Made by a program: the position numbers and the translations under genes. The notes under the pieces were generated by a model. The model was not told where the DNA came from, did no database searches, and was given only the letters and a program-made list of their open reading frames with translations. Shown here in pieces: positions 1-64,000 of a DNA stretch of 64,000 bases. Source of the DNA: Rarobacter incanus (lineage in GTDB: Bacteria > Actinomycetota > Actinomycetes > Actinomycetales > Cellulomonadaceae); contig NZ_VFNV01000001.1 in the NCBI RefSeq assembly GCF_006715765.1, positions 868,001 through 932,000 on the forward strand, given 5' to 3'. Position 1 is the first letter of the stretch; each line of letters begins with the position of its first letter.

Positions 1-2
1 AT

Positions 3-113
3 AACCGCGAAGATCTATCAGTTCCGGATCTCATCGTGTGTCATCCGGACATTCAAGAAAGCGTGCAAGCGGCCGTAGCCCGCACGCTCAATGGGAAAGG
101 GAAGCTTCCGTGA
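3..113 (+). CDS. C-terminal fragment of an unidentified protein upstream of cysD
   Basis: An open frame runs in from the left edge and ends at a TGA that overlaps the GTG start of cysD in the tetramer GTGA. The last residues read about PDLIVCHPDIQESVQ followed by a short basic tail. GTGA overlaps are typical of translationally coupled operon genes, so this is probably the 3' end of the gene before cysD, perhaps another sulfate-assimilation or sirohaem gene. The piece is too short to identify, and its third-position GC is lower than in the neighbours, so it could be chance. Confidence 0.35.
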   Translation, partial: NREDLSVPDLIVCHPDIQESVQAAVARTLNGKGKLP

Positions 114-1012
114 CCGCACGAATACTCGACCAGTGGAAGACACTGGAATCCGAGAGCATTCACATCATCCGGGAGGTCGCTGCGGAAATGCAGCGACCCT
201 GCCTGCTGTTCTCCGGGGGCAAGGACTCCATCGTCATGCTCTGGCTGGCCGTCAAGGCGTTTGCCCCGGCCCGCGTGCCCTTCCCGGTCATGCACATCGA
301 CACGGGCCTGAATTTTCCCGAGGTTTTGGAGTTTCGCGACTCCCTGGTCTCCGACCTGGGAGTTGAACTCATCGTCGCGTCAGTTCCCGACGCGATCGAA
401 CGCGGGCTGGTGAGGGAGGATTCGAGCGGGTCCAGGAATCGGATCCAGACCCCGGTCCTGCTGGAAGCGACCGAGCAGCACGGATTCGATGCCCTGTTCG
501 GCGGCGCGCGCCGCGATGAGGAAAAGGCCCGTGCCAAAGAGCGAGTGTTTTCGTTCCGCGACGACTTTGGCCAGTGGGATCCGAAGAATCAGCGCCCGGA
601 GCTGTGGAGCCTCTACAACGGTCGCGTGAGCCCGGGGGAACACATCCGCGTGTTCCCGCTCTCGAACTGGACGGAACTCGACATCTGGAACTACATCGAG
701 GCGCAGAACATCCCGATCCCGTCGCTCTACTTGGCGCACGAACGCGAGGTCGTGGACCGGCAGGGAATGCTCTACGCAGTCGGCGATTTCATTGAATTGC
801 GCGATGGCGAATCATCGAGCATCCGCACCGTTCGGTATCGGACCATGGGTGACGCCAATCTCACCGCCGCGGTCGAGTCGGACGCGGATACGGTCGCGAA
901 GGTTGTCGAAGAGATCGAGACGGTGCGCCTAACGGAGCGGGGCGCGACCCGTGGGGACGACAAAGTGTCCGAAACGTCCATGGAAGACCGCAAGCGCGAA
1001 GGATATTTCTAA
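110..1012 (+). CDS. cysD: Sulfate adenylyltransferase subunit 2
   Basis: This is the catalytic small subunit of ATP sulfurylase. With CysN it makes adenosine 5'-phosphosulfate from ATP and sulfate, the first step of assimilatory sulfate reduction in the cytoplasm. Near the N-terminus is the pyrophosphatase-type P-loop SGGKDSIVML, and family blocks such as FGGARRDEEKARAKER and FPLSNWTELDIW follow. I chose the GTG at 110, giving 300 residues, because it has a purine-rich ribosome site (AAAGGGAAG) just upstream and matches the usual length of about 302. An ATG at 38 in the same frame would add 24 residues unlike the family. cysN follows after 2 bases. Confidence 0.95.
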   Translation: MTARILDQWKTLESESIHIIREVAAEMQRPCLLFSGGKDSIVMLWLAVKAFAPARVPFPVMHIDTGLNFPEVLEFRDSLVSDLGVELIVASVPDAIERGLVREDSSGSRNRIQTPVLLEATEQHGFDALFGGARRDEEKARAKERVFSFRDDFGQWDPKNQRPELWSLYNGRVSPGEHIRVFPLSNWTELDIWNYIEAQNIPIPSLYLAHEREVVDRQGMLYAVGDFIELRDGESSSIRTVRYRTMGDANLTAAVESDADTVAKVVEEIETVRLTERGATRGDDKVSETSMEDRKREGYF

Positions 1013-1014
1013 AC

Positions 1015-2268
1015 ATGGCTGACTTACTTCGGTTCGCTACGGCGGGCTCGGTTGACGACGGCAAGAGCACTCTCATCGGACGCCTCTTGTTCGATTCCAA
1101 GGGGCTTTTCACCGATCAGCTCGAAGACGTCGAGCGCATCTCTAAGCGACGCGGCAACGATTACGTTGACCTTTCGCTGCTTACCGATGGATTGCGGGCG
1201 GAACGCGAACAGGGCATCACGATCGACGTCGCCTACAGGTACTTCGCGACCCCGCGCCGCAAATTCATCATCGCCGACACCCCCGGCCACGTGCAGTACA
1301 CCAGGAACATGGTCACGGGCGCGTCCACCGCGGATGTGGCCCTGATCCTCATCGATGCGCGCCACGGTGTCACGGAGCAATCGCGGCGCCACGCGTTCCT
1401 TGCCACGCTGCTTGGGGTATCGCACATTGTCTTGTGCGTGAACAAGATGGACTTAGTGCAGTGGTCACAGGATCGCTTCGATGAGATATGCGACGAGTTC
1501 CGCGAATTCGCGGCAAAGCTCACCATCCGCGACTTGACGTTCATTCCGGTCTCGGCGTTACTCGGCGATAACGTGGTGGAACGATCCGCGAACACCCCGT
1601 GGTTCGCGGGCGCCACGCTCCTGTCCTACCTCGAAAACGTCCACGTGGGGTCCGATCGCAATCTGGTCGACGTCCGCTTCCCGGTGCAATATGTCATCCG
1701 GCCGCAAACTGCCAGCCACCCGGATTACCGGGGCTACGCGGGGATGCTGGCCAGCGGAATTGTCCGCGTCGGCGACCCGGTCAGGGTCCTGCCGAGCGGC
1801 CTCGAAACCACCGTCACCGCGATTGACGGCCCCGACGGTCCGCTCACGGAGGCGTTCCCACCCATGTCCGTGACCATTCGGCTGGAAGAAGACATCGACA
1901 TTTCCCGCGGCGACATGTTGGTCCGCCCCCGTAACGTGCCTCATTCATCGCAGGACATCGAGGCGATGGTGTGCTGGATGGACGACAGCGCGGAACTGGT
2001 ACCCGGCAAGAAGTACGCGCTCAAGCACACGACGAAGTGGGCGCGCATGGTCGTCCGCGAGATCGAGTACCGGGTCGATGTCAATACCTTGCACCGCGAC
2101 CTGGACGCGTCCTCGCTGGGGCTCAATGAGATTGGCAGGGTCAGATTGCGTTCGACTGTGCCGCTCTTCTGCGACCCGTACACGGAGAACCGGGCGACCG
2201 GATCGTTCATCATCGTTGACGAGCAAACCAACAACACGGTGGGCGCTGGGATGATCCTTCGCCGCTAG
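1015..2268 (+). CDS. cysN: Sulfate adenylyltransferase subunit 1 (GTPase)
   Basis: This is the GTPase subunit of ATP sulfurylase, where GTP hydrolysis drives adenylyl-sulfate formation by CysD. The 417 residues show the elongation-factor-like G domain: G1 GSVDDGKS near residue 11, the switch block REQGITIDVAYRYF, G3 DTPGH and G4 NKMD, followed by EF-Tu-like beta barrels. It ends without the APS-kinase (CysC) extension that many CysNC fusions carry, so APS is either reduced directly or phosphorylated by a kinase encoded elsewhere. It starts 2 bases after the cysD stop, in one operon. A 16-bp inverted repeat follows the stop. Confidence 0.95.
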   Translation: MADLLRFATAGSVDDGKSTLIGRLLFDSKGLFTDQLEDVERISKRRGNDYVDLSLLTDGLRAEREQGITIDVAYRYFATPRRKFIIADTPGHVQYTRNMVTGASTADVALILIDARHGVTEQSRRHAFLATLLGVSHIVLCVNKMDLVQWSQDRFDEICDEFREFAAKLTIRDLTFIPVSALLGDNVVERSANTPWFAGATLLSYLENVHVGSDRNLVDVRFPVQYVIRPQTASHPDYRGYAGMLASGIVRVGDPVRVLPSGLETTVTAIDGPDGPLTEAFPPMSVTIRLEEDIDISRGDMLVRPRNVPHSSQDIEAMVCWMDDSAELVPGKKYALKHTTKWARMVVREIEYRVDVNTLHRDLDASSLGLNEIGRVRLRSTVPLFCDPYTENRATGSFIIVDEQTNNTVGAGMILRR

Positions 2269-2277
2269 AGGCCTAAC

Positions 2278-2318
2278 GCGGGTGGTTGGACGCTCATGCG
2301 CGGCGTCCAACCACCCGC
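2278..2318. terminator. Hairpin between convergent cysN and M20 gene
   Basis: A perfect 16-bp inverted repeat (2278-2293 and 2303-2318, loop of 9) lies between two convergent genes and could end transcription in both directions. There is no clear run of T after either arm. Confidence 0.6.
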
Positions 2319-2335
2319 CCCGGCACCCTCGAATT

Positions 2336-3562
2336 TCAGCCCAACGGGTTGTCGCTGACCAGGTCGACACCCGGACCATTGAGCGTCACGGTGCGCGCCA
2401 GCACCTTGATGCCGTTGGCGATCGCGCGCTCGTCGATGTTGAGATCGCCCTGATGTATGTCGCAGCGGCGCGAACCCGGAGTGTGCACGCCCAGGCGAAC
2501 CATCGCGCCACCGACCTTGTTGAGTATCCAGGCAAAGTCTTCCCCACCCAAAGATTGTTCGGTCAGGCGCACTGCGTCGCCCCCGAGCATCTCCCTCGCG
2601 GCCATATCAACGAGGTGGACGGCGGCCTCGTCATTAACCACTGGCGGGACCCCGCGAATGTGCTGAATCTTCACGCCGACCTCGAACGGCGCGGCCACCT
2701 GCTGCACAGCGCTTTCGAGCAACTCGCCCGCGGCCTCCCATGCCCGCACGTCGAGGCAGCGCAGGGTTCCCTTCAGGGTTCCCGTCGCGGGTATTGCGTT
2801 CGCGGCGTGGCCCGCCTGCACCATCCCCCACGTCAAATTCACGCCGAATCGGGGATCCAGCCTGCGACCGATGATTGCCGGCACCTGCGTGACGATCTCG
2901 CCGAGCGCGTAAACCACGTCGCCGGTAAGGTGCGGGCGCGACGTGTGGCCCCCCGTTGAAGACACCGTCACGACAACCTGGTCGGAGGCCGAGGTAATGG
3001 CGCCGATTCGGCTGCCGATGTGGCCGACATCGAATCGCGGATCGCAGTGCAGCGCGTACGCACGCCCGACCCCCTCCAGGACCCCCTGCTCGATCACGTC
3101 CAAGGCGCCGCCGGGCATGACCTCCTCGGCGGGTTGAAACAGCAGGCGCACGGGCCGCGATAGCCTCCCCAGCCTATCGAGGTCGTGCAATACGAGCCCC
3201 GCGCCAAGGACCACGGTGGTATGCACATCGTGGCCGCATGCGTGCGAAACGCCAGGAACCGTGGAAGCGAATTCCAGGCCGGTTGTCTCTTGTATCGCAA
3301 GCGCATCCATGTCCGCGCGCAGGGCCACCCGCCGCTCGCCGCCGGAGGCGTCACCTATGTCGCAGGTCAGCCCCGTGCCGCGCAGCAGGCGCGGCTCCAA
3401 GCCGGCAGCGCGCAACGCGTCGGCCACCTTCGCGGTGGTGCGGGATTCTGTTCGCGCCAGCTCCGGGTAGGCATGCAGATCCCGGCGCAGCGCTATGAGG
3501 TCCGAATTGTGCGCCTGGACCCTTTGCTCGATGAGGGAAGCGATCGAAATGTGGTCGTTCAC
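2336..3562 (-). CDS. M20-family amidohydrolase (hippurate/N-acyl amino acid hydrolase type)
   Basis: This zinc amidohydrolase of the M20D group removes acyl groups from N-acylated amino acids or related amides in the cytoplasm. The 408 residues carry LRADMDALAI, the metal ligand block SHACGHDVHTT, FQPAEE, a dimerisation segment with GGHTSRPH, and LGGEDFAW near the C-terminus. The open frame extends far upstream into the next gene, but homology begins at the GTG at 3562 (VNDHISIASL), 56 bases after the manC stop. The substrate cannot be read from sequence. Related enzymes act on hippurate, indole-acetyl amino acids, N-acetyl-diaminopimelate or N-acetylcysteine conjugates. Confidence 0.85.
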   Translation of the reverse strand: MNDHISIASLIEQRVQAHNSDLIALRRDLHAYPELARTESRTTAKVADALRAAGLEPRLLRGTGLTCDIGDASGGERRVALRADMDALAIQETTGLEFASTVPGVSHACGHDVHTTVVLGAGLVLHDLDRLGRLSRPVRLLFQPAEEVMPGGALDVIEQGVLEGVGRAYALHCDPRFDVGHIGSRIGAITSASDQVVVTVSSTGGHTSRPHLTGDVVYALGEIVTQVPAIIGRRLDPRFGVNLTWGMVQAGHAANAIPATGTLKGTLRCLDVRAWEAAGELLESAVQQVAAPFEVGVKIQHIRGVPPVVNDEAAVHLVDMAAREMLGGDAVRLTEQSLGGEDFAWILNKVGGAMVRLGVHTPGSRRCDIHQGDLNIDERAIANGIKVLARTVTLNGPGVDLVSDNPLG

Positions 3563-3618
3563 ATCACAGAGCCTAGTACCGCTTCCCCGCCACCGGCGCC
3601 GCCGGCGAGTACGCGCGC

Positions 3619-4740
3619 CTACACCGGGGCATCCGGCACATCCGCCGCCACCATGGTCACGATGTCCTTCACTGCCTGCGCACGCGCACGGGTCGTGACC
3701 AGCACCGCATCGGGCGTGTCGATCACCACAACGTCGTCGAGGCCAAGCACGGCGACCACGCGTCCAGCACTTGCCGAGACTATCGATCCCGCCACCCCGT
3801 CGCGAACGATCAGCGACGAGTTCCCCAGTGCTTTGTTTCCAGCGCGATCGACGGACGGCAACAGCGCCGCGAGCGAGTTGAAATCGCCCACGTCGTCCCA
3901 CCCGAATCCGGCAAGAACGATCGCCGCCTTCCCCTCCGCGGCGACCGGTTCGGCGATCGCCACATCAATGGGCACCTTTTCGAGTTGCGGCCACAGCCGG
4001 GACATGGCCTCGTCCCGCCCGTCGGTGTCCCACACGGTCGCCAGCTGGGTCAGGATGTCGTGCATCTCGGGCTTGATTCGTTGCAGGTGCCCCAGCAGCA
4101 CATCGGTGCGCACGACAAACATCCCCGCGTTCCAACGGTATTTCCCGGTTGCGAGGTATTGCATGGCGGTTTCGGCGTCGGGCTTTTCCTTGAACGCCTC
4201 GACGTGGCGCGCCCGCGAACCGGGCTGGTCGCTGAGCTTTTCGCCGGACCGGACGTAGCCGAAGGCCGTGGAGGGACGCGTGGCCGGTATTCCGATCGTG
4301 ACGAGATAGCCGTGGTGCGCAGCTTCGATCGCCTGCCGCACGGTTTCGTGGAACTCGTCCAAACCGCGGATGACGTGGTCGGCCGCGAACGATCCGACGA
4401 CGGTGGGGCCGTGCCGGTGGTGGACAACGGCGGCAGCCAGGCCGATCGCCGCCATCGAGTCGCGCGGCGCGGATTCGACCAGCACGTTGTGGGCCACCGA
4501 GGGCACCTGCGCACGCACGGCCGGCGCGTGCGCGCCTCCCGTTACCACGAAGATTCTGTCCGGCGCGCAAAGCCCATCCATGCGATCGACCGTGGCCTGC
4601 AACAAGGACCGCCCGCTTCCCAGCAAATCGAGCAGGAACTTGGGGCGGTCCTGGCGCGAGAGGGGCCACAGGCGGGTCCCCGCCCCACCGGCGGGAATGA
4701 TCGCGGTGAAACCGTCAAATGCGCTGCGAAGATCGTCCAT
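3619..4740 (-). CDS. manC: Mannose-1-phosphate guanylyltransferase
   Basis: This nucleotidyltransferase makes GDP-mannose from mannose 1-phosphate and GTP for cell-wall glycans and glycolipids. The 373 residues begin with the signature IIPAGGAGTRLWPLSR and PKFLLDL. Further in are SFAADHVI, EAFKEKPD, the WNAGMFV block and the FGWDDVGDF block typical of the family. The short C-terminus lacks the phosphomannose isomerase domain found in long ManC/AlgA proteins. The ATG at 4740 is chosen because a TATGCT box ends 6 bases upstream, the layout of a leaderless gene. It precedes the M20 gene by 56 bases and diverges from the sdh operon. Confidence 0.9.
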   Translation of the reverse strand: MDDLRSAFDGFTAIIPAGGAGTRLWPLSRQDRPKFLLDLLGSGRSLLQATVDRMDGLCAPDRIFVVTGGAHAPAVRAQVPSVAHNVLVESAPRDSMAAIGLAAAVVHHRHGPTVVGSFAADHVIRGLDEFHETVRQAIEAAHHGYLVTIGIPATRPSTAFGYVRSGEKLSDQPGSRARHVEAFKEKPDAETAMQYLATGKYRWNAGMFVVRTDVLLGHLQRIKPEMHDILTQLATVWDTDGRDEAMSRLWPQLEKVPIDVAIAEPVAAEGKAAIVLAGFGWDDVGDFNSLAALLPSVDRAGNKALGNSSLIVRDGVAGSIVSASAGRVVAVLGLDDVVVIDTPDAVLVTTRARAQAVKDIVTMVAADVPDAPV

Positions 4741-4746
4741 TCGCCC

Positions 4747-4752
4747 AGCATA
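4747..4752 (-). promoter_or_regulatory. -10 box of leaderless manC promoter
   Basis: On the minus strand TATGCT is followed by exactly 6 bases and then the manC ATG, so transcription would begin at or next to the start codon. No -35 box is obvious. Confidence 0.5.
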
Positions 4753-4811
4753 TCGGCATAGTAAATCCATTGACCAATCCCAATATAGGTCCACCTAACA
4801 TGGTGTGGCGA

Positions 4812-4823
4812 ACACTACAGTGT
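4812..4823. promoter_or_regulatory. Palindrome upstream of the sdh operon
   Basis: ACACT-AC-AGTGT is a perfect 5+5 inverted repeat in the manC-sdhC intergenic region, about 120 bases before sdhC. It could be an operator for a dimeric regulator. Nothing in the sequence identifies the regulator. Confidence 0.3.
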
Positions 4824-4942
4824 AAGTTGGATCATACGAACCTATCGCCGGGTGTGATACGCCGAAAAAGCATGTGCCGCGGGCAACCGCGAACATGCGC
4901 GGCCAATGATCGCCCACGTAATCCCGTCACAGGAGGCGCACT

Positions 4943-5323
4943 GTGCCCAGCGCACCAGTCGGCACGTTGTACCGCGGCCGAGAAGGGATGTGGTCGTGGG
5001 TCGCTCACCGCGTCACAGGCCTGCTTCTTTTCTTGTTTCTTGTCGTTCACGTCCTCGACACCGCACTCGTGCGGGTTTCGCCCGAGGCCTACGACGCCGT
5101 AATCGGAACCTACAAGACGCCGATCCTGGGGCTGGGCGAGGCTGGCCTGGTGGCGGCGGTCGTCTTTCACGCCTTCAATGGTCTCCGTATCATTCTGGTC
5201 GATTTCCTGGCCAAGGGACCCCGCTACCAACGGGTCATGCTGTGGATCGTGGTCGGCCTGTTCTTCGTAACGATGGCGGGTTTCCTGCCTCGCCACCTCA
5301 TGAACGTCTTCGGGGGTCACTAA
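4943..5323 (+). CDS. sdhC: Succinate dehydrogenase cytochrome b556 subunit
   Basis: This is one of the two membrane anchors of complex II, binding haem b and quinone. The 126 residues contain three hydrophobic segments. The first follows the conserved block MWSWVAHRVTGLLL, with a helix histidine in VVHVLDT, and a second block reads VVFHAFNGLRIILVD. The start is GTG with a strong ribosome site AGGAGG at 4931-4936. It is the first gene of sdhCDAB and the sdhD start lies 4 bases beyond its stop. Confidence 0.92.
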   Translation: MPSAPVGTLYRGREGMWSWVAHRVTGLLLFLFLVVHVLDTALVRVSPEAYDAVIGTYKTPILGLGEAGLVAAVVFHAFNGLRIILVDFLAKGPRYQRVMLWIVVGLFFVTMAGFLPRHLMNVFGGH

Positions 5324-5327
5324 AGTC

Positions 5328-5777
5328 ATGAGCTCGACAGTCATTGCATCGCCTCGCGAAAAGTACACCCGAAAGAAGTCCACGCGCGGCAACTTCGAGT
5401 TATACACCTGGGTCTTCATGCGCATCTCGGGCGTTGTCCTGGTAGTCCTGATCTTCGGGCACCTGTTCGTCAACCTCATGCTCGGCAAGGGCGTCCACGC
5501 CATCGATTTCGCATTCGTGGGCGGAAAGTGGTCAAATCCGCTGTGGCAGGTGTGGGATTTGCTCATGCTGTGGCTCGCGATGTTGCACGGCAACAACGGC
5601 GTGCGCACCATCATCAACGACTACGTTGCCAAGGACCTACCGCGCCTGTGGCTCAAGATCGTCTTGTATGCGGTCACCGCTGTGGTCGTCGTCCTGGGAA
5701 CGCTCGTCATTCTCACGTTCAGCCCCTGCCCCACCGGGGCTGCGGCGGATTTGTTGCCGAGCTTCTGCACGGCCTAG
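5328..5777 (+). CDS. sdhD: Succinate dehydrogenase hydrophobic membrane anchor subunit
   Basis: This is the second membrane anchor of complex II. After a basic N-terminal segment of about 30 residues there are three predicted helices. The first is VFMRISGVVLVVLIFGHLF, with a likely haem-ligand histidine. The block LHGNNGVRTIINDY parallels the matching block in SdhC. Its 149 residues fit the actinobacterial SdhD type. The sdhA start is 48 bases downstream, with its own ribosome site. Confidence 0.92.
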   Translation: MSSTVIASPREKYTRKKSTRGNFELYTWVFMRISGVVLVVLIFGHLFVNLMLGKGVHAIDFAFVGGKWSNPLWQVWDLLMLWLAMLHGNNGVRTIINDYVAKDLPRLWLKIVLYAVTAVVVVLGTLVILTFSPCPTGAAADLLPSFCTA

Positions 5778-5825
5778 TCACCGGAACCACCGTCAGTATC
5801 AGTATCAAAGGAGAAGGCCGCAACG

Positions 5826-7679
5826 ATGCAGACTCACAGTTTTGACGTTGTGATTGTCGGTGCAGGTGGCGCGGGCATGCGCGCAGCCCTCGAATCCTCG
5901 GCCGAGGCAAGCACGGCCGTGATCTCGAAGCTCTACCCCACCCGCTCGCACACGGGAGCCGCGCAGGGCGGAATGTGCGCGGCGCTCGCCAACGTCGAAG
6001 ACGACAACTGGGAATGGCACACCTTCGACACCGTCAAGGGCGGCGATTACCTTGTCGACCAGGATGCCGCTGAGGTCATGGCAAAGGAAGCTATCGAGGC
6101 GGTAGTCGATCTCGAACACATGGGCTTGCCGTTCAACCGCACCCCCGATGGCCGGATCGACCAGCGCCGCTTCGGCGGTCACACGCGCAATCACGGTGAA
6201 GCCGCGGTGCGCCGCGCCTGCTACGCCGCGGACCGCACCGGTCACATGATCCTGCAAACGCTCTACCAAAACTGCGTGAAGCAAAAGGTCGAGTTCTTCA
6301 ACGAGTTCTACGTCCTGGACCTACTAGTGGACCACGACCTGTCCCAAGGGCACGTCCCCGAGGGAGAAGACGTCAATGTCGTCGGGGTCGTCGCGTACGA
6401 TCTGGCGACCGGTGAAATTCACGTCTTCCGCGCCAAGTCCGTGATTCTGGCTACGGGCGGCGCCGGCAAGATCTACAAGACGACATCGAATGCGCACACC
6501 CTCACCGGTGATGGCATGGCCCTGGCACTGCGCCGCGGCATCCCGCTGGAGGACATGGAGTTCTTCCAGTTTCACCCGACCGGCCTGGCGGGCCTCGGCA
6601 TTCTCCTTTCCGAGGCCGCTCGCGGCGAGGGCGCCATCCTGCGAAACGGCAACGGTGAGCGCTTCATGGAGCGTTACGCGCCGACCATCAAGGATCTGGC
6701 CCCACGGGACATTGTCGCCCGCTCCATGGCTAACGAGGTTCGCGAGGGCCGCGGCGCAGGTCCGAACAAGGACTACGTGCTGCTGGACCTGACCCACCTG
6801 GAACCGGCGCATATCGATGCCAAGCTGCCTGACATCACCGAGTTCGCTCGCACCTACCTCGGCGTCGAGCCGTACACCGAGCCCGTGCCCGTGTACCCGA
6901 CAGCACACTACGCCATGGGTGGAATCCCGACCAATATCAAAACCGAGGTCTTGCGCGATGACGAACACGTCATCCGCGGCTTGTACGCGGCGGGCGAAGT
7001 CGCTTGCGTTTCCGTGCACGGCTCGAACAGGCTAGGTACCAATTCCCTGCTGGACATCAACGTTTTCGGCAAACGCGCCGGCCGCTTTGCCGCGGCCTAC
7101 GCGAAGACGGTCGGGTTCCGGGAGGTACCCGCCGACGCGATCGATGCCACCGTCCACGAACTCGAGCAAATGCGATCGCGGCCCGAAGGCGAGCGGGTCG
7201 CCGACGTGCGCAGGGAACTGCAAGAAACGATGGACCGCGATGCGCAGGTGTTCCGCACCCAGGAATCGCTGACCGATGCGCTGGCAAAGATCCGCGACCT
7301 GCAAGGCCGGTATCGAAATGTTTCGGTGCAGGACAAGGGAAAGCTCTTCAATACCGATTTGCTCGAGGCCATCGAACTGGGCTTCTTGCTGGACCTGGCC
7401 GAGGTAGTTGTGGTCGGTGCACTTTCGCGGCGCGAATCTCGCGGCGGTCACTTCCGCGAGGACTACCCCCAGCGGGACGACGCGCACTACATGCAGCACA
7501 CCATGGTCTACCGGCGCCCGCTGGCCGACCACGATGCCGACTCGCCACTGATTCCCGCGGACGCACTGACACCCGAGAACGCGTTCGACCTGATCCGCGT
7601 GTTCGACGGGTACAAGTTGGTTCTCGGTTCCAAACCCGTCACCGTAACCCGCTACGAGCCGATGGAGCGTAAGTACTGA
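5826..7679 (+). CDS. sdhA: Succinate dehydrogenase flavoprotein subunit
   Basis: This catalytic subunit oxidises succinate to fumarate with covalently bound FAD, in the TCA cycle and respiratory chain at the inner face of the membrane. The 617 residues start with the dinucleotide fold [17 protein letters not shown]. The flavin-attachment block [15 protein letters not shown] supplies the histidine. Substrate-site blocks FHPTGL and [10 protein letters not shown] follow, and near the C-terminal third is [13 protein letters not shown]. The start is ATG with an AAAGGAGAAGG site 8-10 bases upstream. The TGA stop overlaps the ATG of sdhB by one base. Confidence 0.97.
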
Positions 7680-8446
7680 TGACTGCGACAATCGAGACCG
7701 CAAGCGCCGGCCAGGCCGTGGAGGCGGTGCCCAGCTTCACTGTCACCTTGCGTATCTTGCGGTTTGACCCCGAGAACCACGGGCCGGACGCTTACTGGGA
7801 CGATTTCGATGTCGAAGTGCACGGAACCGACCGAGTGCTCGATGCCCTGCACAAGATCAAGTGGGAGCAGGATGGCTCGCTCACGTTCCGGCGTTCATGC
7901 GCGCACGGAATCTGCGGCTCGGACGCCATGCGGATCAACGGCCGTAACCGGCTCGCGTGCAAGACGCTGCTCAAGGACGTTAATCCCGCGAAGCCCATCA
8001 CGGTCGAACCGATCAAGGGGCTGCCTGTCATCAAGGACCTGGTCGTCGACATGGAACCGTTCTTCGCTTCCTACCGTGACATCATGCCGTTCCTGGTCGT
8101 CACGGACGGAAAGCACCCGAGCTCGGAGCGGCGCCAGAGCCCCGCGGAACGCGAGCGATTCGACGACACCACCAAGTGCATTCTGTGCGCCGCGTGCACG
8201 TCGTCTTGCCCCGTCTTTTGGACGGACGGCCAGTACTTTGGCCCGGCGGCGATCGTCAACGCGCACCGCTTCATCTTCGATTCGCGGGACGAGGGAGCCG
8301 CCCAGCGCCTCGAGATCCTCAACGACAAGGAAGGCGTTTGGCGGTGCCGGACGACTTTCAACTGCTCCGAGGCGTGCCCCCGCGGCATCGAAGTCACCCG
8401 CGCGATTCAGCAGGTCAAGCGCGCGATGATCACGCGCGCGTTCTAA
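7679..8446 (+). CDS. sdhB: Succinate dehydrogenase iron-sulfur subunit
   Basis: This subunit passes electrons from the flavin to quinone through three Fe-S clusters. The [2Fe-2S] motif is CAHGICGSDAM with a later Cys (residues about 78-100). CILCAACTSSCP near residue 168 and CRTTFNCSEACPRG near residue 225 supply the [4Fe-4S] and [3Fe-4S] ligands. The 255 residues are normal for the family. The start overlaps the sdhA stop in TGATG. The 3' end overlaps the convergent yihY-type gene by 3 bases, leaving no room for a separate terminator. Confidence 0.97.
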   Translation: MTATIETASAGQAVEAVPSFTVTLRILRFDPENHGPDAYWDDFDVEVHGTDRVLDALHKIKWEQDGSLTFRRSCAHGICGSDAMRINGRNRLACKTLLKDVNPAKPITVEPIKGLPVIKDLVVDMEPFFASYRDIMPFLVVTDGKHPSSERRQSPAERERFDDTTKCILCAACTSSCPVFWTDGQYFGPAAIVNAHRFIFDSRDEGAAQRLEILNDKEGVWRCRTTFNCSEACPRGIEVTRAIQQVKRAMITRAF

Positions 8447-9348
8447 CGGGTCGCCTGGGCCGAGTCGGCTATCCGCCCGGAATCGTCCTCGCTGAGCCAG
8501 GCGGCCGCGTAGAGCACCGTCTGCGTGAGCAGATTCACGAGCATCAGCAGCGTGATCATGACGGCGAACGAGGCCAGCAGCGCATTCTTGCTGATCGATC
8601 CGGTGATGACTTGCGTCCCCAGGATGCGAAGTGTCTCCACCACCGCCGAAACTGCGACCGCGGAGGCGAACAGGGGGCGCCGCGCGCCCCGGTATTTGCC
8701 CATCACCCGCAAAACGTATAGGAACACGGCGACGTCGATCAGCAATCCGAAGAGGACCCCTGCGGCGGTTGCGCCCGGCCCAGCCGCGGTACCAAGGTGT
8801 TCCTGTATCCACGATTGCGCGGCCGCGATGGCGATGCTCACGCCGGCGCTGACAATGACCGCCACCGCGAGTATGACGTAGCCGCCCAGATCCTTGGCCT
8901 TCGCGATCAAGAAATTCTCGCTGACCGGTTCGGCGTGCATGACGGTTTGCACCGCGGTCCGCAGCCCGCCCATGAACGAAATCGCGCTCCAGAGCAACAC
9001 GGCGCCCGCGATGACCGTTGCCACCGCGCTGCCCTTTTCTAGCAGAAGTTGCGAGGGGGTGAGCACGCCGCCGTTGCCAGTATCCACCAGCCCCGGAACG
9101 TACTGGTCGACGAGCCCAAGGGCGCGGTTTCGCAGTTCGATATGCCCACCGACGACGCGTATGAGGACGGTGTAGCCGATGACGAGCCCGGCGAACAGTG
9201 AAAACGCGGCGGAGTAGGCAACTCCCCCGGCAAGCAGGCCCCCGGCCGCGGCACCGTAGCGCTTGAGGGCGCGCCCGATTCGCGTCGAGTTCCACCACGC
9301 CATGACGGCGGCAACCCATCCGGTGAGGCGTTCGTAGGCGGACTTCAT
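8443..9348 (-). CDS. YihY/BrkB-family inner membrane protein
   Basis: This integral membrane protein of the YihY/UPF0761 (BrkB) family has unknown function. It was once wrongly named RNase BN. The 301 residues show about six hydrophobic segments, including AGGLLAGGVAYSAAFSLF after the first basic stretch, VIAGAVLLWSAISFMGGLRTAVQ, and a C-terminal series ending with TVLYAAAWLSED. A ribosome site GGAGAT lies 7 bases before the ATG. It is convergent with sdhB and diverges from the small membrane protein at 9405. Confidence 0.85.
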   Translation of the reverse strand: MKSAYERLTGWVAAVMAWWNSTRIGRALKRYGAAAGGLLAGGVAYSAAFSLFAGLVIGYTVLIRVVGGHIELRNRALGLVDQYVPGLVDTGNGGVLTPSQLLLEKGSAVATVIAGAVLLWSAISFMGGLRTAVQTVMHAEPVSENFLIAKAKDLGGYVILAVAVIVSAGVSIAIAAAQSWIQEHLGTAAGPGATAAGVLFGLLIDVAVFLYVLRVMGKYRGARRPLFASAVAVSAVVETLRILGTQVITGSISKNALLASFAVMITLLMLVNLLTQTVLYAAAWLSEDDSGRIADSAQATR

Positions 9349-9392
9349 GCGGTAATCTCCGATGGTCTCAGGGTCGATAGGGGCATCGATGC

Positions 9393-9398
9393 TAGGTT
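9393..9398 (+). promoter_or_regulatory. -10 box of a leaderless gene
   Basis: TAGGTT is followed by 6 bases and then the ATG of the 9405 gene, so the mRNA probably starts at the codon itself. There is no ribosome site. Confidence 0.5.
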
Positions 9399-9404
9399 TG
9401 GGGT

Positions 9405-9650
9405 ATGAGTTCTGACGACGAGAACACCTCTCCCGCGACGCCGCCCGCCGTCGATGCGGACGGTGGCATCCTTCCGCCCGCCCCGATGCTTCCGGACCCC
9501 GAAGCCGAGGGCGAGGGACCGGAACTGGTGTCGGACGAAGAGGACAATCCGTGGGGCGAGCCGCAGCCGAAATGGATTCAGCGACTGGCGCTGGCGACGT
9601 CCCTCACGTGTCTGGCTGCGGCATTCATCATCATATTAGTCGTCATGTAG
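9405..9650 (+). CDS. Small acidic single-span membrane protein, function unknown
   Basis: This 81-residue protein has an acidic, proline-rich N-terminal half (PPAPMLPDPEAEGEGPELV), a short NPWGEPQPKW linker and one C-terminal hydrophobic segment, LALATSLTCLAAAFIIILVVM. The topology suggests a tail-anchored protein with its acidic part in the cytoplasm. I do not recognise the family. The TAGGTT box placed for leaderless transcription and the actinobacterial codon use support it as a real gene. It stands alone between divergent and convergent neighbours. Confidence 0.65.
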   Translation: MSSDDENTSPATPPAVDADGGILPPAPMLPDPEAEGEGPELVSDEEDNPWGEPQPKWIQRLALATSLTCLAAAFIIILVVM

Positions 9651-9742
9651 CAACAGCGCAGGGCGGGCAACCCGCACCGCGCTCGTTAGGCGGCGCGGGC
9701 AGCGGATCCCAATGCCCGGGCGCATCCCCCACGCCACGCACG

Positions 9743-10327
9743 CTAGTCGGAGGGTGCGACCTGCATTGTGGGGAAGTCGTCGTCGAACGAGGATCCCAGC
9801 GGGAATGACTCCATGGGGCGCCAGATCCCGTCCGCTCCGTGCTCATACAAAATGACGTCGTTGACCACGAAGCTCGCCTCGTAGGCTCCCATATCCGCGA
9901 ACGCGACATTGAGCGCCGAGTCGGCGACGTCGTGGGCAACCGTGACGTGCGGGTGGTAGTGGAACCGAGCGGGACTTGCCAGCGGACCGGACCTAACCAG
10001 AGCTTCCAGCTTCTCGCACTCCGCTATGCCCTGCGCAACCTGGACGAACACGACTTGGGACACGGGGCGAAACGTCCCCGCCGACCGCAGGTAGACAAGG
10101 AAAGGGTCTATCTGGCATGCCATATCCCGCAGGTGCTGGTGGATGCCCGGCAACTCGGCGGAAGATACCTCGGTTGGTCCCAGAATCGTGATGTGGGGCG
10201 GGATGGCGCGGGCCTGCGTGTCCCCGAACGATTCGCGCGCGGCCGCCAGCTCCTGCGCAAACGGCGCGGGTACCGCAAGCGCCACGCCGATCTGCACGGT
10301 GTCCGTCGGCTCCGCGGTGGCACCCAT
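9743..10327 (-). CDS. 2'-5' RNA ligase family protein (2H phosphoesterase)
   Basis: This 194-residue protein of the 2H phosphoesterase superfamily has the two expected histidine motifs, PPHITILGP near residue 43 and HPHVTVAH near residue 125, about 80 residues apart. Family members open 2',3'-cyclic phosphates or join or cleave 2'-5' linkages in RNA. The substrate in actinobacteria is not settled. It starts 3 bases after trpS and must be cotranscribed with it, hinting at a role in RNA or tRNA metabolism. Confidence 0.85.
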   Translation of the reverse strand: MGATAEPTDTVQIGVALAVPAPFAQELAAARESFGDTQARAIPPHITILGPTEVSSAELPGIHQHLRDMACQIDPFLVYLRSAGTFRPVSQVVFVQVAQGIAECEKLEALVRSGPLASPARFHYHPHVTVAHDVADSALNVAFADMGAYEASFVVNDVILYEHGADGIWRPMESFPLGSSFDDDFPTMQVAPSD

Positions 10328-10330
10328 CCC

Positions 10331-11485
<1,155 letters not shown>

Positions 11486-11851
11486 TCAGGTCGCGTCAAC
11501 GTCCCAGGGGGGCAACTCGCCCGGGCCGAGCAAACCGCCCGCGGTGCGCACTGCCGTGCGCGGCTCGTGGCCCATCTCCCCGGCCGGCGAACGCTCTTGC
11601 GCGGGTTCGGTCAGCGCCTCGCGGACGATGCGACGCGGGTCGTATTTGCGCGGATCAAGCTGGGACCAATCGATATCGGAATCGGTGGATCCGGCGGCGG
11701 AGAACTCGTCCTTGAAACTACCGAGCTGCCCGCGCAGGCTCTTGACCAAGGATGCAAGCTGCTCGGCGTACTGCGGCAGGCGCTGCGGTCCGACCACGAT
11801 CGCCACCACCACGAGCAGGACTAGGAATTCACCCCCGTTTATTCCGAACAC
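11486..11851 (-). CDS. tatB: Sec-independent protein translocase protein TatB
   Basis: This TatA/TatB family protein has one N-terminal membrane helix (GEFLVLLVVVAIVV), the hinge VGPQRLP and an amphipathic helix (YAEQLASLVKSLRGQ). With TatC it recognises twin-arginine signal peptides. The 121-residue length and the block LDPRKYDPRRIVREAL match actinobacterial TatB better than TatA. It starts at GTG with an AGAGGG ribosome site. tatA and tatC are not in the window. It lies upstream of trpS and diverges from the methyltransferase gene. Confidence 0.85.
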   Translation of the reverse strand: MFGINGGEFLVLLVVVAIVVGPQRLPQYAEQLASLVKSLRGQLGSFKDEFSAAGSTDSDIDWSQLDPRKYDPRRIVREALTEPAQERSPAGEMGHEPRTAVRTAGGLLGPGELPPWDVDAT

Positions 11852-11970
11852 GATCCCTCTTCGCCAGTCAGTAAGATAGAGCCAGTCAAGTCTACGACGA
11901 GTGGTTCAGCAATAGGGAGACGATCATCGCAATCGACAAGGCTCTGAGTTGGGCATTCGCGGAGGACTAC

Positions 11971-12558
11971 GTGACGGACGCCCCCGGCATCGAGGCCGCC
12001 CGCGAGCGCGCCGGAGAATACGGAATGGCCGCAATCAGCCGGGCCACGGGCGCCGTTTTGCGGGTCATCGCGGCGGCCATGGGTGCGCGGACCGTAGTTG
12101 AGGTGGGAACCGGAGCGGGAATCACCGCGCAGTATCTGCTCGAGGCGATGCCCGCCGATGGTGTTGTTACCACCATCGATGCCGAGGCGGAGCACCAGCG
12201 TCAGGCAAAGGTGGCGCTGCGGGAAGCCGGCATAGGGGTGAACCGCACGCGCCCTATCCTTGGCCGCCCCCTGGAGGTGCTTCCGCGCCTCGCGGATGCC
12301 GCTTACGACATCGTCGTTCTCAGCGAGCGCCCCGAGATGCTCGCCGCTTACACCGACCACGTCCTGCGGATCCTGCGGCCGGGCGGAGCGGTGATCGTGC
12401 TCAATGCCCTGTGGCACGATGCCGTCGCCGATCCGGCCCGCCGCGACGAGCCCGTCGTCGCGCTGCGCCAAGTCATTCGCTCCCTGCACGATGATGAGCG
12501 GTTGTTTTCCGCAATCGTGCCAGTGGGCGCAGGGATACTAGTGGGCACCAAGCGGTGA
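11971..12558 (+). CDS. SAM-dependent O-methyltransferase (actinobacterial Rv1220c type)
   Basis: This class I methyltransferase has the SAM site VVEVGTGAGITAQYL, an acidic residue after strand 2 (TTIDAEAEHQRQAK) and YDIVVLSE at motif II. It resembles the small actinobacterial O-methyltransferases typified by mycobacterial Rv1220c. The coordinates use the first normal start, GTG at 11971 (195 residues). The in-frame sequence upstream, IDKALSWAFAEDY, looks like the true N-terminus of the family. The only ribosome site there, AGGGAG at 11914-11919, precedes ATC codons at 11923 and 11926. A non-standard start is therefore likely. It diverges from tatB, with a possible -10 TAAGAT at 11872. Confidence 0.85.
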   Translation: MTDAPGIEAARERAGEYGMAAISRATGAVLRVIAAAMGARTVVEVGTGAGITAQYLLEAMPADGVVTTIDAEAEHQRQAKVALREAGIGVNRTRPILGRPLEVLPRLADAAYDIVVLSERPEMLAAYTDHVLRILRPGGAVIVLNALWHDAVADPARRDEPVVALRQVIRSLHDDERLFSAIVPVGAGILVGTKR

Positions 12559-12700
12559 TTCGGGCGCGGCCGCGGGCGCTTGCGCGCGGTTGCCGCGACG
12601 ATGCTGTTCGCAATTTGGGTCGGGCGGCGGGCACCCGCCTGCGCCGTGGCCTGCCTGCCGACGGGTACCGACCGCCGGGGCGGCCCCGCGGGGGTACTTT

Positions 12701-14332
12701 CTACTTCAGCTGCGCGGCAAGCAGGTTCGCGACGGTGGCGACCCCGAAGCCGGTAGCGTCCGGGGCCTCCCAGTCCGCGGGGCTCTTTGCGCGGGCGGGC
12801 CCGGCGACATCGAGGTGAACCCACGGGATTTCCCCCACGAAATGCTCAATGAACAAAGCCGCCGTGATGGTGCCTGCGCTCACCGCCGAGGTGCTTGTCG
12901 AACAGCGGTCAGCGACCGGCGACCGCAGCGAACTGCGATAGCCCTCGTGCAGGGGCAAACGCCACATCGGTTCGTGTGCCACCCCCGCGGATGCGAGGAC
13001 GCCATTTGCCAGGTCGTCATCGTTCGACAGCAGTGCACCCATCTTGGTACCGAGCGCAGTTTTTGCGGCCCCCGTCAGCGTGGCAACGTCTATTATCGCG
13101 TTCGGCGACAGCGCCGTGCGCGCCCAGGCAATGGCATCGGCCAGCACCAAACGGCCCTCGGCGTCCGTATTCGCGACCTCGACACTCGAACCATCCGCCA
13201 TCCAAAGTACATCTCCGGGCCGCAGCGCGGAACCCGACGGCATGTTCTCCGCCAAAGGCATCACGGCGGTAACCTCGACGGGTGCGCAGTTGAGAGCCGC
13301 TGCAACCACCGCGCCCAGCACGGTCGCCGCTCCCGCCATGTCGGTCTTCATCGCGGGCATGGTCGTGCGCGGTTTGAGGCTCAAGCCACCCGAATCGAAG
13401 GTGATCCCCTTGCCCACAAGGACCACATGCGCAAGGGATGCGGCCGGAGCGTCGGATTCGCCGGGCCGATAATGGGCCGTCACGAACCGCGGGGGCGTTG
13501 CGGCGCCAGCACCGACGGCCAGCACCCCACCGAATCCGTTTGCGGCAAGCCACTGCTCGTCCCGCACCTCCACGTCCAGGCCAATCTCGCTGCCGATGCT
13601 CTGGCAGGCGGCGGCGAAGGCCGTTGGCGTCACGACGTTGGCGGGAGCACTTCCGAGGGATCGCGCGATCCACACCCCGCGCGCAATGTTGCGCTGCACC
13701 GTGATGGCGCGTTCCAACGGCTCAAGCGCGTGCTTGCCGCACAACAAAACGACGCCGGGCACCTCGCTGCCCGTGGGGGCGAAGCCGCTCCGCGCTGCCG
13801 ACCACGGACGGTAGAGCGCGGATAGGTAACCGCGGGCAAAGCTAGCGAACGCGCCAGGGCTGGTCGGGACCCCCAGGTCCACCACGACCGTGCCGTTTCC
13901 TCTCACCGCGCCGGCCAGAGCCGCCCCGGCGAGCGCAAGATCATCATCGCGCCCCGATCCCAGACCAAGGAAACCGAGCCGCCGGGTCAGGCCGTCCCAG
14001 GGTAGCTTCGCCCCCCGTCCGCCGTGAACGCGCGGCAGGGTCAGGGCCTCGCATTCCCCCGCGCGCCCCGTGATTCCCAGCGATTCGCCAAGATCCGCCA
14101 GATCGACTCCGTAGCGCAGCGATGCCGCCGTCGCGCCGCGGCTAGGCCGCACCGAATCGTCGCCGTCGGCGGGTTGGACGGTGACGAAGGCCTGCACGTC
14201 GGGTTGCGATAGCAGCCCCGTCGATTGCATGGTGCCCGGAGCCAACAGGATCTCCGGGGGTTGATTCCCATACAAGCTCGCAGCGGGCGTGGCCCGCGAT
14301 TGGAACCGCACGCTACTGGACGACACCCTCAA
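12701..14332 (-). CDS. pepA: Leucyl aminopeptidase (M17)
   Basis: This cytosolic two-metal aminopeptidase removes N-terminal residues from peptides. The C-terminal catalytic domain carries LVGKGITFDSGGLSLK, the family signature NTDAEGRLVLADAI, MKTDMAGAA and the later block GTITAALFIEHFV. The N-terminal macro-like domain is poorly conserved. The frame opens at TTG 14332 and overlaps the end of the DUF3117 gene by 20 bases. GTG 14326 or GTG 14311 are equally possible starts, and none has a good ribosome site. It is the last gene of the run dapE, LOG, DUF3117, pepA. The 142 bases between it and the convergent methyltransferase gene are GC-rich with no recognised gene. Confidence 0.92.
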   Translation of the reverse strand: MRVSSSSVRFQSRATPAASLYGNQPPEILLAPGTMQSTGLLSQPDVQAFVTVQPADGDDSVRPSRGATAASLRYGVDLADLGESLGITGRAGECEALTLPRVHGGRGAKLPWDGLTRRLGFLGLGSGRDDDLALAGAALAGAVRGNGTVVVDLGVPTSPGAFASFARGYLSALYRPWSAARSGFAPTGSEVPGVVLLCGKHALEPLERAITVQRNIARGVWIARSLGSAPANVVTPTAFAAACQSIGSEIGLDVEVRDEQWLAANGFGGVLAVGAGAATPPRFVTAHYRPGESDAPAASLAHVVLVGKGITFDSGGLSLKPRTTMPAMKTDMAGAATVLGAVVAAALNCAPVEVTAVMPLAENMPSGSALRPGDVLWMADGSSVEVANTDAEGRLVLADAIAWARTALSPNAIIDVATLTGAAKTALGTKMGALLSNDDDLANGVLASAGVAHEPMWRLPLHEGYRSSLRSPVADRCSTSTSAVSAGTITAALFIEHFVGEIPWVHLDVAGPARAKSPADWEAPDATGFGVATVANLLAAQLK

Positions 14333-14480
14333 GTGCGGCCTTCAGCGCGGTGGCCTCGTCGGCATTCATTTCAATGACGAGCCTTCCGCCGCCCTCGGCC
14401 GGGATCTTCATAACGAGGCTGCGTCCCTCCTTGACAACCTCCATCGGCCCCTCGCCGGTTCGTGGCTTCATTGCCGCCAT
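14313..14480 (-). CDS. DUF3117 small protein
   Basis: This 55-residue protein is highly conserved in Actinomycetota. It begins MAAMKPRTGEGPMEVV and has the core blocks GRSLVMKIPAEGGGRLV and NADEATALKAALE. Its function is unknown. The ATG is preceded by a GAGGA ribosome site. It starts 45 bases after the LOG gene and its 3' end overlaps the longest possible reading of pepA, so it is probably cotranscribed with both. Confidence 0.92.
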   Translation of the reverse strand: MAAMKPRTGEGPMEVVKEGRSLVMKIPAEGGGRLVIEMNADEATALKAALEGVVQ

Positions 14481-14525
14481 GGACTTGTCCTCACTCTCGC
14501 GTTACGAAAACCCGTCTTCAAAGCC

Positions 14526-15290
14526 CTATTCTAGTCCATTAGCCGCATCACGTGCTGAAAGGAGGAACTCCACGGCCTGTTCCGGGTCGTCGACAACGGT
14601 GAATAGATCGACGTCCGAAGCCTTAATTGTCCCCCGCTCAACCAGCGAGGTTCGCAGCCAGTCGAGCAGGCCACCCCAGTACGCGGAATCGACCAAAACG
14701 ATCGGGAAAGCGCCAACCTTGCGCGTCTGCACGAGGGTGAGGGCCTCGAACAGCTCGTCCAGGGTCCCAAAGCCGCCGGGGAGCACAACGAAGCCGCTGG
14801 CGTACTTGACGAACATCGTCTTGCGAGCGAAGAAATACCGGAAGTGGACTCCCAGGTTGACGTACTCGTTCATGCCCTGTTCGAAGGGCAGCTCGATGCC
14901 CAGCCCCACCGAGGTGCCACCCGCCAACGAAGCGCCCCTGTTGGCGGCCTCCATCACGCCGGGTCCGCCACCGGTTATGACCGCGTACCCCGAATCGACC
15001 AGCCTGCGTCCGATTTCCTCCGCCGCGCGGTAGTCCCAGTGATCGCGGCTAGTGCGGGCGGAACCGAAGACAGAAATTGCGGGGCCGAGTTCCGCCAGCG
15101 CCCCGAAACCCTCGACAAATTCGGATTGAATTCGCAGGACCCTCCACGGGTCGCCGTGCAGCCAATCGGCCGATTCGCTGGTGCTCAGGAGCCGTTCGTC
15201 GCTAGTCGTCAGCGGAACCTGCTCTCCCCTCAGCAGAATCGGGCCCTTTCGGTATCCACCCTCTTGGCCGGTCGTGGCATCGCTACTCAT
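14526..15290 (-). CDS. LOG-family protein (TIGR00730, Rossmann-fold nucleotide-binding)
   Basis: This 254-residue LOG-type protein has the paired motifs GGGPGVMEAANRGA and PGGFGTLDELFEA, which form the nucleotide and active site. Characterised relatives are cytokinin riboside 5'-monophosphate phosphoribohydrolases or AMP/pyrimidine nucleosidases. The physiological substrate here is not known. It begins 10 bases after the end of dapE, but a TAGTGT box followed by 7 bases and the ATG suggests an internal leaderless promoter as well. In many actinobacteria this gene lies beside dapE, as here. Confidence 0.88.
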   Translation of the reverse strand: MSSDATTGQEGGYRKGPILLRGEQVPLTTSDERLLSTSESADWLHGDPWRVLRIQSEFVEGFGALAELGPAISVFGSARTSRDHWDYRAAEEIGRRLVDSGYAVITGGGPGVMEAANRGASLAGGTSVGLGIELPFEQGMNEYVNLGVHFRYFFARKTMFVKYASGFVVLPGGFGTLDELFEALTLVQTRKVGAFPIVLVDSAYWGGLLDWLRTSLVERGTIKASDVDLFTVVDDPEQAVEFLLSARDAANGLE

Positions 15291-15297
15291 GCCATAG

Positions 15298-15303
15298 ACA
15301 CTA
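15298..15303 (-). promoter_or_regulatory. -10 box of leaderless LOG gene
   Basis: Minus-strand TAGTGT, which uses the dapE stop codon, is 7 bases before the LOG ATG. This fits an internal promoter giving a leaderless transcript. Confidence 0.4.
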
Positions 15304-16431
15304 GCGCGTGAAATCTGCCGCGTTCGTTAGCCACGAGTGAAGCGCCGCGTAACAGTCGATGACTTGCCGAACGCTCACGCGTTCCTGGTCGTGGTGCGCA
15401 AGGGTCGGATCCCCCGGCCCGAAGTTGACGGCCGGAACGCCGAGGACGCTGAACCGTGCCACATCCGTCCATCCGACCTTCGCGACGGCACCCTTGCCGG
15501 TTGCCGCGCCGACGGCGTCGACGAATTCGCGCGCGATTGGCGCGTCGAGTCCGGGGCGCGCGCCGTCGGCCTCGTCGTCCACCTGCACCTCGTAGGGGGA
15601 AAAGAAATCACGCAGGAAGGCGATGGCCTGCGCTGCCGGCATCGACGGAGCAAACCTGTAATTGACGGTCACGGTGCACGCATCCGGAATGACGTTTCCG
15701 GCGATGCCACCCACGATCTTTACCGCGTTGAGGGACTCGCGATAGTCGAGCCCGTCCACGCAGATGGTTGCTGGCTTGTAGTCGCGCAGCCGATTGAGAA
15801 CCTCGGCCGCCCCATGGATCGCGTTCACCCCCATCCATGCGCGCGCCGAATGCGCCGCGACGCCGGGGACCATGACGTGGACCCGGACGGTTCCGTTGCA
15901 TCCGCCTTCGATGCCCCCGGCCGAAGGCTCCCCCAGCACCGCGAAATCGCCCGCAAGCAGTTCCGGGTACTCGGCCACCAGGTGGCCCAGGCCGTTCAGT
16001 TCCGACGCGACCTCTTCGTTGTCGTACGCCACGAGCGTCAGCTCGTGCAACGGGCGTTCACTCGCGGATACGATGTCGGCGAAAACCTGCATCATCACGG
16101 CCAGCCCGGCCTTCATATCGACCGTGCCTCGGCCCCAAATCATCGTCTCACCGCCCTCCTCAATCTCGCGAGTGGGCAGATTGTCCGCGACGGGCACCGT
16201 GTCCAGGTGCCCCGCCAAGATAACTCGGCGCGCCCCAGCCCCATTGGTCCTAGCGATGATGTTGTTGCCCAGGCGCGTCACCACGACCCGGTCCGCGGGC
16301 AGGGCACGCAGCGCGTCCTCGACCGCGTCGGCCAACTCACGCTCGTCGCCGCTCACCGATCGCGTGTCGCACAGGGCACGCACCAGGGCGGTGAGGCCAC
16401 TGGAACCCCGCGTCAAATCTAGACTTGGCAT
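15301..16431 (-). CDS. dapE: Succinyl-diaminopimelate desuccinylase
   Basis: This M20 zinc hydrolase releases LL-diaminopimelate from its N-succinyl form in lysine and peptidoglycan synthesis. Its 376 residues show the metal motif [42 protein letters not shown], the dimerisation-domain block [16 protein letters not shown] and [14 protein letters not shown] near the end. The start is the ATG at 16431, set by a TAGCAT box 7 bases upstream. It diverges from dapD over 93 bases, so two enzymes of the same pathway flank one regulatory region. Confidence 0.95.
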
Positions 16432-16438
16432 GATCTCG

Positions 16439-16444
16439 ATGCTA
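16439..16444 (-). promoter_or_regulatory. -10 box of leaderless dapE
   Basis: Minus-strand TAGCAT is separated by 7 bases from the dapE ATG. It is part of the divergent dapE-dapD control region. Confidence 0.5.
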
Positions 16445-16511
16445 CCGCACCGGGCGACCGCCAATTCGGGGACTTTACCTTTCCAATACCGCTCATTTGC
16501 TCAAGTGCGGT

Positions 16512-16517
16512 TAGGCT
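16512..16517 (+). promoter_or_regulatory. -10 box of leaderless dapD
   Basis: TAGGCT is followed by 7 bases and the dapD ATG at 16525, with no ribosome site. It mirrors the dapE box 68 bases away. Confidence 0.5.
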
Positions 16518-16524
16518 TGTATCT

Positions 16525-17502
16525 ATGTCTGTCACTTCCGCAAATGACTCAACTTCGACCGGATCCGCGTGGGCTTTCGGGTTGGCCTCCGTCGACATAA
16601 CGGGCGCCACTTTGGATGTCTGGTACCCAAAGCCACAACTCGGCGAACCCCTGGCGGGGGCCACGGCCGCGGATGCCCCCCAGGCACTCCACGATCTGGC
16701 CACGACCGACGATGCCCGCCGCGTCGCCACGCGCGTCGTCTTGACCCACATCGACCTCGCGGCCCCGCCCGCCAATGCGGCGGACGCCTACCTGCGGCTG
16801 CACCTCCTGTCGCACCGATTGATCAAACCCCACGGACAGAACCTGGACGGCATCTTTGGGGTGCTCACCAACGTCGTGTGGACAAGCGCGGGACCGGCAT
16901 CGGTCCACGGTTTCGAAGAAACGCGCCTGCGGCTGCGCCCGCGCGGCCCCGTCACGGTGTACGGCATCGACAAGTTCCCCCGCATGGTCGACTACGTGAT
17001 TCCCGACGGCGTGCGCATCGCCGATGCGGATCGCGTGCGTCTCGGCGCCTACCTGGCCGCCGGCACGACCGTGATGCACGAGGGATTCGTCAACTTCAAT
17101 GCGGGCACCCTCGGGGCATCGATGGTAGAGGGACGAATCTCGGCCGGAGTCACGGTCGGAGACGGTTCGGACGTGGGCGGCGGCGCCTCGATCATGGGCA
17201 CCCTGTCCGGAGGCGGCAAGCAAACGATCACGATCGGGCAACGGTCGCTGCTCGGCGCCAACGCGGGGCTGGGGATCAGCCTCGGCAACGACTGCATCGT
17301 TGAGGCGGGGCTGTACATTACCGCCGGCACCAAGGTCACGTTCGCGGGTGGTGAGCGCGCAGGCACAACCGCCAAGGCGCTCGAGCTCTCAGGCAAGGAC
17401 AATCTGCTATTCCGCCGCAACTCGCTGACGGGCGGCGTCGAGGTGGTGGAGCGCGCTGGCGTCGGCATTGAACTCAATGCCGCGCTCCACGCAAACGTGT
17501 GA
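16525..17502 (+). CDS. dapD: 2,3,4,5-tetrahydropyridine-2,6-dicarboxylate N-succinyltransferase
   Basis: This enzyme transfers succinyl from succinyl-CoA to tetrahydrodipicolinate, opening the succinylase branch of lysine and diaminopimelate synthesis. The 325 residues form the actinobacterial DapD type: an N-terminal alpha/beta domain, then a left-handed beta helix of hexapeptide repeats ([57 protein letters not shown]). The block MVEGRIS precedes the helix. With dapE across the divergent promoter and dapC at 19.9 kb, this gives three steps of the pathway. Its stop overlaps the next gene's GTG. Confidence 0.95.
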
Positions 17503-18380
17503 AACGCTTCCTTGTTTCTTTCACCGCCTTCGCTCTCGTGGCGTGCCTAGCGGTCGCCGGTGTCATTGTTTTGCTCAACAAAGTCTCCACACCGGCGACC
17601 GCCGCGCAGCGGTGCACCGCGCAGGCGCAGGGCCAGTCGTGGTCGTTGGATCCCGACCAGTCACGCTTGGCAGCGCTGATCGGAATCCGCGCCATGGAGC
17701 GCGGCATGCCGGCCCGCGCCGCAACGATCGCGCTCGCGACCGCCTACCAAGAGTCGAAGATCACCAACATCAACTACGGTGACCGCGACTCCCTGGGGAT
17801 CTTCCAGCAACGCCCTTCGCAGGGATGGGGAACCCGCGAGGAGGTGACGGATCCGGTCTATGCGACCGACGCTTTCTACGACGTGCTAGCCAAGGTGGAT
17901 GGGTACGAATCCATGGCGGTCACGAAGGCGGCGCAAGCCGTGCAGCGCTCCGCCTTCCCTGACGCTTACGCGGATCACGAAGACATGGGCCGCGTGTGGG
18001 CATCCGCGCTCAACGGCTACAGTCAGGCATCGCTGACGTGCATCCTGGATCCCGTGGCGGACGGCGACCCGCACACCCCGGCCGAGTTCAAGAAGATCCT
18101 CAAGACCGACCTACCGCAGGCGACAGCTTCCACCATCGATGCGCAGGAGGGCCAATTAGCCGTCGAGGTCGATCCCGAACGCGCGGCGAAGAAGCTCAAC
18201 CTGGGCGCCACCCAAGCGTCGCGCGTGGGATGGGCTATAGCCCAGTGGGCGGTGGCCACCGCCCACGCAACGGGAGCCACCTCGGTCAGCTTCGAGGACA
18301 TGCGCTGGGATCGCGATGGCGGCACCTGGTCGGTGGTGACGAACACGACCGACCGCGTCGTTGTCGCCTTCTCGCGGTAG
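17499..18380 (+). CDS. Secreted or membrane-anchored lysozyme-fold-like protein, function unknown
   Basis: The 293 residues start with a signal or anchor segment, [22 protein letters not shown] region near residues 50-125 follows with [31 protein letters not shown] and [13 protein letters not shown]. The E plus [12 protein letters not shown] pattern is common in actinobacterial proteins with a lysozyme-like fold, which suggests peptidoglycan binding or cleavage. The C-terminal third is less conserved. The start is GTG within GTGA, overlapping dapD by 4 bases, so the two are coupled. That pairing with diaminopimelate synthesis fits a cell-wall role, but activity is not proven by sequence. Confidence 0.7.
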
Positions 18381-18388
18381 CCGCCGGA

Positions 18389-19684
18389 TCAGCGTTCGCC
18401 GATATCCACGTAGTCGCGCGTGGTTGCGCCGGTGTAGATCTGCCGGGGGCGGCCGATTTTGCTCTTGGGATCCCTCATCATTTCGCGCCACTGAGCGATC
18501 CAGCCCGGCATGCGCCCGAGCGCGAAAAGCGGGGTGAACATCGCGGGCTCGAAGCCCATCGCTTTGTAAATGATGCCGGTGTAAAAGTCGACATTCGGGT
18601 AGAGCCGGCGCTCCGCGAAGTAATCATCGCTCAGGGCGATCTCCTCGAGTTCCATCGCGATTTCGAGCAACGGATCGTCGATTCCCAGCGTCGATAGGAC
18701 CGCGTGCGCCCTGCCCTTGACGATGGCGGCGCGCGGGTCATAATTCTTATAGACGCGGTGCCCGAATCCCATCAGGCGCACGCCTTCTTCCTTCGCCTTC
18801 ACTCGCTTGATGAACGTCTTGACGTCGTCATCCGAATCGCGAATCGCGGTCAGCATCTTCAACACCGCCTCGTTGGCGCCACCGTGCAGCGGCCCCGAAA
18901 GCGCGCTGATTCCGGCGGAGACTGAGGCATAGAGGTTGGCGTGCGCCGACCCGGTGATGCGGACCACCGACGCCGAGCAGTTTTGCTCGTGGTCGGCGTG
19001 CAAAATCAGCAACTTATCGAGGGCCTCGACCAAAATGGGATTCGCGTCGTACTGCTCGTAGGGCACCGCGAAGGTCATGCGCAGGAAGTCCTCGACGTAG
19101 CCCCTTGAATAGTCGGGGTACAGCAAGGGTTCCCCGACGCGCCGCCGGTGCAAGTACGAGGTGATCGTCCGCGCCTTCGCGAGCAGCAGCACGGTCGCCA
19201 GTTCGACGGTGTCCTCGTCGAACGGGTCAAGCGATTCCGGATAGAACGTTGCCAGGGCGCTCACGGCCGATGACATGACCGCCATGGGGTGACTGGTGCG
19301 CGGGAACGTCCCCATGAACGTCCTAAAATCCTCGTGCACCAGCGTGTGCCGGTTGACCCGCTCGATGAACCCATCGCGCTCCGACTCGGTCGGGAGTTCG
19401 CCGTGAATGAGCAGGTACGCAACCTCCAGGAAGGACGAGTTCTTCGCCAACTGATCGATCGGATACCCGCGGTAGAGCAGTACACCCTCGTTGCCGTCAA
19501 TGAAGGTGATCTTTGACTCGCACTGCGCGGTGTTCATGAAGCCCGGATCGTATGTAACGTACCCGGTCTTATTCATCAAGTCGGCGACGACAATTCCGTC
19601 GTTGCCCTCGGTGGCAGGCTGAACGGGTAGATCTACGGCGGCGCTTGACGTCGTTACTGTCACCGTGCGTGCGTGTTCCTTCAC
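18389..19684 (-). CDS. gltA: Citrate synthase
   Basis: This type II citrate synthase condenses oxaloacetate and acetyl-CoA at the entry of the TCA cycle. Conserved blocks include YRGYPIDQLA, LNLHADHEQN-like LHADHEQNCSASVVR, GPLHGGANEAVLKML, MGFGHRVYKNYDPRA and YPNVDFYTGI. These contain the two active-site histidines and the aspartate. I place the start at GTG 19684 because AAGGGAA lies about 7 bases before it. ATG 19699 and a later GTG are alternatives. The protein is then 431 residues, normal for the family. The 195 bases up to dapC serve as its promoter region. Confidence 0.95.
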   Translation of the reverse strand: MKEHARTVTVTTSSAAVDLPVQPATEGNDGIVVADLMNKTGYVTYDPGFMNTAQCESKITFIDGNEGVLLYRGYPIDQLAKNSSFLEVAYLLIHGELPTESERDGFIERVNRHTLVHEDFRTFMGTFPRTSHPMAVMSSAVSALATFYPESLDPFDEDTVELATVLLLAKARTITSYLHRRRVGEPLLYPDYSRGYVEDFLRMTFAVPYEQYDANPILVEALDKLLILHADHEQNCSASVVRITGSAHANLYASVSAGISALSGPLHGGANEAVLKMLTAIRDSDDDVKTFIKRVKAKEEGVRLMGFGHRVYKNYDPRAAIVKGRAHAVLSTLGIDDPLLEIAMELEEIALSDDYFAERRLYPNVDFYTGIIYKAMGFEPAMFTPLFALGRMPGWIAQWREMMRDPKSKIGRPRQIYTGATTRDYVDIGER

Positions 19685-19879
19685 GAACGTTCCCTTCATG
19701 AGCTGCGAGACGCAACGACAGTCGAACGCGACTGCCTGCCGCATCATTGCCCGGACTTGACTCGAGATATTGGCACAATCTGCCCCAGACTGTACCCGGT
19801 CACGGCGGAACTCGGCCACCTTCGTGGCGAGAACAAAGCCTTGATTTTACAGATTCTATACCCTAGCCAGGCAATCCGA

Positions 19880-21007
19880 TCATCTTTTGCGCAGCGCCGC
19901 TATTCGCTGCGCCGCCGCCGCAATCTGCCCATCGGTCGCGGTCAGGGAGATGCGCACGTTGCGCCGCCCGCCCTCGCCATAGAACGCCCCAGGTCCGGCG
20001 ACGATCCCCGCGCGCGCCAACGCCTCGATGAGCCCCCAGCCGTCCAGCCTGCTGCGGCCATCTCGAACCCACAGGTAAAGACCCGCCTGGGAATCACAGA
20101 TCTCGAGGTCCGCCTCGGCGCACGCGGAAACGAGCAGGTCACGGCGGCGCTTATAGGTGGCGCGCTGGACTCGTACATGATCGTCATCGCCTAAGGCAAC
20201 CGTCATCGCGTGCTGCACCGGCGCCGGAACGATCATGCCGAGGTGGCGGCGCAGGCGAACCAGGTCGCCGATCACCCGGGAATCTCCTGCCACGAACGCC
20301 GCGCGATACCCGGCAATGTTCGACTGCTTCGACAGGGAGTATGCGGCGAGCAGGCCGGTCCGGTCGCCGTCGCACACGGCATCGTCGAGGATCGAGGGGG
20401 TCGTGGTTCCGACGTCGCACCAGTTCAGTTCGGCGTAACACTCGTCGCTGACCACGACAGCCCCGCGCTTGCGGGCCGCCTGGACAACCCGGCGCAGGTG
20501 GGCAACGCTGAGCACGCTGCCGGTGGGATTGCCCGGTGAATTGATCCAGACTAGGCGCACCGACGGGTCCGCCTCCCAGTCGCCAATCTCGTTGGTGGCC
20601 AGCGGGTGGGCCCCGGCCAGCAGCGCCCCAACCCGGTAGGTGGGGTAGGCAACCTCGGGGAATACCACCGTGTCGCCGGCGCCTAGCCCCAGCAACGACG
20701 GCAGCAACCCCACCAGTTCCTTGGAACCGATTGTCGGCAGAACCTGTTCGGCGCCCAGGCCGGTTGCGCCGCGGCGCCGACCAAACCAATCGACGACCGC
20801 CTGCCGCAGCGCCGCGGTCCCGACGGTAAGCGGGTACCCGGGCGCATTCGCCGCCTCCCGCAGCGCTTCCTGCACCACCTGCGGGGTGTCGTCGACCGGC
20901 GTCCCGATCGATAGGTCGATCGCCCCACCCGGATGCCCCGCGGCGATCTGCCTGTAGGACGCCATTTGGTCCCACGGGTAGTCTTCGGTGAACGATTCGA
21001 AGCCCAC
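19880..21007 (-). CDS. dapC: N-succinyldiaminopimelate aminotransferase
   Basis: This PLP-dependent class I/II aminotransferase makes N-succinyl-LL-diaminopimelate from glutamate and N-succinyl-2-amino-6-oxopimelate. Blocks seen are TIGSKELVGLLPSLLGLG, INSPGNPTGSVL, VVVSDECYAEL and the PLP-lysine block SLSKQSNIAGYR. These identify the actinobacterial DapC type rather than a generic aspartate aminotransferase. The start is taken as GTG 21007 at VGFESFTEDYPWD. The longer frame would overlap fdxA. It sits 37 bases downstream of fdxA, a pairing seen in many actinobacteria, and complements dapD and dapE in this window. Confidence 0.9.
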   Translation of the reverse strand: MGFESFTEDYPWDQMASYRQIAAGHPGGAIDLSIGTPVDDTPQVVQEALREAANAPGYPLTVGTAALRQAVVDWFGRRRGATGLGAEQVLPTIGSKELVGLLPSLLGLGAGDTVVFPEVAYPTYRVGALLAGAHPLATNEIGDWEADPSVRLVWINSPGNPTGSVLSVAHLRRVVQAARKRGAVVVSDECYAELNWCDVGTTTPSILDDAVCDGDRTGLLAAYSLSKQSNIAGYRAAFVAGDSRVIGDLVRLRRHLGMIVPAPVQHAMTVALGDDDHVRVQRATYKRRRDLLVSACAEADLEICDSQAGLYLWVRDGRSRLDGWGLIEALARAGIVAGPGAFYGEGGRRNVRISLTATDGQIAAAAQRIAALRKR

Positions 21008-21044
21008 GTTGTTCCCGTCGTCGATTACAGAGCGCTGAGTCCGG

Positions 21045-21362
21045 TTAGGCCTGCGGCGGAAGCGCCGCAATCATCGGATCGTCGTGGTCGATCTGACCGA
21101 GCTTTGCCGCTCCGCCCGGTGAGCCAACCTCGTCGAAGAAATCGACGTTGGCCCGCGTATAGTCCGTCCACTCATCGGGGACGTCATCTTCGTAGTAGAT
21201 GGCTTCGACCGGGCATACCGGCTCGCACGCGCCGCAGTCAACGCACTCGTCGGGATGGATATAGAGCGAGCGTTTACCCTCATAGATGCAGTCGACAGGA
21301 CACTCCTCGATGCATGCCTTGTCTTTGACATCGACGCATGGTTGAGCGATGACGTACGTCAT
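21045..21362 (-). CDS. fdxA: Seven-iron ferredoxin
   Basis: This 105-residue ferredoxin has ligands for a [3Fe-4S] and a [4Fe-4S] cluster: [17 protein letters not shown] near residue 9 and [12 protein letters not shown] near residue 40. A C-terminal extension is typical of actinobacterial FdxA. It is an electron carrier in the cytoplasm. The ATG has a GAAAGGA ribosome site. It precedes dapC on the same strand and diverges from the small gene at 21411. Confidence 0.95.
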
Positions 21363-21398
21363 AGCGGTGTCCTTTCTGATTGGGTAACCCCTCTAGCC

Positions 21399-21404
21399 TA
21401 GTAT
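21399..21404 (+). promoter_or_regulatory. -10 box of a leaderless gene
   Basis: TAGTAT is followed by 6 bases and the GTG at 21411, with no ribosome site. Confidence 0.5.
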
Positions 21405-21410
21405 CCAATT

Positions 21411-21686
21411 GTGACGAATCCTGATGCGGTCCGAAATTCGGACGTTCCCGGTCGAATTCTGCACCCCAGCGAACCGTGGCCCGTCGGGGTGCGGGTCATG
21501 GTGCGGATCATGATCGACGATCCGCGGCATAAGTTCACGGACCTGCTGGGGTACGTCCGCGCCGACGGCCCGCTCAGCGTCACCGTCGAAACGCGGTCGG
21601 GCCTGCGTACCGTTCCGCGCCGGCTGATCGAGACCGCAAAGATCATTCCGCCGCCACCGCCCGCCCGCAAACGCTCGATGAATTAA
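21411..21686 (+). CDS. Small conserved protein resembling an acetyltransferase N-terminal SH3-like domain
   Basis: The 91 residues include HPSEPWPVGVRVMVRIMI, KFTDLLGYV and SGLRTVPRRLIETAKIIPP. This matches the small beta-barrel domain that precedes GNAT domains in some actinobacterial acetyltransferases, but here it stands alone. No enzymatic residues are evident and the function is unknown. The GTG start fits leaderless transcription. It diverges from fdxA and its stop overlaps the convergent tyrA stop by 4 bases. Confidence 0.7.
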   Translation: MTNPDAVRNSDVPGRILHPSEPWPVGVRVMVRIMIDDPRHKFTDLLGYVRADGPLSVTVETRSGLRTVPRRLIETAKIIPPPPPARKRSMN

Positions 21687-22675
21687 GGACGAGCGCCCCC
21701 CGCTTCTTTCGCAAGCGGTTCCAGGACGTATCCGTCCGCGTCGATCCCGACGACGGCCTCGCCCGTCCTGCCCGCCGCCCGCAGTTCCCGCGCCCAGGCG
21801 GGCCCGGCGGCGATGCTCCGTGCGCCGGGCCCGCCCGGGCGCGCTTGCTCGCCGGGCGGCGCGTGGAAGAACCACGCCGTATCCCGCCCATCCGCCAAGT
21901 CGGCGGCGAGGCGCTGCAGCCTGGCAGCGACCTCTAACAGGCAGATCGCAACCGCCTCGCCGTTGGCCTCCACCATCGCCTGCGATCGGCGCCAGTCCCC
22001 CCGCGCGACGCGGGTCCCGTCCCGGAAACTCCCGGCCGCCAACGCGCGCGCCACACTGGGGTCGCTTCCGCCGGTTGCCAGCGTCAGCAAACCCGCGGCG
22101 AGCGCGTGCGGCACGTGAGAGATCTTCGCCACGGCCGCATCGTGGACCGCGTCGTCCAGCACCAACGCCCGGGAATTCGTGCCATCGGTGACGAGTTCCA
22201 CCACCCGCCTAAAGCTCCCGCTCGCCGTGTCGTCATCGATCGTGATCGCCCACACGACGCCGCGCAGCAACTGCGGCGACGTGGCCGCGAATCCGCTGCG
22301 TTCGGTGCCCGCCATGGGATGCGCCCCCACGTAGCGAGCGCCGAGTCCCGCCTGCCGGGCCAACCCCCGCACGGGCGCCTTGACGCTGCCGACGTCGCAC
22401 ACCGTGGTCGTATCGTCGGTGCACGCAGCAATCTGCGCGAATAGCTCGCCCATCTCGCGCAACGGCGCCGCCACGACGATCAGAGCGCCGGGCTCGCCGC
22501 ACGCGCTGTCGACCGATTCCGCGATCTCGATTCCGCACTCGCGCGCTGCGCTTCGCACATCGGGATCGGGATCCCACCCGCGCACTCGCCAGTGCGCGCG
22601 CACGAGGGTCTTAGCCAATGACCCACCTATGAGCCCGAGGCCAAGGATAACCACACCGCGTGGCGGGTTCACCAC
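21683..22675 (-). CDS. tyrA: Prephenate dehydrogenase
   Basis: This NAD(P)-dependent enzyme oxidises prephenate to 4-hydroxyphenylpyruvate in tyrosine synthesis. The N-terminal dinucleotide fold is VVILGLGLIGGSLAKTL. Further blocks are CDVGSVKAPV, GAHPMAGTERSGF and an all-alpha C-terminal half with KISHVPHALAAGLL. There is no C-terminal ACT domain. It is the last gene of a seven-gene minus-strand run, and its start overlaps pheA by 7 bases, so tyrosine and phenylalanine branches are coexpressed. Confidence 0.93.
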   Translation of the reverse strand: MVNPPRGVVILGLGLIGGSLAKTLVRAHWRVRGWDPDPDVRSAARECGIEIAESVDSACGEPGALIVVAAPLREMGELFAQIAACTDDTTTVCDVGSVKAPVRGLARQAGLGARYVGAHPMAGTERSGFAATSPQLLRGVVWAITIDDDTASGSFRRVVELVTDGTNSRALVLDDAVHDAAVAKISHVPHALAAGLLTLATGGSDPSVARALAAGSFRDGTRVARGDWRRSQAMVEANGEAVAICLLEVAARLQRLAADLADGRDTAWFFHAPPGEQARPGGPGARSIAAGPAWARELRAAGRTGEAVVGIDADGYVLEPLAKEAGGARP

Positions 22676-23628
22676 AGCAGCCCCCTGGTGCGCTCCGCCG
22701 CGGTGCTCGCGGCAACAACCGACCCGGGAGGAATGCGGTCGCTGGATACTTGCGCTTGCAGGTCCTCTACCGATGGGAAGACGCCGAGAGTCTTCACCGA
22801 ATCACCCGCGTCCAGCAGTTGCGCGATGAGGGAGGCAACCGGTGGATCGCCGGGCTTGCCGTCGCAGGTCACGATGAAAACATACTTGCCGGAGAGCGCC
22901 TTGAGCGGGCGAGTGATCAGGCTCGACATATTGACCCCGCGCGCGCCGAAGGCGCCGGCGATCCGCGCTAGTACCCCGGGACCCGTGACCACCGGAGTGA
23001 TTGCGAGCATCGTCGACCACCCGAGGGCGGGTTCGGCGCCCGCCCCGGCCCCGCGCGTCCCCAAGCGCTCGCGGGCCGCATCCCGGCGGGTCACCAACAG
23101 GAACCGCGTCCGCGCCCCCGCGAAGTCCTGCACCGACGTCGCCACGGTCGTCAGCCCGTACAGTTCGCCGCAGATGCGCGGTCCCAGGGCGACCGCCTCA
23201 TCGTCGAGGTCGCGGCAGGCCGCCGCGTTGGATGAAGCCGGAACCGGGGTCAGATGGTGGTCGCGGATGAAGTTCTTGCATTGCGCCAGGCCGTGGGGAT
23301 GCGCGGTGACGCGGCTGACCCCATCCGCGCCGGAGCGCACAAAGGCATCGAACTCGATTGGCAGGTCCAGTTGATCGACCGCCACCGCGTTGCCCGCACC
23401 GATCAGCGAATCGAGCGACGGCGTCACGTAACCCTCGACGCTGTTCTCGATGGCGATCACCCCGGCGGACCACCGTCCGTCTTCGATTCCCGCTACGATC
23501 ACCGGTACGCTGTCGGCGGCGATAAGGTCGCGCGGCGAAGCCCAGTGGCGCGCGGCGGCGTAGGTGAATGAACCCTCCGGGCCCAGGTACGCGGTGGCGT
23601 TCGGCCCGCTTGCGGCTACGGCAGCCAC
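22669..23628 (-). CDS. pheA: Prephenate dehydratase with ACT domain
   Basis: This enzyme converts prephenate to phenylpyruvate in phenylalanine synthesis. The catalytic part opens with YLGPEGSFTYAAAR and contains VIAIENSVEGYV and SSNAAACRDL. The key TRF motif is present in GARTRFLLVTRRD near residue 178. The C-terminal ACT domain (GVLARIAGAFGARGVNMSSLITRP) should bind phenylalanine for feedback control. It overlaps tyrA downstream and the dehydratase-like gene upstream by 13 bases. Confidence 0.93.
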   Translation of the reverse strand: MAAVAASGPNATAYLGPEGSFTYAAARHWASPRDLIAADSVPVIVAGIEDGRWSAGVIAIENSVEGYVTPSLDSLIGAGNAVAVDQLDLPIEFDAFVRSGADGVSRVTAHPHGLAQCKNFIRDHHLTPVPASSNAAACRDLDDEAVALGPRICGELYGLTTVATSVQDFAGARTRFLLVTRRDAARERLGTRGAGAGAEPALGWSTMLAITPVVTGPGVLARIAGAFGARGVNMSSLITRPLKALSGKYVFIVTCDGKPGDPPVASLIAQLLDAGDSVKTLGVFPSVEDLQAQVSSDRIPPGSVVAASTAAERTRGLLW

Positions 23629-24458
23629 ACCGGTTCCAATGCGGACGGGTCGGGCGTCGCGACCACGCGCGGAAGAACGGCGATCACGCGATGCGACACC
23701 TCCATCGCGCGGAAGGCTCCGACCAATGCGTCGAGTTCCGCTGCGGCGCTCACGTCGAAGGCACAGAAGAACACGTGCGGGCCGTCATGCGTCGGATGCG
23801 AGCGCAGATGCACCAGATTCAGCCCGACATCCGCCACGGAACCCAGCACCGAGTGAAGCGATCCGCGGTGGTCGGCGGTCGGGCCGAATGCCAGCCAAAT
23901 TCGCGACGGCTCGGTCACGCGTACCTCGCCGTCGCGACGGACGAGCCCGTACCACTGGGGGCGACCACCGAGCTGATCCGAGCCTGGTATGTCGACGTAT
24001 CCGGCCGGGACGTTATCGCGCTCCACAACCAACAAACCGTCGACCCCGGCCAGCGCGATTCGGTCGTCGACCGGCATCGCGGTGGGCACCAGGTGGGGGT
24101 GCACGCCCATGGCGCGCAACGTATGCCGGCAATCGCGCATGCCGGCTTCGTCGACAACCGTATGCCCCGACGCCGCCGCCGATTGCCCCACCCACGCCCA
24201 GGAGGAGGGCACGGACCGCGCCGCGACGATTCGCACCCCGGCGGGGCTCGACAAGAGCGCGTGTTCCAAATTCGGGTCCGGGCGCGAGGGGTTGCCGATG
24301 TGGACCACGGCGGCCAAGTGCGCAATGGATCCGACCGTCTGCAACGTGGCTGTCGTGCTCCCCAGGTCCAGAAGGCCCGTTTCGTCGACGAGCCAGCCGC
24401 CCTCGACTGCTGCCCGCCAGGCGGTTGACGCGGATTCCCTCGACGTTCTTCCTAGCAT
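23616..24458 (-). CDS. Prephenate dehydratase-like ACT-domain protein, probably catalytically inactive
   Basis: The 280 residues end in a clear ACT domain of the prephenate dehydratase type (DHRGSLHSVLGSVADVGLN, then HVFFCAFDVSAAAELD). The region before it only loosely follows a dehydratase fold. Where PheA has the catalytic TRFLLV, this protein reads PQWYGLV, and the N-terminal GPEGSFT motif is missing. It may be a regulatory paralogue that senses an aromatic amino acid or partners PheA. The start is ATG 24458, four bases after the vanW stop. pheA follows with a 13-base overlap. Confidence 0.7.
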   Translation of the reverse strand: MLGRTSRESASTAWRAAVEGGWLVDETGLLDLGSTTATLQTVGSIAHLAAVVHIGNPSRPDPNLEHALLSSPAGVRIVAARSVPSSWAWVGQSAAASGHTVVDEAGMRDCRHTLRAMGVHPHLVPTAMPVDDRIALAGVDGLLVVERDNVPAGYVDIPGSDQLGGRPQWYGLVRRDGEVRVTEPSRIWLAFGPTADHRGSLHSVLGSVADVGLNLVHLRSHPTHDGPHVFFCAFDVSAAAELDALVGAFRAMEVSHRVIAVLPRVVATPDPSALEPVWLP

Positions 24459-24462
24459 GACC

Positions 24463-26229
24463 TCAGTCGTCCTTGCTCGCGGACTTGGTCGGCTCCTTGC
24501 CGCAAACAATCGCGTTGGTTGCCTTGTAAGTCCATGTCTTCGATTCGTCTATGACAGTCTTTTTGGATGCTATTTCGGTCACCTTGCGAGATACCGTCAC
24601 GGTGAATCCCGAATTACCTGCGTTGGATGCGACACAGCCCGCGGCCTGGGTGTAAACCCGCCGCGGCGCAACGATGTTCCGCTTCGGCGATGTCGTGGTT
24701 TCAACCTTGTAATACTTGGTGCTCCATGCCTGGACGTAGAAGCGCCCGTTGGCGATCCAGCCTCGCAAGAGCACTCCGTACGGCGACTCATTTCGCCACT
24801 TCATATCGAGCGTGCCGGTGTAGATCGTTGCTTCACGGCCCATCGGATATCGCGAGAACCACTCGGTGTGCGGCCGGTGCTCCACATCGACCATCCCCGC
24901 AAAGAAGCCAACGTTGTAGGTAGTGGTCGCCACCTGCGATAGGCCGCCACCCATCCCCTGCGAGTGGAATCCGTTGACGACAACACCCGCCTCCACGTAT
25001 CCGCCCGCGGCAGTGACTGGTCCGACGGCTTTTTCCAGGGAGAAGGTCTCGCCGGGCTTGACTAGCGTCCCGGTCAACCGTTTGCCGGCGTTGGCTATGT
25101 TCTTGGTGCGAATTGGCTCGGAGGTCAGCGGGGTCGAGAACTCCGCGACCACTTCCTTGATACCGAGTTCCGCAAGATCGTCCGCCGTGACCTCGGGATC
25201 GGTCTGCGTCAGTTCCACCGTTCCGCTGCGGTCATCTGTGAGAGCTGCCGCCAGCACCGCCTGGGCCGCAGTTGCGCCGTCGAGGGATTTTCCCGTCGTG
25301 CCGGCCTTGATCTTTGGTTTGTTCTTCTTGTTGAAGGTGAATGACGCGTTCTTTGCCTTCTTTTCCAGGTCCTTGGTGCGCGAAACGATCGCTTTCTTGA
25401 TCGCGGTCGCATCGAGCGCGGGCTTCAGTTCGCTACCATCGGCGGTGTACGACAGCGCCCCGGCGACAACGTCCTGCGGTATTTCCACCTTTTGCCCGGC
25501 GGCGTCGACCCACACGGCTCCGGACACAATCGTGTTCGCGCTCTGCATTGCCGCATCCACGGTCTGCTGCGTAATCGCCGGCGCGACCTCCTTGGTCGGC
25601 AGCGAGATCGCGTCCTTGGTGCGCATCCAGGAGTCGGCCACGCTCTGTTGCGCCTTGGTTAGGTCGACGGCGGTTCCGGATTGCGCATCGGTTGCCACGG
25701 GCTTTCCATCGACGACGGTGATCGCGCCGTTGGTTGCCTCGGTGGTCAGGGTGGGCTCGAGAGCCTCCAGCGCCGAGTACAGGGCGCTGCCGTCGATCTT
25801 CGTGTCAACGTTCATTTCCTTGGACCCGAAGATGTGCGCGATCAACCGCGCTGGGTTCAACGAGAAACCTGCCAGGTTGGCGGTCGTCGCATCGACATCG
25901 ATGCGCAGGCCCGCGGTGGCCGGGTCGAGCGTGGCCTGCTTCTTGCCCGCTGTCACGATGACGGGTGTGGCCGCATCGTCGGTAAGCGCGCTCGTCAGGC
26001 TGGCCCTGGCCTGCGCAAGGGTCTGCCCGCCGATCTCGACACCGCTGACTTTAGTGCCCGCGGGCACGCGATCGGACAATGCAAATTGCGCTCCGACGTA
26101 GGCTGCCCCTAGAACCAGCACCACCGTCGTGGCGATGACCGCACCCTTTACCCGCTTGGACCGACGCGAACGCTCGGGAGCGAATCCATCGAGCGGGTCG
26201 GGTGAATCCGTTGGAATGTTGCTCGTCAC
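24463..26229 (-). CDS. VanW-family protein with peptidoglycan-binding-like domains
   Basis: This 588-residue membrane-anchored extracellular protein has a basic cytoplasmic start, a transmembrane segment at about residues 30-50 (VIATTVVLVLGAAYVGA), then two repeats of the putative peptidoglycan-binding type (GGQTLAQARASLTSAL). The VanW domain follows (NAGKRLTGTLVKPGETFSLEKAVG and MGGGLSQVATTTYNVGFF), with a C-terminal region rich in T/K. VanW occurs in some vancomycin resistance clusters, but most chromosomal copies have no known resistance role. A cell-envelope function is likely. Upstream it overlaps the small membrane protein by 4 bases. Confidence 0.88.
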   Translation of the reverse strand: MTSNIPTDSPDPLDGFAPERSRRSKRVKGAVIATTVVLVLGAAYVGAQFALSDRVPAGTKVSGVEIGGQTLAQARASLTSALTDDAATPVIVTAGKKQATLDPATAGLRIDVDATTANLAGFSLNPARLIAHIFGSKEMNVDTKIDGSALYSALEALEPTLTTEATNGAITVVDGKPVATDAQSGTAVDLTKAQQSVADSWMRTKDAISLPTKEVAPAITQQTVDAAMQSANTIVSGAVWVDAAGQKVEIPQDVVAGALSYTADGSELKPALDATAIKKAIVSRTKDLEKKAKNASFTFNKKNKPKIKAGTTGKSLDGATAAQAVLAAALTDDRSGTVELTQTDPEVTADDLAELGIKEVVAEFSTPLTSEPIRTKNIANAGKRLTGTLVKPGETFSLEKAVGPVTAAGGYVEAGVVVNGFHSQGMGGGLSQVATTTYNVGFFAGMVDVEHRPHTEWFSRYPMGREATIYTGTLDMKWRNESPYGVLLRGWIANGRFYVQAWSTKYYKVETTTSPKRNIVAPRRVYTQAAGCVASNAGNSGFTVTVSRKVTEIASKKTVIDESKTWTYKATNAIVCGKEPTKSASKDD

Positions 26230-26759
26230 TTCTTTGCGTCCTCTTTTTCGAGATCGTTTTGTGATTCCGCACGAACTTCGTCGTCCCCAGGATAGGGAAC
26301 CGGATCAGATTCAATTGCGGGGCGCGCCGCTGACCGCGCACGGGTCCACCGATCGAAGCGTTTCAGCAGCAAAACCCCAGGCAGGAAGGCGCATATCGAG
26401 CCGCCGTTCATCCAGATCACTCCGGCCGCGACGGGTGCGGCCCCGAGATCGGTTCCGGCGACCAACACGTCACCGCCCGGGCCGGTTCCCGCAAGCACGA
26501 GCGCGGCCACAGACCAGCCCACGGCGTAGCCGACCAGCGCCGCGCCTCGCCGCCAGGTCACCATCCAGGTCGCCCCCAGCAGGGTCGCGAGCAGCGCAGC
26601 GACAAGCAGATAGGGGAACCATTGGCGATGGACCAGCGTCCCCAAGGTGGCAACCACCACGCCCAAGGCCGCGCCACCCAGAAGGCCAACCGCGGCGGCC
26701 GGAACCGCGCGCACCCGGGGTGATGCCCCGCTAGATTCGTGTGTTTCGCTACCCGTCAC
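26226..26759 (-). CDS. Four-helix membrane protein, function unknown
   Basis: These 177 residues hold about four hydrophobic segments (PAAAVGLLGGAALGVVVATLGTLV, FPYLLVAALLATLLGATWMV, ALVGYAVGWSVAALVLA, VIWMNGGSICAFLPGVLLL) and a charged cytoplasmic tail. Actinobacteria often encode such a protein directly after mshB. It overlaps both neighbours by 4 bases (ATGA type), so it is translated together with mshB and vanW. Confidence 0.8.
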   Translation of the reverse strand: MTGSETHESSGASPRVRAVPAAAVGLLGGAALGVVVATLGTLVHRQWFPYLLVAALLATLLGATWMVTWRRGAALVGYAVGWSVAALVLAGTGPGGDVLVAGTDLGAAPVAAGVIWMNGGSICAFLPGVLLLKRFDRWTRARSAARPAIESDPVPYPGDDEVRAESQNDLEKEDAKK

Positions 26760-27739
26760 GGTGCCACGCTAACCTTTCCATCTGTGTGATCGCACGGCAT
26801 GACGACAAACGACTCGCTTGCGGGCACGGCACGCAGCAATCCATCGCTCAGCGCGTAGGTCGCAATCACCGCGCGCGAGGGCGCGGGCACCCGGGCGACG
26901 CATTGCACCTGTGATCGATGCGCACGAAGCGCCTCCAGCACCCTTGCCAGCACCGGGGCAACGGGGACGTTGCGCCGGTGGCCCCGCGCCGCCGGGCCGC
27001 CGGGCGGCGGGACCTGGACACCGCGCAGCAGCTCGCGGTGACCGCCCCGCGTCTTTTCGGCGACCGGGGTTCGCTGCCACGCGGCACCGAGTTCTCGCAC
27101 CAACGCGTCACCGTCCCCACCATCGCCTCCCGCCTCCGCGCGCTGCCAAATCTCGGGGCGCGGGCTTTGCGGCAGACGCGGGCCTCGTCCTTGCTCGGAG
27201 CCATTCCACGCTTCGACGATGCCGTGCACGCGAACGTGATCAGGGTGCCCGTATCCGCCGTCCGGGCCATAGGTGACCACAACCGATGGACGCTCGATGT
27301 CCAAGATCGCCGCCAGGGCCCGCACCTGCGCGCCCAGATCTCCCGCCACCAGCGACCCTGGAGGCGGGTCCACAAGTTCGCGCGCGCGGCCCGGCTGCGC
27401 ATCGGACCACTCCATGCCCGAATCCGTCCAACGCTCGCCGGCCGCCGGCGATTCGTCGAGGAACCAGTGGCCGCTCACACCCAGGGCCCCCAGCGCGCGC
27501 GATAGCTCGGCGAGTCGCAGCGGCACCAGGTCGCGCGATCCCTCCAGATCGGCCAGATCGTCGCCTATAGTCTCCCCGCGTTCCCCGCGCGTTGCAGTGA
27601 CCACCACGGCACGCCCGCCCGCCTCGGCCCACGCCGCGAGCACCCCGCCCGTTGAAAGGGTTTCATCGTCGGGGTGGGCGTGAACGGCCACGAGCGTGCC
27701 GCGACCAAACTCAGTGCGGTCGCGCTGCGGGTCGAGCAT
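26756..27739 (-). CDS. mshB: N-acetyl-1-D-myo-inositol-2-amino-2-deoxy-alpha-D-glucopyranoside deacetylase
   Basis: This PIG-L family zinc deacetylase is the mycothiol biosynthesis enzyme MshB, which removes acetate from GlcNAc-inositol. The metal motif AHPDDETLSTGG is near residue 20, and GYGHPDHVRVH near residue 165 supplies the third zinc ligand. The C-terminal half is less conserved and arginine-rich. The related Mca amidase is also possible by homology. The fixed neighbours (four-helix membrane protein downstream, typA upstream) favour MshB. Its ATG directly abuts the typA stop. Confidence 0.85.
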   Translation of the reverse strand: MLDPQRDRTEFGRGTLVAVHAHPDDETLSTGGVLAAWAEAGGRAVVVTATRGERGETIGDDLADLEGSRDLVPLRLAELSRALGALGVSGHWFLDESPAAGERWTDSGMEWSDAQPGRARELVDPPPGSLVAGDLGAQVRALAAILDIERPSVVVTYGPDGGYGHPDHVRVHGIVEAWNGSEQGRGPRLPQSPRPEIWQRAEAGGDGGDGDALVRELGAAWQRTPVAEKTRGGHRELLRGVQVPPPGGPAARGHRRNVPVAPVLARVLEALRAHRSQVQCVARVPAPSRAVIATYALSDGLLRAVPASESFVVMPCDHTDGKVSVAP

Positions 27740-29650
27740 CTAGGAACGCCTGGCCCTCGCAGTGGCCTTGGCGCGCTCGGAGGAATCGAGGATGACCTTG
27801 CGGATTCTCACGACCTGGGGGGTAACCTCGACGCACTCGTCCTCGCGTGCGAATTCCAAAGATTCCTCGAGCGTCAGGTGACGCGGGGGAACAAGGGATT
27901 CGAAGTTGTCGGCGGTCGAGGACCGCATGTTCGTCAGCTTCTTTTCCTTGGTGATGTTGACGTCCATGTCCTCGTTGCGGGAATTTTCGCCAACTATCAT
28001 GCCCTCGTAAACCTCCTGCGTGGGGTCGACGAAGAAGGAGCCGCGCTCCTGGAGGTTGATCATCGCATACGGGGTCACCACCCCGGCGCGGTCCGCGACG
28101 AGCGAACCGGTGGTTCGCGTCTCGATGGGGCCGGCCCACGGTTCGTAGCCTTCCGCGATGGACGAGGCGATACCCGTGCCGCGAGTGTCGGTCAGGAAGC
28201 GTGAGCGGAAGCCGATCAGACCGCGCGCGGGCACCAGGAATTCCATGCGGACCCAACCGGTGCCGTGGTTAGTCATGGTTTCCATGCGCCCCTTGCGCTG
28301 GGCCATGAGTTGGGTAACTGAGCCCAAATACTCCTCGGGAACGTCGATGGTCATGCGCTCCATCGGCTCGTTTATCTTGCCGTCGATGGTCTTGGTGACC
28401 ACCTGCGGCTTGCCGACGGTGAGTTCAAACCCCTCACGACGCATAGTCTCGACCAGGATGGCGAGCGCCAACTCTCCGCGCCCCTGCACCTCCCAGGCAT
28501 CGGGGCGGTCGGTCGGCAGAACGCGCAACGAAACGTTACCGATGAGTTCGGAATCCAGGCGGTCCTTGACCTGCCGGGCCGTCACCTTGTGCCCCTTGCC
28601 GCCCTTACCCGCGAGCGGCGAAGTGTTGATACCGATCGTCATGGAGATCGCGGGATCGTCCACGGTAATCAGCGGCAGCGGGCGCGGATCCTCGGGGTCG
28701 GTCAGGGTCTCCCCGATCGTGATGTCGGCGATACCCGCAACCGCAACAATGTCGCCCGGGCCCGCCTGCTCCATCGGCACTCGTTCAAGCGCCTTCGTTT
28801 CGAGCAGTTCGGTGACCTTGACGTTGGAGATTGTCCCGTCGTGGCGCGCCCACGCAACATTTTGGCCCTTGCGCAGTGTCCCGTTGAAGACGCGCAGCAG
28901 CGCCAGGCGGCCCAGGAACGGGGAAGCGTCGAGGTTTGTGACGTGCGCCTGCAACGGAGCGTCCTCGTCGTAGTGGGGCGCGGGAATCTTCTCCAGGATC
29001 GTGGCGAACAGCGGTTCCAAGTTCTCGTTGTCCGGCAGGCTCGCGTCGGCCGGACGTTCCAGGCTCGCGCGCCCGGCCTTGGCCGCCGCGTACACGACGG
29101 GAACGTCCAAAACGCTGTCGAGGTCGATGTCGGGAACCTCATCGGCCAAGTCGGATGCCAGGCCGAGCAAAAGATCGGTTGTCTCCGAGACGACCTCTTC
29201 GATGCGCGAGTCGGCGCGGTCAACCTTGTTGACGACGAGGATGACGGGGAGCTTCGCGGCGAGCGCCTTGCGCAGCACGAATCGCGTCTGCGGCAGCGGC
29301 CCCTCGGACGCGTCGACGAGTAGGACGACGCCGTCGACCATCGACAACCCGCGCTCAACCTCTCCGCCGAAATCGGCGTGGCCGGGGGTGTCGATCACGT
29401 TGATCGTGATGCCGTCGGGCTCCCCGACTTTGCCCGCCGAGGGTCCGGTGTAGTGCACGGCCGTGTTCTTGGCCAGGATCGTGATGCCCTTTTCGCGTTC
29501 CAGATCACCCGAATCCATGACACGGTCATCGACGTGCTGATGCGAGCCGAATGCACCCGACTGCTTGAGCATGGCATCGACGAGCGTCGTCTTGCCGTGG
29601 TCTACGTGGGCAACGATGGCAACATTGCGCAAATTGGAGCGCAGCGGCAT
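27740..29650 (-). CDS. typA: Translational GTPase TypA/BipA
   Basis: This ribosome-binding GTPase is involved in ribosome assembly and stress adaptation. G1 is [15 protein letters not shown] at residue 12, the switch block is [16 protein letters not shown]3 is [15 protein letters not shown] and G4 NKVDRADSR, followed by EF-G-like domains III and V and the TypA-specific C-terminus. The start is ATG 29650 at [17 protein letters not shown] 18 bases earlier is possible but has no ribosome site. It heads the minus-strand run that continues through tyrA. The 294 bases upstream hold no gene, only GC-rich inverted sequences. Confidence 0.95.
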
Positions 29651-29944
29651 GGGCGATTCTCGATTCACTGTGGGGTCTAGTACGGAGGGCGGTGCGGGCG
29701 ACCGCTCGCCGCGACGCCCCGTGGGGCCGCCGTTATGCCACGAGCGGGGCGACCCACATCAGTCGCAACCTACCAATCTTACCAGGAGTACGGAATTACC
29801 CGTCTATGTCGCTGACCGCACCACCCGCACCGGCGCAATGCGGGCGCCGAAGGTCCGTATCCGGCCGCGCGCATCCCCGCGCGGGGGCACGGGGGCGCGG
29901 GCGCGCGGCTGCGGCGCTCGGCGCGCCCCCGCGGCGCGCCGTGT

Positions 29945-31738
29945 TCAGCGCGCCTTCGCCGCCAGCAGCTCCATGCGGGCCTCGCGCCGAATCCGCTGCT
30001 GCTCGGGGTTCGGGACCGGTACCGCTGCCAACAGTTCCTGCGTGTACGGATCGCGGGGCCGCTCAACGACCTGTCGCGAGGTTCCGACCTCGACGATCTT
30101 GCCGTGGTGCATGACGGCGATGCGATCAGAGAGCATCTCGACGACGGCAAGGTCGTGCGAAACGAACAGGCAGGCAAAGCCGTGTTCCCGCTGCAGGCCC
30201 TGGAATAGATCCAGCACCTTTGCCTGCACCGAAACGTCGAGCGCGGAGGTAGGCTCGTCGGCCACGAGCAGTTGCGGTTCGAGCGATAGCGCGCGCGCTA
30301 TCCCAACGCGCTGGCGCTGTCCGCCGGACAGCTCATGCGGGTACCTGTTGCGCATGTGCCGCGGCAGTTCGACTTGATCCAGCAACTCCTCGACACGCTT
30401 GTTCAGCGGCGTCCCCTTGAGCCCGCGGTGCAGGTACAGCGGCTCGCCTATCGACTCGCCGATCGGCAACCGCGGGTTGAGCGAGGACCCGGGGTCCTGG
30501 AACACGATTCCGACCCGGCTGCGCAGGGGCTGCAATTGGCGGCGGCTGGCACCGACCATGTTCACGCCATCGATTTCGAGCGACCCGGCGCTCACGGGCA
30601 GCAGCCCCACGACCGCGCGCCCGATCGTCGTTTTTCCCGACCCCGACTCGCCCACAAGGCCGACTACCTCGCCCTGCACAATGTCGAGGTCCGCGTTGAT
30701 GACGGCCTTGAACGGCGCACGCCTGCCCTGCTTCGGGTAGGTGATTTCCATTCCACGGGCGCTGAGGACCACGGGCCGTTCGAACACCGGCGGCGTTTGG
30801 GCGCTGCCGTCGAAGACCCGCGCCGTCACGCGCCCGTACTTGTCCGTTTCGCCCTCGCTGCCGCCTGCCGGCGCCTCCTCGGCGGCACCCGCGTGCGCAC
30901 CGAGGTGCGGCACGGCAGCGAGCAGCCGCTTGGTGTAGGGATGTTGCGGATCGTGGAAGATTTGGTCGCTCGTTCCCCGTTCGACGACGCGCCCGTCTTT
31001 CATCACCATGATGTAGTCGGCCATATCCGCGACGACGCCCATATCGTGGGTGATCAGCACGATTCCGGAGTTGATTCGCGTCCGCAGATCCCGCATCAGC
31101 GACAGGATTTCGGCTTGCACGGTTACGTCGAGCGCCGTGGTGGGCTCATCCGCGATCAGTAGTCGCGGGTCGCACGCCAATGCCTGAGCGATCATCGCGC
31201 GTTGGCGCTGCCCGCCGGAGAGCTGGTGCGGATAGGAATTGATCCGCACCTCCGGTTCCGGGATTTCGACCAGGCGCAGCAGTTCGAGCGCACGCGCGCG
31301 CGCCTCGTGCGGGCCGATGTCGAAGTGGGTGCGCAGCGTCTCCTCAATTTGGAAGCCGATCGTGTAGACCGGGTTCAGGGCGGTCATCGGCTCCTGGAAA
31401 ATGACCGCGATCTCCTTGCCGCGGATCTGCCTCATCTTGCGCGCTGGCATTCCGATGAGCTCGCGACCGTCCAGTTTGGCGCTCCCGGTCGTGCGCCCGT
31501 TCGGCGGCAGCAACCCGACCAGCGACATGGAGGACTGCGTCTTGCCCGATCCGGATTCACCGACGATCGCCAGCACCTCACCGGGCCTGACATCGTAGGA
31601 GACGTCGACCGCGGCCGGATACCACTGCCCGTCCACGAAGAAGTCCACCGACAGTCCGCGAACCTGCAAAACCGGCTCAGCTACCCCGCCCTGCGCGGTT
31701 TGCGCGGGGCGCTCGTCATTGGCACGCGTGTCAGGCAT
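29945..31738 (-). CDS. Oligopeptide ABC importer, fused double ATPase (OppD-OppF)
   Basis: Two ABC ATPase domains are joined in 597 residues and supply energy for oligopeptide uptake. The first has Walker A GESGSGKT near 59, signature LSGGQRQRAM and Walker B LLIADEPTTALD. The second has GESGSGKTT near 355, LSGGQRQRVG and LLVADEPTSALD. Each ends with an oligopeptide-type C-terminal extension (DPQHPYTKRLLAAVP and RDPYTQELLAAVP). The ATG has a GAAGGGAA ribosome site. oppC lies upstream, but the PH-domain gene on the plus strand separates them, so this gene may need its own promoter or read-through. Confidence 0.93.
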   Translation of the reverse strand: MPDTRANDERPAQTAQGGVAEPVLQVRGLSVDFFVDGQWYPAAVDVSYDVRPGEVLAIVGESGSGKTQSSMSLVGLLPPNGRTTGSAKLDGRELIGMPARKMRQIRGKEIAVIFQEPMTALNPVYTIGFQIEETLRTHFDIGPHEARARALELLRLVEIPEPEVRINSYPHQLSGGQRQRAMIAQALACDPRLLIADEPTTALDVTVQAEILSLMRDLRTRINSGIVLITHDMGVVADMADYIMVMKDGRVVERGTSDQIFHDPQHPYTKRLLAAVPHLGAHAGAAEEAPAGGSEGETDKYGRVTARVFDGSAQTPPVFERPVVLSARGMEITYPKQGRRAPFKAVINADLDIVQGEVVGLVGESGSGKTTIGRAVVGLLPVSAGSLEIDGVNMVGASRRQLQPLRSRVGIVFQDPGSSLNPRLPIGESIGEPLYLHRGLKGTPLNKRVEELLDQVELPRHMRNRYPHELSGGQRQRVGIARALSLEPQLLVADEPTSALDVSVQAKVLDLFQGLQREHGFACLFVSHDLAVVEMLSDRIAVMHHGKIVEVGTSRQVVERPRDPYTQELLAAVPVPNPEQQRIRREARMELLAAKAR

Positions 31739-31779
31739 CGTGATTCCCTTCAGGACTTCCTGGCATTATCTGAAAGACT

Positions 31780-32274
31780 ATGTGGGTGCCACTGATATAC
31801 CGCACCCGATTTTCGAGGGTCATCGCCGTAGTCTGCGCCGCGGTGGCGACCCTGACGCCTATCACTCTCGCACTCGCCGCACTTCCGGGGGCGCTCGACA
31901 GCATTTCCCTGGTGCTACCAGCCGCGATCGTGTGGGTGTTGTTTTTTGACCCCGCCGTGATTATCGACGAGCACCGCGTCACGTTGATCGGTGTCGTGCG
32001 AACGGTGCGGATTCCCCTTTCCCGCATCCGGTTGGCCCGGGTCAGGTACTCGTTCGAGGTCGTGACCGATGCCGATGAGGTGTTCGAGGCGTGGGCGCTG
32101 CCGCGCGGTGCGCGGATGCGCGAATCAATCGCCGACGAGGCCGCCAGCGAGGTCAATGAACGCATCGCGATTGCGGAACCATCATCCGCGCCGCTCACGC
32201 GATCGTGGAACGTGCGTTCGATCCTCATAGTCGCCAGCGCGTTGGCTGTCGCCGCTGTCTCTTTGCAGCTGTAG
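31780..32274 (+). CDS. Membrane protein with a bacterial PH-like domain
   Basis: These 164 residues have two N-terminal hydrophobic segments, a central region of PH type (PAVIIDEHRVTLIGVVRTVRIPLSRI then EVFEAWALPRG) and a C-terminal hydrophobic end. The family is a two-helix plus PH membrane protein common in actinobacteria, with unknown role. It is transcribed against the opp genes and lies between oppC and the fused ATPase, 4 bases from the oppC stop. TTATCT ends 8 bases before the ATG, a possible leaderless promoter. Confidence 0.75.
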   Translation: MWVPLIYRTRFSRVIAVVCAAVATLTPITLALAALPGALDSISLVLPAAIVWVLFFDPAVIIDEHRVTLIGVVRTVRIPLSRIRLARVRYSFEVVTDADEVFEAWALPRGARMRESIADEAASEVNERIAIAEPSSAPLTRSWNVRSILIVASALAVAAVSLQL

Positions 32275-32278
32275 CCCC

Positions 32279-33391
32279 TCATCGATTTCCGCTTTCGGCG
32301 GCGGTCGCTGCAACGATCGCAGCGGGGGTAGCGCTTTGCTTGCGAGCCGCCTTCTCCATCTTGCGGGCGGAGGGTATGCGACGCTGACGCGGGTCGAAGG
32401 CGTCGCGCAAACCATCGCCGATGAAGTTGATGCACAGTGCAATCAGGACAATGAAGAGGCCGGGCCACCAGAACAACCACGGGCGCGTGGCGAAGGCCTC
32501 CTGGTATTGGTTGATGAGCTGGCCGAGCGAGATGTTCGGGTACTTGATTCCCAAACCGATGAAGCTCAGCGAGGTTTCGAGCAGAATCGCCGAACTCATC
32601 AGGAGAGTCTGGTTGACGATGATGACGCCCACGGAGTTGGGGAGCATGTGCTTGAACATGATCCGCAGGTCGCTTGCCCCGGCCACGCGCGCGGCGTCGA
32701 CGAATTCGCGCTCGCGCAGGGTGAGGAAGTCGCCGCGCACAAGCCTGGCGAGGGTCGTCCAGGACACCAGACCGAGAAAGACGGCCAGCATCAGGGCGCT
32801 CGATTTGTTCGAGGCGAGGGCACCCAGCACCGCTCCCAAAACGATGACCGGGATGGTGATGACCAAATCCGTCATCCGCATCAAGATCGCGTCGAGCTTT
32901 CCCCTGTAAAAACCGGCCAGTGCGCCGACGACGACACCGATGAGCGAAGAGACGATTCCCACCACGAACATGACGATGAGTGAGGTTTGGGTACCGCGCA
33001 TGACGCGGGCAAATACGTCGCGCCCGGATTCGTCGCGACCGAACGGATAATCACCCCACACGAATCCCTCGCCGCCTAACCACGTAGGTAGGCGCAGCGT
33101 CGGGTTGCCCCCCGTCTCCGCGACGCTACCGGTTTCGAGCGGGGTGTGCTTCCACCATCCGGTCCACGATCCGATTCCCACCGAGGTGAACGCCAGCAGA
33201 ACGATCAGGAAGAAAATGATGAGGGCGGCGACGGCGCCCTTGTGGCGGAAGAATCGCCGTACCACGATCTGGCCCTGCGACAGGCCCTCAACTTCTTTCA
33301 GCGCGATGTCGACGTTTTGAGATTCGGCCAATTCGGCCAGTTCTTGCTCGGTGACCTGCGGGTCGACGGGCTCTTGCGGTGTCAATGTCAT
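32279..33391 (-). CDS. oppC: Oligopeptide ABC importer permease OppC
   Basis: This is a membrane permease of the oligopeptide importer. The 370 residues include the N-terminal cytoplasmic part and first helix (AVAALIIFFLIVLLAFTSVG), then a periplasmic loop. The block GRDESGRDVFARVMRGTQTSL leads into the permease core, with the EAA loop FVDAARVAGASDLRIMFKHMLPN contacting the ATPases. Its ATG overlaps the oppB stop by 4 bases. The C-terminal tail is Ala/Lys/Arg-rich. Confidence 0.93.
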   Translation of the reverse strand: MTLTPQEPVDPQVTEQELAELAESQNVDIALKEVEGLSQGQIVVRRFFRHKGAVAALIIFFLIVLLAFTSVGIGSWTGWWKHTPLETGSVAETGGNPTLRLPTWLGGEGFVWGDYPFGRDESGRDVFARVMRGTQTSLIVMFVVGIVSSLIGVVVGALAGFYRGKLDAILMRMTDLVITIPVIVLGAVLGALASNKSSALMLAVFLGLVSWTTLARLVRGDFLTLREREFVDAARVAGASDLRIMFKHMLPNSVGVIIVNQTLLMSSAILLETSLSFIGLGIKYPNISLGQLINQYQEAFATRPWLFWWPGLFIVLIALCINFIGDGLRDAFDPRQRRIPSARKMEKAARKQSATPAAIVAATAAESGNR

Positions 33392-34920
33392 GAGTTCACC
33401 CGAATCCTTGGGTCAAGGGCAGCGTAGATGAGATCGGCGACGATATTTGCGAGCACCGCGAGGGCGGCTGTCACCACCAAATAGGCCATCACGGGATCGA
33501 TTTCTGCCATGCTCAACGATTTAACGAATAGCTGACCCATGCCGGGTCGGCCGAATACCTGCTCGGTAATAATCGCTCCACCGAACACCGCCACAAGGTC
33601 CATGGGGACGATGGTCGCGAGCGGAATTAGCGAGTTACGGAAGGCGTGTCGCATGACGACCGTCCGCTCGGTGAGTCCCTTGGCGCGTGCGGTGCGAATG
33701 TAGTCCTGGTTCATCACTTCGAGCATGCTGGCTCGCGAGTAGCGGGTGTATGCGGCGAAGCTGATCAGCATCAGCGCGACCGTCGGAAGCAACAGGTGCG
33801 TATACGTATCGAGGGTGGAGATCCAGAAGTCGCCGCCGAGGTTGGGGGTCCGGTCACCGACTGTCGCGATTGGCCTACCCCGTATTTGCGACATCTTTAG
33901 GTAGTCGCCCCAATACAGCATGGCCTGGTCGACGAAGGTCAGGCCACCCATCGTGATCGCGGTCAGGGCGGCGGCACGCGAAGACTGGCGCCAATCGGGC
34001 CCTCCCCACAACCGGCCGATCAAGATGCCGATGCCGGCGGCCAGGGCAGCCAACCCCAGGAGCCACCACCAGTTGAACGACTCGTTGTAAAAGACGTACT
34101 GCAGCGGGAAGTAGGCAATGACTCCGATGACGACCGTGGTGCCCGCCGCGCCCAACGCGCGGCGGTTCCGAAGCCCCGTAGACAGCAGCGTGAATCCGAC
34201 CGCCGCGCCCGCCCCGAGGACGGCGAGCAGGATCGGGTTGATGTTCGGCTCCAACCACCAGTTACTGACCTGCAAGTAGGTGTAGAGGGCAGCGGTGATG
34301 CCGGCGGCGCCCGCAAAATTGATCAGGCGCCTGCGCGCATCGCCGCCGACCGCCAGCATCCAAAGCACCCCGAAGATGACGGCCATGCCGGCGATCCCAA
34401 GCGCCGACAGATAGGGGTCCTTGAGGAAGTCGTTGAAGCCGATCGCTCCCCACTGCTTGAGCAGGACGGCCACCCAGAACGCCGGCAGGGAGTAAAGCAG
34501 AAAGGACGTGAACGTGATGATGTAGTCGAATGTGCTGTATTGCCGCAATGCCGAGATGATGCCGACGCCGACACCGAGGATGATCGCCAGGACCGACGCC
34601 GCAAGGACCAGCTGGATGGTAGACACCATCGCGGTTCCGAGCTGCGAGTTCACGTGCTGACCCGTGCGCCACGCTGTTCCGAAGTCACCTTGGACAAAAC
34701 TCGCCAACCACTTGAAGAACCGCACGATTACGGGCGTGTTCAGGTCCAGCAGTTCGGTCCGCTGCGCGATGAGCTGCTGCTTATTCGGCGCGCTCGATTC
34801 GATCAGGTCGTCCAATGGACGTATCGAGACGCTGACAAGCAAATACATCAAGAACGTCGACACAAATAGTGTCGCTAGCCCGGCAAAGAGGCGGCGGGCA
34901 ATAAATCTAAGCATCGGCAC
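33388..34920 (-). CDS. oppB: Oligopeptide ABC importer permease OppB with a long membrane insertion
   Basis: This is the second permease of the importer. It has normal ends: the N-terminal helix RRLFAGLATLFVSTFLMYLLVS, the block GDFGTAWRTGQHV, and a C-terminal core with EAA loop DYIRTARAKGLTERTVVMRHAFRN. At 510 residues it exceeds usual OppB (about 310-340). Roughly residues 171-345 are an extra segment with about five hydrophobic stretches (such as PILLAVLGAGAAVGFTLLS and WWWLLGLAALAAGIGILIG) placed between the third helix region and HLLLPTVALMLISF. Upstream is a strong hairpin separating it from oppA. Confidence 0.9.
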   Translation of the reverse strand: MPMLRFIARRLFAGLATLFVSTFLMYLLVSVSIRPLDDLIESSAPNKQQLIAQRTELLDLNTPVIVRFFKWLASFVQGDFGTAWRTGQHVNSQLGTAMVSTIQLVLAASVLAIILGVGVGIISALRQYSTFDYIITFTSFLLYSLPAFWVAVLLKQWGAIGFNDFLKDPYLSALGIAGMAVIFGVLWMLAVGGDARRRLINFAGAAGITAALYTYLQVSNWWLEPNINPILLAVLGAGAAVGFTLLSTGLRNRRALGAAGTTVVIGVIAYFPLQYVFYNESFNWWWLLGLAALAAGIGILIGRLWGGPDWRQSSRAAALTAITMGGLTFVDQAMLYWGDYLKMSQIRGRPIATVGDRTPNLGGDFWISTLDTYTHLLLPTVALMLISFAAYTRYSRASMLEVMNQDYIRTARAKGLTERTVVMRHAFRNSLIPLATIVPMDLVAVFGGAIITEQVFGRPGMGQLFVKSLSMAEIDPVMAYLVVTAALAVLANIVADLIYAALDPRIRVNS

Positions 34921-35019
34921 ATTTCCCCGGTGAGACTAAACACCATGTCTAAGTGGCAATCATACGCTGACTGCCGGACTCGCCCGGGACATCCTTGCTC
35001 CGGACGTATTGCACTCAAA

Positions 35020-35063
35020 CAGGTGTCCCCGGTGGGCGCGATTGCTCCCACCGGGGACACCTG
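35020..35063. terminator. Perfect 17-bp hairpin between oppA and oppB
   Basis: The arms CAGGTGTCCCCGGTGGG (35020-35036) and its exact complement (35047-35063) enclose a 10-base loop. The hairpin lies 39 bases downstream of the oppA stop in the transcribed direction. There is no T-run, so it probably acts as a partial terminator or an mRNA-end stabiliser that raises the level of the binding protein over the permeases. Confidence 0.75.
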
Positions 35064-35102
35064 CTATTTCATGCTGTGTTTTTCTGCGCTCGACCTAGCG
35101 GA

Positions 35103-36953
35103 CTAGGCGGCGGCCTTCCAGTTCCAGTACTGGTTGAAAATGGTCGGCGAGATGGTGCTTGCTTCGATGCCGTCGATCGCGGGGTTCCACGCCTGAATGG
35201 CGGGGAACTGGAACAGAACCGTACCGAAGGCGTCAGCCCACAATTGTTTCTCTACCTGCAATTGGATGTCGAACTGCTTGGCAGGGTCAATTTCGACTTG
35301 CAATTGATCGAACAGGGCATCGACCTTCTTGTTCGAGTACAGGCTGTAGTTGTTCACTCCGCCGGTGCGGTAGTTGGCATCCGATTCGGTCACGGCGGTC
35401 GAGGTCGACTGCCAGCCGAACAGCGATGCGTCGTACTCGCCCTGTTTCGTGGCAAGCATAGGTCCCCAATCGGTAGTTGGGGCCGAAGCGTCGACCAGGT
35501 CGAAGCCCGCCTGCTTGGCCGCATCCTGGATCAAAGCGAATTCGGAGACGCGGCGCGCGTTGTCCGCGTTGAACGCGAACCGAACCTTCACGGGGGTTTC
35601 GACGCCCGCGTCCGCCAGCAACGCCTTTGCCTTCTCGATGTCACCGGCGTCCGGGTAGGTGGACGAACCGTTGTCGGCAACCATCTTGTCGTAGTCGGGC
35701 GATCCGGGCATCAGGATGAACGAGTTGCGCACTGTCGCATCCGGGTTCGACGACTTGATCAGGTTGTCCACGATCGACTGACGCGGGATCATCTGCAGGA
35801 ACGCCTGGCGCACCTTCAGGGCCTTTGCATCGTCGCCACCGTAGGTTGCTGCCGAGAACGGGCTGCCCTTCTTGAAGACCAGGTCGATGTGCTCGTAGGT
35901 GCCTTCGGTGCCGAAGTTCGTCTTGACCTTGTCGCCCAGCTTCTCGAGGGCGGAGCGGACGTCGGCGGATGCCTGCGGGCCGATCAAGTCGACCTCACCG
36001 TTTTGCAGCGCCGTGACCTGCGCCATCGGGTCCGTGATGTAGCGAACGGTCACGTTGGGCACCGAGGCCTTGTGGTCGCCCTTGTAGTTGGGGTTCGCTT
36101 CCAGCGTCAGGTACTGATCCTTGACGTAGTCCTTGAGAACGTAGGCGCCCTGCGATACGTACAGTTCGGGGTCGGTCGGCAACTGAGTGAAGTTGAAGTC
36201 GTTGTTCCAGACCTTGGAGACCTTCGCCAGCGCGGCCTTGTCGTTGTCTTTGAACGCCTTGATCAGTGCCTTGTTGGCCTCGGTCGCGTCGTCAATGCCC
36301 AAAGCGCGCTTCGCAACTACGTGCGCGGGCAGCGTCCTGCCATCGAACGAGTATTGCCAGTCGGCGTACTTCTTGGAGTACGTGAAGGTGATCGACTTGC
36401 CGTCCTCGCTGATTTCGGGGAAGTCCTTGATCAACTGCGACGATGGCACAGCGGAGTTGAACGCGACGTCGGAATCGCCGGCCTTGAGGTTCCCCTCGTC
36501 ATCCAGGGCCTCGTCAATGTTGATCGTGTTGTAGTGGGTTGACGTCGCCGCCCATTCGAGCAACAGATCCGTGGCGTCCACGGGGACACCGTCAGACCAG
36601 TTTGTGTCCGCCCCGAACGTGTACTTGACCTGCAGCGGGTCGTCGGACACCTTCTCGAAGGTTCCGAACGACTCGTCGCGCTGCAGTTCGAGGTTCGAGT
36701 CGTACCAAACGAAAGAGCCATCGAGCAAAGATGCGATGACCGCGTTCTGGGTCGCATTGCCGGTGTTCGACGTGAGGTTCAGGGAGTTCAGTGGCGCTTC
36801 CCAGGCGATGGAAATCGAATCGAGGCTCGTCGCCGCGGTGCCGGTTGCCGCACCGGTCGTTTCTGCCTTCTTGCCGCCGCCGGAGCACCCGGCCAATGCC
36901 ATCGCGCCCGCGGCAACAAGCGCAACCGCGCCTAGTGCTGTTTTTCTTCTCAC
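35103..36953 (-). CDS. oppA: Oligopeptide-binding lipoprotein OppA (family 5 extracellular solute-binding protein)
   Basis: This is the surface lipoprotein that captures peptides for the OppBC permease. The signal sequence VRRKTALGAVALVAAGAMALAGC ends in a lipobox LAGC, followed by a Gly/Lys/Thr linker. Family blocks include VKYTFGADTNWSDGVPVDATD near residue 115 and LKVRQAFLQMIPRQSIVDN. The start is GTG 36953, chosen for the strong AAGGAGGA ribosome site and the signal peptide. The longer open frame adds 45 unrelated residues. It is first in the order oppA-oppB-oppC-(PH gene)-ATPase. Confidence 0.94.
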   Translation of the reverse strand: MRRKTALGAVALVAAGAMALAGCSGGGKKAETTGAATGTAATSLDSISIAWEAPLNSLNLTSNTGNATQNAVIASLLDGSFVWYDSNLELQRDESFGTFEKVSDDPLQVKYTFGADTNWSDGVPVDATDLLLEWAATSTHYNTINIDEALDDEGNLKAGDSDVAFNSAVPSSQLIKDFPEISEDGKSITFTYSKKYADWQYSFDGRTLPAHVVAKRALGIDDATEANKALIKAFKDNDKAALAKVSKVWNNDFNFTQLPTDPELYVSQGAYVLKDYVKDQYLTLEANPNYKGDHKASVPNVTVRYITDPMAQVTALQNGEVDLIGPQASADVRSALEKLGDKVKTNFGTEGTYEHIDLVFKKGSPFSAATYGGDDAKALKVRQAFLQMIPRQSIVDNLIKSSNPDATVRNSFILMPGSPDYDKMVADNGSSTYPDAGDIEKAKALLADAGVETPVKVRFAFNADNARRVSEFALIQDAAKQAGFDLVDASAPTTDWGPMLATKQGEYDASLFGWQSTSTAVTESDANYRTGGVNNYSLYSNKKVDALFDQLQVEIDPAKQFDIQLQVEKQLWADAFGTVLFQFPAIQAWNPAIDGIEASTISPTIFNQYWNWKAAA

Positions 36954-37434
36954 CTTACGTTCCTCCTTGGAATTTTTTCGGTGGCTAGGAAAAGTTGCGG
37001 GAAGATTCCCCGCACATCGGACCCCAACCGACCAACGGCGGATAAATCCGAATGTACCGATGCCAATGGCCGCCTGCACCCGATCCACGAAACTGCGGAG
37101 CTATCGTTATCGACTTGATACCTAACAGATACATAGATCTCATACAGGGCGTGACCAGGGTCACGATGATATAAGGCCTATCCCCCAACCACGATACTGG
37201 CGCCGGCCGACTTCGCAACGCGGACTATTTGTCCCACATTCCCGGCGGGTCGCCATCGGACACGCGACACCGGATTCTCACATCGCGTTATCCACACCCC
37301 TCGGCAGGGCCGCTGGCACCTCGCTAGACTGGCGAAACGATGCCAAGTCAAGCCCGCTCGGCGTCGCCGGCGTGCAATGCGGCAGACCATCTGCGTACCG
37401 CCGGTTCACGACCGGACAAAAAGGGGAATGACAC
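36954..37434. other. Gene-free control region between oppA and the metalloprotease gene
   Basis: This 481-base stretch separates two divergent genes. No coding frame is convincing. It holds the oppA ribosome site, AT-richer segments likely to include promoters (around 37100-37180), and a 14-bp palindrome at 37151. Confidence 0.6.
37151..37164. promoter_or_regulatory. Palindrome GTGACC-AG-GGTCAC
   Basis: A perfect 6+6 inverted repeat sits in the AT-richer middle of the oppA-metalloprotease intergenic region, a fitting place for an operator controlling oppA. It resembles GTGACC-type half sites of several regulator families, and I cannot say which. Confidence 0.35.
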
Positions 37435-39678
37435 GTGCGCCATATGCTGGCGGGCCTCACGGCATCCGCAGTCATCATTGCCGGGGCGCTGTCGCCCGGT
37501 GCGACCCGCGCGAATGCGACCGATCTGACCCTCGCCGGCAACACCGGTCAATCTGGTTTGATGGCGGCCCCCATCGATAGTTCTGCAACCGAGCTACTGG
37601 ATCTGCCGACCCCAGCATCACCCGATTCGGGTGCCGCGGCGAGGGTGAGCGCTGCCGCGCCGCAGGCGCCCTCGTCCCTCGCCTCGCTAGCCACACCGGC
37701 CGGGGAGGCTAGCAACCTGGAGGCAAGCGGCTACCAACCCGTTGTTGCGGCTTCGACGTATGGTCAAGCCGAACGGATCGTGGCGAAGCTCACTCCAAAG
37801 AAGGCAAAGAAGAAGTTACGCACGCTGATCATCCGGGTCTATTCGAAGAAGAAGAACGCGGTCGGGGCCTCCCTGATTCGCAAGCTCGCAAAGAACACGG
37901 ACAAGGCGTTGCGCGCCCAGACCAACGGGAAGTGGGGACTCAAGGCCACCCAGACGCCTTGGGTGAGGGTCAGGGGAGGGTCTTGCACGGACTTCTCGGA
38001 GCTGGCGACGCAGGCGAAGCGAGCCGCCGCAAGGAAATCGGGCAAGTACAGGGCATCGAAATACGACCGCGTCGTCATCTACATGCCCACGTCCGCGCGG
38101 TGCTATTGGGCGGGGCTCGCGGAAATAGGCGGCAAGACCGTGTGGCTCAATGGCGACACGCACGCGCTGATACTGACCCACGAGTTGGGGCACACATTCG
38201 GCGCGGGCCACGCAAACTACTTGAGTTGTTCCAAAAACCGCACGATCACGTCCCGCGGCAAGGGATGCAAGATACTCGAATACGGCGACCTGGGCGACCT
38301 GATGGGGGCCGGCGCGTCGACGGGCATGATGCAGGGCGTGATCGCCCGCGCGACGCGCTGGACCAGCGCGAAGAGAATCGTGACCGTAAGGAAGCGAAAC
38401 GCCACGGTGACCATAGTTCCCCGCGCCGCCACTTCGGGCAAGCGGGCCATCAAGGTGAGCGGCAAGAAGGGCACGTACTGGATCGAGTATCGCACCCGGG
38501 CCAAGCTCGACACCGTCCTCACAAAGGACCTGACCGGCGTCGTGGTGACAGTCAAATACAAGACCCGCGGGACCGGATCGGTCGCCATGGATATGCAGCC
38601 GCAGAACGACTACCAAGCGGTTTCGCTGCCGCTCGGAGCTTCCTGGACGTCACCCGACGGCGTGCGTCTCACGCTGCGCAAAATGAATGCCGACTCGGCG
38701 ACGATACAGATCCAACGACGAGCGCCCCGCGCCACCAAGCCCGCCGTACAACCCGCACCGAGGGTCGTTGCGGGCGATCAATCGGCCGCCATCACGGTGA
38801 CAAAGGGTGCCGACGGCGGCGCCCCGATCCAGCGGTGGCTCGTGACGGTAAGGCCCACGGCGGGCGGCAACACCATCACGCGGACAATCACCGCCACCGC
38901 CAGCACGTCTCGCACGGGGTACCTCGACGGGCTGCGAAACGGGACCAGCTACGACGTCCGGGTGCAGGCATATAACGAAAAGGGATGGTCCGCGAAGTCG
39001 GCGCCGACCCGCGTGACCCCTGCGCCCGTCGCACCGCAACTCACCGTGGCTTCCCCCGCGGACAACGCCGTGGTCGCCGCCACGCTGCCGATCACCGCGA
39101 GCGCGAAGATTCTTCCGATCTCGGGCGCATCGATCGCTTCCTTGGACGCCTACCTGGATGTGCCGTGGTCAGACCAATCGGGCTACTACGGACGCACCGG
39201 GGGCGTCGGGACCCGGTCGCTGAGCCTCAACGGCGCAATACCGCTGACCAATATGCCCGATGGCGTGTATACCGTGCGGATCGTGGCAACGGACACCTAC
39301 GGGCGCACATCGGCTTCCTCGCGGAGCATTCGCGTGAGCGGCCAATCGCCCCAGCCGGTTATTGACGCCGTAGCGCCGACTGAATCCGGCGTTACCGTGA
39401 CGGCGCGTGTGAACCAGGCGGTGCACCGCGCGGCCAGCGTCAGACTCTGGCTCGTCAGTCAGGCAGATGGAACTGCTGTCGAAATTGCGGGCGGTTCGGC
39501 GAATCCGCAGTCCGGTCAGGCCTTGGTGTGGGACATCGACCGCGATGCCGTGGCCGCGGGAACCTACCGCATCGTTGTACTTGCGTTCGACCAATTTGCC
39601 TACGCCCCCAACGGGGGCGCCTTTCCCTACACAACGGCCTGGGGTGTGACGCGCGCGCAGGCGACGGTCGGTTTGTGA
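37435..39678 (+). CDS. Secreted M11 (gametolysin)-like zinc metalloprotease with fibronectin type III domain
   Basis: The 747 residues begin with a signal peptide (LAGLTASAVIIAGALSPG). The zinc site THELGHTFGAGH has ligands His249, His253 and His259 and catalytic Glu250, followed by a candidate Met-turn DLMGAG near residue 293. This is the metzincin pattern HExxHxxGxxH, most like peptidase family M11. A fibronectin type III domain follows at about residues 440-530 (VAGDQSAAITVTKGADGGAP to GTSYDVRVQAYNEKGWS), then two further beta-rich regions. The start is GTG with an AAGGGGAA ribosome site. It probably digests extracellular protein and may feed the adjacent peptide importer. Confidence 0.8.
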   Translation: MRHMLAGLTASAVIIAGALSPGATRANATDLTLAGNTGQSGLMAAPIDSSATELLDLPTPASPDSGAAARVSAAAPQAPSSLASLATPAGEASNLEASGYQPVVAASTYGQAERIVAKLTPKKAKKKLRTLIIRVYSKKKNAVGASLIRKLAKNTDKALRAQTNGKWGLKATQTPWVRVRGGSCTDFSELATQAKRAAARKSGKYRASKYDRVVIYMPTSARCYWAGLAEIGGKTVWLNGDTHALILTHELGHTFGAGHANYLSCSKNRTITSRGKGCKILEYGDLGDLMGAGASTGMMQGVIARATRWTSAKRIVTVRKRNATVTIVPRAATSGKRAIKVSGKKGTYWIEYRTRAKLDTVLTKDLTGVVVTVKYKTRGTGSVAMDMQPQNDYQAVSLPLGASWTSPDGVRLTLRKMNADSATIQIQRRAPRATKPAVQPAPRVVAGDQSAAITVTKGADGGAPIQRWLVTVRPTAGGNTITRTITATASTSRTGYLDGLRNGTSYDVRVQAYNEKGWSAKSAPTRVTPAPVAPQLTVASPADNAVVAATLPITASAKILPISGASIASLDAYLDVPWSDQSGYYGRTGGVGTRSLSLNGAIPLTNMPDGVYTVRIVATDTYGRTSASSRSIRVSGQSPQPVIDAVAPTESGVTVTARVNQAVHRAASVRLWLVSQADGTAVEIAGGSANPQSGQALVWDIDRDAVAAGTYRIVVLAFDQFAYAPNGGAFPYTTAWGVTRAQATVGL

Positions 39679-39936
39679 GGAATGTGGCCTGAGCGGACGA
39701 CCGCCGGCTCTCGGCGGCGGCCGCGGGCAGCGGTCCGGGGGCCACAACCGCAAATCTCACATGGTGGACACCTGGCAACCGGCGACACGGGCTCTAAATC
39801 CTACGATTGCACCGGATTGAGGGCGCTCGTCCCAGAAAGTAAGACAAACGTCCCACATGCGCGACACCGCGAGTGCGGGGCCGTAGGGTGAGTGGCGAAC
39901 ACTTCACAACGTTCCGCACACCTTGGAGGGGATACC

Positions 39937-40836
39937 ATGACCGCACCAATCGATTCCGACGCCAGAATCCAGGAATACGCGCACCCTGAACGCCTCGTTA
40001 CGACCCAATGGCTGGCCCAGCACCTGGGTGACGAGGGCATTGTCGTCGTCGAATCCGACGAGGACGTTCTGCTTTACGAAACAGGGCACATTCCGGGCGC
40101 AGTCAAGATCGACTGGCACACCGACCTCAACGATCCGGAAATCCGCGAGTACATCGACGGCGACCAATTCGCCGAGTTGTTGAGTTCGAAAGGCATCTCG
40201 AAAGACACCACCATTGTCCTGTATGGGGACAAGAACAATTGGTGGGCTGCCTACGCCGCCTGGGTCTTCACCATCTATGGCCACGAGGACGTGCGGCTCC
40301 TCGACGGGGGCCGCGGCAAGTGGATAGCGGAGGGTCGTGAACTCACGACGGATGTCCCGGCCCCGACCCCGGGCACCTACCCGGTCGCCACGCGCGACGA
40401 CGTTACGTTCCGGATATTCAAGGATGACGTGCAAAAGCACATCGGATCCGGCCCCCTGGTCGACATCCGATCCTTCCCGGAATACACCGGAGAGCGCCTG
40501 CACATCCCCGACTACCCCGAAGAGGGTGTTCTGCGCGGCGGCCACATCCCCACCGCGCGCAACGTCCCCTGGGCGACCGCCGTAGCCGAGGACGGGACAT
40601 ACAAGCCGCGCGCCGAACTCGAGGCGATCTACCAGGCCGGGGGCCTGGGGCTGACCAACGACGATGCGATCGTCACCTACTGCCGCATCGGGGAGCGTTC
40701 CAGCCACACCTGGTTCGCGTTGCACTTCCTGCTGGGTCTCGACAACGTCAAGAACTACGACGGTTCATGGACCGAATGGGGCAACGCCGTCCGCGTCCCC
40801 ATCGTCAAGGGCGAAGAGGCCGGGGCGCTCGTTTAG
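39937..40836 (+). CDS. sseA: Thiosulfate/3-mercaptopyruvate sulfurtransferase
   Basis: This two-domain rhodanese moves sulfane sulfur from thiosulfate or mercaptopyruvate to acceptors. The N-terminal rhodanese domain ([20 protein letters not shown]) is inactive. The C-terminal domain has [13 protein letters not shown] and the catalytic cysteine loop [12 protein letters not shown]. The start is ATG 39937, 6 bases after a GGAGGGG ribosome site. It is followed by a terminator-like hairpin and then sufE, a conserved actinobacterial pair. The 258 bases upstream contain no gene. Confidence 0.92.
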
Positions 40837-40858
40837 CGCACCGCGAGGGCCCTGCATC

Positions 40859-40892
40859 GGGTGGTCCCGGCGGTCGTCGGCCGGGACCACCC
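40859..40892 (+). terminator. Rho-independent terminator after sseA
   Basis: The stem GGGTGGTCCCGG / CCGGGACCACCC (12 bp, loop of 10) is followed directly by TTTTCG. This is the only hairpin in the window with a proper T-run. Confidence 0.8.
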
Positions 40893-40972
40893 TTTTCGTC
40901 CCTGACTGTCCCATCGCCGCGCTCGCCGGTCCACCCGTGTACCAAACTCGGGATATCTGAAAGACTGTACCC

Positions 40973-41425
40973 ATGACCCCACCTGCGACGGCCGCCGAGT
41001 TGCCACCCGTCCTCGCCGAAATCCGGGAGGACTTTCTAGCGCTCCCGGAACGAGACCGGCCCCAATTGCTGCTCGAATTCTCGCGCGAGTTGCCCGAATT
41101 GCCGGACCGCTTCAAGTTCGCGCCCGGCCTGTTGGAGCGCGTGGAAGAATGCCAGTCCCCCGTCCGCGCTTTCGCGGAGGTTGCAGACGATAACACCGTC
41201 CATCTCTATGCGACGGCCCCGCTGGAGGCGCCCACGACGCGCGGGTTCGCGTCGATCCTTGTCCAGGGCATCGCCGGACTATCGCCGCACCAGGTCCTGG
41301 CGATCCCGGACGACTACCCCAGCTGGCTCGGACTCGATCGCGCCATTTCACCGCTTCGGCTTCGCGGCATGGCAGGCATTCTTAGCCGCACCAAGCGGCA
41401 GGTCAGAGAGCAAATTTCAGCGTAA
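40973..41425 (+). CDS. sufE: SufE-family sulfur acceptor protein
   Basis: SufE takes persulfide sulfur from a cysteine desulfurase or sulfurtransferase and passes it to Fe-S cluster assembly. The 150 residues contain the acceptor-cysteine block RVEECQSPV near residue 60 and the helix block GFASILVQGIAGLSPHQVL. No ribosome site is clear before the ATG. It follows sseA, which suggests delivery of sulfur from the rhodanese, and precedes a CBS protein by 11 bases. Confidence 0.9.
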   Translation: MTPPATAAELPPVLAEIREDFLALPERDRPQLLLEFSRELPELPDRFKFAPGLLERVEECQSPVRAFAEVADDNTVHLYATAPLEAPTTRGFASILVQGIAGLSPHQVLAIPDDYPSWLGLDRAISPLRLRGMAGILSRTKRQVREQISA

Positions 41426-41436
41426 GGAACACCACC

Positions 41437-42177
41437 GTGGGGACTCGCACCGACCAACTCGCGACGTCACTGATCGCAGCCACCGACGCGATAGAACGGG
41501 AACTGGCCGCCCGCTGCGAACTGGACCGCGTGCACGGCCTTGGACCGGTCACGCGCGCCGCCATAGCGGCCGGCGACCCCGTGGCCACCTACTACGCGAC
41601 CGCGCTGTGGCGCCTGACGGCCCACCGCGAGGCGGCCACCCACGAGCACCTGGACATAGCCGACCCCCTCGGCGTGCTCAGCGAATCGGTCGTGCACCGC
41701 GCGGAACGGATTCTGCAAGAAATCGTGCGCCCGAGCCGCGCCGTGCGGCTAGCCGCTAGCGCGATCGCCCGCGCTGCCAGCGCCGACCCCCTGGGCCGGT
41801 GGCTGACTATCATGCGATCGCGGGATATCTCGCAGCTTCCCGTGTATGACCGAGGAACGTTCGCGGGTTTGCTCACAACGAACGGGGTGGCTCGGTGGCT
41901 GGCGGACCACGTCGACGAGAACGGGGACGCCCTCATCGAGTCGGCGCGCGTGCGCGATGTGCTTCCGTTCACGGAGGTCACCGAAACCGTTGAGTTCTAT
42001 CCAGTTACTGCCTCGGTTGCGCAGATTCTCGCCGTGCTGCGCCGGGTTGATGCGCCCAAGGCCGTCATCCTGACTGCGTCTGGCCGCGATGTCGATCCGC
42101 CCCAGGGGATACTGGTCCGCGCGGATCTGGGTGAGCTGGAGGCGGCGTTAGCGCTCGACGAAAGCCCCGCGGCATAA
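41437..42177 (+). CDS. CBS-domain protein, function unknown
   Basis: The 246 residues have an N-terminal helical part without known motifs and a C-terminal half with one CBS pair. IMRSRDISQLPVYDRGTFAGLLTTNGVARWLADH is the first CBS core (about residues 126-160), and VEFYPVTASVAQILAVLRRV with AVILTASG is the second. CBS pairs bind adenyl nucleotides as regulatory modules. The GTG start has an AAGGA ribosome site. It is the third gene after sseA and sufE, and ends at a convergent terminator. Confidence 0.75.
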   Translation: MGTRTDQLATSLIAATDAIERELAARCELDRVHGLGPVTRAAIAAGDPVATYYATALWRLTAHREAATHEHLDIADPLGVLSESVVHRAERILQEIVRPSRAVRLAASAIARAASADPLGRWLTIMRSRDISQLPVYDRGTFAGLLTTNGVARWLADHVDENGDALIESARVRDVLPFTEVTETVEFYPVTASVAQILAVLRRVDAPKAVILTASGRDVDPPQGILVRADLGELEAALALDESPAA

Positions 42178-42286
42178 CGGGAACGAGGCCCGCTCGCGCC
42201 CCCGCCACAGGGCCCGGCGGCGCATCATCGCGCCCCGGCCATCCACCGGACCTGCCCCGGCGAGCGGCCCCACCACCGGCCGCGCG

Positions 42287-42322
42287 AAGGGGGCGCCGAT
42301 CCCGCGGGATCGGCGCCCCCTT
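42287..42322. terminator. Bidirectional terminator between CBS gene and purine permease
   Basis: Perfect 17-base arms (AAGGGGGCGCCGATCCC and its complement) lie almost back to back between two convergent genes, with AA on one side and TT on the other. This suits both directions. Confidence 0.75.
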
Positions 42323-42347
42323 CCCTACGGACAGGACAACAGGCGGA

Positions 42348-43862
42348 TCAGATTCCGACCGCGTGCTTGATCGGACCGATCAGGAAGTAGAGCACGAACA
42401 TCACGGTCGCCACCCACATCAGCGGGTGGATGGTCTTGATCTTGCCGACCGAAACCTTGATCAGGGTCCAGGCGATGATGCCCGCACCGATACCAGCGGT
42501 GATCGAGTAGGTGAAGGGCATCATGGCGAGCGTCAGGAACGCTGGAATGCCAACCTCGTAGCTCTTCCAATTGATTTCGAGCACCTGGGTAACCATCAAG
42601 AACCCGACGACCACCAGCGCGGGAGCGGCGGCCTCCGAAGGAATGATGTTCACGAGCGGGGCAAGGAACGTTGCCAGCAGGAACGCAACACCAGTGGTGA
42701 CCGAGGCAAGGCCCGTGCGGGCACCGTCGCCGACGCCCGCGGTCGATTCGATGTAGCTCGTGTTCGACGACACCGAAGCAGCACCACCGGCGGCGGCGGC
42801 GATCGAGTCGACGATCAGAATTTCCTTCGACTTCGGGGGGTTGCCCTCCGCGTCGAGCAGCTTAGCTTCGGCGCCCACGGCCACCATGGTTCCCATGGTG
42901 TCGAAGAAGTCAGCCAACAGCAGCGAGAACACGAGAAGGATCACTGCGACGATCCCGATCTTGCCGATCGAGCCGAACAGCGAGAACTGACCAACCAGCG
43001 AGAAGTCGGGGGTGGCGACGACCGACTCGGGGGTCGAGGGCACGTTGAGGGCCCACCCGGCGGGGTTGTCTCCTCCGTTGCGGCCACCGATCTTCCCGAT
43101 GGCCTCAATGATCATCGCAAGGATCGTGGAAGCCACGATCGAGATGAGGATCGCGCCCTTGACCTTGCGGACCATGAGAATGAACGCCAGCAGCAGCCCG
43201 AACGCGAAAACAAGCAACGGCCAGGCGCCAAGCGAACCGCTGATGCCCAACTCCACCGGGGTGCTCATCGACTGCGGGATGCGAACGAAACCGGCGTCGA
43301 ACAAGCCAATGAGGGCGATGAACAGGCCGATGCCGACGCTGATCGCGGTCTTGATGGACCGCGGAACCGCCTTGAACACCGCGTTACGGAAACCGGTAAG
43401 GACCAGGATCAAAATGATCAGACCCTCGAGGACGACGATTCCCATCGCGTCGGCCCAGGTCATGCCCGGCAGCGCCGCGATCGAGTAAGCGACCACCGCG
43501 TTCAGGCCCAGCCCCGCCGCCAAAGCGATCGGGAAGTTGGCAAACACGCCCATCAGGATCGACATGATCCCAGCGACGAGGGCCGTGGTCGCCGCTATCA
43601 CCGCGGTGTTGGGTTCGTCGCCGCCGCCCAGGTACTTGCCCGTGCCATCTTGGACGTTACCGATGATGATCGGGTTCAAGACGATGATGTAGCTCATCGT
43701 GAAGAACGTGACAAGGCCACCGCGGATTTCGGTGCCGATCGAAGAGCCACGCTCGGAAATCTTAAAGAAACGGTCTAGGAAATTGGTGGGTGTCGCCGCA
43801 GCGCTCTTGGAACTGTTTTTCGCTGGCCCCGACTTGGCGGGGCTGGGGGACTTAGAAGCCAT
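42348..43862 (-). CDS. NCS2/AzgA-family purine permease
   Basis: This 504-residue transporter of the adenine/guanine/hypoxanthine (AzgA-like) family has 12-14 predicted helices. Blocks include GLVTFFTMSYIIVLNPIIIG near the N-terminus, NFPIALAAGLGLNAVVAYSI, ADFFDTMGTMVAVG and SVSSNTSYIESTAGVGDGARTG, all typical of NCS2 purine importers driven by protons. The first about 25 residues are an Ala/Ser/Lys-rich cytoplasmic tail. It diverges from luxS over about 100 bases. No purine riboswitch is visible there. Confidence 0.9.
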   Translation of the reverse strand: MASKSPSPAKSGPAKNSSKSAAATPTNFLDRFFKISERGSSIGTEIRGGLVTFFTMSYIIVLNPIIIGNVQDGTGKYLGGGDEPNTAVIAATTALVAGIMSILMGVFANFPIALAAGLGLNAVVAYSIAALPGMTWADAMGIVVLEGLIILILVLTGFRNAVFKAVPRSIKTAISVGIGLFIALIGLFDAGFVRIPQSMSTPVELGISGSLGAWPLLVFAFGLLLAFILMVRKVKGAILISIVASTILAMIIEAIGKIGGRNGGDNPAGWALNVPSTPESVVATPDFSLVGQFSLFGSIGKIGIVAVILLVFSLLLADFFDTMGTMVAVGAEAKLLDAEGNPPKSKEILIVDSIAAAAGGAASVSSNTSYIESTAGVGDGARTGLASVTTGVAFLLATFLAPLVNIIPSEAAAPALVVVGFLMVTQVLEINWKSYEVGIPAFLTLAMMPFTYSITAGIGAGIIAWTLIKVSVGKIKTIHPLMWVATVMFVLYFLIGPIKHAVGI

Positions 43863-43968
43863 GCATTCTAGTATTCCATCCTGATGAAGTGCTGAATGCA
43901 GACTTTCGGGTTACGAACGTAACATCTATGTGAAACTGGTGGATGTGACGAACCCAGAAACGAAACAC

Positions 43969-44424
43969 ATGAACGTCGAGTCGTTCAACCTTGACCATCG
44001 CACCGTCGCCGCCCCCTACATCCGGGTGGCCGACCGCAAGACGCTCCCGCACGGCGATGAACTGACAAAGTTCGACGTGCGTTTCACGCAACCGAACGTC
44101 GCGCATCTGCAGATGCCCGCCGTCCACTCGCTCGAGCACCTCTTCGCGGAATACTCCCGCAACCACAGCGGCCAGGTCGTCGATTTTTCACCCATGGGTT
44201 GCCAAACCGGGTTCTACCTTTTGCTGTCGGGCCACTGGGAGAGCGCGCAGGCGGCCCAGTTGGTCGCCGACACGCTGACCGACATCCTCGGCGCCGACCA
44301 GGTACCTGCCGCCAACGAGATCCAATGCGGTTGGGGCGCCAACCACTCCCTGGCCGGGGCCCAGGCCGCGGCGCGCTCCTTCTTGTCCAAGCGCGCGCAG
44401 TGGTTGGAGGTCACCCGTGGCTAG
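43969..44424 (+). CDS. luxS: S-ribosylhomocysteine lyase
   Basis: This iron or zinc enzyme splits S-ribosylhomocysteine into homocysteine and DPD, the precursor of autoinducer-2. The metal ligands are in [14 protein letters not shown], and the later cysteine appears in [21 protein letters not shown] carries the catalytic cysteine. The start ATG 43969 ([10 protein letters not shown]) gives 151 residues, close to the usual 150-160. In-frame GTG codons at 43930 and 43945 are possible, and a TAACAT box at 43920 supports transcription from just downstream of it. It overlaps mtnN by 8 bases. Confidence 0.93.
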
Positions 44425-45097
44425 CAACGTGGACGCGATCGTCGTCGTCGCCATGGATGAAGAGGCCGCGCCGTTCTTGGCCGCGGGCGACGTCGTGAAC
44501 GAAAAAATCGCCGGCAACGCGTTGCTGCGCTGGTTGCGGTATCGGGACCGGACGATCCTGCTGGTGCGTTCGGGGATCAGCTACGCGAACTCGGTCAGCG
44601 GGCTAGTCGCCGCCCTGTACGAGGCGCCGCAGACCCGAGTCGTGTTCAGCGCCGGCACCGCCGGCGGGCTTGCCGCGGGCGTGGGGCTGGGCGATGTGGT
44701 CGTCGGAGAGACATACATTCACTGCCAGGTCGACGCGACTGCGTTTGGTTATGCCCCGGGCCAGGTGCCCCAAATGCCCGCGTCATACCGGGGGGACGGG
44801 GAACTCGTCGCTGCGGCCACAAGCCAGGACTACCGCATCCATCGCGGGCTCATTCTTGCCGGGGACAGCTTCGCGTCGCCCGCTTTCGCGGCGCAACTGC
44901 TCAAGCAGTGGCCCGATGCGCTGTGCGTGGACATGGAATCGACCGCGCTGGCGCAGGTGGCCTACAACTTTGGGCTTCGCTTCGTATCGGTCAGGGCAAT
45001 TTCGGACCTTTGCGCACCCGACGAGTTCGACGAGCACGTCGATGACGCCGCGCAGCGATCGGCATCGGTAGTGCTGGACCTGATCCAGAATCGCTAA
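44417..45097 (+). CDS. mtnN: 5'-methylthioadenosine/S-adenosylhomocysteine nucleosidase
   Basis: This enzyme cleaves S-adenosylhomocysteine to adenine and S-ribosylhomocysteine, the substrate of LuxS, and also methylthioadenosine. The 226 residues show [12 protein letters not shown] near the start, [20 protein letters not shown], and the substrate block [17 protein letters not shown] with the nucleosidase glutamate. [12 protein letters not shown] follows. It starts with GTG inside the end of luxS. The pair completes the activated methyl cycle from SAH to homocysteine. Confidence 0.92.
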
Positions 45098-45192
45098 TCG
45101 CCCGATTGCGGGCCGGCCGAAGGACCGCAGCGCGCGGGGGCGTGGCTGGCGCCCGGTCGCCGAAGGCCGCCCGAACTGGGATGCTGGGAACC

Positions 45193-46050
45193 ATGGACGA
45201 CGCACATGTGGAGGTCGCGGGCCTGACCAAGAGGTACGGCGACAAGACGGCGATATCCGGCGTGTCCTTTCGGATCGACGCCGGGGAATCGGTCGCGCTG
45301 CTGGGGCCCAACGGCGCGGGCAAGACCACCACTATCGAAATCCTGGAGGGTTTCAGGCGGGCGACGGCCGGCCGCGTGCGGGTGCTCGGCTGCGATCCCG
45401 ATCGCGCGGGGCCGACGTGGCGCGCCCGGGTGGGGATCGTGCTGCAGCAAACCGGGACTTTCGACGAGGCAACAGTCGGCGAGCTGCTGCGCCAGTTTGC
45501 CGCCTACTACCCGGCTCCGCGCGATGTTGCGGAACTCATCGAGGCCGTGGGGCTCACCGCGCAGGCGGGCACGCGCATCTCGCGGCTGTCGGGCGGGCAG
45601 CGCCGCCGGGTCGACGTGGCGCTCGGGGTGATCGGGAATCCTAGTATTTTGTTCCTGGACGAGCCGACCACCGGTTTCGACCCCGAGGCGCGACGCGAGT
45701 TCTGGGCCTTGATCCGCGCTATTCGTTCCCGCGGCACAACGATTTTGCTCACGACCCACTACCTCGATGAGGCCGCCGAACTTTCGGATCGAGCGATCGT
45801 GATCGCCGCCGGGACGGTCCTGGCGGACAGCCCGCTGGCGCAACTGGGAGGTCCCGACGCGCACAAGCCCCACGTAAGGTGGACCGATCCGTCCGGGGAT
45901 CACTTGGAGATCACCGCTGATCCCGGGGCAGTGGTGACCGCGATTCACGCCCGCGGCAACTACTCAGATCTGTCGGTGACGACACCGTCGCTGGAGCAGA
46001 CCTACCTGGACGTTATCGACCGAGCGCGCACCGGCGGGGTGCGGCAATGA
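45193..46050 (+). CDS. ABC-2 type exporter ATPase
   Basis: This ATPase has Walker [11 protein letters not shown] near residue 41, Q-loop block VLQQTGTFDEATV, signature LSGGQRRRVD, Walker B LFLDEPTTGFDP and switch histidine LTTHYLDEA. The type is the drug/antibiotic exporter (DrrA/CcmA) family. The ATG 45193 is chosen for GGGAA 5 bases upstream. The open frame extends to 45106 without similarity. It overlaps the permease gene by 4 bases. The substrate is unknown. Confidence 0.9.
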   Translation: MDDAHVEVAGLTKRYGDKTAISGVSFRIDAGESVALLGPNGAGKTTTIEILEGFRRATAGRVRVLGCDPDRAGPTWRARVGIVLQQTGTFDEATVGELLRQFAAYYPAPRDVAELIEAVGLTAQAGTRISRLSGGQRRRVDVALGVIGNPSILFLDEPTTGFDPEARREFWALIRAIRSRGTTILLTTHYLDEAAELSDRAIVIAAGTVLADSPLAQLGGPDAHKPHVRWTDPSGDHLEITADPGAVVTAIHARGNYSDLSVTTPSLEQTYLDVIDRARTGGVRQ

Positions 46051-46835
46051 ACCCGATCCGCTTGGGGCTGGCGCGCGCGGCCTACGAAATCACGATCTAT
46101 TTCCGGCGGACCGACGAAGTGTTTTTCACGTTCCTGTTCCCCGTGATGATGCTCACTGTCTTCGCCGTTGCGTTCTCGAAGACCACGTGGGAGGGAGGAA
46201 TCAGCGCCGCTGAATACTACCTGCCGGCCATGCTCGCCGCCGGTATGTTCATATCCGGCACCCAGGCATTGGGAATCGAGGTGGCCACCGAGCGCCTGGA
46301 CGGCACGCTCAAGCGCCTAGCGGGCACCCCTTTGACTCCCGCAGCCTATTTCACCGGGAAGCTGATCAAGGTCCTGGTGACCGGCATTGCGCAGGCCGCG
46401 CTGCTGATCCTGGTCGCCTCCCTCGCCTTCGGGGTGGGCCTGCCCTCCGCGCCCGGAAAGTGGATAGCTTTTGCGTGGCTGCTCGTGCTCGGCCTGATCA
46501 CATCCAGTTGGCTGGGCATCGCGTTAGCCCGCATCCCCCGCAATCGCAAGAGCGCATCCGCGGTAGTCTTGCCCTTCGTATTAATCTTGCAGTTCATCTC
46601 CGGGGTGTATCTCCCCTTTTCGGCGCTGCCCGATTCCCTGCGGAGCGTCGCTTCCGTGTTCCCACTCAAGTGGTTCGCGCAGGGGATGCGGTCGGTTTTC
46701 CTGCCCGATTCGTACGCCGCGATCGAGCAGGGCGGAGCCTGGCATCTGGGTCAGATTGCCGTCGTGACCTGTGCGTGGCTCGTGGTCGGGGCGGTTGCGA
46801 CGCGGCTGACATTCAGGTGGATCGTCAAGGAGTAG
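46047..46835 (+). CDS. ABC-2 type exporter permease
   Basis: This 262-residue permease has six helices. Its N-terminal part, FFTFLFPVMMLTVFAVAF, is followed by GIEVATERLDGTLKRLAGTPL, the cytoplasmic helix conserved in ABC-2 permeases, and by FVLILQFISGVYLPFSALP in the core. It works with the overlapping ATPase. The 3' end overlaps the convergent VanZ gene by 11 bases. Confidence 0.9.
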   Translation: MNPIRLGLARAAYEITIYFRRTDEVFFTFLFPVMMLTVFAVAFSKTTWEGGISAAEYYLPAMLAAGMFISGTQALGIEVATERLDGTLKRLAGTPLTPAAYFTGKLIKVLVTGIAQAALLILVASLAFGVGLPSAPGKWIAFAWLLVLGLITSSWLGIALARIPRNRKSASAVVLPFVLILQFISGVYLPFSALPDSLRSVASVFPLKWFAQGMRSVFLPDSYAAIEQGGAWHLGQIAVVTCAWLVVGAVATRLTFRWIVKE

Positions 46836-47943
46836 GCTGCACCGGACGCTGCAAACCGCCCGCAGAAGCGCGAGGATCGACGAGTTCTACCCGCGCCAGC
46901 CGATACGAGATTCCACGCGCGCTCTTGTCGGCGATCACGCCAATGCCAGCTAGGAGCAGCCAACAGGTTCCGAGCGCCGCAGGGATTCCCGGATCGACGT
47001 GGGGAGCGGCCGCCCACAACTGCGCCGCCGCGAACGGGGCAAAACCCGTCAGATAGCGCACCGCACGGCGCGGTCGCCCGCGCCACCGCGGCTCCAGCCA
47101 AACGAGCCTTTGCCCCACCGATGCCCCCGATCCGAGCAGGGACGGAGCCGCCATGAGGGCGGCAACGATCGCCATCGGCACGAATGAGAACATCCACGAT
47201 TGCCCGGACGGAAGCGGCCTGCCGAACCCGTAGAGCCCTACCGCGCGATAGACGATGGCGAGGATGTAGGTCCCGATCCAAAACGTTGCAAGATCCAGGC
47301 CCATACCGACCAGTCTGCGCGGACGCGCGACGCGACGGGCACGATCGCGGGTCGCCTCCAGTTGCCTGGCTTGGGGCATCCATCCCAGAATGAGCGGTGC
47401 CAGCGCCGCGCCCAAAACCGCACCCGTCGTATTGGTGATGACATCGTCGATATCGGCGACCCGGTAGGCGCAACCCACCAATCCCCACACGCCCGTCAGT
47501 TGCGTGGCTTCGATCGCAAGGGACATCGCCAACCCCGAGAACGAAGCGAACGCGAACGACCTGCCGAAGTAGCGGCGTACAAGAATGCCCCACGGCACGA
47601 ACAGAATGACGTTGAACACCACCTGTAGGGTCGCCGTGCTCGTCAGCGCTTGGGGTAGGGGCAGGCCGGCCGTCGCGCGCGCGATGTCATCGATCGAATG
47701 CAACGGCACGAATTCGGGACGGATCGAGTGGTTGAGGTTGCACCACTGGGGGCTGGGCATGGGGAACATCGTGTAGGAAACCAGGGCGGCCCCGTAGATT
47801 GCAACCGCGGCGGCGCCCACGATTCTGCGCGCGTTCAGGGCGCCGAATTTGCGGAACTGGACGATCAGGAGCGGCACAAAGATCAGCGCGAAGGCAATGA
47901 CTCCCAGGATCACACCGATGTATGCCGACCAAACCCATGTCAT
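46825..47943 (-). CDS. VanZ-family protein fused to an RDD domain
   Basis: The 372 residues combine two membrane domains. The N-terminal VanZ-like part has YTMFPMPS, VVFNVILFVPWGILVRRYFG, AMSLAIEATQLTGVWG and CAYRVADIDDVITNTTGAVLG. The C-terminal part resembles an RDD domain (VGMGLDLATFWIGTYILAI and ASVGQRLVWLEPRW). VanZ confers low-level teicoplanin resistance in one context, but chromosomal homologues are of unknown role. RDD proteins may be ion antiporters. The fusion is recurrent in actinobacteria. It diverges from DUF488 over 37 bases. Confidence 0.8.
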   Translation of the reverse strand: MTWVWSAYIGVILGVIAFALIFVPLLIVQFRKFGALNARRIVGAAAVAIYGAALVSYTMFPMPSPQWCNLNHSIRPEFVPLHSIDDIARATAGLPLPQALTSTATLQVVFNVILFVPWGILVRRYFGRSFAFASFSGLAMSLAIEATQLTGVWGLVGCAYRVADIDDVITNTTGAVLGAALAPLILGWMPQARQLEATRDRARRVARPRRLVGMGLDLATFWIGTYILAIVYRAVGLYGFGRPLPSGQSWMFSFVPMAIVAALMAAPSLLGSGASVGQRLVWLEPRWRGRPRRAVRYLTGFAPFAAAQLWAAAPHVDPGIPAALGTCWLLLAGIGVIADKSARGISYRLARVELVDPRASAGGLQRPVQPTP

Positions 47944-47980
47944 GCCTCAACCATGGCACGCCCGCACGCGCGGGTACAAA

Positions 47981-48355
47981 ATGGTAGTTATGCTACGAAT
48001 CAAGCGAGTTTACGAGGCCGCCGTCCCCGCGGACGGTTTCCGGGTGCTGGTCGATCGACTGTGGCCGCGCGGCGTGACCAAGGCGCGCGCCGCCGTAGAC
48101 TTGTGGGCGAAGTCGGTCGCGCCCAGCACCGAGCTTCGCCGCTGGTGGGGCCACGATCCGGCAACCTTTCCGGAATTTGCGCGCAGGTACCGTGCGGAGT
48201 TGGACGGCGACGATCTGACCGCAATACGCGCGGCAATGCGCGATCACGACCAGGTCACCTTGCTGTACGCGGCGCACGATCCGGCGGTCAATCACGCGGT
48301 CGTGCTCCGCGACTACCTCACTCAGGCCGATTCGGATTCACCGGATAGCGCCTGA
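47981..48355 (+). CDS. DUF488 family protein
   Basis: This small protein of the DUF488 family has the conserved N-terminal block RIKRVYEAA, the core VLVDRLWPRGVTK, then WAKSVAPSTELRRWWGHDP and LLYAAHD. The function is unknown. The start may be ATG 47981 or ATG 47990. The 3' end overlaps the convergent nrdI gene by 34 bases, so one of these genes is read against the other's 3' end. Confidence 0.85.
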   Translation: MVVMLRIKRVYEAAVPADGFRVLVDRLWPRGVTKARAAVDLWAKSVAPSTELRRWWGHDPATFPEFARRYRAELDGDDLTAIRAAMRDHDQVTLLYAAHDPAVNHAVVLRDYLTQADSDSPDSA

Positions 48356-48756
48356 TCCAATTCCGTGAGGATCCGTTGGGCGTCCTGGACATCCCACTGG
48401 GTTCCCTGCAGCTCGAATTCCAGCAGCATGGGACGCCCCGACGCCTTCGCGACGCTGCGTGCCGCCGCCTGATAGTGCGCGCCGAAGTTCCGGTTCCCGG
48501 ACCCAATGACGCCGACCAGCCGGCGCCTGGTCACAGCATCCCCAAGAAACCGCTTGACCGGTTCGGGGACTGTATCGTTCTCGGAATTGCCCGTCTTGTA
48601 GGACGGGGTGAGCAGCACCCATGGGCCGTCCGGAACGGTGGTGCGCACCTCGCGGTCGGCAAGGTCGAAGATCGGTCGGCACAGGCGGTGCGCGAAATCA
48701 CGGACCATTCCCGACGCCGAAGAATAGTAATAAACCGGTACCTGCCGAACGCTCAC
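48322..48756 (-). CDS. nrdI: NrdI flavodoxin-like protein
   Basis: This small flavoprotein activates the dimanganese-tyrosyl centre of class Ib ribonucleotide reductase (NrdF) by supplying an oxidant. The 144 residues open with VYYYSSASGMVRDFAHRL, the FMN phosphate-binding loop, and continue with LLTPSYKTG and the NrdI signature GSGNRNFGAHY. The start is GTG 48756. The longer open frame crosses the crcB leader. No nrdH, nrdE or nrdF is in the window, so it is separated from the partners it usually accompanies. It is convergent with DUF488 and diverges from crcB. Confidence 0.85.
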   Translation of the reverse strand: MSVRQVPVYYYSSASGMVRDFAHRLCRPIFDLADREVRTTVPDGPWVLLTPSYKTGNSENDTVPEPVKRFLGDAVTRRRLVGVIGSGNRNFGAHYQAAARSVAKASGRPMLLEFELQGTQWDVQDAQRILTELDQALSGESESA

Positions 48757-48811
48757 TCGGTTAGCGTATCGCGCCCGCGGCCCGCGGGCGGGCCGACGCG
48801 GTCGGCGGTCG

Positions 48812-48817
48812 TATAAT
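48812..48817 (+). promoter_or_regulatory. Consensus -10 box upstream of crcB leader
   Basis: TATAAT is an exact consensus hexamer, rare in this GC-rich sequence. It would start transcription near 48824 and leave a leader of just over 100 bases before crcB. No -35 match is seen. Confidence 0.6.
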
Positions 48818-48837
48818 TGGGGTGCGCCCAGGCGCCC

Positions 48838-48892
48838 GGCGGTGGGGCTCACCGGAACCAACCTCGGCAATGCCGACAACAGTCCCTGCTTT
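48838..48892 (+). ncRNA. Possible fluoride (crcB) riboswitch
   Basis: The leader of the crcB pair can fold as a fluoride aptamer does. GGTG/CACC (48841-48853) forms a stem. GGGGCT in its loop (48844-48849) can pair with AGTCCC (48881-48886). TCGGC/GCCGA (48864-48876) forms the middle hairpin. The context (5' leader of a fluoride channel, right after a -10 box) is ideal. Several consensus positions, notably the CTGATG segment, do not match well, so this is a candidate only. Confidence 0.4.
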
Positions 48893-48930
48893 TCGACCTC
48901 GATCTCGCGTGTCCGAAAGGTGGGCCCACC

Positions 48931-49485
48931 GTGCCTCACACTCCCCTGGTTTCTCCCGTGCGCAAGGCGTCAAGGCACGCTTTTGCGGTATCCGTCTCGC
49001 TAGTCTTCGCCGGCGGCGCCTGCGGCGCGATGCTCCGCGACATCGTCACGCTGATAGTTCCCGCCTACCGGTTCCCGGTCGCGATTTTCGCCATCAACAT
49101 TGTCGGCGCGTTCATCCTGGGGTGGCTGGGGGAACACCTGCTTGGCAAAGTGCCCGATCCCGTTCGCCGCGAGCGCCTGCGCTTGACGTTCGGCACGGGC
49201 GTCATGGGCGGATTCACGACGTATAGTTCGTTCGCGGCGGATTCCGCTCACCTTGTGGCCCAGGGTTACCTTGACATTGCGGTCCTGTACGCATTGGCAA
49301 GCGTCGTCACCGGGCTCGCCGCGTGCGCGCTCGGCGTGTGGGCCGGCGCTCGAACCGGTCGCATCACCCCTGCGCTGACGCCCGTCAACGATGCTGACGA
49401 GCCAACGAGTGAATTGCTTGAAGAGGCAGCGGATAGGGACGAGTTCGCCGCCCCCGCCGCCCGGTCTAATGGAGAAGAATCATGA
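48931..49485 (+). CDS. crcB: Fluoride channel CrcB/Fluc, first subunit
   Basis: This fluoride exporter subunit lowers cytoplasmic fluoride. The 184 residues have four helices. The conserved blocks are AGGACGAMLRDIV, INIVGAFILGWLGEHL and FGTGVMGGFTTYSSFAADS, with an extra acidic C-terminal tail. The start GTG 48931 has an AAAGGTGG ribosome site. Together with the next gene it should form a heterodimeric dual-topology channel. They overlap by 4 bases. Confidence 0.9.
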   Translation: MPHTPLVSPVRKASRHAFAVSVSLVFAGGACGAMLRDIVTLIVPAYRFPVAIFAINIVGAFILGWLGEHLLGKVPDPVRRERLRLTFGTGVMGGFTTYSSFAADSAHLVAQGYLDIAVLYALASVVTGLAACALGVWAGARTGRITPALTPVNDADEPTSELLEEAADRDEFAAPAARSNGEES

Positions 49486-49847
49486 ACGCCTTGGCACTGG
49501 TACTCCTCATTGGGCTGTGCGGCGGGATCGGATCGGCGCTTCGCTATCTCACCGACATCTCGTTCCCGAAGGCCTGGCGCGAACGCTACCCCTGGGGTAC
49601 CACCACGGTGAACCTAGTCGGTTCGTTCTGCATGGGTCTGCTGGTTGGCGCGCCGTCATTTCTGGGTCCGTGGCACGCCGTCGTCGCGGCGGGGCTGCTC
49701 GGCGGGTTCACGACCTTTTCCTCCGCGATGGCAGATTCTATTTCCCTCATTCGCACCGGGCGGATCACGCGCGCGGTCGTGAACACCTTCGTCCAGCTCA
49801 TTGCGGCCGTGGCGCTAGCCGGGCTCGGCATTGCGCTCGTGAGCTAG
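49482..49847 (+). CDS. crcB: Fluoride channel CrcB/Fluc, second subunit
   Basis: This is the second Fluc subunit, 121 residues with four helices. The blocks are GGIGSALRYLTD, VNLVGSFCMGLLVG and AGLLGGFTTFSSAMADS. Gene pairs of this kind give one subunit of each membrane orientation. The ATG lies in the ATGA overlap with the first gene, and a terminator-like hairpin follows 13 bases after the stop. Confidence 0.9.
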   Translation: MNALALVLLIGLCGGIGSALRYLTDISFPKAWRERYPWGTTTVNLVGSFCMGLLVGAPSFLGPWHAVVAAGLLGGFTTFSSAMADSISLIRTGRITRAVVNTFVQLIAAVALAGLGIALVS

Positions 49848-49860
49848 TTTCACCCGGCGC

Positions 49861-49886
49861 CGCCCCCGCCGCCTTCGGCGGGGGCG
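49861..49886 (+). terminator. Hairpin after the crcB pair
   Basis: CGCCCCCGCCG / CGGCGGGGGCG forms an 11-bp GC-rich stem with a CCTT loop, just past the second crcB. There is no T-run. Confidence 0.55.
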
Positions 49887-49950
49887 AGTCGCAGCGTTCC
49901 ACGGACTTCTGACCCCGCCGCGCCACGCGGTGCGGTGACAGAATGCTTGG

Positions 49951-50607
49951 GTGGTCAATGTTATCTGGGACATGGGCGGAACCCTGATCGACACCTATCC
50001 AGAGGTCGACAGGGCGTTGGCCGCCGCCGTGTGGGGCACGGCCCCCACCGCGCAGCAGTTGCGACATGTGCAGGCGCTGCGAACAGTATCGATCGCACAT
50101 GCCATAGATGCACTTAGCGCTGAATATGCGGTCCCGCCCCAGACCCTGCAACAGGCCTATCGAGACCTCAAGGCGCGTTGGCAAACGCATCCCGCTCCGC
50201 TCATGCCGTGCGCGCGCGATCTGCTGACGGCGGTGAGCGCAAGCGGCGGCCTGAATTTGGTCGCAACCCACCGCGATCGCGCGTCGGCCACGGCGCTATT
50301 GGATGCCCTAGGCATCCGCGTCGATGACTTGGTGTGCGCCCCGGACGGCCTGGCCCGCAAGCCTGACCCGGCGATGAACCTAATGTTGCTCTCCCGCCAC
50401 CACCTCGCACCGCGTGATGTGGTCTGCATCGGCGACCGCGCCATCGATATGCAGGCGGCCGCCGCCGCGGGGTTGCGCGGTATCCTTCTCGATCAAGACG
50501 CCGCGGCCAACGGGGCGCGAGCGCCGAAGCACGAGCGGGTGCAGACCCACCAAACTCGCGTCGACGTCGTCGCTTCATTGTGCGAGGCATTGGCGCTTCT
50601 CGATTGA
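49951..50607 (+). CDS. HAD-family hydrolase
   Basis: This HAD phosphatase of the phosphoglycolate phosphatase/beta-phosphoglucomutase type has motif I WDMGGTLIDTY with the nucleophile aspartate, motif II around LVATHRDRAS, motif III lysine in LARKPDP and motif IV VVCIGDRAIDMQAAAAAG. The substrate is not predictable. The 218 residues start at GTG. It follows the crcB terminator and is probably a single-gene transcript. Confidence 0.85.
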   Translation: MVNVIWDMGGTLIDTYPEVDRALAAAVWGTAPTAQQLRHVQALRTVSIAHAIDALSAEYAVPPQTLQQAYRDLKARWQTHPAPLMPCARDLLTAVSASGGLNLVATHRDRASATALLDALGIRVDDLVCAPDGLARKPDPAMNLMLLSRHHLAPRDVVCIGDRAIDMQAAAAAGLRGILLDQDAAANGARAPKHERVQTHQTRVDVVASLCEALALLD

Positions 50608-50611
50608 CGGT

Positions 50612-50641
50612 GCGCGGTCACGGCGCGGTCACGGCGCGGTC
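50612..50641. repeat. Short tandem repeat, 11-bp unit
   Basis: GCGCGGTCACG occurs twice in direct succession, followed by 8 bases of a third copy, just after the HAD gene. It is non-coding and may be simple slippage. Confidence 0.7.
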
Positions 50642-50727
50642 GGCGAAACGGCGGGCGGTCCCTGCAAGGGCGGGGCACTCGTGCCTCTTCGCGATTCCGT
50701 AGGCCCCCTCACTAGCAGCACCGATGC

Positions 50728-51984
50728 CTACCGATTGACACGAATGTACGTGACCGAGGCCACCGCCCTCTTTGTGGTCGCCGACCCCGCGTAGGTCACG
50801 CGAACCGCGTAGTTCCCCTTGCGCTTGAATCTTTTCAGCTTTATGGAGGCCTTCCCGGCCGACCCCAGCGTCGCTTTGTAGGTGCGGCCGCCGGCTTTCA
50901 CCGTCACGGTTCCGAGAGGGACGATGCCGCTGGCGCCGACCTTGATTTTCACCCTCGCCCGCTTCGATCTGGATAGCGTCCGCGGCGAGGTCACGGAGAC
51001 AGTGGCCGTTGCCTTGCCCACGCGCTTATCGACCGTCGGCACTACGCCGATCGCGCCGTGGCCCGCGAGCACCGGCACGACGCGGACGGAGACCAGCTTC
51101 CCCTTGTCAGCCGCCGTCAGGGTGTAGGTCGGGGCCGAGGCTCCCGCTATCGCCGCTCCCGCTCGCAGCCACTGATAACGAAATGCGGTGGGGCGCGGCG
51201 ACCACGCCCCCGTGCGCACTGAAAGGGTCGATCCGACCTGCGGCGATCCCACCAGCGTTGGCGTCATGACCGGGAATGGGGGTGTCCCCAGGGCCACGGT
51301 TGCCTGGAGGCTGTCGGCAAACGTTCCCGTCACCGCGATGCTCGCGTGGCCCGCCTGCCGGACCACGATCGTGAGCCGCGGACTGGTGCCCAACGCCAGC
51401 GCGGGCAGCGTAACGTAACGCTGCGTTCCAAAGATCTCGGCGCCATTCGACCAATAGTAGGAAAGGGAAATCTGTTGCGGATCCACCTGCGCCAGTCCGC
51501 TCAGCGAAGCTGAAACCGTCGCCCCCACGCGGCTTTCACCCGCGAGTTCCACTGTCGGCTCCGCAGGCGCCTGAGCTGGCTGGGCGCGCAACACCGTGGG
51601 TTCGTCAACCGCGCGCAGTTCCCGTCCTTCGCCGACCAACTCGGCGACCGAAATCTCACCTTCGGCATTCCCTCCTTGCAGGCCCTGGACAAAATAGACG
51701 TCCTGGTCTCGCGTTGCGATGCTCACTGCCAGACCGCCCGCCGCATCCGTGAGGGCGCTGGTAGAGAGCCTCTCGCCCGTGGTGAGGTTCACGGTCACGA
51801 CGTCGAGAGGGCTTTCTGCAGCGAAGCCCGCGAAGGTGACCTGCGACGCGTCCGCGATCGCCCCACTCGAGTGCAACGCGATTGTGGGCGCGTTGGCTGT
51901 GGCTGCGGTGGCGCCAGCCAGCGACGCCGCCAGGGCGGCGGCCGCAATCGGCGCGAACCAGCGATGATTTCCGGAAAATTGCAT
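50728..51984 (-). CDS. Secreted repeat protein with Ig-like beta domains
   Basis: The 418 residues start with a signal peptide (FAPIAAAALAASLAGATAATANA). The middle has two tandem modules of the secreted actinobacterial type VGATVSASL..YYWSNGAEI and VGSTLSVRTGAW..FRYQWLRAGAAI, the latter ending TYTLTAADKGKLVSVRV. The C-terminal module (residues about 330-418) is Lys/Arg-rich and Ig-like (VTVKAGGRTYKATLG). The start ATG 51984 has an AGAGGG site. The longer frame upstream lacks a signal and overlaps the divergent NUDIX gene. A surface or extracellular binding role is likely. The ligand is unknown. Confidence 0.7.
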   Translation of the reverse strand: MQFSGNHRWFAPIAAAALAASLAGATAATANAPTIALHSSGAIADASQVTFAGFAAESPLDVVTVNLTTGERLSTSALTDAAGGLAVSIATRDQDVYFVQGLQGGNAEGEISVAELVGEGRELRAVDEPTVLRAQPAQAPAEPTVELAGESRVGATVSASLSGLAQVDPQQISLSYYWSNGAEIFGTQRYVTLPALALGTSPRLTIVVRQAGHASIAVTGTFADSLQATVALGTPPFPVMTPTLVGSPQVGSTLSVRTGAWSPRPTAFRYQWLRAGAAIAGASAPTYTLTAADKGKLVSVRVVPVLAGHGAIGVVPTVDKRVGKATATVSVTSPRTLSRSKRARVKIKVGASGIVPLGTVTVKAGGRTYKATLGSAGKASIKLKRFKRKGNYAVRVTYAGSATTKRAVASVTYIRVNR

Positions 51985-52048
51985 GAGAAGTGCCCTCTGT
52001 TCGATCCAGCGCCCCCCGCACACCGCCATCCTGCCATTGCCGCGGCGA

Positions 52049-52054
52049 TAGTAT
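52049..52054 (+). promoter_or_regulatory. -10 box of leaderless NUDIX gene
   Basis: TAGTAT is followed by 6 bases and ATG 52061. Confidence 0.5.
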
Positions 52055-52060
52055 CGAACT

Positions 52061-52549
52061 ATGTCCGAGGGAACCATGGACCGTTTTGCCGATCCGCTCG
52101 CAGTCGATTCGGTCCCATCGCCCGCCGATGCCGGGTTGATCAAAGTGGCAGCGGTGGTGCTGCTGAGCGAGGCGGCAGCCTTGACCGTCAGAAAGCGATC
52201 CAGTTCGCTGTTCCAGCTTCCCGGCGGGAAAGCCGAGCGAGGCGAGACCTGGCTCCAGACCGCTATCCGCGAGTGCCGCGAAGAAACCGGCATCGAACTC
52301 GATCCCCGCGAACTGACGTACCTTGGGCGATTCGACGCAACAGCGGCGAACGAACCCGGGATGCGGGTCGAATCGACCGTTTACCTGAGCCGGGTCGACC
52401 GCGCGCGGCTGAGCCCGACTCCGCAGGCAGAAATTGCCGAACTCCGGTGGACTCCGCTCGGCGCAGACCCCGCGGATTTGGCTCCTTTGCTCGCGACCCG
52501 CATATTTCCCGCCCTGATTGGCACCCAATGCGGCGATGTCGAACTTTAA
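52061..52549 (+). CDS. NUDIX hydrolase
   Basis: This 162-residue hydrolase cleaves nucleoside diphosphates linked to another moiety. The NUDIX box is GGKAERGETWLQTAIREC followed by REETGIEL, with all conserved Gly and Glu positions present. It lies on the common four-helix-sandwich scaffold, and QLPGGK precedes the box. The substrate (for example oxidised nucleotides or NDP-sugars) cannot be predicted. It has a leaderless start and diverges from the secreted repeat protein. Confidence 0.88.
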   Translation: MSEGTMDRFADPLAVDSVPSPADAGLIKVAAVVLLSEAAALTVRKRSSSLFQLPGGKAERGETWLQTAIRECREETGIELDPRELTYLGRFDATAANEPGMRVESTVYLSRVDRARLSPTPQAEIAELRWTPLGADPADLAPLLATRIFPALIGTQCGDVEL

Positions 52550-52685
52550 TGCGTAAGTTACGGACGCGTCTGCGCAGGTTGTCATAAAAGAGATCAAATG
52601 AGTGGGCCCGAGGCTTGTTGTCGAAGATTACGCCTTGCTACCCTGATGACACGCGAAGTAAGACAACGAAGTCTGAGGAGCGGTC

Positions 52686-53549
52686 ATGGGAATCTTTTCT
52701 CGAACGAAGAAGTTCGATTTAGCGACCGAGATGGTCAACGGAATCGTCGCGACCATACCCCGACCCGCTTTTCCGCACGCCGTTGCGGAAAAGCGACGCT
52801 TTCCACTTGGGGTCGCGGGGTCGACAAATGCGGTGTGGGATACAACGCAGCGCCCGAATCTTTTCGCCGTCGGGGCGGGCAAACTGGGCCGCAGCACCCT
52901 GGTACGTACGCTCGCGGCCCACGGGTACGAATTCGCGGATTCATGGGAGATCCGGATCATTCACAGCGCAAAGGCGGCGGACAACGCGGCCAGGACCATC
53001 GAGTACCAATCGGAATATGCCGCGCGCGTTGAGTCCTACACCGACAACCAGGACTTTTCGCGCAAGGTGATGGCCCTGCGCCGCCTGGTTGCCGATCGCT
53101 CGGCGCACATGCACACGCCTGGCAGTTCGCCGCTGTTCCCGATCCTGGTGATCATCGACGACCTGGATCTGTTCATTCACCCCGATTTCAGCCGGGAGGG
53201 ATACGAGTCGGTGGAGGTGGCACACCAACTTTACGAGCTGATCCCGAACGCCAACGCGGTCAACATCCACTTCGCGATCCTCAACAAGGGCGCGGCATTG
53301 GACCGCATCGTTGGCTCCGATCTGGCGGCGTCCTTCATGCCGGTATCGCTCTCCAGCACGAACGAACGCGATTCGCTGATGTTGTTCAAGGACTACATTG
53401 CCGCGCGGGTTCCGAGCCGCAACTACTTCCGCGAGCGCGACAAGTCGCTTCCGCCCTTGCTGGGTCGTGGCGTGACGCTGCTCCCGTCCGGGGAACCGGC
53501 GGAAACGCAGTTCTACAAGACGATGGCCGAAGAAGAAGTCTGGGTTTAG
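52686..53549 (+). CDS. Stand-alone FtsK/EccC-like P-loop protein with a degenerate Walker A
   Basis: The 287 residues look like one FtsK/SpoIIIE-type motor domain. PLGVAGSTNAV is followed by RPNLFAVGAGKLGRSTLVRTL, aligned with the PHLLVAGxxGSGKS block of FtsK and EccC. Walker B is FPILVIIDDLDLF near residue 158, and the end reads PPLLGRGVTLLPSGE, as in FtsK. The Walker A lysine position reads GRST, so nucleotide hydrolysis is doubtful. Membrane helices and DNA-translocation gamma domain are absent. The ATG has a GAGGAG site. Possible relatives are type VII secretion ATPase fragments, but no esx genes are nearby. Confidence 0.65.
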   Translation: MGIFSRTKKFDLATEMVNGIVATIPRPAFPHAVAEKRRFPLGVAGSTNAVWDTTQRPNLFAVGAGKLGRSTLVRTLAAHGYEFADSWEIRIIHSAKAADNAARTIEYQSEYAARVESYTDNQDFSRKVMALRRLVADRSAHMHTPGSSPLFPILVIIDDLDLFIHPDFSREGYESVEVAHQLYELIPNANAVNIHFAILNKGAALDRIVGSDLAASFMPVSLSSTNERDSLMLFKDYIAARVPSRNYFRERDKSLPPLLGRGVTLLPSGEPAETQFYKTMAEEEVWV

Positions 53550-53714
53550 GCGTCCGCGGGCAGCTTCCGCCGCGGACCAGAGAGCGGGAAACGGGCGGCC
53601 GCGTCCAGGCGATCGGGGTTCTTGGCCCGCCGGCAATTCACGGAGTGTCGGCGGGCGACGCTCTGCGGCGCGAGGGCGCGAGGCCGCCGCCCCTTCGCCT
53701 CCCCACACGCAAGG

Positions 53715-54899
53715 TTACGAGGTTGCCGCGGCCGTTCGGGTGAGGTAGGTCGCCAGCGCGAGCGCCCGCTCGGCCATTGAGCGGGCGCTCGCGTGTTCCC
53801 CCGCCGCGTGTGCTCCCGCCCCGTGCGGGCCGAATCCGTCCACCGTCGCAACGCCCATCGCGCCAAGATTGTTGGCGTCGCCCGCGCCCGCGGCGGGCCG
53901 CCCGCCAAGTTCCAGGCCTGCTTCGTGAGCACTAATCGCCAGGTCCGACATCAGACGCAGATCCTGCTCGCTGGCCTTCCACGCCGGCCGATGACTGAGG
54001 ACCTCGACCTCGACGTGCGCGCCGGGGCGCACCGCGTGTAGATTCCCGACAGCATCCAGGACGGCGCGCTCGGTTTCCGCATCAACGAACCGGAAGCCAA
54101 TTTCCGCCTCGGCGTGGGCGGCGATGACGTTCGCGCGGGTTCCCCCCGCTAGGGTCCCGATGTTGCATAGCACCTCGCTAGATCCCCCACCTGCCCCTGC
54201 AGCGATCGTTCGCACGTGGGCCAGTTGGTCGATGATCTCGTCAATCGCAGATACCCCCTTGTCGGGATCGAGCGCCGCGTGCGCGGGCACGCCGGCAACG
54301 CTCAGGCGCACGCGCGTGCTACCGCGCCGCCCGACCTTCAGCGCGCCGTCGGGGTGCGGGCACTCGAACCCCACCGCGCACGCAGCATCGCGCGCGGTTT
54401 CCCGCAAAAGCCCCGCGCTCGACGGCGAACCGATCTCCTCATCGCACACCAGGATCACCCTCACCGCCCGGTGATCCATTCGCGCGATCATCGCCATCGC
54501 TTGAAACATGATGACGATGCCGGATTTCATATCGAGCACCCCCGGCCCGCTGACGCGGTCGCCCTCGACGCGCCAGGGTACCTGCTCCGCCAGCGCGCCC
54601 ACGGGCCACACCGTATCCGTGTGCCCCACCAAGAGAACCGGATTCTCCCCGCCCCGACCGCCCCAATCGGCGATGAGGTTGGTTCCCTGCTCCGACTCGA
54701 CCAGACGCACGGCGGCCCCGATGCTCCCGAACCACCGCGCCAGGACGTCGGCGATCAGCGCGCTGGCGCCGCGGTCACCCGACGGCGTTTCGATCCGCAC
54801 CAGATCCTCTAACCGATCAACCATGTCTTCGGCGCGGGGAAGGATTAGTACGCGACCGGCATCCGCGCAGTCGGCGCGCAACTGGTTATCAATAGGCAT
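53715..54899 (-). CDS. M20-family N-acyl amino acid hydrolase (CPG2-like), probable N-succinyl-amino acid desuccinylase
   Basis: This zinc hydrolase of the carboxypeptidase G2/ArgE group has 394 residues. The metal motif is VLLVGHTDTVWPVG near residue 93, then GPGVLDMKSGIVIM, LVCDEEIGSPSSAGL, the dimerisation block GVPAHAALDPDKGVSAI and AGAGDANNLGAMG near the end. The start is ATG 54899, supported by a TATGGT box 6 bases upstream. It diverges from the GNAT and racemase genes, so in context it most likely removes succinyl from N-succinyl-L-amino acids. Glutamate carboxypeptidase activity is the main alternative. Confidence 0.85.
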   Translation of the reverse strand: MPIDNQLRADCADAGRVLILPRAEDMVDRLEDLVRIETPSGDRGASALIADVLARWFGSIGAAVRLVESEQGTNLIADWGGRGGENPVLLVGHTDTVWPVGALAEQVPWRVEGDRVSGPGVLDMKSGIVIMFQAMAMIARMDHRAVRVILVCDEEIGSPSSAGLLRETARDAACAVGFECPHPDGALKVGRRGSTRVRLSVAGVPAHAALDPDKGVSAIDEIIDQLAHVRTIAAGAGGGSSEVLCNIGTLAGGTRANVIAAHAEAEIGFRFVDAETERAVLDAVGNLHAVRPGAHVEVEVLSHRPAWKASEQDLRLMSDLAISAHEAGLELGGRPAAGAGDANNLGAMGVATVDGFGPHGAGAHAAGEHASARSMAERALALATYLTRTAAATS

Positions 54900-54905
54900 A
54901 TCCGT

Positions 54906-54911
54906 ACCATA
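54906..54911 (-). promoter_or_regulatory. -10 box of leaderless M20 gene
   Basis: Minus-strand TATGGT is 6 bases before ATG 54899. It lies in the same 98-base divergent region as the GNAT promoter. Confidence 0.5.
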
Positions 54912-54985
54912 ACGCATGCACGCTTGGGAGCGGAACCCGCATCACTCGCGCCACAGCCCGTCACAAACCCGAAACATATGTAACG

Positions 54986-54991
54986 TATCCT
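54986..54991 (+). promoter_or_regulatory. -10 box of leaderless GNAT gene
   Basis: TATCCT is followed by 6 bases and ATG 54998. Divergent placement with the M20 box suggests shared control of the cluster. Confidence 0.5.
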
Positions 54992-54997
54992 GACTGC

Positions 54998-55822
54998 ATG
55001 ACAGCAGCCGCGACCAGCGACCTACCGGCCCCGCAGGGCACCAGCGCCGATTCCGCCTCCATCGAGTGGAGCGGCGACCTCAACACATTCGAGTCGTTCC
55101 GCGAGGCCGGCGACCTGTACCGCCGAGTATTCGGATACTACGACCCCGACCTATCCATAAACGCTAATCTGATGTCCGCCCTGGTGATGAACGGCGGCAG
55201 CGTGGTCGGCGCCCGCGACGCGGAAGGAACCCTGGTCGGATTCGCGTACGGCTTCCCCGCTATCGAAGACGGGCGGGTCTATCACTACTCCCAGGCCGCC
55301 GTCGTCGATCGCGCGTGCCAAGGCAAGGGCGTGGGCCGCACACTTAAGAACCGCCAGCGCGAATCCGCGCTGGCGCATGGGCAGACGGCCATGCGGTGGG
55401 CGTTCGATCCGCTCCTGGCCCGCAATGCGCACTTCAATCTGGACGTGCTCGGGGCTAGCGCTATCCGGTTCGTGCACGACTTCTACGCGCGCACGTCCTC
55501 TGATCGGCTCCTGATCGAATGGGACCTCACCGCCGCAGAAGCCGACCGCTCTGCCGGCCTTGCAGCGTCGCAGCCGCCGCCCGACATGAGCCAGGTTCCG
55601 TGGTGCGAACCGCTCGTTGACAACGCCGGTAGCACCTGGATTCGCATGCCGTCCAGCATCGGGATCGCCGAGAAAACGCGCGACGTGGCGGACCTGCGCG
55701 CGGTCCTTCGCCGCACCCTCGACGGGGTGTACGCGCAAGGGCAAAGCATCGTTTCCTGCCGCCGCCTGGACGCTTCCTCCTCGCTGTTCCTCGCGGCTCC
55801 CGGGGCAGCCTCGCTAGCCTAA
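54998..55822 (+). CDS. GNAT-family acyltransferase of COG3375 type, candidate amino acid N-succinyltransferase
   Basis: This 274-residue GNAT-fold acyltransferase has the acyl-CoA loop block VVDRACQGKGVGRTLKNRQ near residue 105, followed by AMRWAFDPLLARNAHFNLDVLGA. The second block is characteristic of COG3375. Members next to N-succinylamino acid racemase genes were shown in Geobacillus to be succinyl-CoA:D-amino acid N-succinyltransferases. That role is inferred here from family and neighbours. It starts the operon GNAT-SIS-racemase, diverges from the M20 gene and ends 4 bases before the SIS gene. Confidence 0.8.
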   Translation: MTAAATSDLPAPQGTSADSASIEWSGDLNTFESFREAGDLYRRVFGYYDPDLSINANLMSALVMNGGSVVGARDAEGTLVGFAYGFPAIEDGRVYHYSQAAVVDRACQGKGVGRTLKNRQRESALAHGQTAMRWAFDPLLARNAHFNLDVLGASAIRFVHDFYARTSSDRLLIEWDLTAAEADRSAGLAASQPPPDMSQVPWCEPLVDNAGSTWIRMPSSIGIAEKTRDVADLRAVLRRTLDGVYAQGQSIVSCRRLDASSSLFLAAPGAASLA

Positions 55823-55826
55823 GACC

Positions 55827-56516
55827 ATGTCGATCGACCGCAGCATTGCCCCGTCTCACGCACTGTCATCGCCCGCCGACAGGTTCGGGGCTAGGCTCCG
55901 CACCAACGTTTCCGCGGAGAATTTGCAGGCGGATGTTATGGCGGCCGAGGCGAACTCGCTTGCGCACACGTTCGCACAGCTGGCCGCATCCGCAAGCGTG
56001 CCCGCGGCATCGCAGATCCTGCTCGGCGCCCGCCGCCGGTACTTTTCCGGGGCCGGGAAATCATCCGCCTACGCGAACCTGCTCACCCACGATCTCTCGT
56101 CGACGCTGGCCAACGTGTTCCTCGTCGATGGGCACGCGCTAAGTTCCCTCACCGTGCTCTCGGACGTGCGTGCAACCGACGCGTTGGTGCTGTTTTCCGT
56201 GCGGCGTTACCGGGAGGAGACTGTCAAGTTCGGTACGGAGTTCGCTCGCGCGGGTGGCAGCGTTGTGCTCGTGACGGATTCAGCGGACTCGCCCCTGGCT
56301 GGTATCGCCGCTGTGGTCATCACCGTCGACACGGGATCGGTGTCCTACGCCGATTCACCGACCGCGATCGCGGCCGTCTGCCACCTACTGAGCACCTTGA
56401 CCGCGGCCAGCGCCAAGGGCGCGCGCCGACGCCTGGCCGCCCGTGAAGAAATCGCAATCCGGCTTGGTCTCTACCATCACGACGAGTCCGCCTCCCCCGA
56501 CCCCCAGGAGCCATGA
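55827..56516 (+). CDS. SIS-domain protein (RpiR/MurR effector-like domain without HTH)
   Basis: The 229 residues hold one sugar isomerase (SIS) domain: RRYFSGAGKSSAYANLLTHDL near residue 70, VLFSVRRYREETVKFGTEFA near residue 130 and SVVLVTDSADSPL. RpiR/MurR transcription factors pair such a domain with an N-terminal helix-turn-helix, but here the first 50 residues have no such motif. It might be a ligand-binding or isomerase protein, or a regulator that lost its DNA-binding part. The stop overlaps the racemase ATG in ATGA, so it is tightly coupled to the pathway. Confidence 0.75.
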   Translation: MSIDRSIAPSHALSSPADRFGARLRTNVSAENLQADVMAAEANSLAHTFAQLAASASVPAASQILLGARRRYFSGAGKSSAYANLLTHDLSSTLANVFLVDGHALSSLTVLSDVRATDALVLFSVRRYREETVKFGTEFARAGGSVVLVTDSADSPLAGIAAVVITVDTGSVSYADSPTAIAAVCHLLSTLTAASAKGARRRLAAREEIAIRLGLYHHDESASPDPQEP

Positions 56517-57640
56517 AGGTGCACATATCCACAATTCGCCTGCACCAGGTGACGCTGCCGCTGGTGCATTCGTTCCAGACCAGTTCACATCGCAAGTCCT
56601 CGCTAACCCACATACTGGTGGAGGCGTCCGACAAGGACGGAAATACCGGCTGGGGCGAGATCGCCTCGCCAACCGACCCGTTTTTTTGCGGCGAAACGAC
56701 GCACGGCGCGTGGGACATCAGCGTGCGGCACTTAGTTCCGCGGATGCTCGGCGCGCAATGGGAACACCCCAGTGAAATCGATGCGGCATTCGCGAAGATC
56801 CGCGGCAACGAGTTCGCCAAGGCGGGGTTCATCGCGGCGGCCTGGGCGTTGTGGGCGACAGCCAGTGAGATTCCGCTGGCGGCGGCGCTCGGGGCGACCC
56901 GCAGCGAGGTGGCGGCCGGGGTTTCTTTGGGCATCGAACCAACAATCGATGCGCTATTGGCGCAGGTGGACCGCCACCTTTCCGACGGCTACAGGCGGGT
57001 CAAGCTCAAGATCGCCCCGGGCTGGGACATCGCGCCCGTGCGCGCCGTGCGCGCGGCCTACCCGGACGCCGACCTGCACGTTGACGCCAACGGTGCGTAT
57101 CCGTCTACTCCCGAGGCGGCGGCCCTGCTGGCGCAGTTGGACGAATTTGGGCTCACCATGATCGAGCAGCCCTTTTCGCCCCGCGACTTCCTGGCCCATG
57201 CGGCATTGCAGTCGCGTATCGCGACCCCGATCTGCCTGGACGAATCGGTCGTCGACGTGGCGGACCTGGCGACCATGATCCACCTGGATGCGGGGCGCGT
57301 CCTCAACATCAAGGTTTCGCGTATGGGCGGCCTGACGCAGGCACTCGCGGCGCACGACGCCGCGCAGCGGGCGGGCATCCCGGTGTGGTGCGGCGGAATG
57401 CACGAATTCGGCGTGGGCCGCGCGGCCAACGTCGCCCTCAGCGCGTTGCCCGGATTCACGCTGCCGTCCGACGTGTCGGGCAGCGACAAGTACTTCGCGC
57501 GGGACGTCATCACCGCGCCCGTGGTGGCGGTATCCGGCATGGTCACAGTGCCGCAGGCCGCGGGCCTGGGCTTCGAAGTGGACCGAGAATGGATAGCGGC
57601 CAACCGCAACGCCTTCTTCGACACCGCGACCGCTAGATAG
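56513..57640 (+). CDS. N-succinylamino acid racemase/o-succinylbenzoate synthase family enzyme
   Basis: This 375-residue enolase-superfamily member belongs to the muconate-lactonising subgroup. The general acid/base lysines lie in VKLKI (164 and 166) and KVSR (267). Metal ligands are D191 (DANGAY), E218 (IEQPF) and D243 (DES). SHRKSSLTHILVE is near the N-terminus and GGMHEFGVGRAANVALSAL near the C-terminus. These motifs are shared by o-succinylbenzoate synthase (MenC) and N-succinylamino acid racemase. No other menaquinone genes are nearby, while a GNAT and an M20 hydrolase are, so the racemase role is favoured. Confidence 0.85.
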   Translation: MKVHISTIRLHQVTLPLVHSFQTSSHRKSSLTHILVEASDKDGNTGWGEIASPTDPFFCGETTHGAWDISVRHLVPRMLGAQWEHPSEIDAAFAKIRGNEFAKAGFIAAAWALWATASEIPLAAALGATRSEVAAGVSLGIEPTIDALLAQVDRHLSDGYRRVKLKIAPGWDIAPVRAVRAAYPDADLHVDANGAYPSTPEAAALLAQLDEFGLTMIEQPFSPRDFLAHAALQSRIATPICLDESVVDVADLATMIHLDAGRVLNIKVSRMGGLTQALAAHDAAQRAGIPVWCGGMHEFGVGRAANVALSALPGFTLPSDVSGSDKYFARDVITAPVVAVSGMVTVPQAAGLGFEVDREWIAANRNAFFDTATAR

Positions 57641-57724
57641 CAGGGCAGCGCGCGCCGGGCCCCCACCAACCAAACTAGTATCCCAACGATTTTCACAAAC
57701 AGTCGGAACCGAATCGAGCATCAC

Positions 57725-58600
57725 ATGTCACAGCAAGCATTGGTCCTAGTCACGACGCCGGTCGCGGGGATCGAATCCGCATCCGCGTTCAAGGTTGTAG
57801 ACCCTGCGACTTTCCACATCAGCGCCATGGACCTTGCCGTCACTCGCGGCGACGGCATCTTCGACGTATTCGGCGTGCGCGATGGCGCCCCGGTGAACAT
57901 GGACGCCCACCTCGCGCGCTTCGCGCGGTCGGCCGCGATGTTGGATCTGCCCGCACCCTTGGAATCCGCCTGGCGGCCGGCCATCGAGGCGGCCATCGAG
58001 GCGTTCGGCCCGGGTTACGGTGCCGTCAAGCTCGTGATGTCGCGCGGGATTGAGGGCTGTGGAGTGCCCACCGGCTTCATCTATGTTTGGTCAGTTGAGG
58101 ACGAGGCCGCCCTGGATCTTTCCGGAGGCATTTCGGTGGTGACGCTCGACCGCGGCTACCGTCACGATGTGGCGCTGACCTCTCCGTGGCTGTTACAGGG
58201 CGCGAAGACGTTGTCGTATGCGGTGAACAAGTCTGCCCTGCGGGAGGCCGCCCGGCGCGGCTTCGACGATGTCCTGTTCGTTAGCTCGGACGGGTACCTG
58301 CTGGAGGGGCCGACCTCGTCCCTAATCTTGCGCATCGACGGTGAGCTGTTCACCCCCAAACACGACCTGGGAATTTTGCCCGGTACCACTCAGATCGCAA
58401 GTTTCCAGGTCGCGAACTCGCTCGGTCTGACGGCGCGCGAGGAGTTGCTTGCGGTCGATGCATTGGATCGGGCGGATGCGGCGTGGCTCACCTCGTCGAT
58501 TCGCGGCGCCGTACCGCTGCGCAAGGTGGACGACCGCGAGTACGAGATCGACTCGGACCTGACCGCCCGGCTGAACGCCACAGTCATCCGCCCCAGCTGA
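57725..58600 (+). CDS. Class IV PLP aminotransferase/lyase
   Basis: This 291-residue member of fold-type IV PLP enzymes (branched-chain or D-amino acid aminotransferase, or aminodeoxychorismate lyase) has VTRGDGIFDVFGV near residue 40, the lysine block GAKTLSYAVNKSALREA near residue 160 and the phosphate-binding LLEGPTSSLIL near 198. Sequence alone does not settle the substrate. Its place after the racemase gene suggests D-amino acid or amino acid turnover. A TAGTAT box at 57676 and an 84-base gap suggest its own promoter. Confidence 0.8.
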   Translation: MSQQALVLVTTPVAGIESASAFKVVDPATFHISAMDLAVTRGDGIFDVFGVRDGAPVNMDAHLARFARSAAMLDLPAPLESAWRPAIEAAIEAFGPGYGAVKLVMSRGIEGCGVPTGFIYVWSVEDEAALDLSGGISVVTLDRGYRHDVALTSPWLLQGAKTLSYAVNKSALREAARRGFDDVLFVSSDGYLLEGPTSSLILRIDGELFTPKHDLGILPGTTQIASFQVANSLGLTAREELLAVDALDRADAAWLTSSIRGAVPLRKVDDREYEIDSDLTARLNATVIRPS

Positions 58601-58603
58601 TGC

Positions 58604-59053
58604 TCAGTTGGGCACGTCGAGGCGGAAATGGTGCGAGATGATCGCCATTCGGTTCGTCAGGTAGAAGCGGTGCGCAGCGAATCGCTGCACACCCGAATCC
58701 AGGTCGAGCGCCGCCGCCCCCGCATAATGCGCCCGCCGGCGCATTTCGGCAAGCATCTTCGCCCCGAAGCCGGCGGAGCGGCGGGTTGAGTCGACCACCA
58801 GATCATCGACGTACAGGACCAGCCGCGCGTCCGTTTTCGCCATGAGCCGCCAGCCCGCCACCGCCGCGCACCGGTCCTCGACCATGAGCGCGGTGAAGGT
58901 GGGTCGCTGCCCGATCTGGCTTTCGAGCACGGCCCTCACATCAGTCATGGTGATGCCGATGCGAAGCTGACCAAGCACCGGCAGCACGGCTTCCCACAAT
59001 GGATCATCGCCGTCGATCACGTCGACGAACCGGCTTGTGTTGTTAGCGGGCAT
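58604..59053 (-). CDS. GNAT-family N-acetyltransferase
   Basis: This 149-residue GNAT acetyltransferase has LYVDDLVVDSTRRSAGFGAKML near residue 80, the acetyl-CoA loop (consensus RxxGxG/A). The C-terminal block ALDLDSGVQRFAAHRFY matches acetyltransferases that act on small amines, and the acceptor is unknown. It is convergent with the class IV aminotransferase (3 bases between stops) and not obviously part of that operon. Confidence 0.8.
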   Translation of the reverse strand: MPANNTSRFVDVIDGDDPLWEAVLPVLGQLRIGITMTDVRAVLESQIGQRPTFTALMVEDRCAAVAGWRLMAKTDARLVLYVDDLVVDSTRRSAGFGAKMLAEMRRRAHYAGAAALDLDSGVQRFAAHRFYLTNRMAIISHHFRLDVPN

Positions 59054-59431
59054 CGGTTCCCCTTCGGTGGCGCCAGCGCCGGTGGCTGCGGCTTATTCGC
59101 GAGCGCGATTCCCGCTCGCCCCCGCTCGTATATAAGACAAGTATGCCCGCTAATTCGCGGGCGCCTCCCTGCGCACCGCCGCGCGGTGCCTGTCTTCGAG
59201 GCGCGCCAGGCCGGCGGGGAAGGTCGTGGCGCTTCGCGCGCGGCATGGCCTTCCCCCACATTCCCGGCCCCCATCGAAGCGATGCGCGCCCCCGATGACA
59301 CGTCGGGGCTGCCACGACGGCTCCTGCACCCGGAAAATAAAGGTAGGTACCTGTTGACTTTGCGTAGGAACCTGCACATACCAGGAGGGTCGTAGGTGAG
59401 AAGGATCCTACGCAACTAGAGAGGCGGTCAC
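59054..59431. other. Gene-free region upstream of marR
   Basis: There are 378 bases without a convincing gene. The first half is GC-rich spacer behind the divergent GNAT gene. The last 100 bases carry repeats and a promoter-like TTGACT at 59354 that should control marR and the ABC genes. Confidence 0.6.
59343..59415. promoter_or_regulatory. Candidate MarR operator region
   Basis: GTAGGTACCTG (59343) and GTAGGAACCTG (59364) are near-copies exactly 21 bases apart (two helix turns), and each contains an AGGNACCT palindrome. They flank a TTGACT -35-like box. TTGCGTAGGA (59360-59369) is also the inverted complement of TCCTACGCAA (59406-59415). The pattern suits autorepression by the MarR protein encoded next. 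Confidence 0.5.
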
Positions 59432-60124
59432 ATGACCGAACACGACAAAACGCCGCTGCAGGCACATTCTCCTGCCAGCGCCAACACCGAAGTGCCGTCA
59501 CCGCTGAACATCCTGGGTCGCTTGATGTACCTAACGATTCTGATGCGCGTGACCGATGGGCGCTTCCGCCACGGGCACGGCCGTTCGGCTGGGGTGCTGA
59601 AGGGCCAAGGACGAGCGCTCCGCATCCTGCAATTGCAGTCACCCATATCGCAAAAGGAACTCGCGTACCTGCTCGGGATCAGGTCCCAGTCACTCAGCGA
59701 ACTGATTACGAAGCTTGAGGACGGCGGGCTTGTGAAGCGGTCCCCCGACCCCGGCGACGGGCGGACGTGGCTTGTCGAGATCACCGAGCTGGGCCGCGAG
59801 GCCGCGGGCGCGCAGCCCAATACGCTCGAGGAGGACCCGACCTTTGGCCTCAGCGACGACGAGGCGGCGCAACTGACCGCGCTGCTCGACAAGGTCATCG
59901 AAAACGTCGAGGAGTCGGCGCCCATAGGGGCGGACCGCCGCATCCAAAAGATGCGACAAATGTGGTTCGAGGCGGGCGCCAGCGGCGACCGGCGGGCGGG
60001 CGGGTTCGGCCCCGGGTTCGGTCCCGATTACGGCGAGGCGTTCATGGGCGCGCACCCCGGCCGCCCGCGCGGACGCGGCCGCCAGGGGCGCTCCCGCAAG
60101 GCAGCTGAAGGGTATTGGTTCTGA
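59432..60124 (+). CDS. MarR-family transcriptional regulator
   Basis: This winged-helix regulator has 230 residues. The recognition region is [25 protein letters not shown], and the wing is [20 protein letters not shown]. Members bind palindromes and respond to small phenolic or toxic ligands. A Gly/Arg-rich C-terminal tail of about 50 residues ([15 protein letters not shown] onwards) is an unusual extension. The ATG follows an AGAGGCGG site. The stop overlaps the ABC ATPase start by 1 base, so it is the local regulator of a drug-type exporter. Confidence 0.88.
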
Positions 60125-60763
60125 TGGGGGCGGAGTTGGCCGTCGAGGCGGCCGGGTTAGTGAAGGTGTTCGGAGACAATCGTGCGGTTGACGGCGTGGA
60201 TCTGCGGGTTGGCGCCGGAACCGTCTACGGGGTACTCGGGCCGAACGGGGCGGGTAAGACGACGACCATCTCGATGCTCGCCACCCTGCTGCGACCGGAC
60301 GGCGGGAGCGCGCGGCCAAATGTGGGACACGATCCGAGAGTTGGTGCGCACCGGCTCAACGGTCCTACTGACCACCCAGTACCTGGACGAGGCGGACCAG
60401 TTGGCCGATCGGATTGCCGTGATCGATCGCGGGCGCGTGGTCGCCGAAGGCACCCCCGACGATCTGAAGGCGAGCGTCGGCTCCGCCGCCCTCATTTTGA
60501 CGGTCGCGGATGGAACTCGTTCGCATGAGGCCCAGCAACTGATCGGCAAAACCCTCGGCACCCGCGCCACATTGACCCCGGAGGCGGGGCGCCTGACCGC
60601 GCCGCTGACCGACCCCAACGCCGTCACCGACCTGCTTGTCGCGCTGCGCGGGGCCAGCATTTCGCTGCTAGACATCAGCGTCCAAAAACCCACACTCGAT
60701 GAGGTATTCCTGGCGCTGACAGGCCACGACGCCGCCGCATCGGCAACGACTCAAGGAGCCTGA
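60124..60763 (+). pseudogene. ABC exporter ATPase with internal deletion and frameshift
   Basis: The first 65 residues are a normal DrrA-type ATPase start with Walker [11 protein letters not shown] and end at LRPDGGSAR. Just there, near 60310, the reading continues only in another frame with [31 protein letters not shown], the post-Walker B half with its switch histidine region replaced by LTTQYLDE. The Q-loop, signature LSGG and Walker B segments, about 100 residues, are missing. The family is about 310-330 residues and about 210 remain. The gene cannot make a working ATPase, although the MarR and permease genes beside it are intact. Confidence 0.85.
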
Positions 60764-60765
60764 CA

Positions 60766-61581
60766 ATGACAACATCGACCATCATCCCCCCGGCACAGCG
60801 CGCTCTGCGCCACCGCCCGTCGCTGGCACAGAGCGTGCGCAACTCCTTGACCATGGCGGGCCGCGGGCTGATCAAGATCCGCCGCACACCGGAGCAGCTC
60901 TTCGATGTGGTCTTCCAGCCCATCGTCTTCACGATCATGTTCGCGTACATATTCGGGGGCGCAATTGCCGGAAACGTGGCAAATTACCTGCCGTATCTGA
61001 TCCCCGGCATCCTGGTGCAAACCGTCATTACGACGTCCGTGGTGACCGGAACACAGCTGCGCGAGGACATGGACAAGGGCGTTTTCGACCGGTTCCGATC
61101 CCTGCCAATCGCTAGAATCTCGCCCCTTGCGGGAGCCTTGCTGGCGGACACGGTGCGTTACGGAATCGCGACGGTATTGACGTTTGCCGTCGGATACGCA
61201 ATCGGATACCGCCCCGCGGGAGGAATCGGCATGGTGGCGATAGCTGCGCTGCTGGTGATCTTTTCGGCGTGGGCGGTGAGCTGGATCTTCGCGTTCTTCG
61301 GTGTCATTGCGCGCACGGCGTCAAGCGTCCAGGGGATATCGATGCTGATCCTGTTCCCGCTGACGTTCCTGTCCAACGCCTACGTCCAACTCGACACGCT
61401 GCCGACGGGCCTGAAGTGGTTTGCCACCATCAACCCCGTATCCCACCTGGTCACGGCGGTGCGGGAAATCGCGAACGACGGGATTATTACCAACGAGGTC
61501 ACCGCAACCGTCGTCGGCGCCCTTCTTATCGTTGCCGTCTTCGCGCCGCTGACCGTGCGGGCGTACATGCGCAAGGCGTAG
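60766..61581 (+). CDS. ABC-2 type exporter permease (DrrB type)
   Basis: This 271-residue permease of the daunorubicin-resistance family has six helices. The first, VFQPIVFTIMFAYIFGGAI, is followed by REDMDKGVFDRFRSLPIARISPLAGALLAD, the conserved coupling stretch. FLSNAYVQLDTLP and WFATINPVSHLVTAVREI are near the C-terminus. It starts 3 bases after the broken ATPase gene. Unless another ATPase substitutes, it has no energy source encoded here. Confidence 0.9.
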   Translation: MTTSTIIPPAQRALRHRPSLAQSVRNSLTMAGRGLIKIRRTPEQLFDVVFQPIVFTIMFAYIFGGAIAGNVANYLPYLIPGILVQTVITTSVVTGTQLREDMDKGVFDRFRSLPIARISPLAGALLADTVRYGIATVLTFAVGYAIGYRPAGGIGMVAIAALLVIFSAWAVSWIFAFFGVIARTASSVQGISMLILFPLTFLSNAYVQLDTLPTGLKWFATINPVSHLVTAVREIANDGIITNEVTATVVGALLIVAVFAPLTVRAYMRKA

Positions 61582-62273
61582 GCGGTGGCGCCGCCCTTTA
61601 CCGCCGAGCAAGTCGCGCACAAGGCGAGTACCGATATCACCCCGCCGCCGAGTGCACCTACTAACGCTTTCGCACGAGGAACAGGAACTCCTCGTTGTTA
61701 GAAGGGCTCGCTGATGCTGCCTAGTGCGACAACCAGCCGAAACACTTCCTGAACTGCACGGATTTCGATTCCGCGGTGCCGTGGGATGCGGCGAAATGGC
61801 CCCATGTGTATCAATTGTCGTGGGGCTTGCGTTGGGTCGGGCGCCGCACCGGCGGTGATGCTGGCGTGCCCGGGGCAACCGAGGGCACCGGAACCTAAGT
61901 GGCACGGCTGGCAGGCACCATCCTCGCGGAATCGATACACCTGCCCGGAAAACTCCGGCCACATTCAAAGGTTTCGCGACCTACCAGCGAACGTGCGAGA
62001 ACAGGAAACTTGCGCTGACTTGGACCGACAAGAAGAATACGAAGTCGAAGGCTGCCGACGTCCACGTGACCATCGACTATTCAGGATGTGTCATCGCGTT
62101 GCTTTCTTCCACGCCAGTATCAACATTGGCAAGCGGAACATAGCAAATTTCAGCAGAGAGCAAGGCGTGATTTCTACAGTGCTCGACTTTTGACATGTGA
62201 CCGGAAGTGATGCTGATCGTCAAGCGCTGATGATGACGCCCGCTGGCACGACGTCTTGGCATGGAGGCCTGGA
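61582..62273. other. Decayed or non-coding stretch
   Basis: There are 692 bases without a complete gene. A hairpin (CGAGGA / TCCTCG at 61675-61694, inside CTAAC / GTTAG) may terminate the permease transcript. Base composition becomes more even than in the neighbours, and only the short coding-like piece at 61979-62143 stands out. Confidence 0.5.
61979..62143 (+). pseudogene. Possible remnant of a secreted or cell-wall protein gene
   Basis: An open frame without a start reads TYQRTCENRKLALTWTD, then a Lys/Thr-rich stretch and VHVTIDYSGCVIA, up to a TAG at 62141. Its third positions are G/C-rich, as in real genes here, until near the end. No family is recognised. It may be the tail of a lost gene. 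Confidence 0.25.
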
Positions 62274-63152
62274 ATGAAAGCCGATGTGTTGGATGGTCCA
62301 GTTGGGCAGTTGGCGGTGGCGGAACTCGTCCTGGGTGAACGGGCGATGGCGCTCGACTATGCACTCAGCGCGCTGGCGGACCCGGAGGCGTTTCGCCGCA
62401 GGCTGGCGGATACCGCACATTCCAGGTTCGAGGAACTCCGCGATCTCGTGCTCGGCGATCCGTTGCGGGTCGTAGGGGTCTTTGGCAAATTTGTTGAATC
62501 CGTCCACCACGGCTACGCGCCGCAGGGCCACGACCGATTCGGGGTGCTCGCCTCCTGCACGGGTATACTTCGACCAGTCGCACGGTTACTCTCGGAAGCG
62601 CCCGAACTGTCATGGTGGTGGTCCCCGGTCGGCAGTGTGCAACGTGTGACAGAGTCGGGTGAGGGCCGTCGCGTCGATGTCGCCCAACTCAACGACGAGG
62701 CTGCGATGAACTGGTGGACCGCGCCGATGACCTCGCGAACACTGCAAACGACCAGGGGTCCGATCTTGGGTGCACCGAGCGTGAGCGCAGTGATGGCGGA
62801 GGACCTGGCAACTGCCAGGCCGGACACCTGGGAGTATGCCCCGCCGCTCGGCGATGTCGTCGAACTCTCACATCCGAGGGATTGGGCAGGCCTGGTCGCC
62901 CAATTCCCGATGCGTGTCGCGCCCGCCGTCGCCGACTGGTCGCAGATAACGGGCCGACCGGGCCCCTGGTACCAACCGGACTGGGCGCGAGTGGCGGAGT
63001 GCTATTCGGGCGCCCACCTGAGCGTTGCCGCGTACCTTGCCACCGCGTACCGTGCCATCGAGTTCAGGGACGGGTGGACCGTCCTCTCCGGATGGAACCC
63101 CGACGCCACCGTGTGGTTCGACACCGACTGGCCGCCTAAGTCGACTACGTAA
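62274..63152 (+). CDS. Conserved actinobacterial-type protein, function unknown
   Basis: This 292-residue soluble protein has no signal or helix-bundle segments. Features are many Trp residues (WWWSPVGS near 120, MNWWTAPM near 148) and a C-terminal stretch CYSGAHLSVAAYLATAYRA then LSGWNPDATVWFDTD that resembles uncharacterised actinobacterial proteins I cannot place in a named family. The ATG follows a GGAGGCC ribosome site. It stands next to a decayed stretch and the broken ABC locus, so it may be part of an accessory island. Confidence 0.6.
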   Translation: MKADVLDGPVGQLAVAELVLGERAMALDYALSALADPEAFRRRLADTAHSRFEELRDLVLGDPLRVVGVFGKFVESVHHGYAPQGHDRFGVLASCTGILRPVARLLSEAPELSWWWSPVGSVQRVTESGEGRRVDVAQLNDEAAMNWWTAPMTSRTLQTTRGPILGAPSVSAVMAEDLATARPDTWEYAPPLGDVVELSHPRDWAGLVAQFPMRVAPAVADWSQITGRPGPWYQPDWARVAECYSGAHLSVAAYLATAYRAIEFRDGWTVLSGWNPDATVWFDTDWPPKSTT

Positions 63153-63370
63153 ATCCCGATGCTCGTGCCGTGGTCCCGATCCTTCGGCGCGCGCGGTGGC
63201 GCTCAATGCTCACCTGCCATCGCGCTTTCCCGACACGCGCGAGATATCCGCGACGATTGCCGCAACCGTGTCGGGTTCCATCGCGCCCGCTTCTCAGCGT
63301 CCAATAGCTTCCAGTAGCTACCCCCTCCAACGGGCTCGTACTGGGCTAGGATCGTTGAAATATCAAAGGC

Positions 63371-64000
63371 TCACACGTTAAACCGGAACTCGACCACGTC
63401 CCCGTCCTTCATGACGTAGTCTTTGCCCTCCATGCGGGCCTTGCCCGCGGCGCGGGCGGCCGCAACGGACCCAGTCTCGATCAGGTCCTCGAAGGAAATA
63501 ACCTCGGCCTTGATAAAGCCGCGCTCGAAGTCAGTGTGGATGACGCCGGCGGCCTGGGGTGCAGTCCACCCCTGCCGAATCGTCCACGCGCGAGCTTCCT
63601 TGGGCCCGGCCGTCAGGTACGTTTGCAGCCCCAACGTGTGGAACCCAACCCGGGCCAGCTGATCCAATCCCGATTCCGCCTGCCCGGCGTCTGCGAGCAT
63701 TTCGGCGGCCTCGTCCTCATCCAATTCGACCAGTTCCGACTCAAACTGCGCGTCCAGGAATATCGCGTCGGCGGGCGCAACGAGCTCGCGCAGCTTTTCC
63801 TGCGTGGACTGGTCGGCCAGGCCCGCGTCGTCCGTGTTGAAGACGTAGATGAACGGCTTCGCGGTCATGAGCTGGAGCGATGCTATTTCCGCCAGGTCTA
63901 ACTTGGCGCCGGCCGCACCGGCGAACAGCGTTGTGCCCGATTCTAGAATCGACACCGCCGTGTTCATCGCCTCAAGGAGTTTGGGGTCGCCCTTCTTAAT
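63371..64000 (-). CDS. ychF: Ribosome-binding ATPase YchF, 3' part
   Basis: This is the C-terminal portion, 209 codons, of the Obg-like ATPase YchF/OLA1. The frame stays open through the right edge, so the N-terminal P-loop lies outside. Seen here are KPFIYVFNTDDAG (G4-type region), the helical domain, and the C-terminal TGS domain with TAGPKEARAWTIRQGWTAPQAAGVIHTDFERGFIKAEVI and DYVMKDGDVVEFRFNV at the end. YchF binds ribosomes and hydrolyses ATP. The 218 bases between it and the preceding ORF contain no gene. Confidence 0.93.
   Translation of the reverse strand: MKKGDPKLLEAMNTAVSILESGTTLFAGAAGAKLDLAEIASLQLMTAKPFIYVFNTDDAGLADQSTQEKLRELVAPADAIFLDAQFESELVELDEDEAAEMLADAGQAESGLDQLARVGFHTLGLQTYLTAGPKEARAWTIRQGWTAPQAAGVIHTDFERGFIKAEVISFEDLIETGSVAAARAAGKARMEGKDYVMKDGDVVEFRFNV

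Follow-up and report, generated by a model that had tools for sequence, protein, structure and literature searches.

EccC (EssC) motors of type VII systems have three tandem FtsK/SpoIIIE domains (D1 to D3), carried on one membrane-anchored chain or split between EccCa and EccCb. In the split, ESX-1-type arrangement, separate genes encode the membrane-anchored half and the accessory domains, two of which make up EccCb, whose gene is located in the esx cluster. D2 and D3 are reported to have degenerate Walker motifs and are proposed to be regulatory (PMC11154593). A crystallographic study of EccC ATPase3 gives the Walker A motif as GXXXXG[K/R][T/S] and the Walker B motif as hhhhDD, reports very low activity, and treats the GR[ST] sites of ATPase3 as nucleotide binding (PMC6954902). 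Among the open-licence papers listed for this topic, as judged by titles and abstract openings, none dealt with a free-standing single EccC domain.

The gene described here, which probably encodes such a domain, lies in the genome of Rarobacter incanus (G000; 2,486,262 bases in one contig), within a stretch of 64,000 nucleotides that was analyzed as a whole and is called the window below. An earlier note on this DNA described the product as an orphan FtsK/EccC-like domain with a broken Walker A motif, perhaps a nucleotide-independent partner of a real motor. It proposed a profile search, a structure prediction, and a comparison of the P-loop in orthologs, in which a normal P-loop would have reduced the case to a simple mutation. 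The features of the gene are as follows.

52660..52685, + strand: conserved stretch 5′ of the ATG, AAGACAACGnnGTCTGAGGAGCGnTC, holding a likely ribosome-binding site (from comparison with Rarobacter faecitabidus).
52686..53549, + strand: 287-aa protein, a probable free-standing EccC D2/D3-type RecA-like domain (from the open reading frame, translation, codon GC, ortholog, and profiles).
52872..52898, + strand: Walker A variant G63-AGKL-G68-R69-S70-T71 (GXXXXGRS), with Arg in the Lys position (from the sequence, the ortholog, and the published motif).
53145..53162, + strand: Walker B motif LVII-D158-D159 (hhhhDD, without the catalytic Glu), as in EccC ATPase3 (from the sequence, alignment, and the published motif).
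53268..53306, + strand: H195, candidate sensor-1 residue N200, and candidate Arg finger R207 (from alignment; putative roles).
53463..53510, + strand: G260-R261-G motif through Q275, common to the ends of EccC D2 and D3 (from alignment).

The coordinates and translation of the reading frame agree with the sequence, as the earlier note had them, and its codon-position GC (0.61/0.44/0.78) resembles that of other genes in the window. The sole ortholog found is in R. faecitabidus DSM 4813 (G001), with 174/279 identities (62%) and gaps = 0; both proteins are full length, with open reading frames. Nei-Gojobori-type counts over 281 codons gave a pN of 0.256 and a pS of 0.659, corresponding to a dN of 0.31, a dS of 1.58, and a dN/dS of ∼0.2, a value that is only rough because pS and dS are near saturation. 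Thus, we conclude from codon GC and the ortholog that 52686-53549 is a genuine gene and from dN/dS that it is under purifying selection. The 26 bases before the ATG are nearly identical between the two species; a promoter and terminator scan for the gene found none. The protein has no transmembrane segment (maximum 19-residue Kyte-Doolittle mean, 1.44), as had been noted, and so does not carry the N-terminal transmembrane anchor expected of an EccC/EssC motor.

At E values up to 10, Pfam reported no family for the window protein, FtsK_SpoIIIE (PF01580) included, and among 18,950 NCBIfam models, the sole reported match was EccCb (TIGR03925; E = 3.6e-5; residues 28-210 against profile positions 330-509), although HMMER filters discard most weak matches. 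The TIGR03925 score, 22.3 bits, is far under the curated cutoff of 346.55. Matches in a sequence search of the PDB with the window protein alone were at chance level (best E = 0.12). The set for profile-profile comparison comprised 30 EccC-like loci (L039-L068, out of at least 30) from 59 genomes, of which 14 (L039-L052, here canonical) score above the EccCb cutoff and 16 (L053-L068) below it. With hhalign, the profile of the two Rarobacter sequences scored 52.3 against D2 of the 16 lower-scoring proteins (193 columns) and 41.9 against D3 of the 14 canonical ones (194 columns), versus ≤20 in 40 shuffles each; these two scores are above random. The score against canonical D2 was 34.4, over 22 columns only, around the P-loop. 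D1 (21.2 for the 14 and 20.4 for the 16) and D3 of the 16 (18.5) are indistinguishable from noise, because these scores are level with the shuffle maxima; over six comparisons, the maximum of 40 column shuffles ranged from 18.1 to 23.5, and reversed sequences reached at most 19.1. Against 24 FtsK motors, the score was 25.9, barely over the maximum of 23.0 in 30 shuffles. By these profiles, the window protein appears to group with the EccC accessory ATPase domains (D2/D3), above D1 or FtsK, at 16 to 22% identity in the alignment. The FtsK/EccC assignment and the orphan single-domain form proposed in the earlier note thus stand, with EccC D2/D3 matching better than FtsK; the broken Walker A motif as a hallmark does not.

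Indeed, the motifs follow those of the accessory domains. The Walker A motif, GAGKLGRST (residues 63 to 71), corresponds to GAARLGRST in R. faecitabidus, and LVIIDD (residues 154 to 159) corresponds to LVICDD; H195, N200, and R207 are all kept in the ortholog. The window protein fits both motifs in the form given in the ATPase3 study, from G63 to S70 and from L154 to D159. Among the matches listed, all 30 EccC-like proteins gave a motif match for each of the three domains, with Arg at the Walker A Lys position in 0/30 D1, 8/30 D2, and 15/30 D3 domains and a canonical form in every D1; the P-loop was sought as [GA]....G[KR][ST] in D2 and D3 and in the GK form in D1, so that the count is blind to any other residue and D1 has Lys by construction. 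In this same listed set, D2 has Arg in 6/14 proteins above the EccCb cutoff and 2/16 below it, and D3 has Arg in 0/14 above and 15/16 below; G....GR[ST] occurs in 23 of the 60 accessory domains. Because the published ATPase3 motif allows Arg and because Arg is common in EccC D2 and D3, the Walker A motif is not unusually broken: Arg69 sits in a complete GXXXXG[K/R][T/S] motif, and the Arg-bearing P-loop appears to be an ordinary variant of the EccC helper domains. Nucleotide independence, as proposed in the earlier note, is only a possibility; GR[ST] sites rank among the ATPase3 nucleotide-binding sites in that study (PMC6954902). The other motor signatures that had been pointed out, the Walker B-like LVIIDD and the GRGVTLLPSGE end, are both present. 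A simple mutation is not indicated, as the ortholog likewise has GRST and no normal P-loop. A third ATPase3 motif given in the same source, Dx[R/K], is absent from residues 88 to 104; it is also absent from most D2 domains of the same alignment.

Structure prediction with AlphaFold2 was uninterpretable with only the two family members (pLDDT, 34.6). Once 26 EccC domains were added to the alignment (all 16 D2 domains from the lower-scoring proteins, plus 10 canonical D3 domains out of 14, with the other four omitted), pLDDT rose to 74.2 and pTM was 0.80. The top five Foldseek matches of this model were Thermomonospora curvata EccC (best E = 9.6e-10), a fold search that is partly circular because EccC domains were used in the model's alignment. 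Likewise, when the 28-row alignment was used to query the PDB, 21 sequences came back with EccC on top, a result that proves nothing alone because EccC domains sit in that alignment. VIA-align Z scores were 18.1 for TcpA, 17.2 for FtsK, and 17.1 for EccCb1 (root mean square deviation, 3.3 to 3.4 over 220 to 225 residues), and the structure cannot separate the three because these scores lie within 1 of each other. The model is thus compatible with an EccC fold rather than independent proof of it, and it leaves the motor types unseparated.

In the model, the protein would match ATPase2 and ATPase3 of EccC (T. curvata EccC, 4n1a/4nh0; Mycobacterium tuberculosis EccCb1, 6j19/6jd4) along its full domain length in having an FtsK/SpoIIIE-type RecA fold. 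By its motifs, it has in common with D2 and D3 GXXXXG[K/R][T/S], hhhhDD, a closing GR-G, and the lack of a catalytic Glu. Unlike D2 and D3, each of which is one of several domains in a membrane-anchored chain, it is a single free soluble domain with an N-terminal extension of ∼15 to 20 residues; further differences are that no Dx[R/K] is seen and that WXG100 genes are not adjacent. With three tandem domains, or their split EccCa/EccCb form, as the standard for a motor, the 287-aa protein has only one. It resembles split EccCb in that an accessory domain is separate from the anchored half, and EccCb is its only NCBIfam match; unlike EccCb, it has one domain instead of two and lies in no esx cluster. 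TcpA and FtsK DNA-translocating motors have the same predicted fold, with structural Z scores close to that of EccC, whereas the 287-aa protein has neither GK[ST] nor a DE in Walker B.

A search with the protein at E values up to 0.01 matched 5 of 149 related genomes, namely R. incanus itself, R. faecitabidus, and three weak partial matches. At E values up to 0.001, the two-sequence profile matched 2 of the 221 genomes sampled from the family (the same two Rarobacter species), 4 of the 396 from the order (R. incanus and three weak partial matches; R. faecitabidus was not among the matches and was possibly not drawn), and 1 of the 394 from the class (R. incanus); these genome sets overlap. Six weak matches were excluded from the ortholog count (three with E values of 3.4e-3 to 8.2e-3 and three with 3.1e-4 to 8.1e-4). 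All six are partial; two are in frames with stop codons, and the other four fall within much longer open frames (1168 to 2200 codons). Two other Rarobacter genomes, G002 (100% complete) and G003 (81% complete), gave no match, and only the absence from G002 is informative. A first scan of genome contigs yielded 54 stretches and no confirmed locus; a second yielded 165 stretches and one locus, the R. faecitabidus ortholog. Searches of 72,556 plasmids and 50,697 phages with tblastn (E = 0.1) found no match, nor did a degenerate-pattern scan of IMG/VR viral contigs, and PHROGs had none for either ortholog at E values up to 10. The free-standing EccC-accessory-type domain, as identified from sequence, is so far found in two Rarobacter genomes only.

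From its first gene to ∼45 kb, the window is collinear, in inverted orientation, with R. faecitabidus (601 to 546 kb), and two more anchors extend this collinearity to 49.8 kb; window positions ∼40 to 49 kb match G002 as well. Amid this otherwise collinear region, gene content before a YchF-like gene varies strongly among the three Rarobacter genomes, and the 287-aa gene lies in the variable part.

Window ∼49,900-63,300; G001:C1 ∼521,700-543,500; G002:C3 ∼216,700-231,100: variable stretch before the YchF-like gene.

Read from CrcB to YchF (flanking genes that we take to be such from their sequences), the 287-aa gene is followed by genes for a MarR protein and an ABC-2 permease in the window but preceded by them in R. 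faecitabidus; therefore, a local rearrangement has occurred. By Pfam, the window neighbors are a HAD hydrolase, a NUDIX protein, an M20 peptidase, a GNAT protein, a SIS protein, an enolase-superfamily enzyme, an aminotransferase, and, on the opposite strand, an Ig-like-domain protein; the upstream neighbor of the R. faecitabidus ortholog is an alpha/beta hydrolase. Among the 10 neighboring proteins scanned with Pfam, there was no WXG100 substrate or other type VII component, in keeping with the earlier remark that no secretion genes are adjacent, and no known defense family was reported.

A candidate partner exists elsewhere in the genome, more than 1 Mb from the 287-aa gene, where a gene for a WXG100 protein (PF06013; E = 2.4e-14) is found together with other genes and with an EccC-like frame of at most 1765 codons.

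G000:C1:2,332,960-2,341,934 (L023:4961-13935): WXG100 and EccC-like cluster, with counterparts L078 and L079.

The WXG100 gene likewise adjoins the EccC-like gene in R. faecitabidus and in G002. Because of this cluster, a partnership of the 287-aa protein with a real EccC is possible. G002 has the cluster although the 287-aa gene was not found there, so such a cluster does not generally depend on this gene. Searching the three Rarobacter EccC-like proteins with phmmer gave very weak matches (4.3 bits or less), so descent from the genome's own EccC is not supported; a second weak match within the genome (E = 0.02) has 40% identity over 53 residues.

We favor, at a probability of roughly 0.6, a reading in which the protein is a soluble accessory (D2/D3) RecA-like domain, derived from EccC or co-descended with it, that is catalytically weak or dead and acts in trans. 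It would descend from, or have common ancestry with, the D2/D3 domains of EccC-type type VII motors; it may still fold around, and perhaps bind, nucleotide, with weak or no hydrolysis; and it would act in trans as the regulator or adaptor that D2 and D3 are proposed to be in cis within EccC. The likeliest target, and the least certain step, would be the genome's own WXG100/EccC-like system. A more specific version is doubtful: here, the protein would be a genus-limited soluble pseudo-ATPase, in effect a detachable D2/D3 domain, and would work in trans by gating a minimal WXG100/EccC-like secretion motor or feeding substrates to it.

Two other origins have to be weighed against the EccC accessory domain. 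The protein could be the surviving motor domain of an FtsK or TcpA-like coupling protein of a conjugative or integrative element, repurposed or decaying, an origin consistent with the equally good structural matches to TcpA and FtsK and with the variable gene content around the locus. However, the FtsK motor profile scored 25.9, compared with 52.3 for EccC D2, and the plasmid, phage, and IMG/VR searches gave no match, making this origin unlikely. That the gene is a decaying, functionless remnant of an old EccC gene is the least probable reading: close partner genes are missing, and the 62% identity to the ortholog falls short of the 76% median across 39 genes in the collinear block, but 14 of these 39 are conserved even less, and the remnant would have to have kept two full-length open copies, a dN/dS of ∼0.2, its motifs, and the sequence leading up to the ATG.

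A third alternative concerns function rather than origin, with the protein as a nucleotide-sensing or scaffold component of a nonsecretion pathway, e.g., phage defense. Such a role would suit a gene with no secretion gene among its 10 scanned neighbors, and in PADLOC, mad8 weakly matches both orthologs (E = 2e-4 and 5e-4), while the window protein also has matches to three PtuA models (E = 0.015 to 0.05). Yet mad8 matches 394/394 actinobacterial and 14/14 control genomes at E values up to 1e-5, and an FtsK-type P-loop was present in 24/24 checked mad8-matching loci from FtsK-size frames. Because the model matches all these genomes and loci in this way, the mad8 match is unspecific and reports FtsK likeness, and a Mad8 or defense identity was set aside. 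With no known defense family reported by Pfam among the 10 scanned neighbors either, a nonsecretion role is improbable, only slightly less so than a remnant.

The EccC accessory-domain reading makes the finding only mildly unusual, since helper domains ordinarily include this variant of the ATP-binding motif that had been called "broken"; what little novelty there is lies in the stand-alone single-domain form. Should one accessory domain indeed function outside the EccC chain, it would offer a small soluble handle on the weakly active D2/D3 function. As the evidence stands, the main lesson is that an EccC-type accessory domain can normally have Arg in its Walker A motif, which does not flag a broken motor.

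Some further observations were made on the way. The leader AAGACAACGnnGTCTGAGGAGCG, just 5′ of the ATG (window 52660-52685, and at the same place in the ortholog's locus), contains a short AGAC...GTCT inverted repeat. The WXG100/EccC-like cluster of the three Rarobacter genomes consists of the WXG100 gene, a gene of ∼591 to 602 codons, other small genes, and the EccC-like gene; the ∼591- to 602-codon gene has only weak alpha/beta-hydrolase-type Pfam matches in the R. incanus and R. faecitabidus copies scanned. A match to the mad8 model (PDLC04140) alone says little, as every actinobacterial genome searched has one; the six best matches (L080-L085) lie in frames of 1792 to 1965 codons with a GVQGGGKS P-loop and may be specific relatives.
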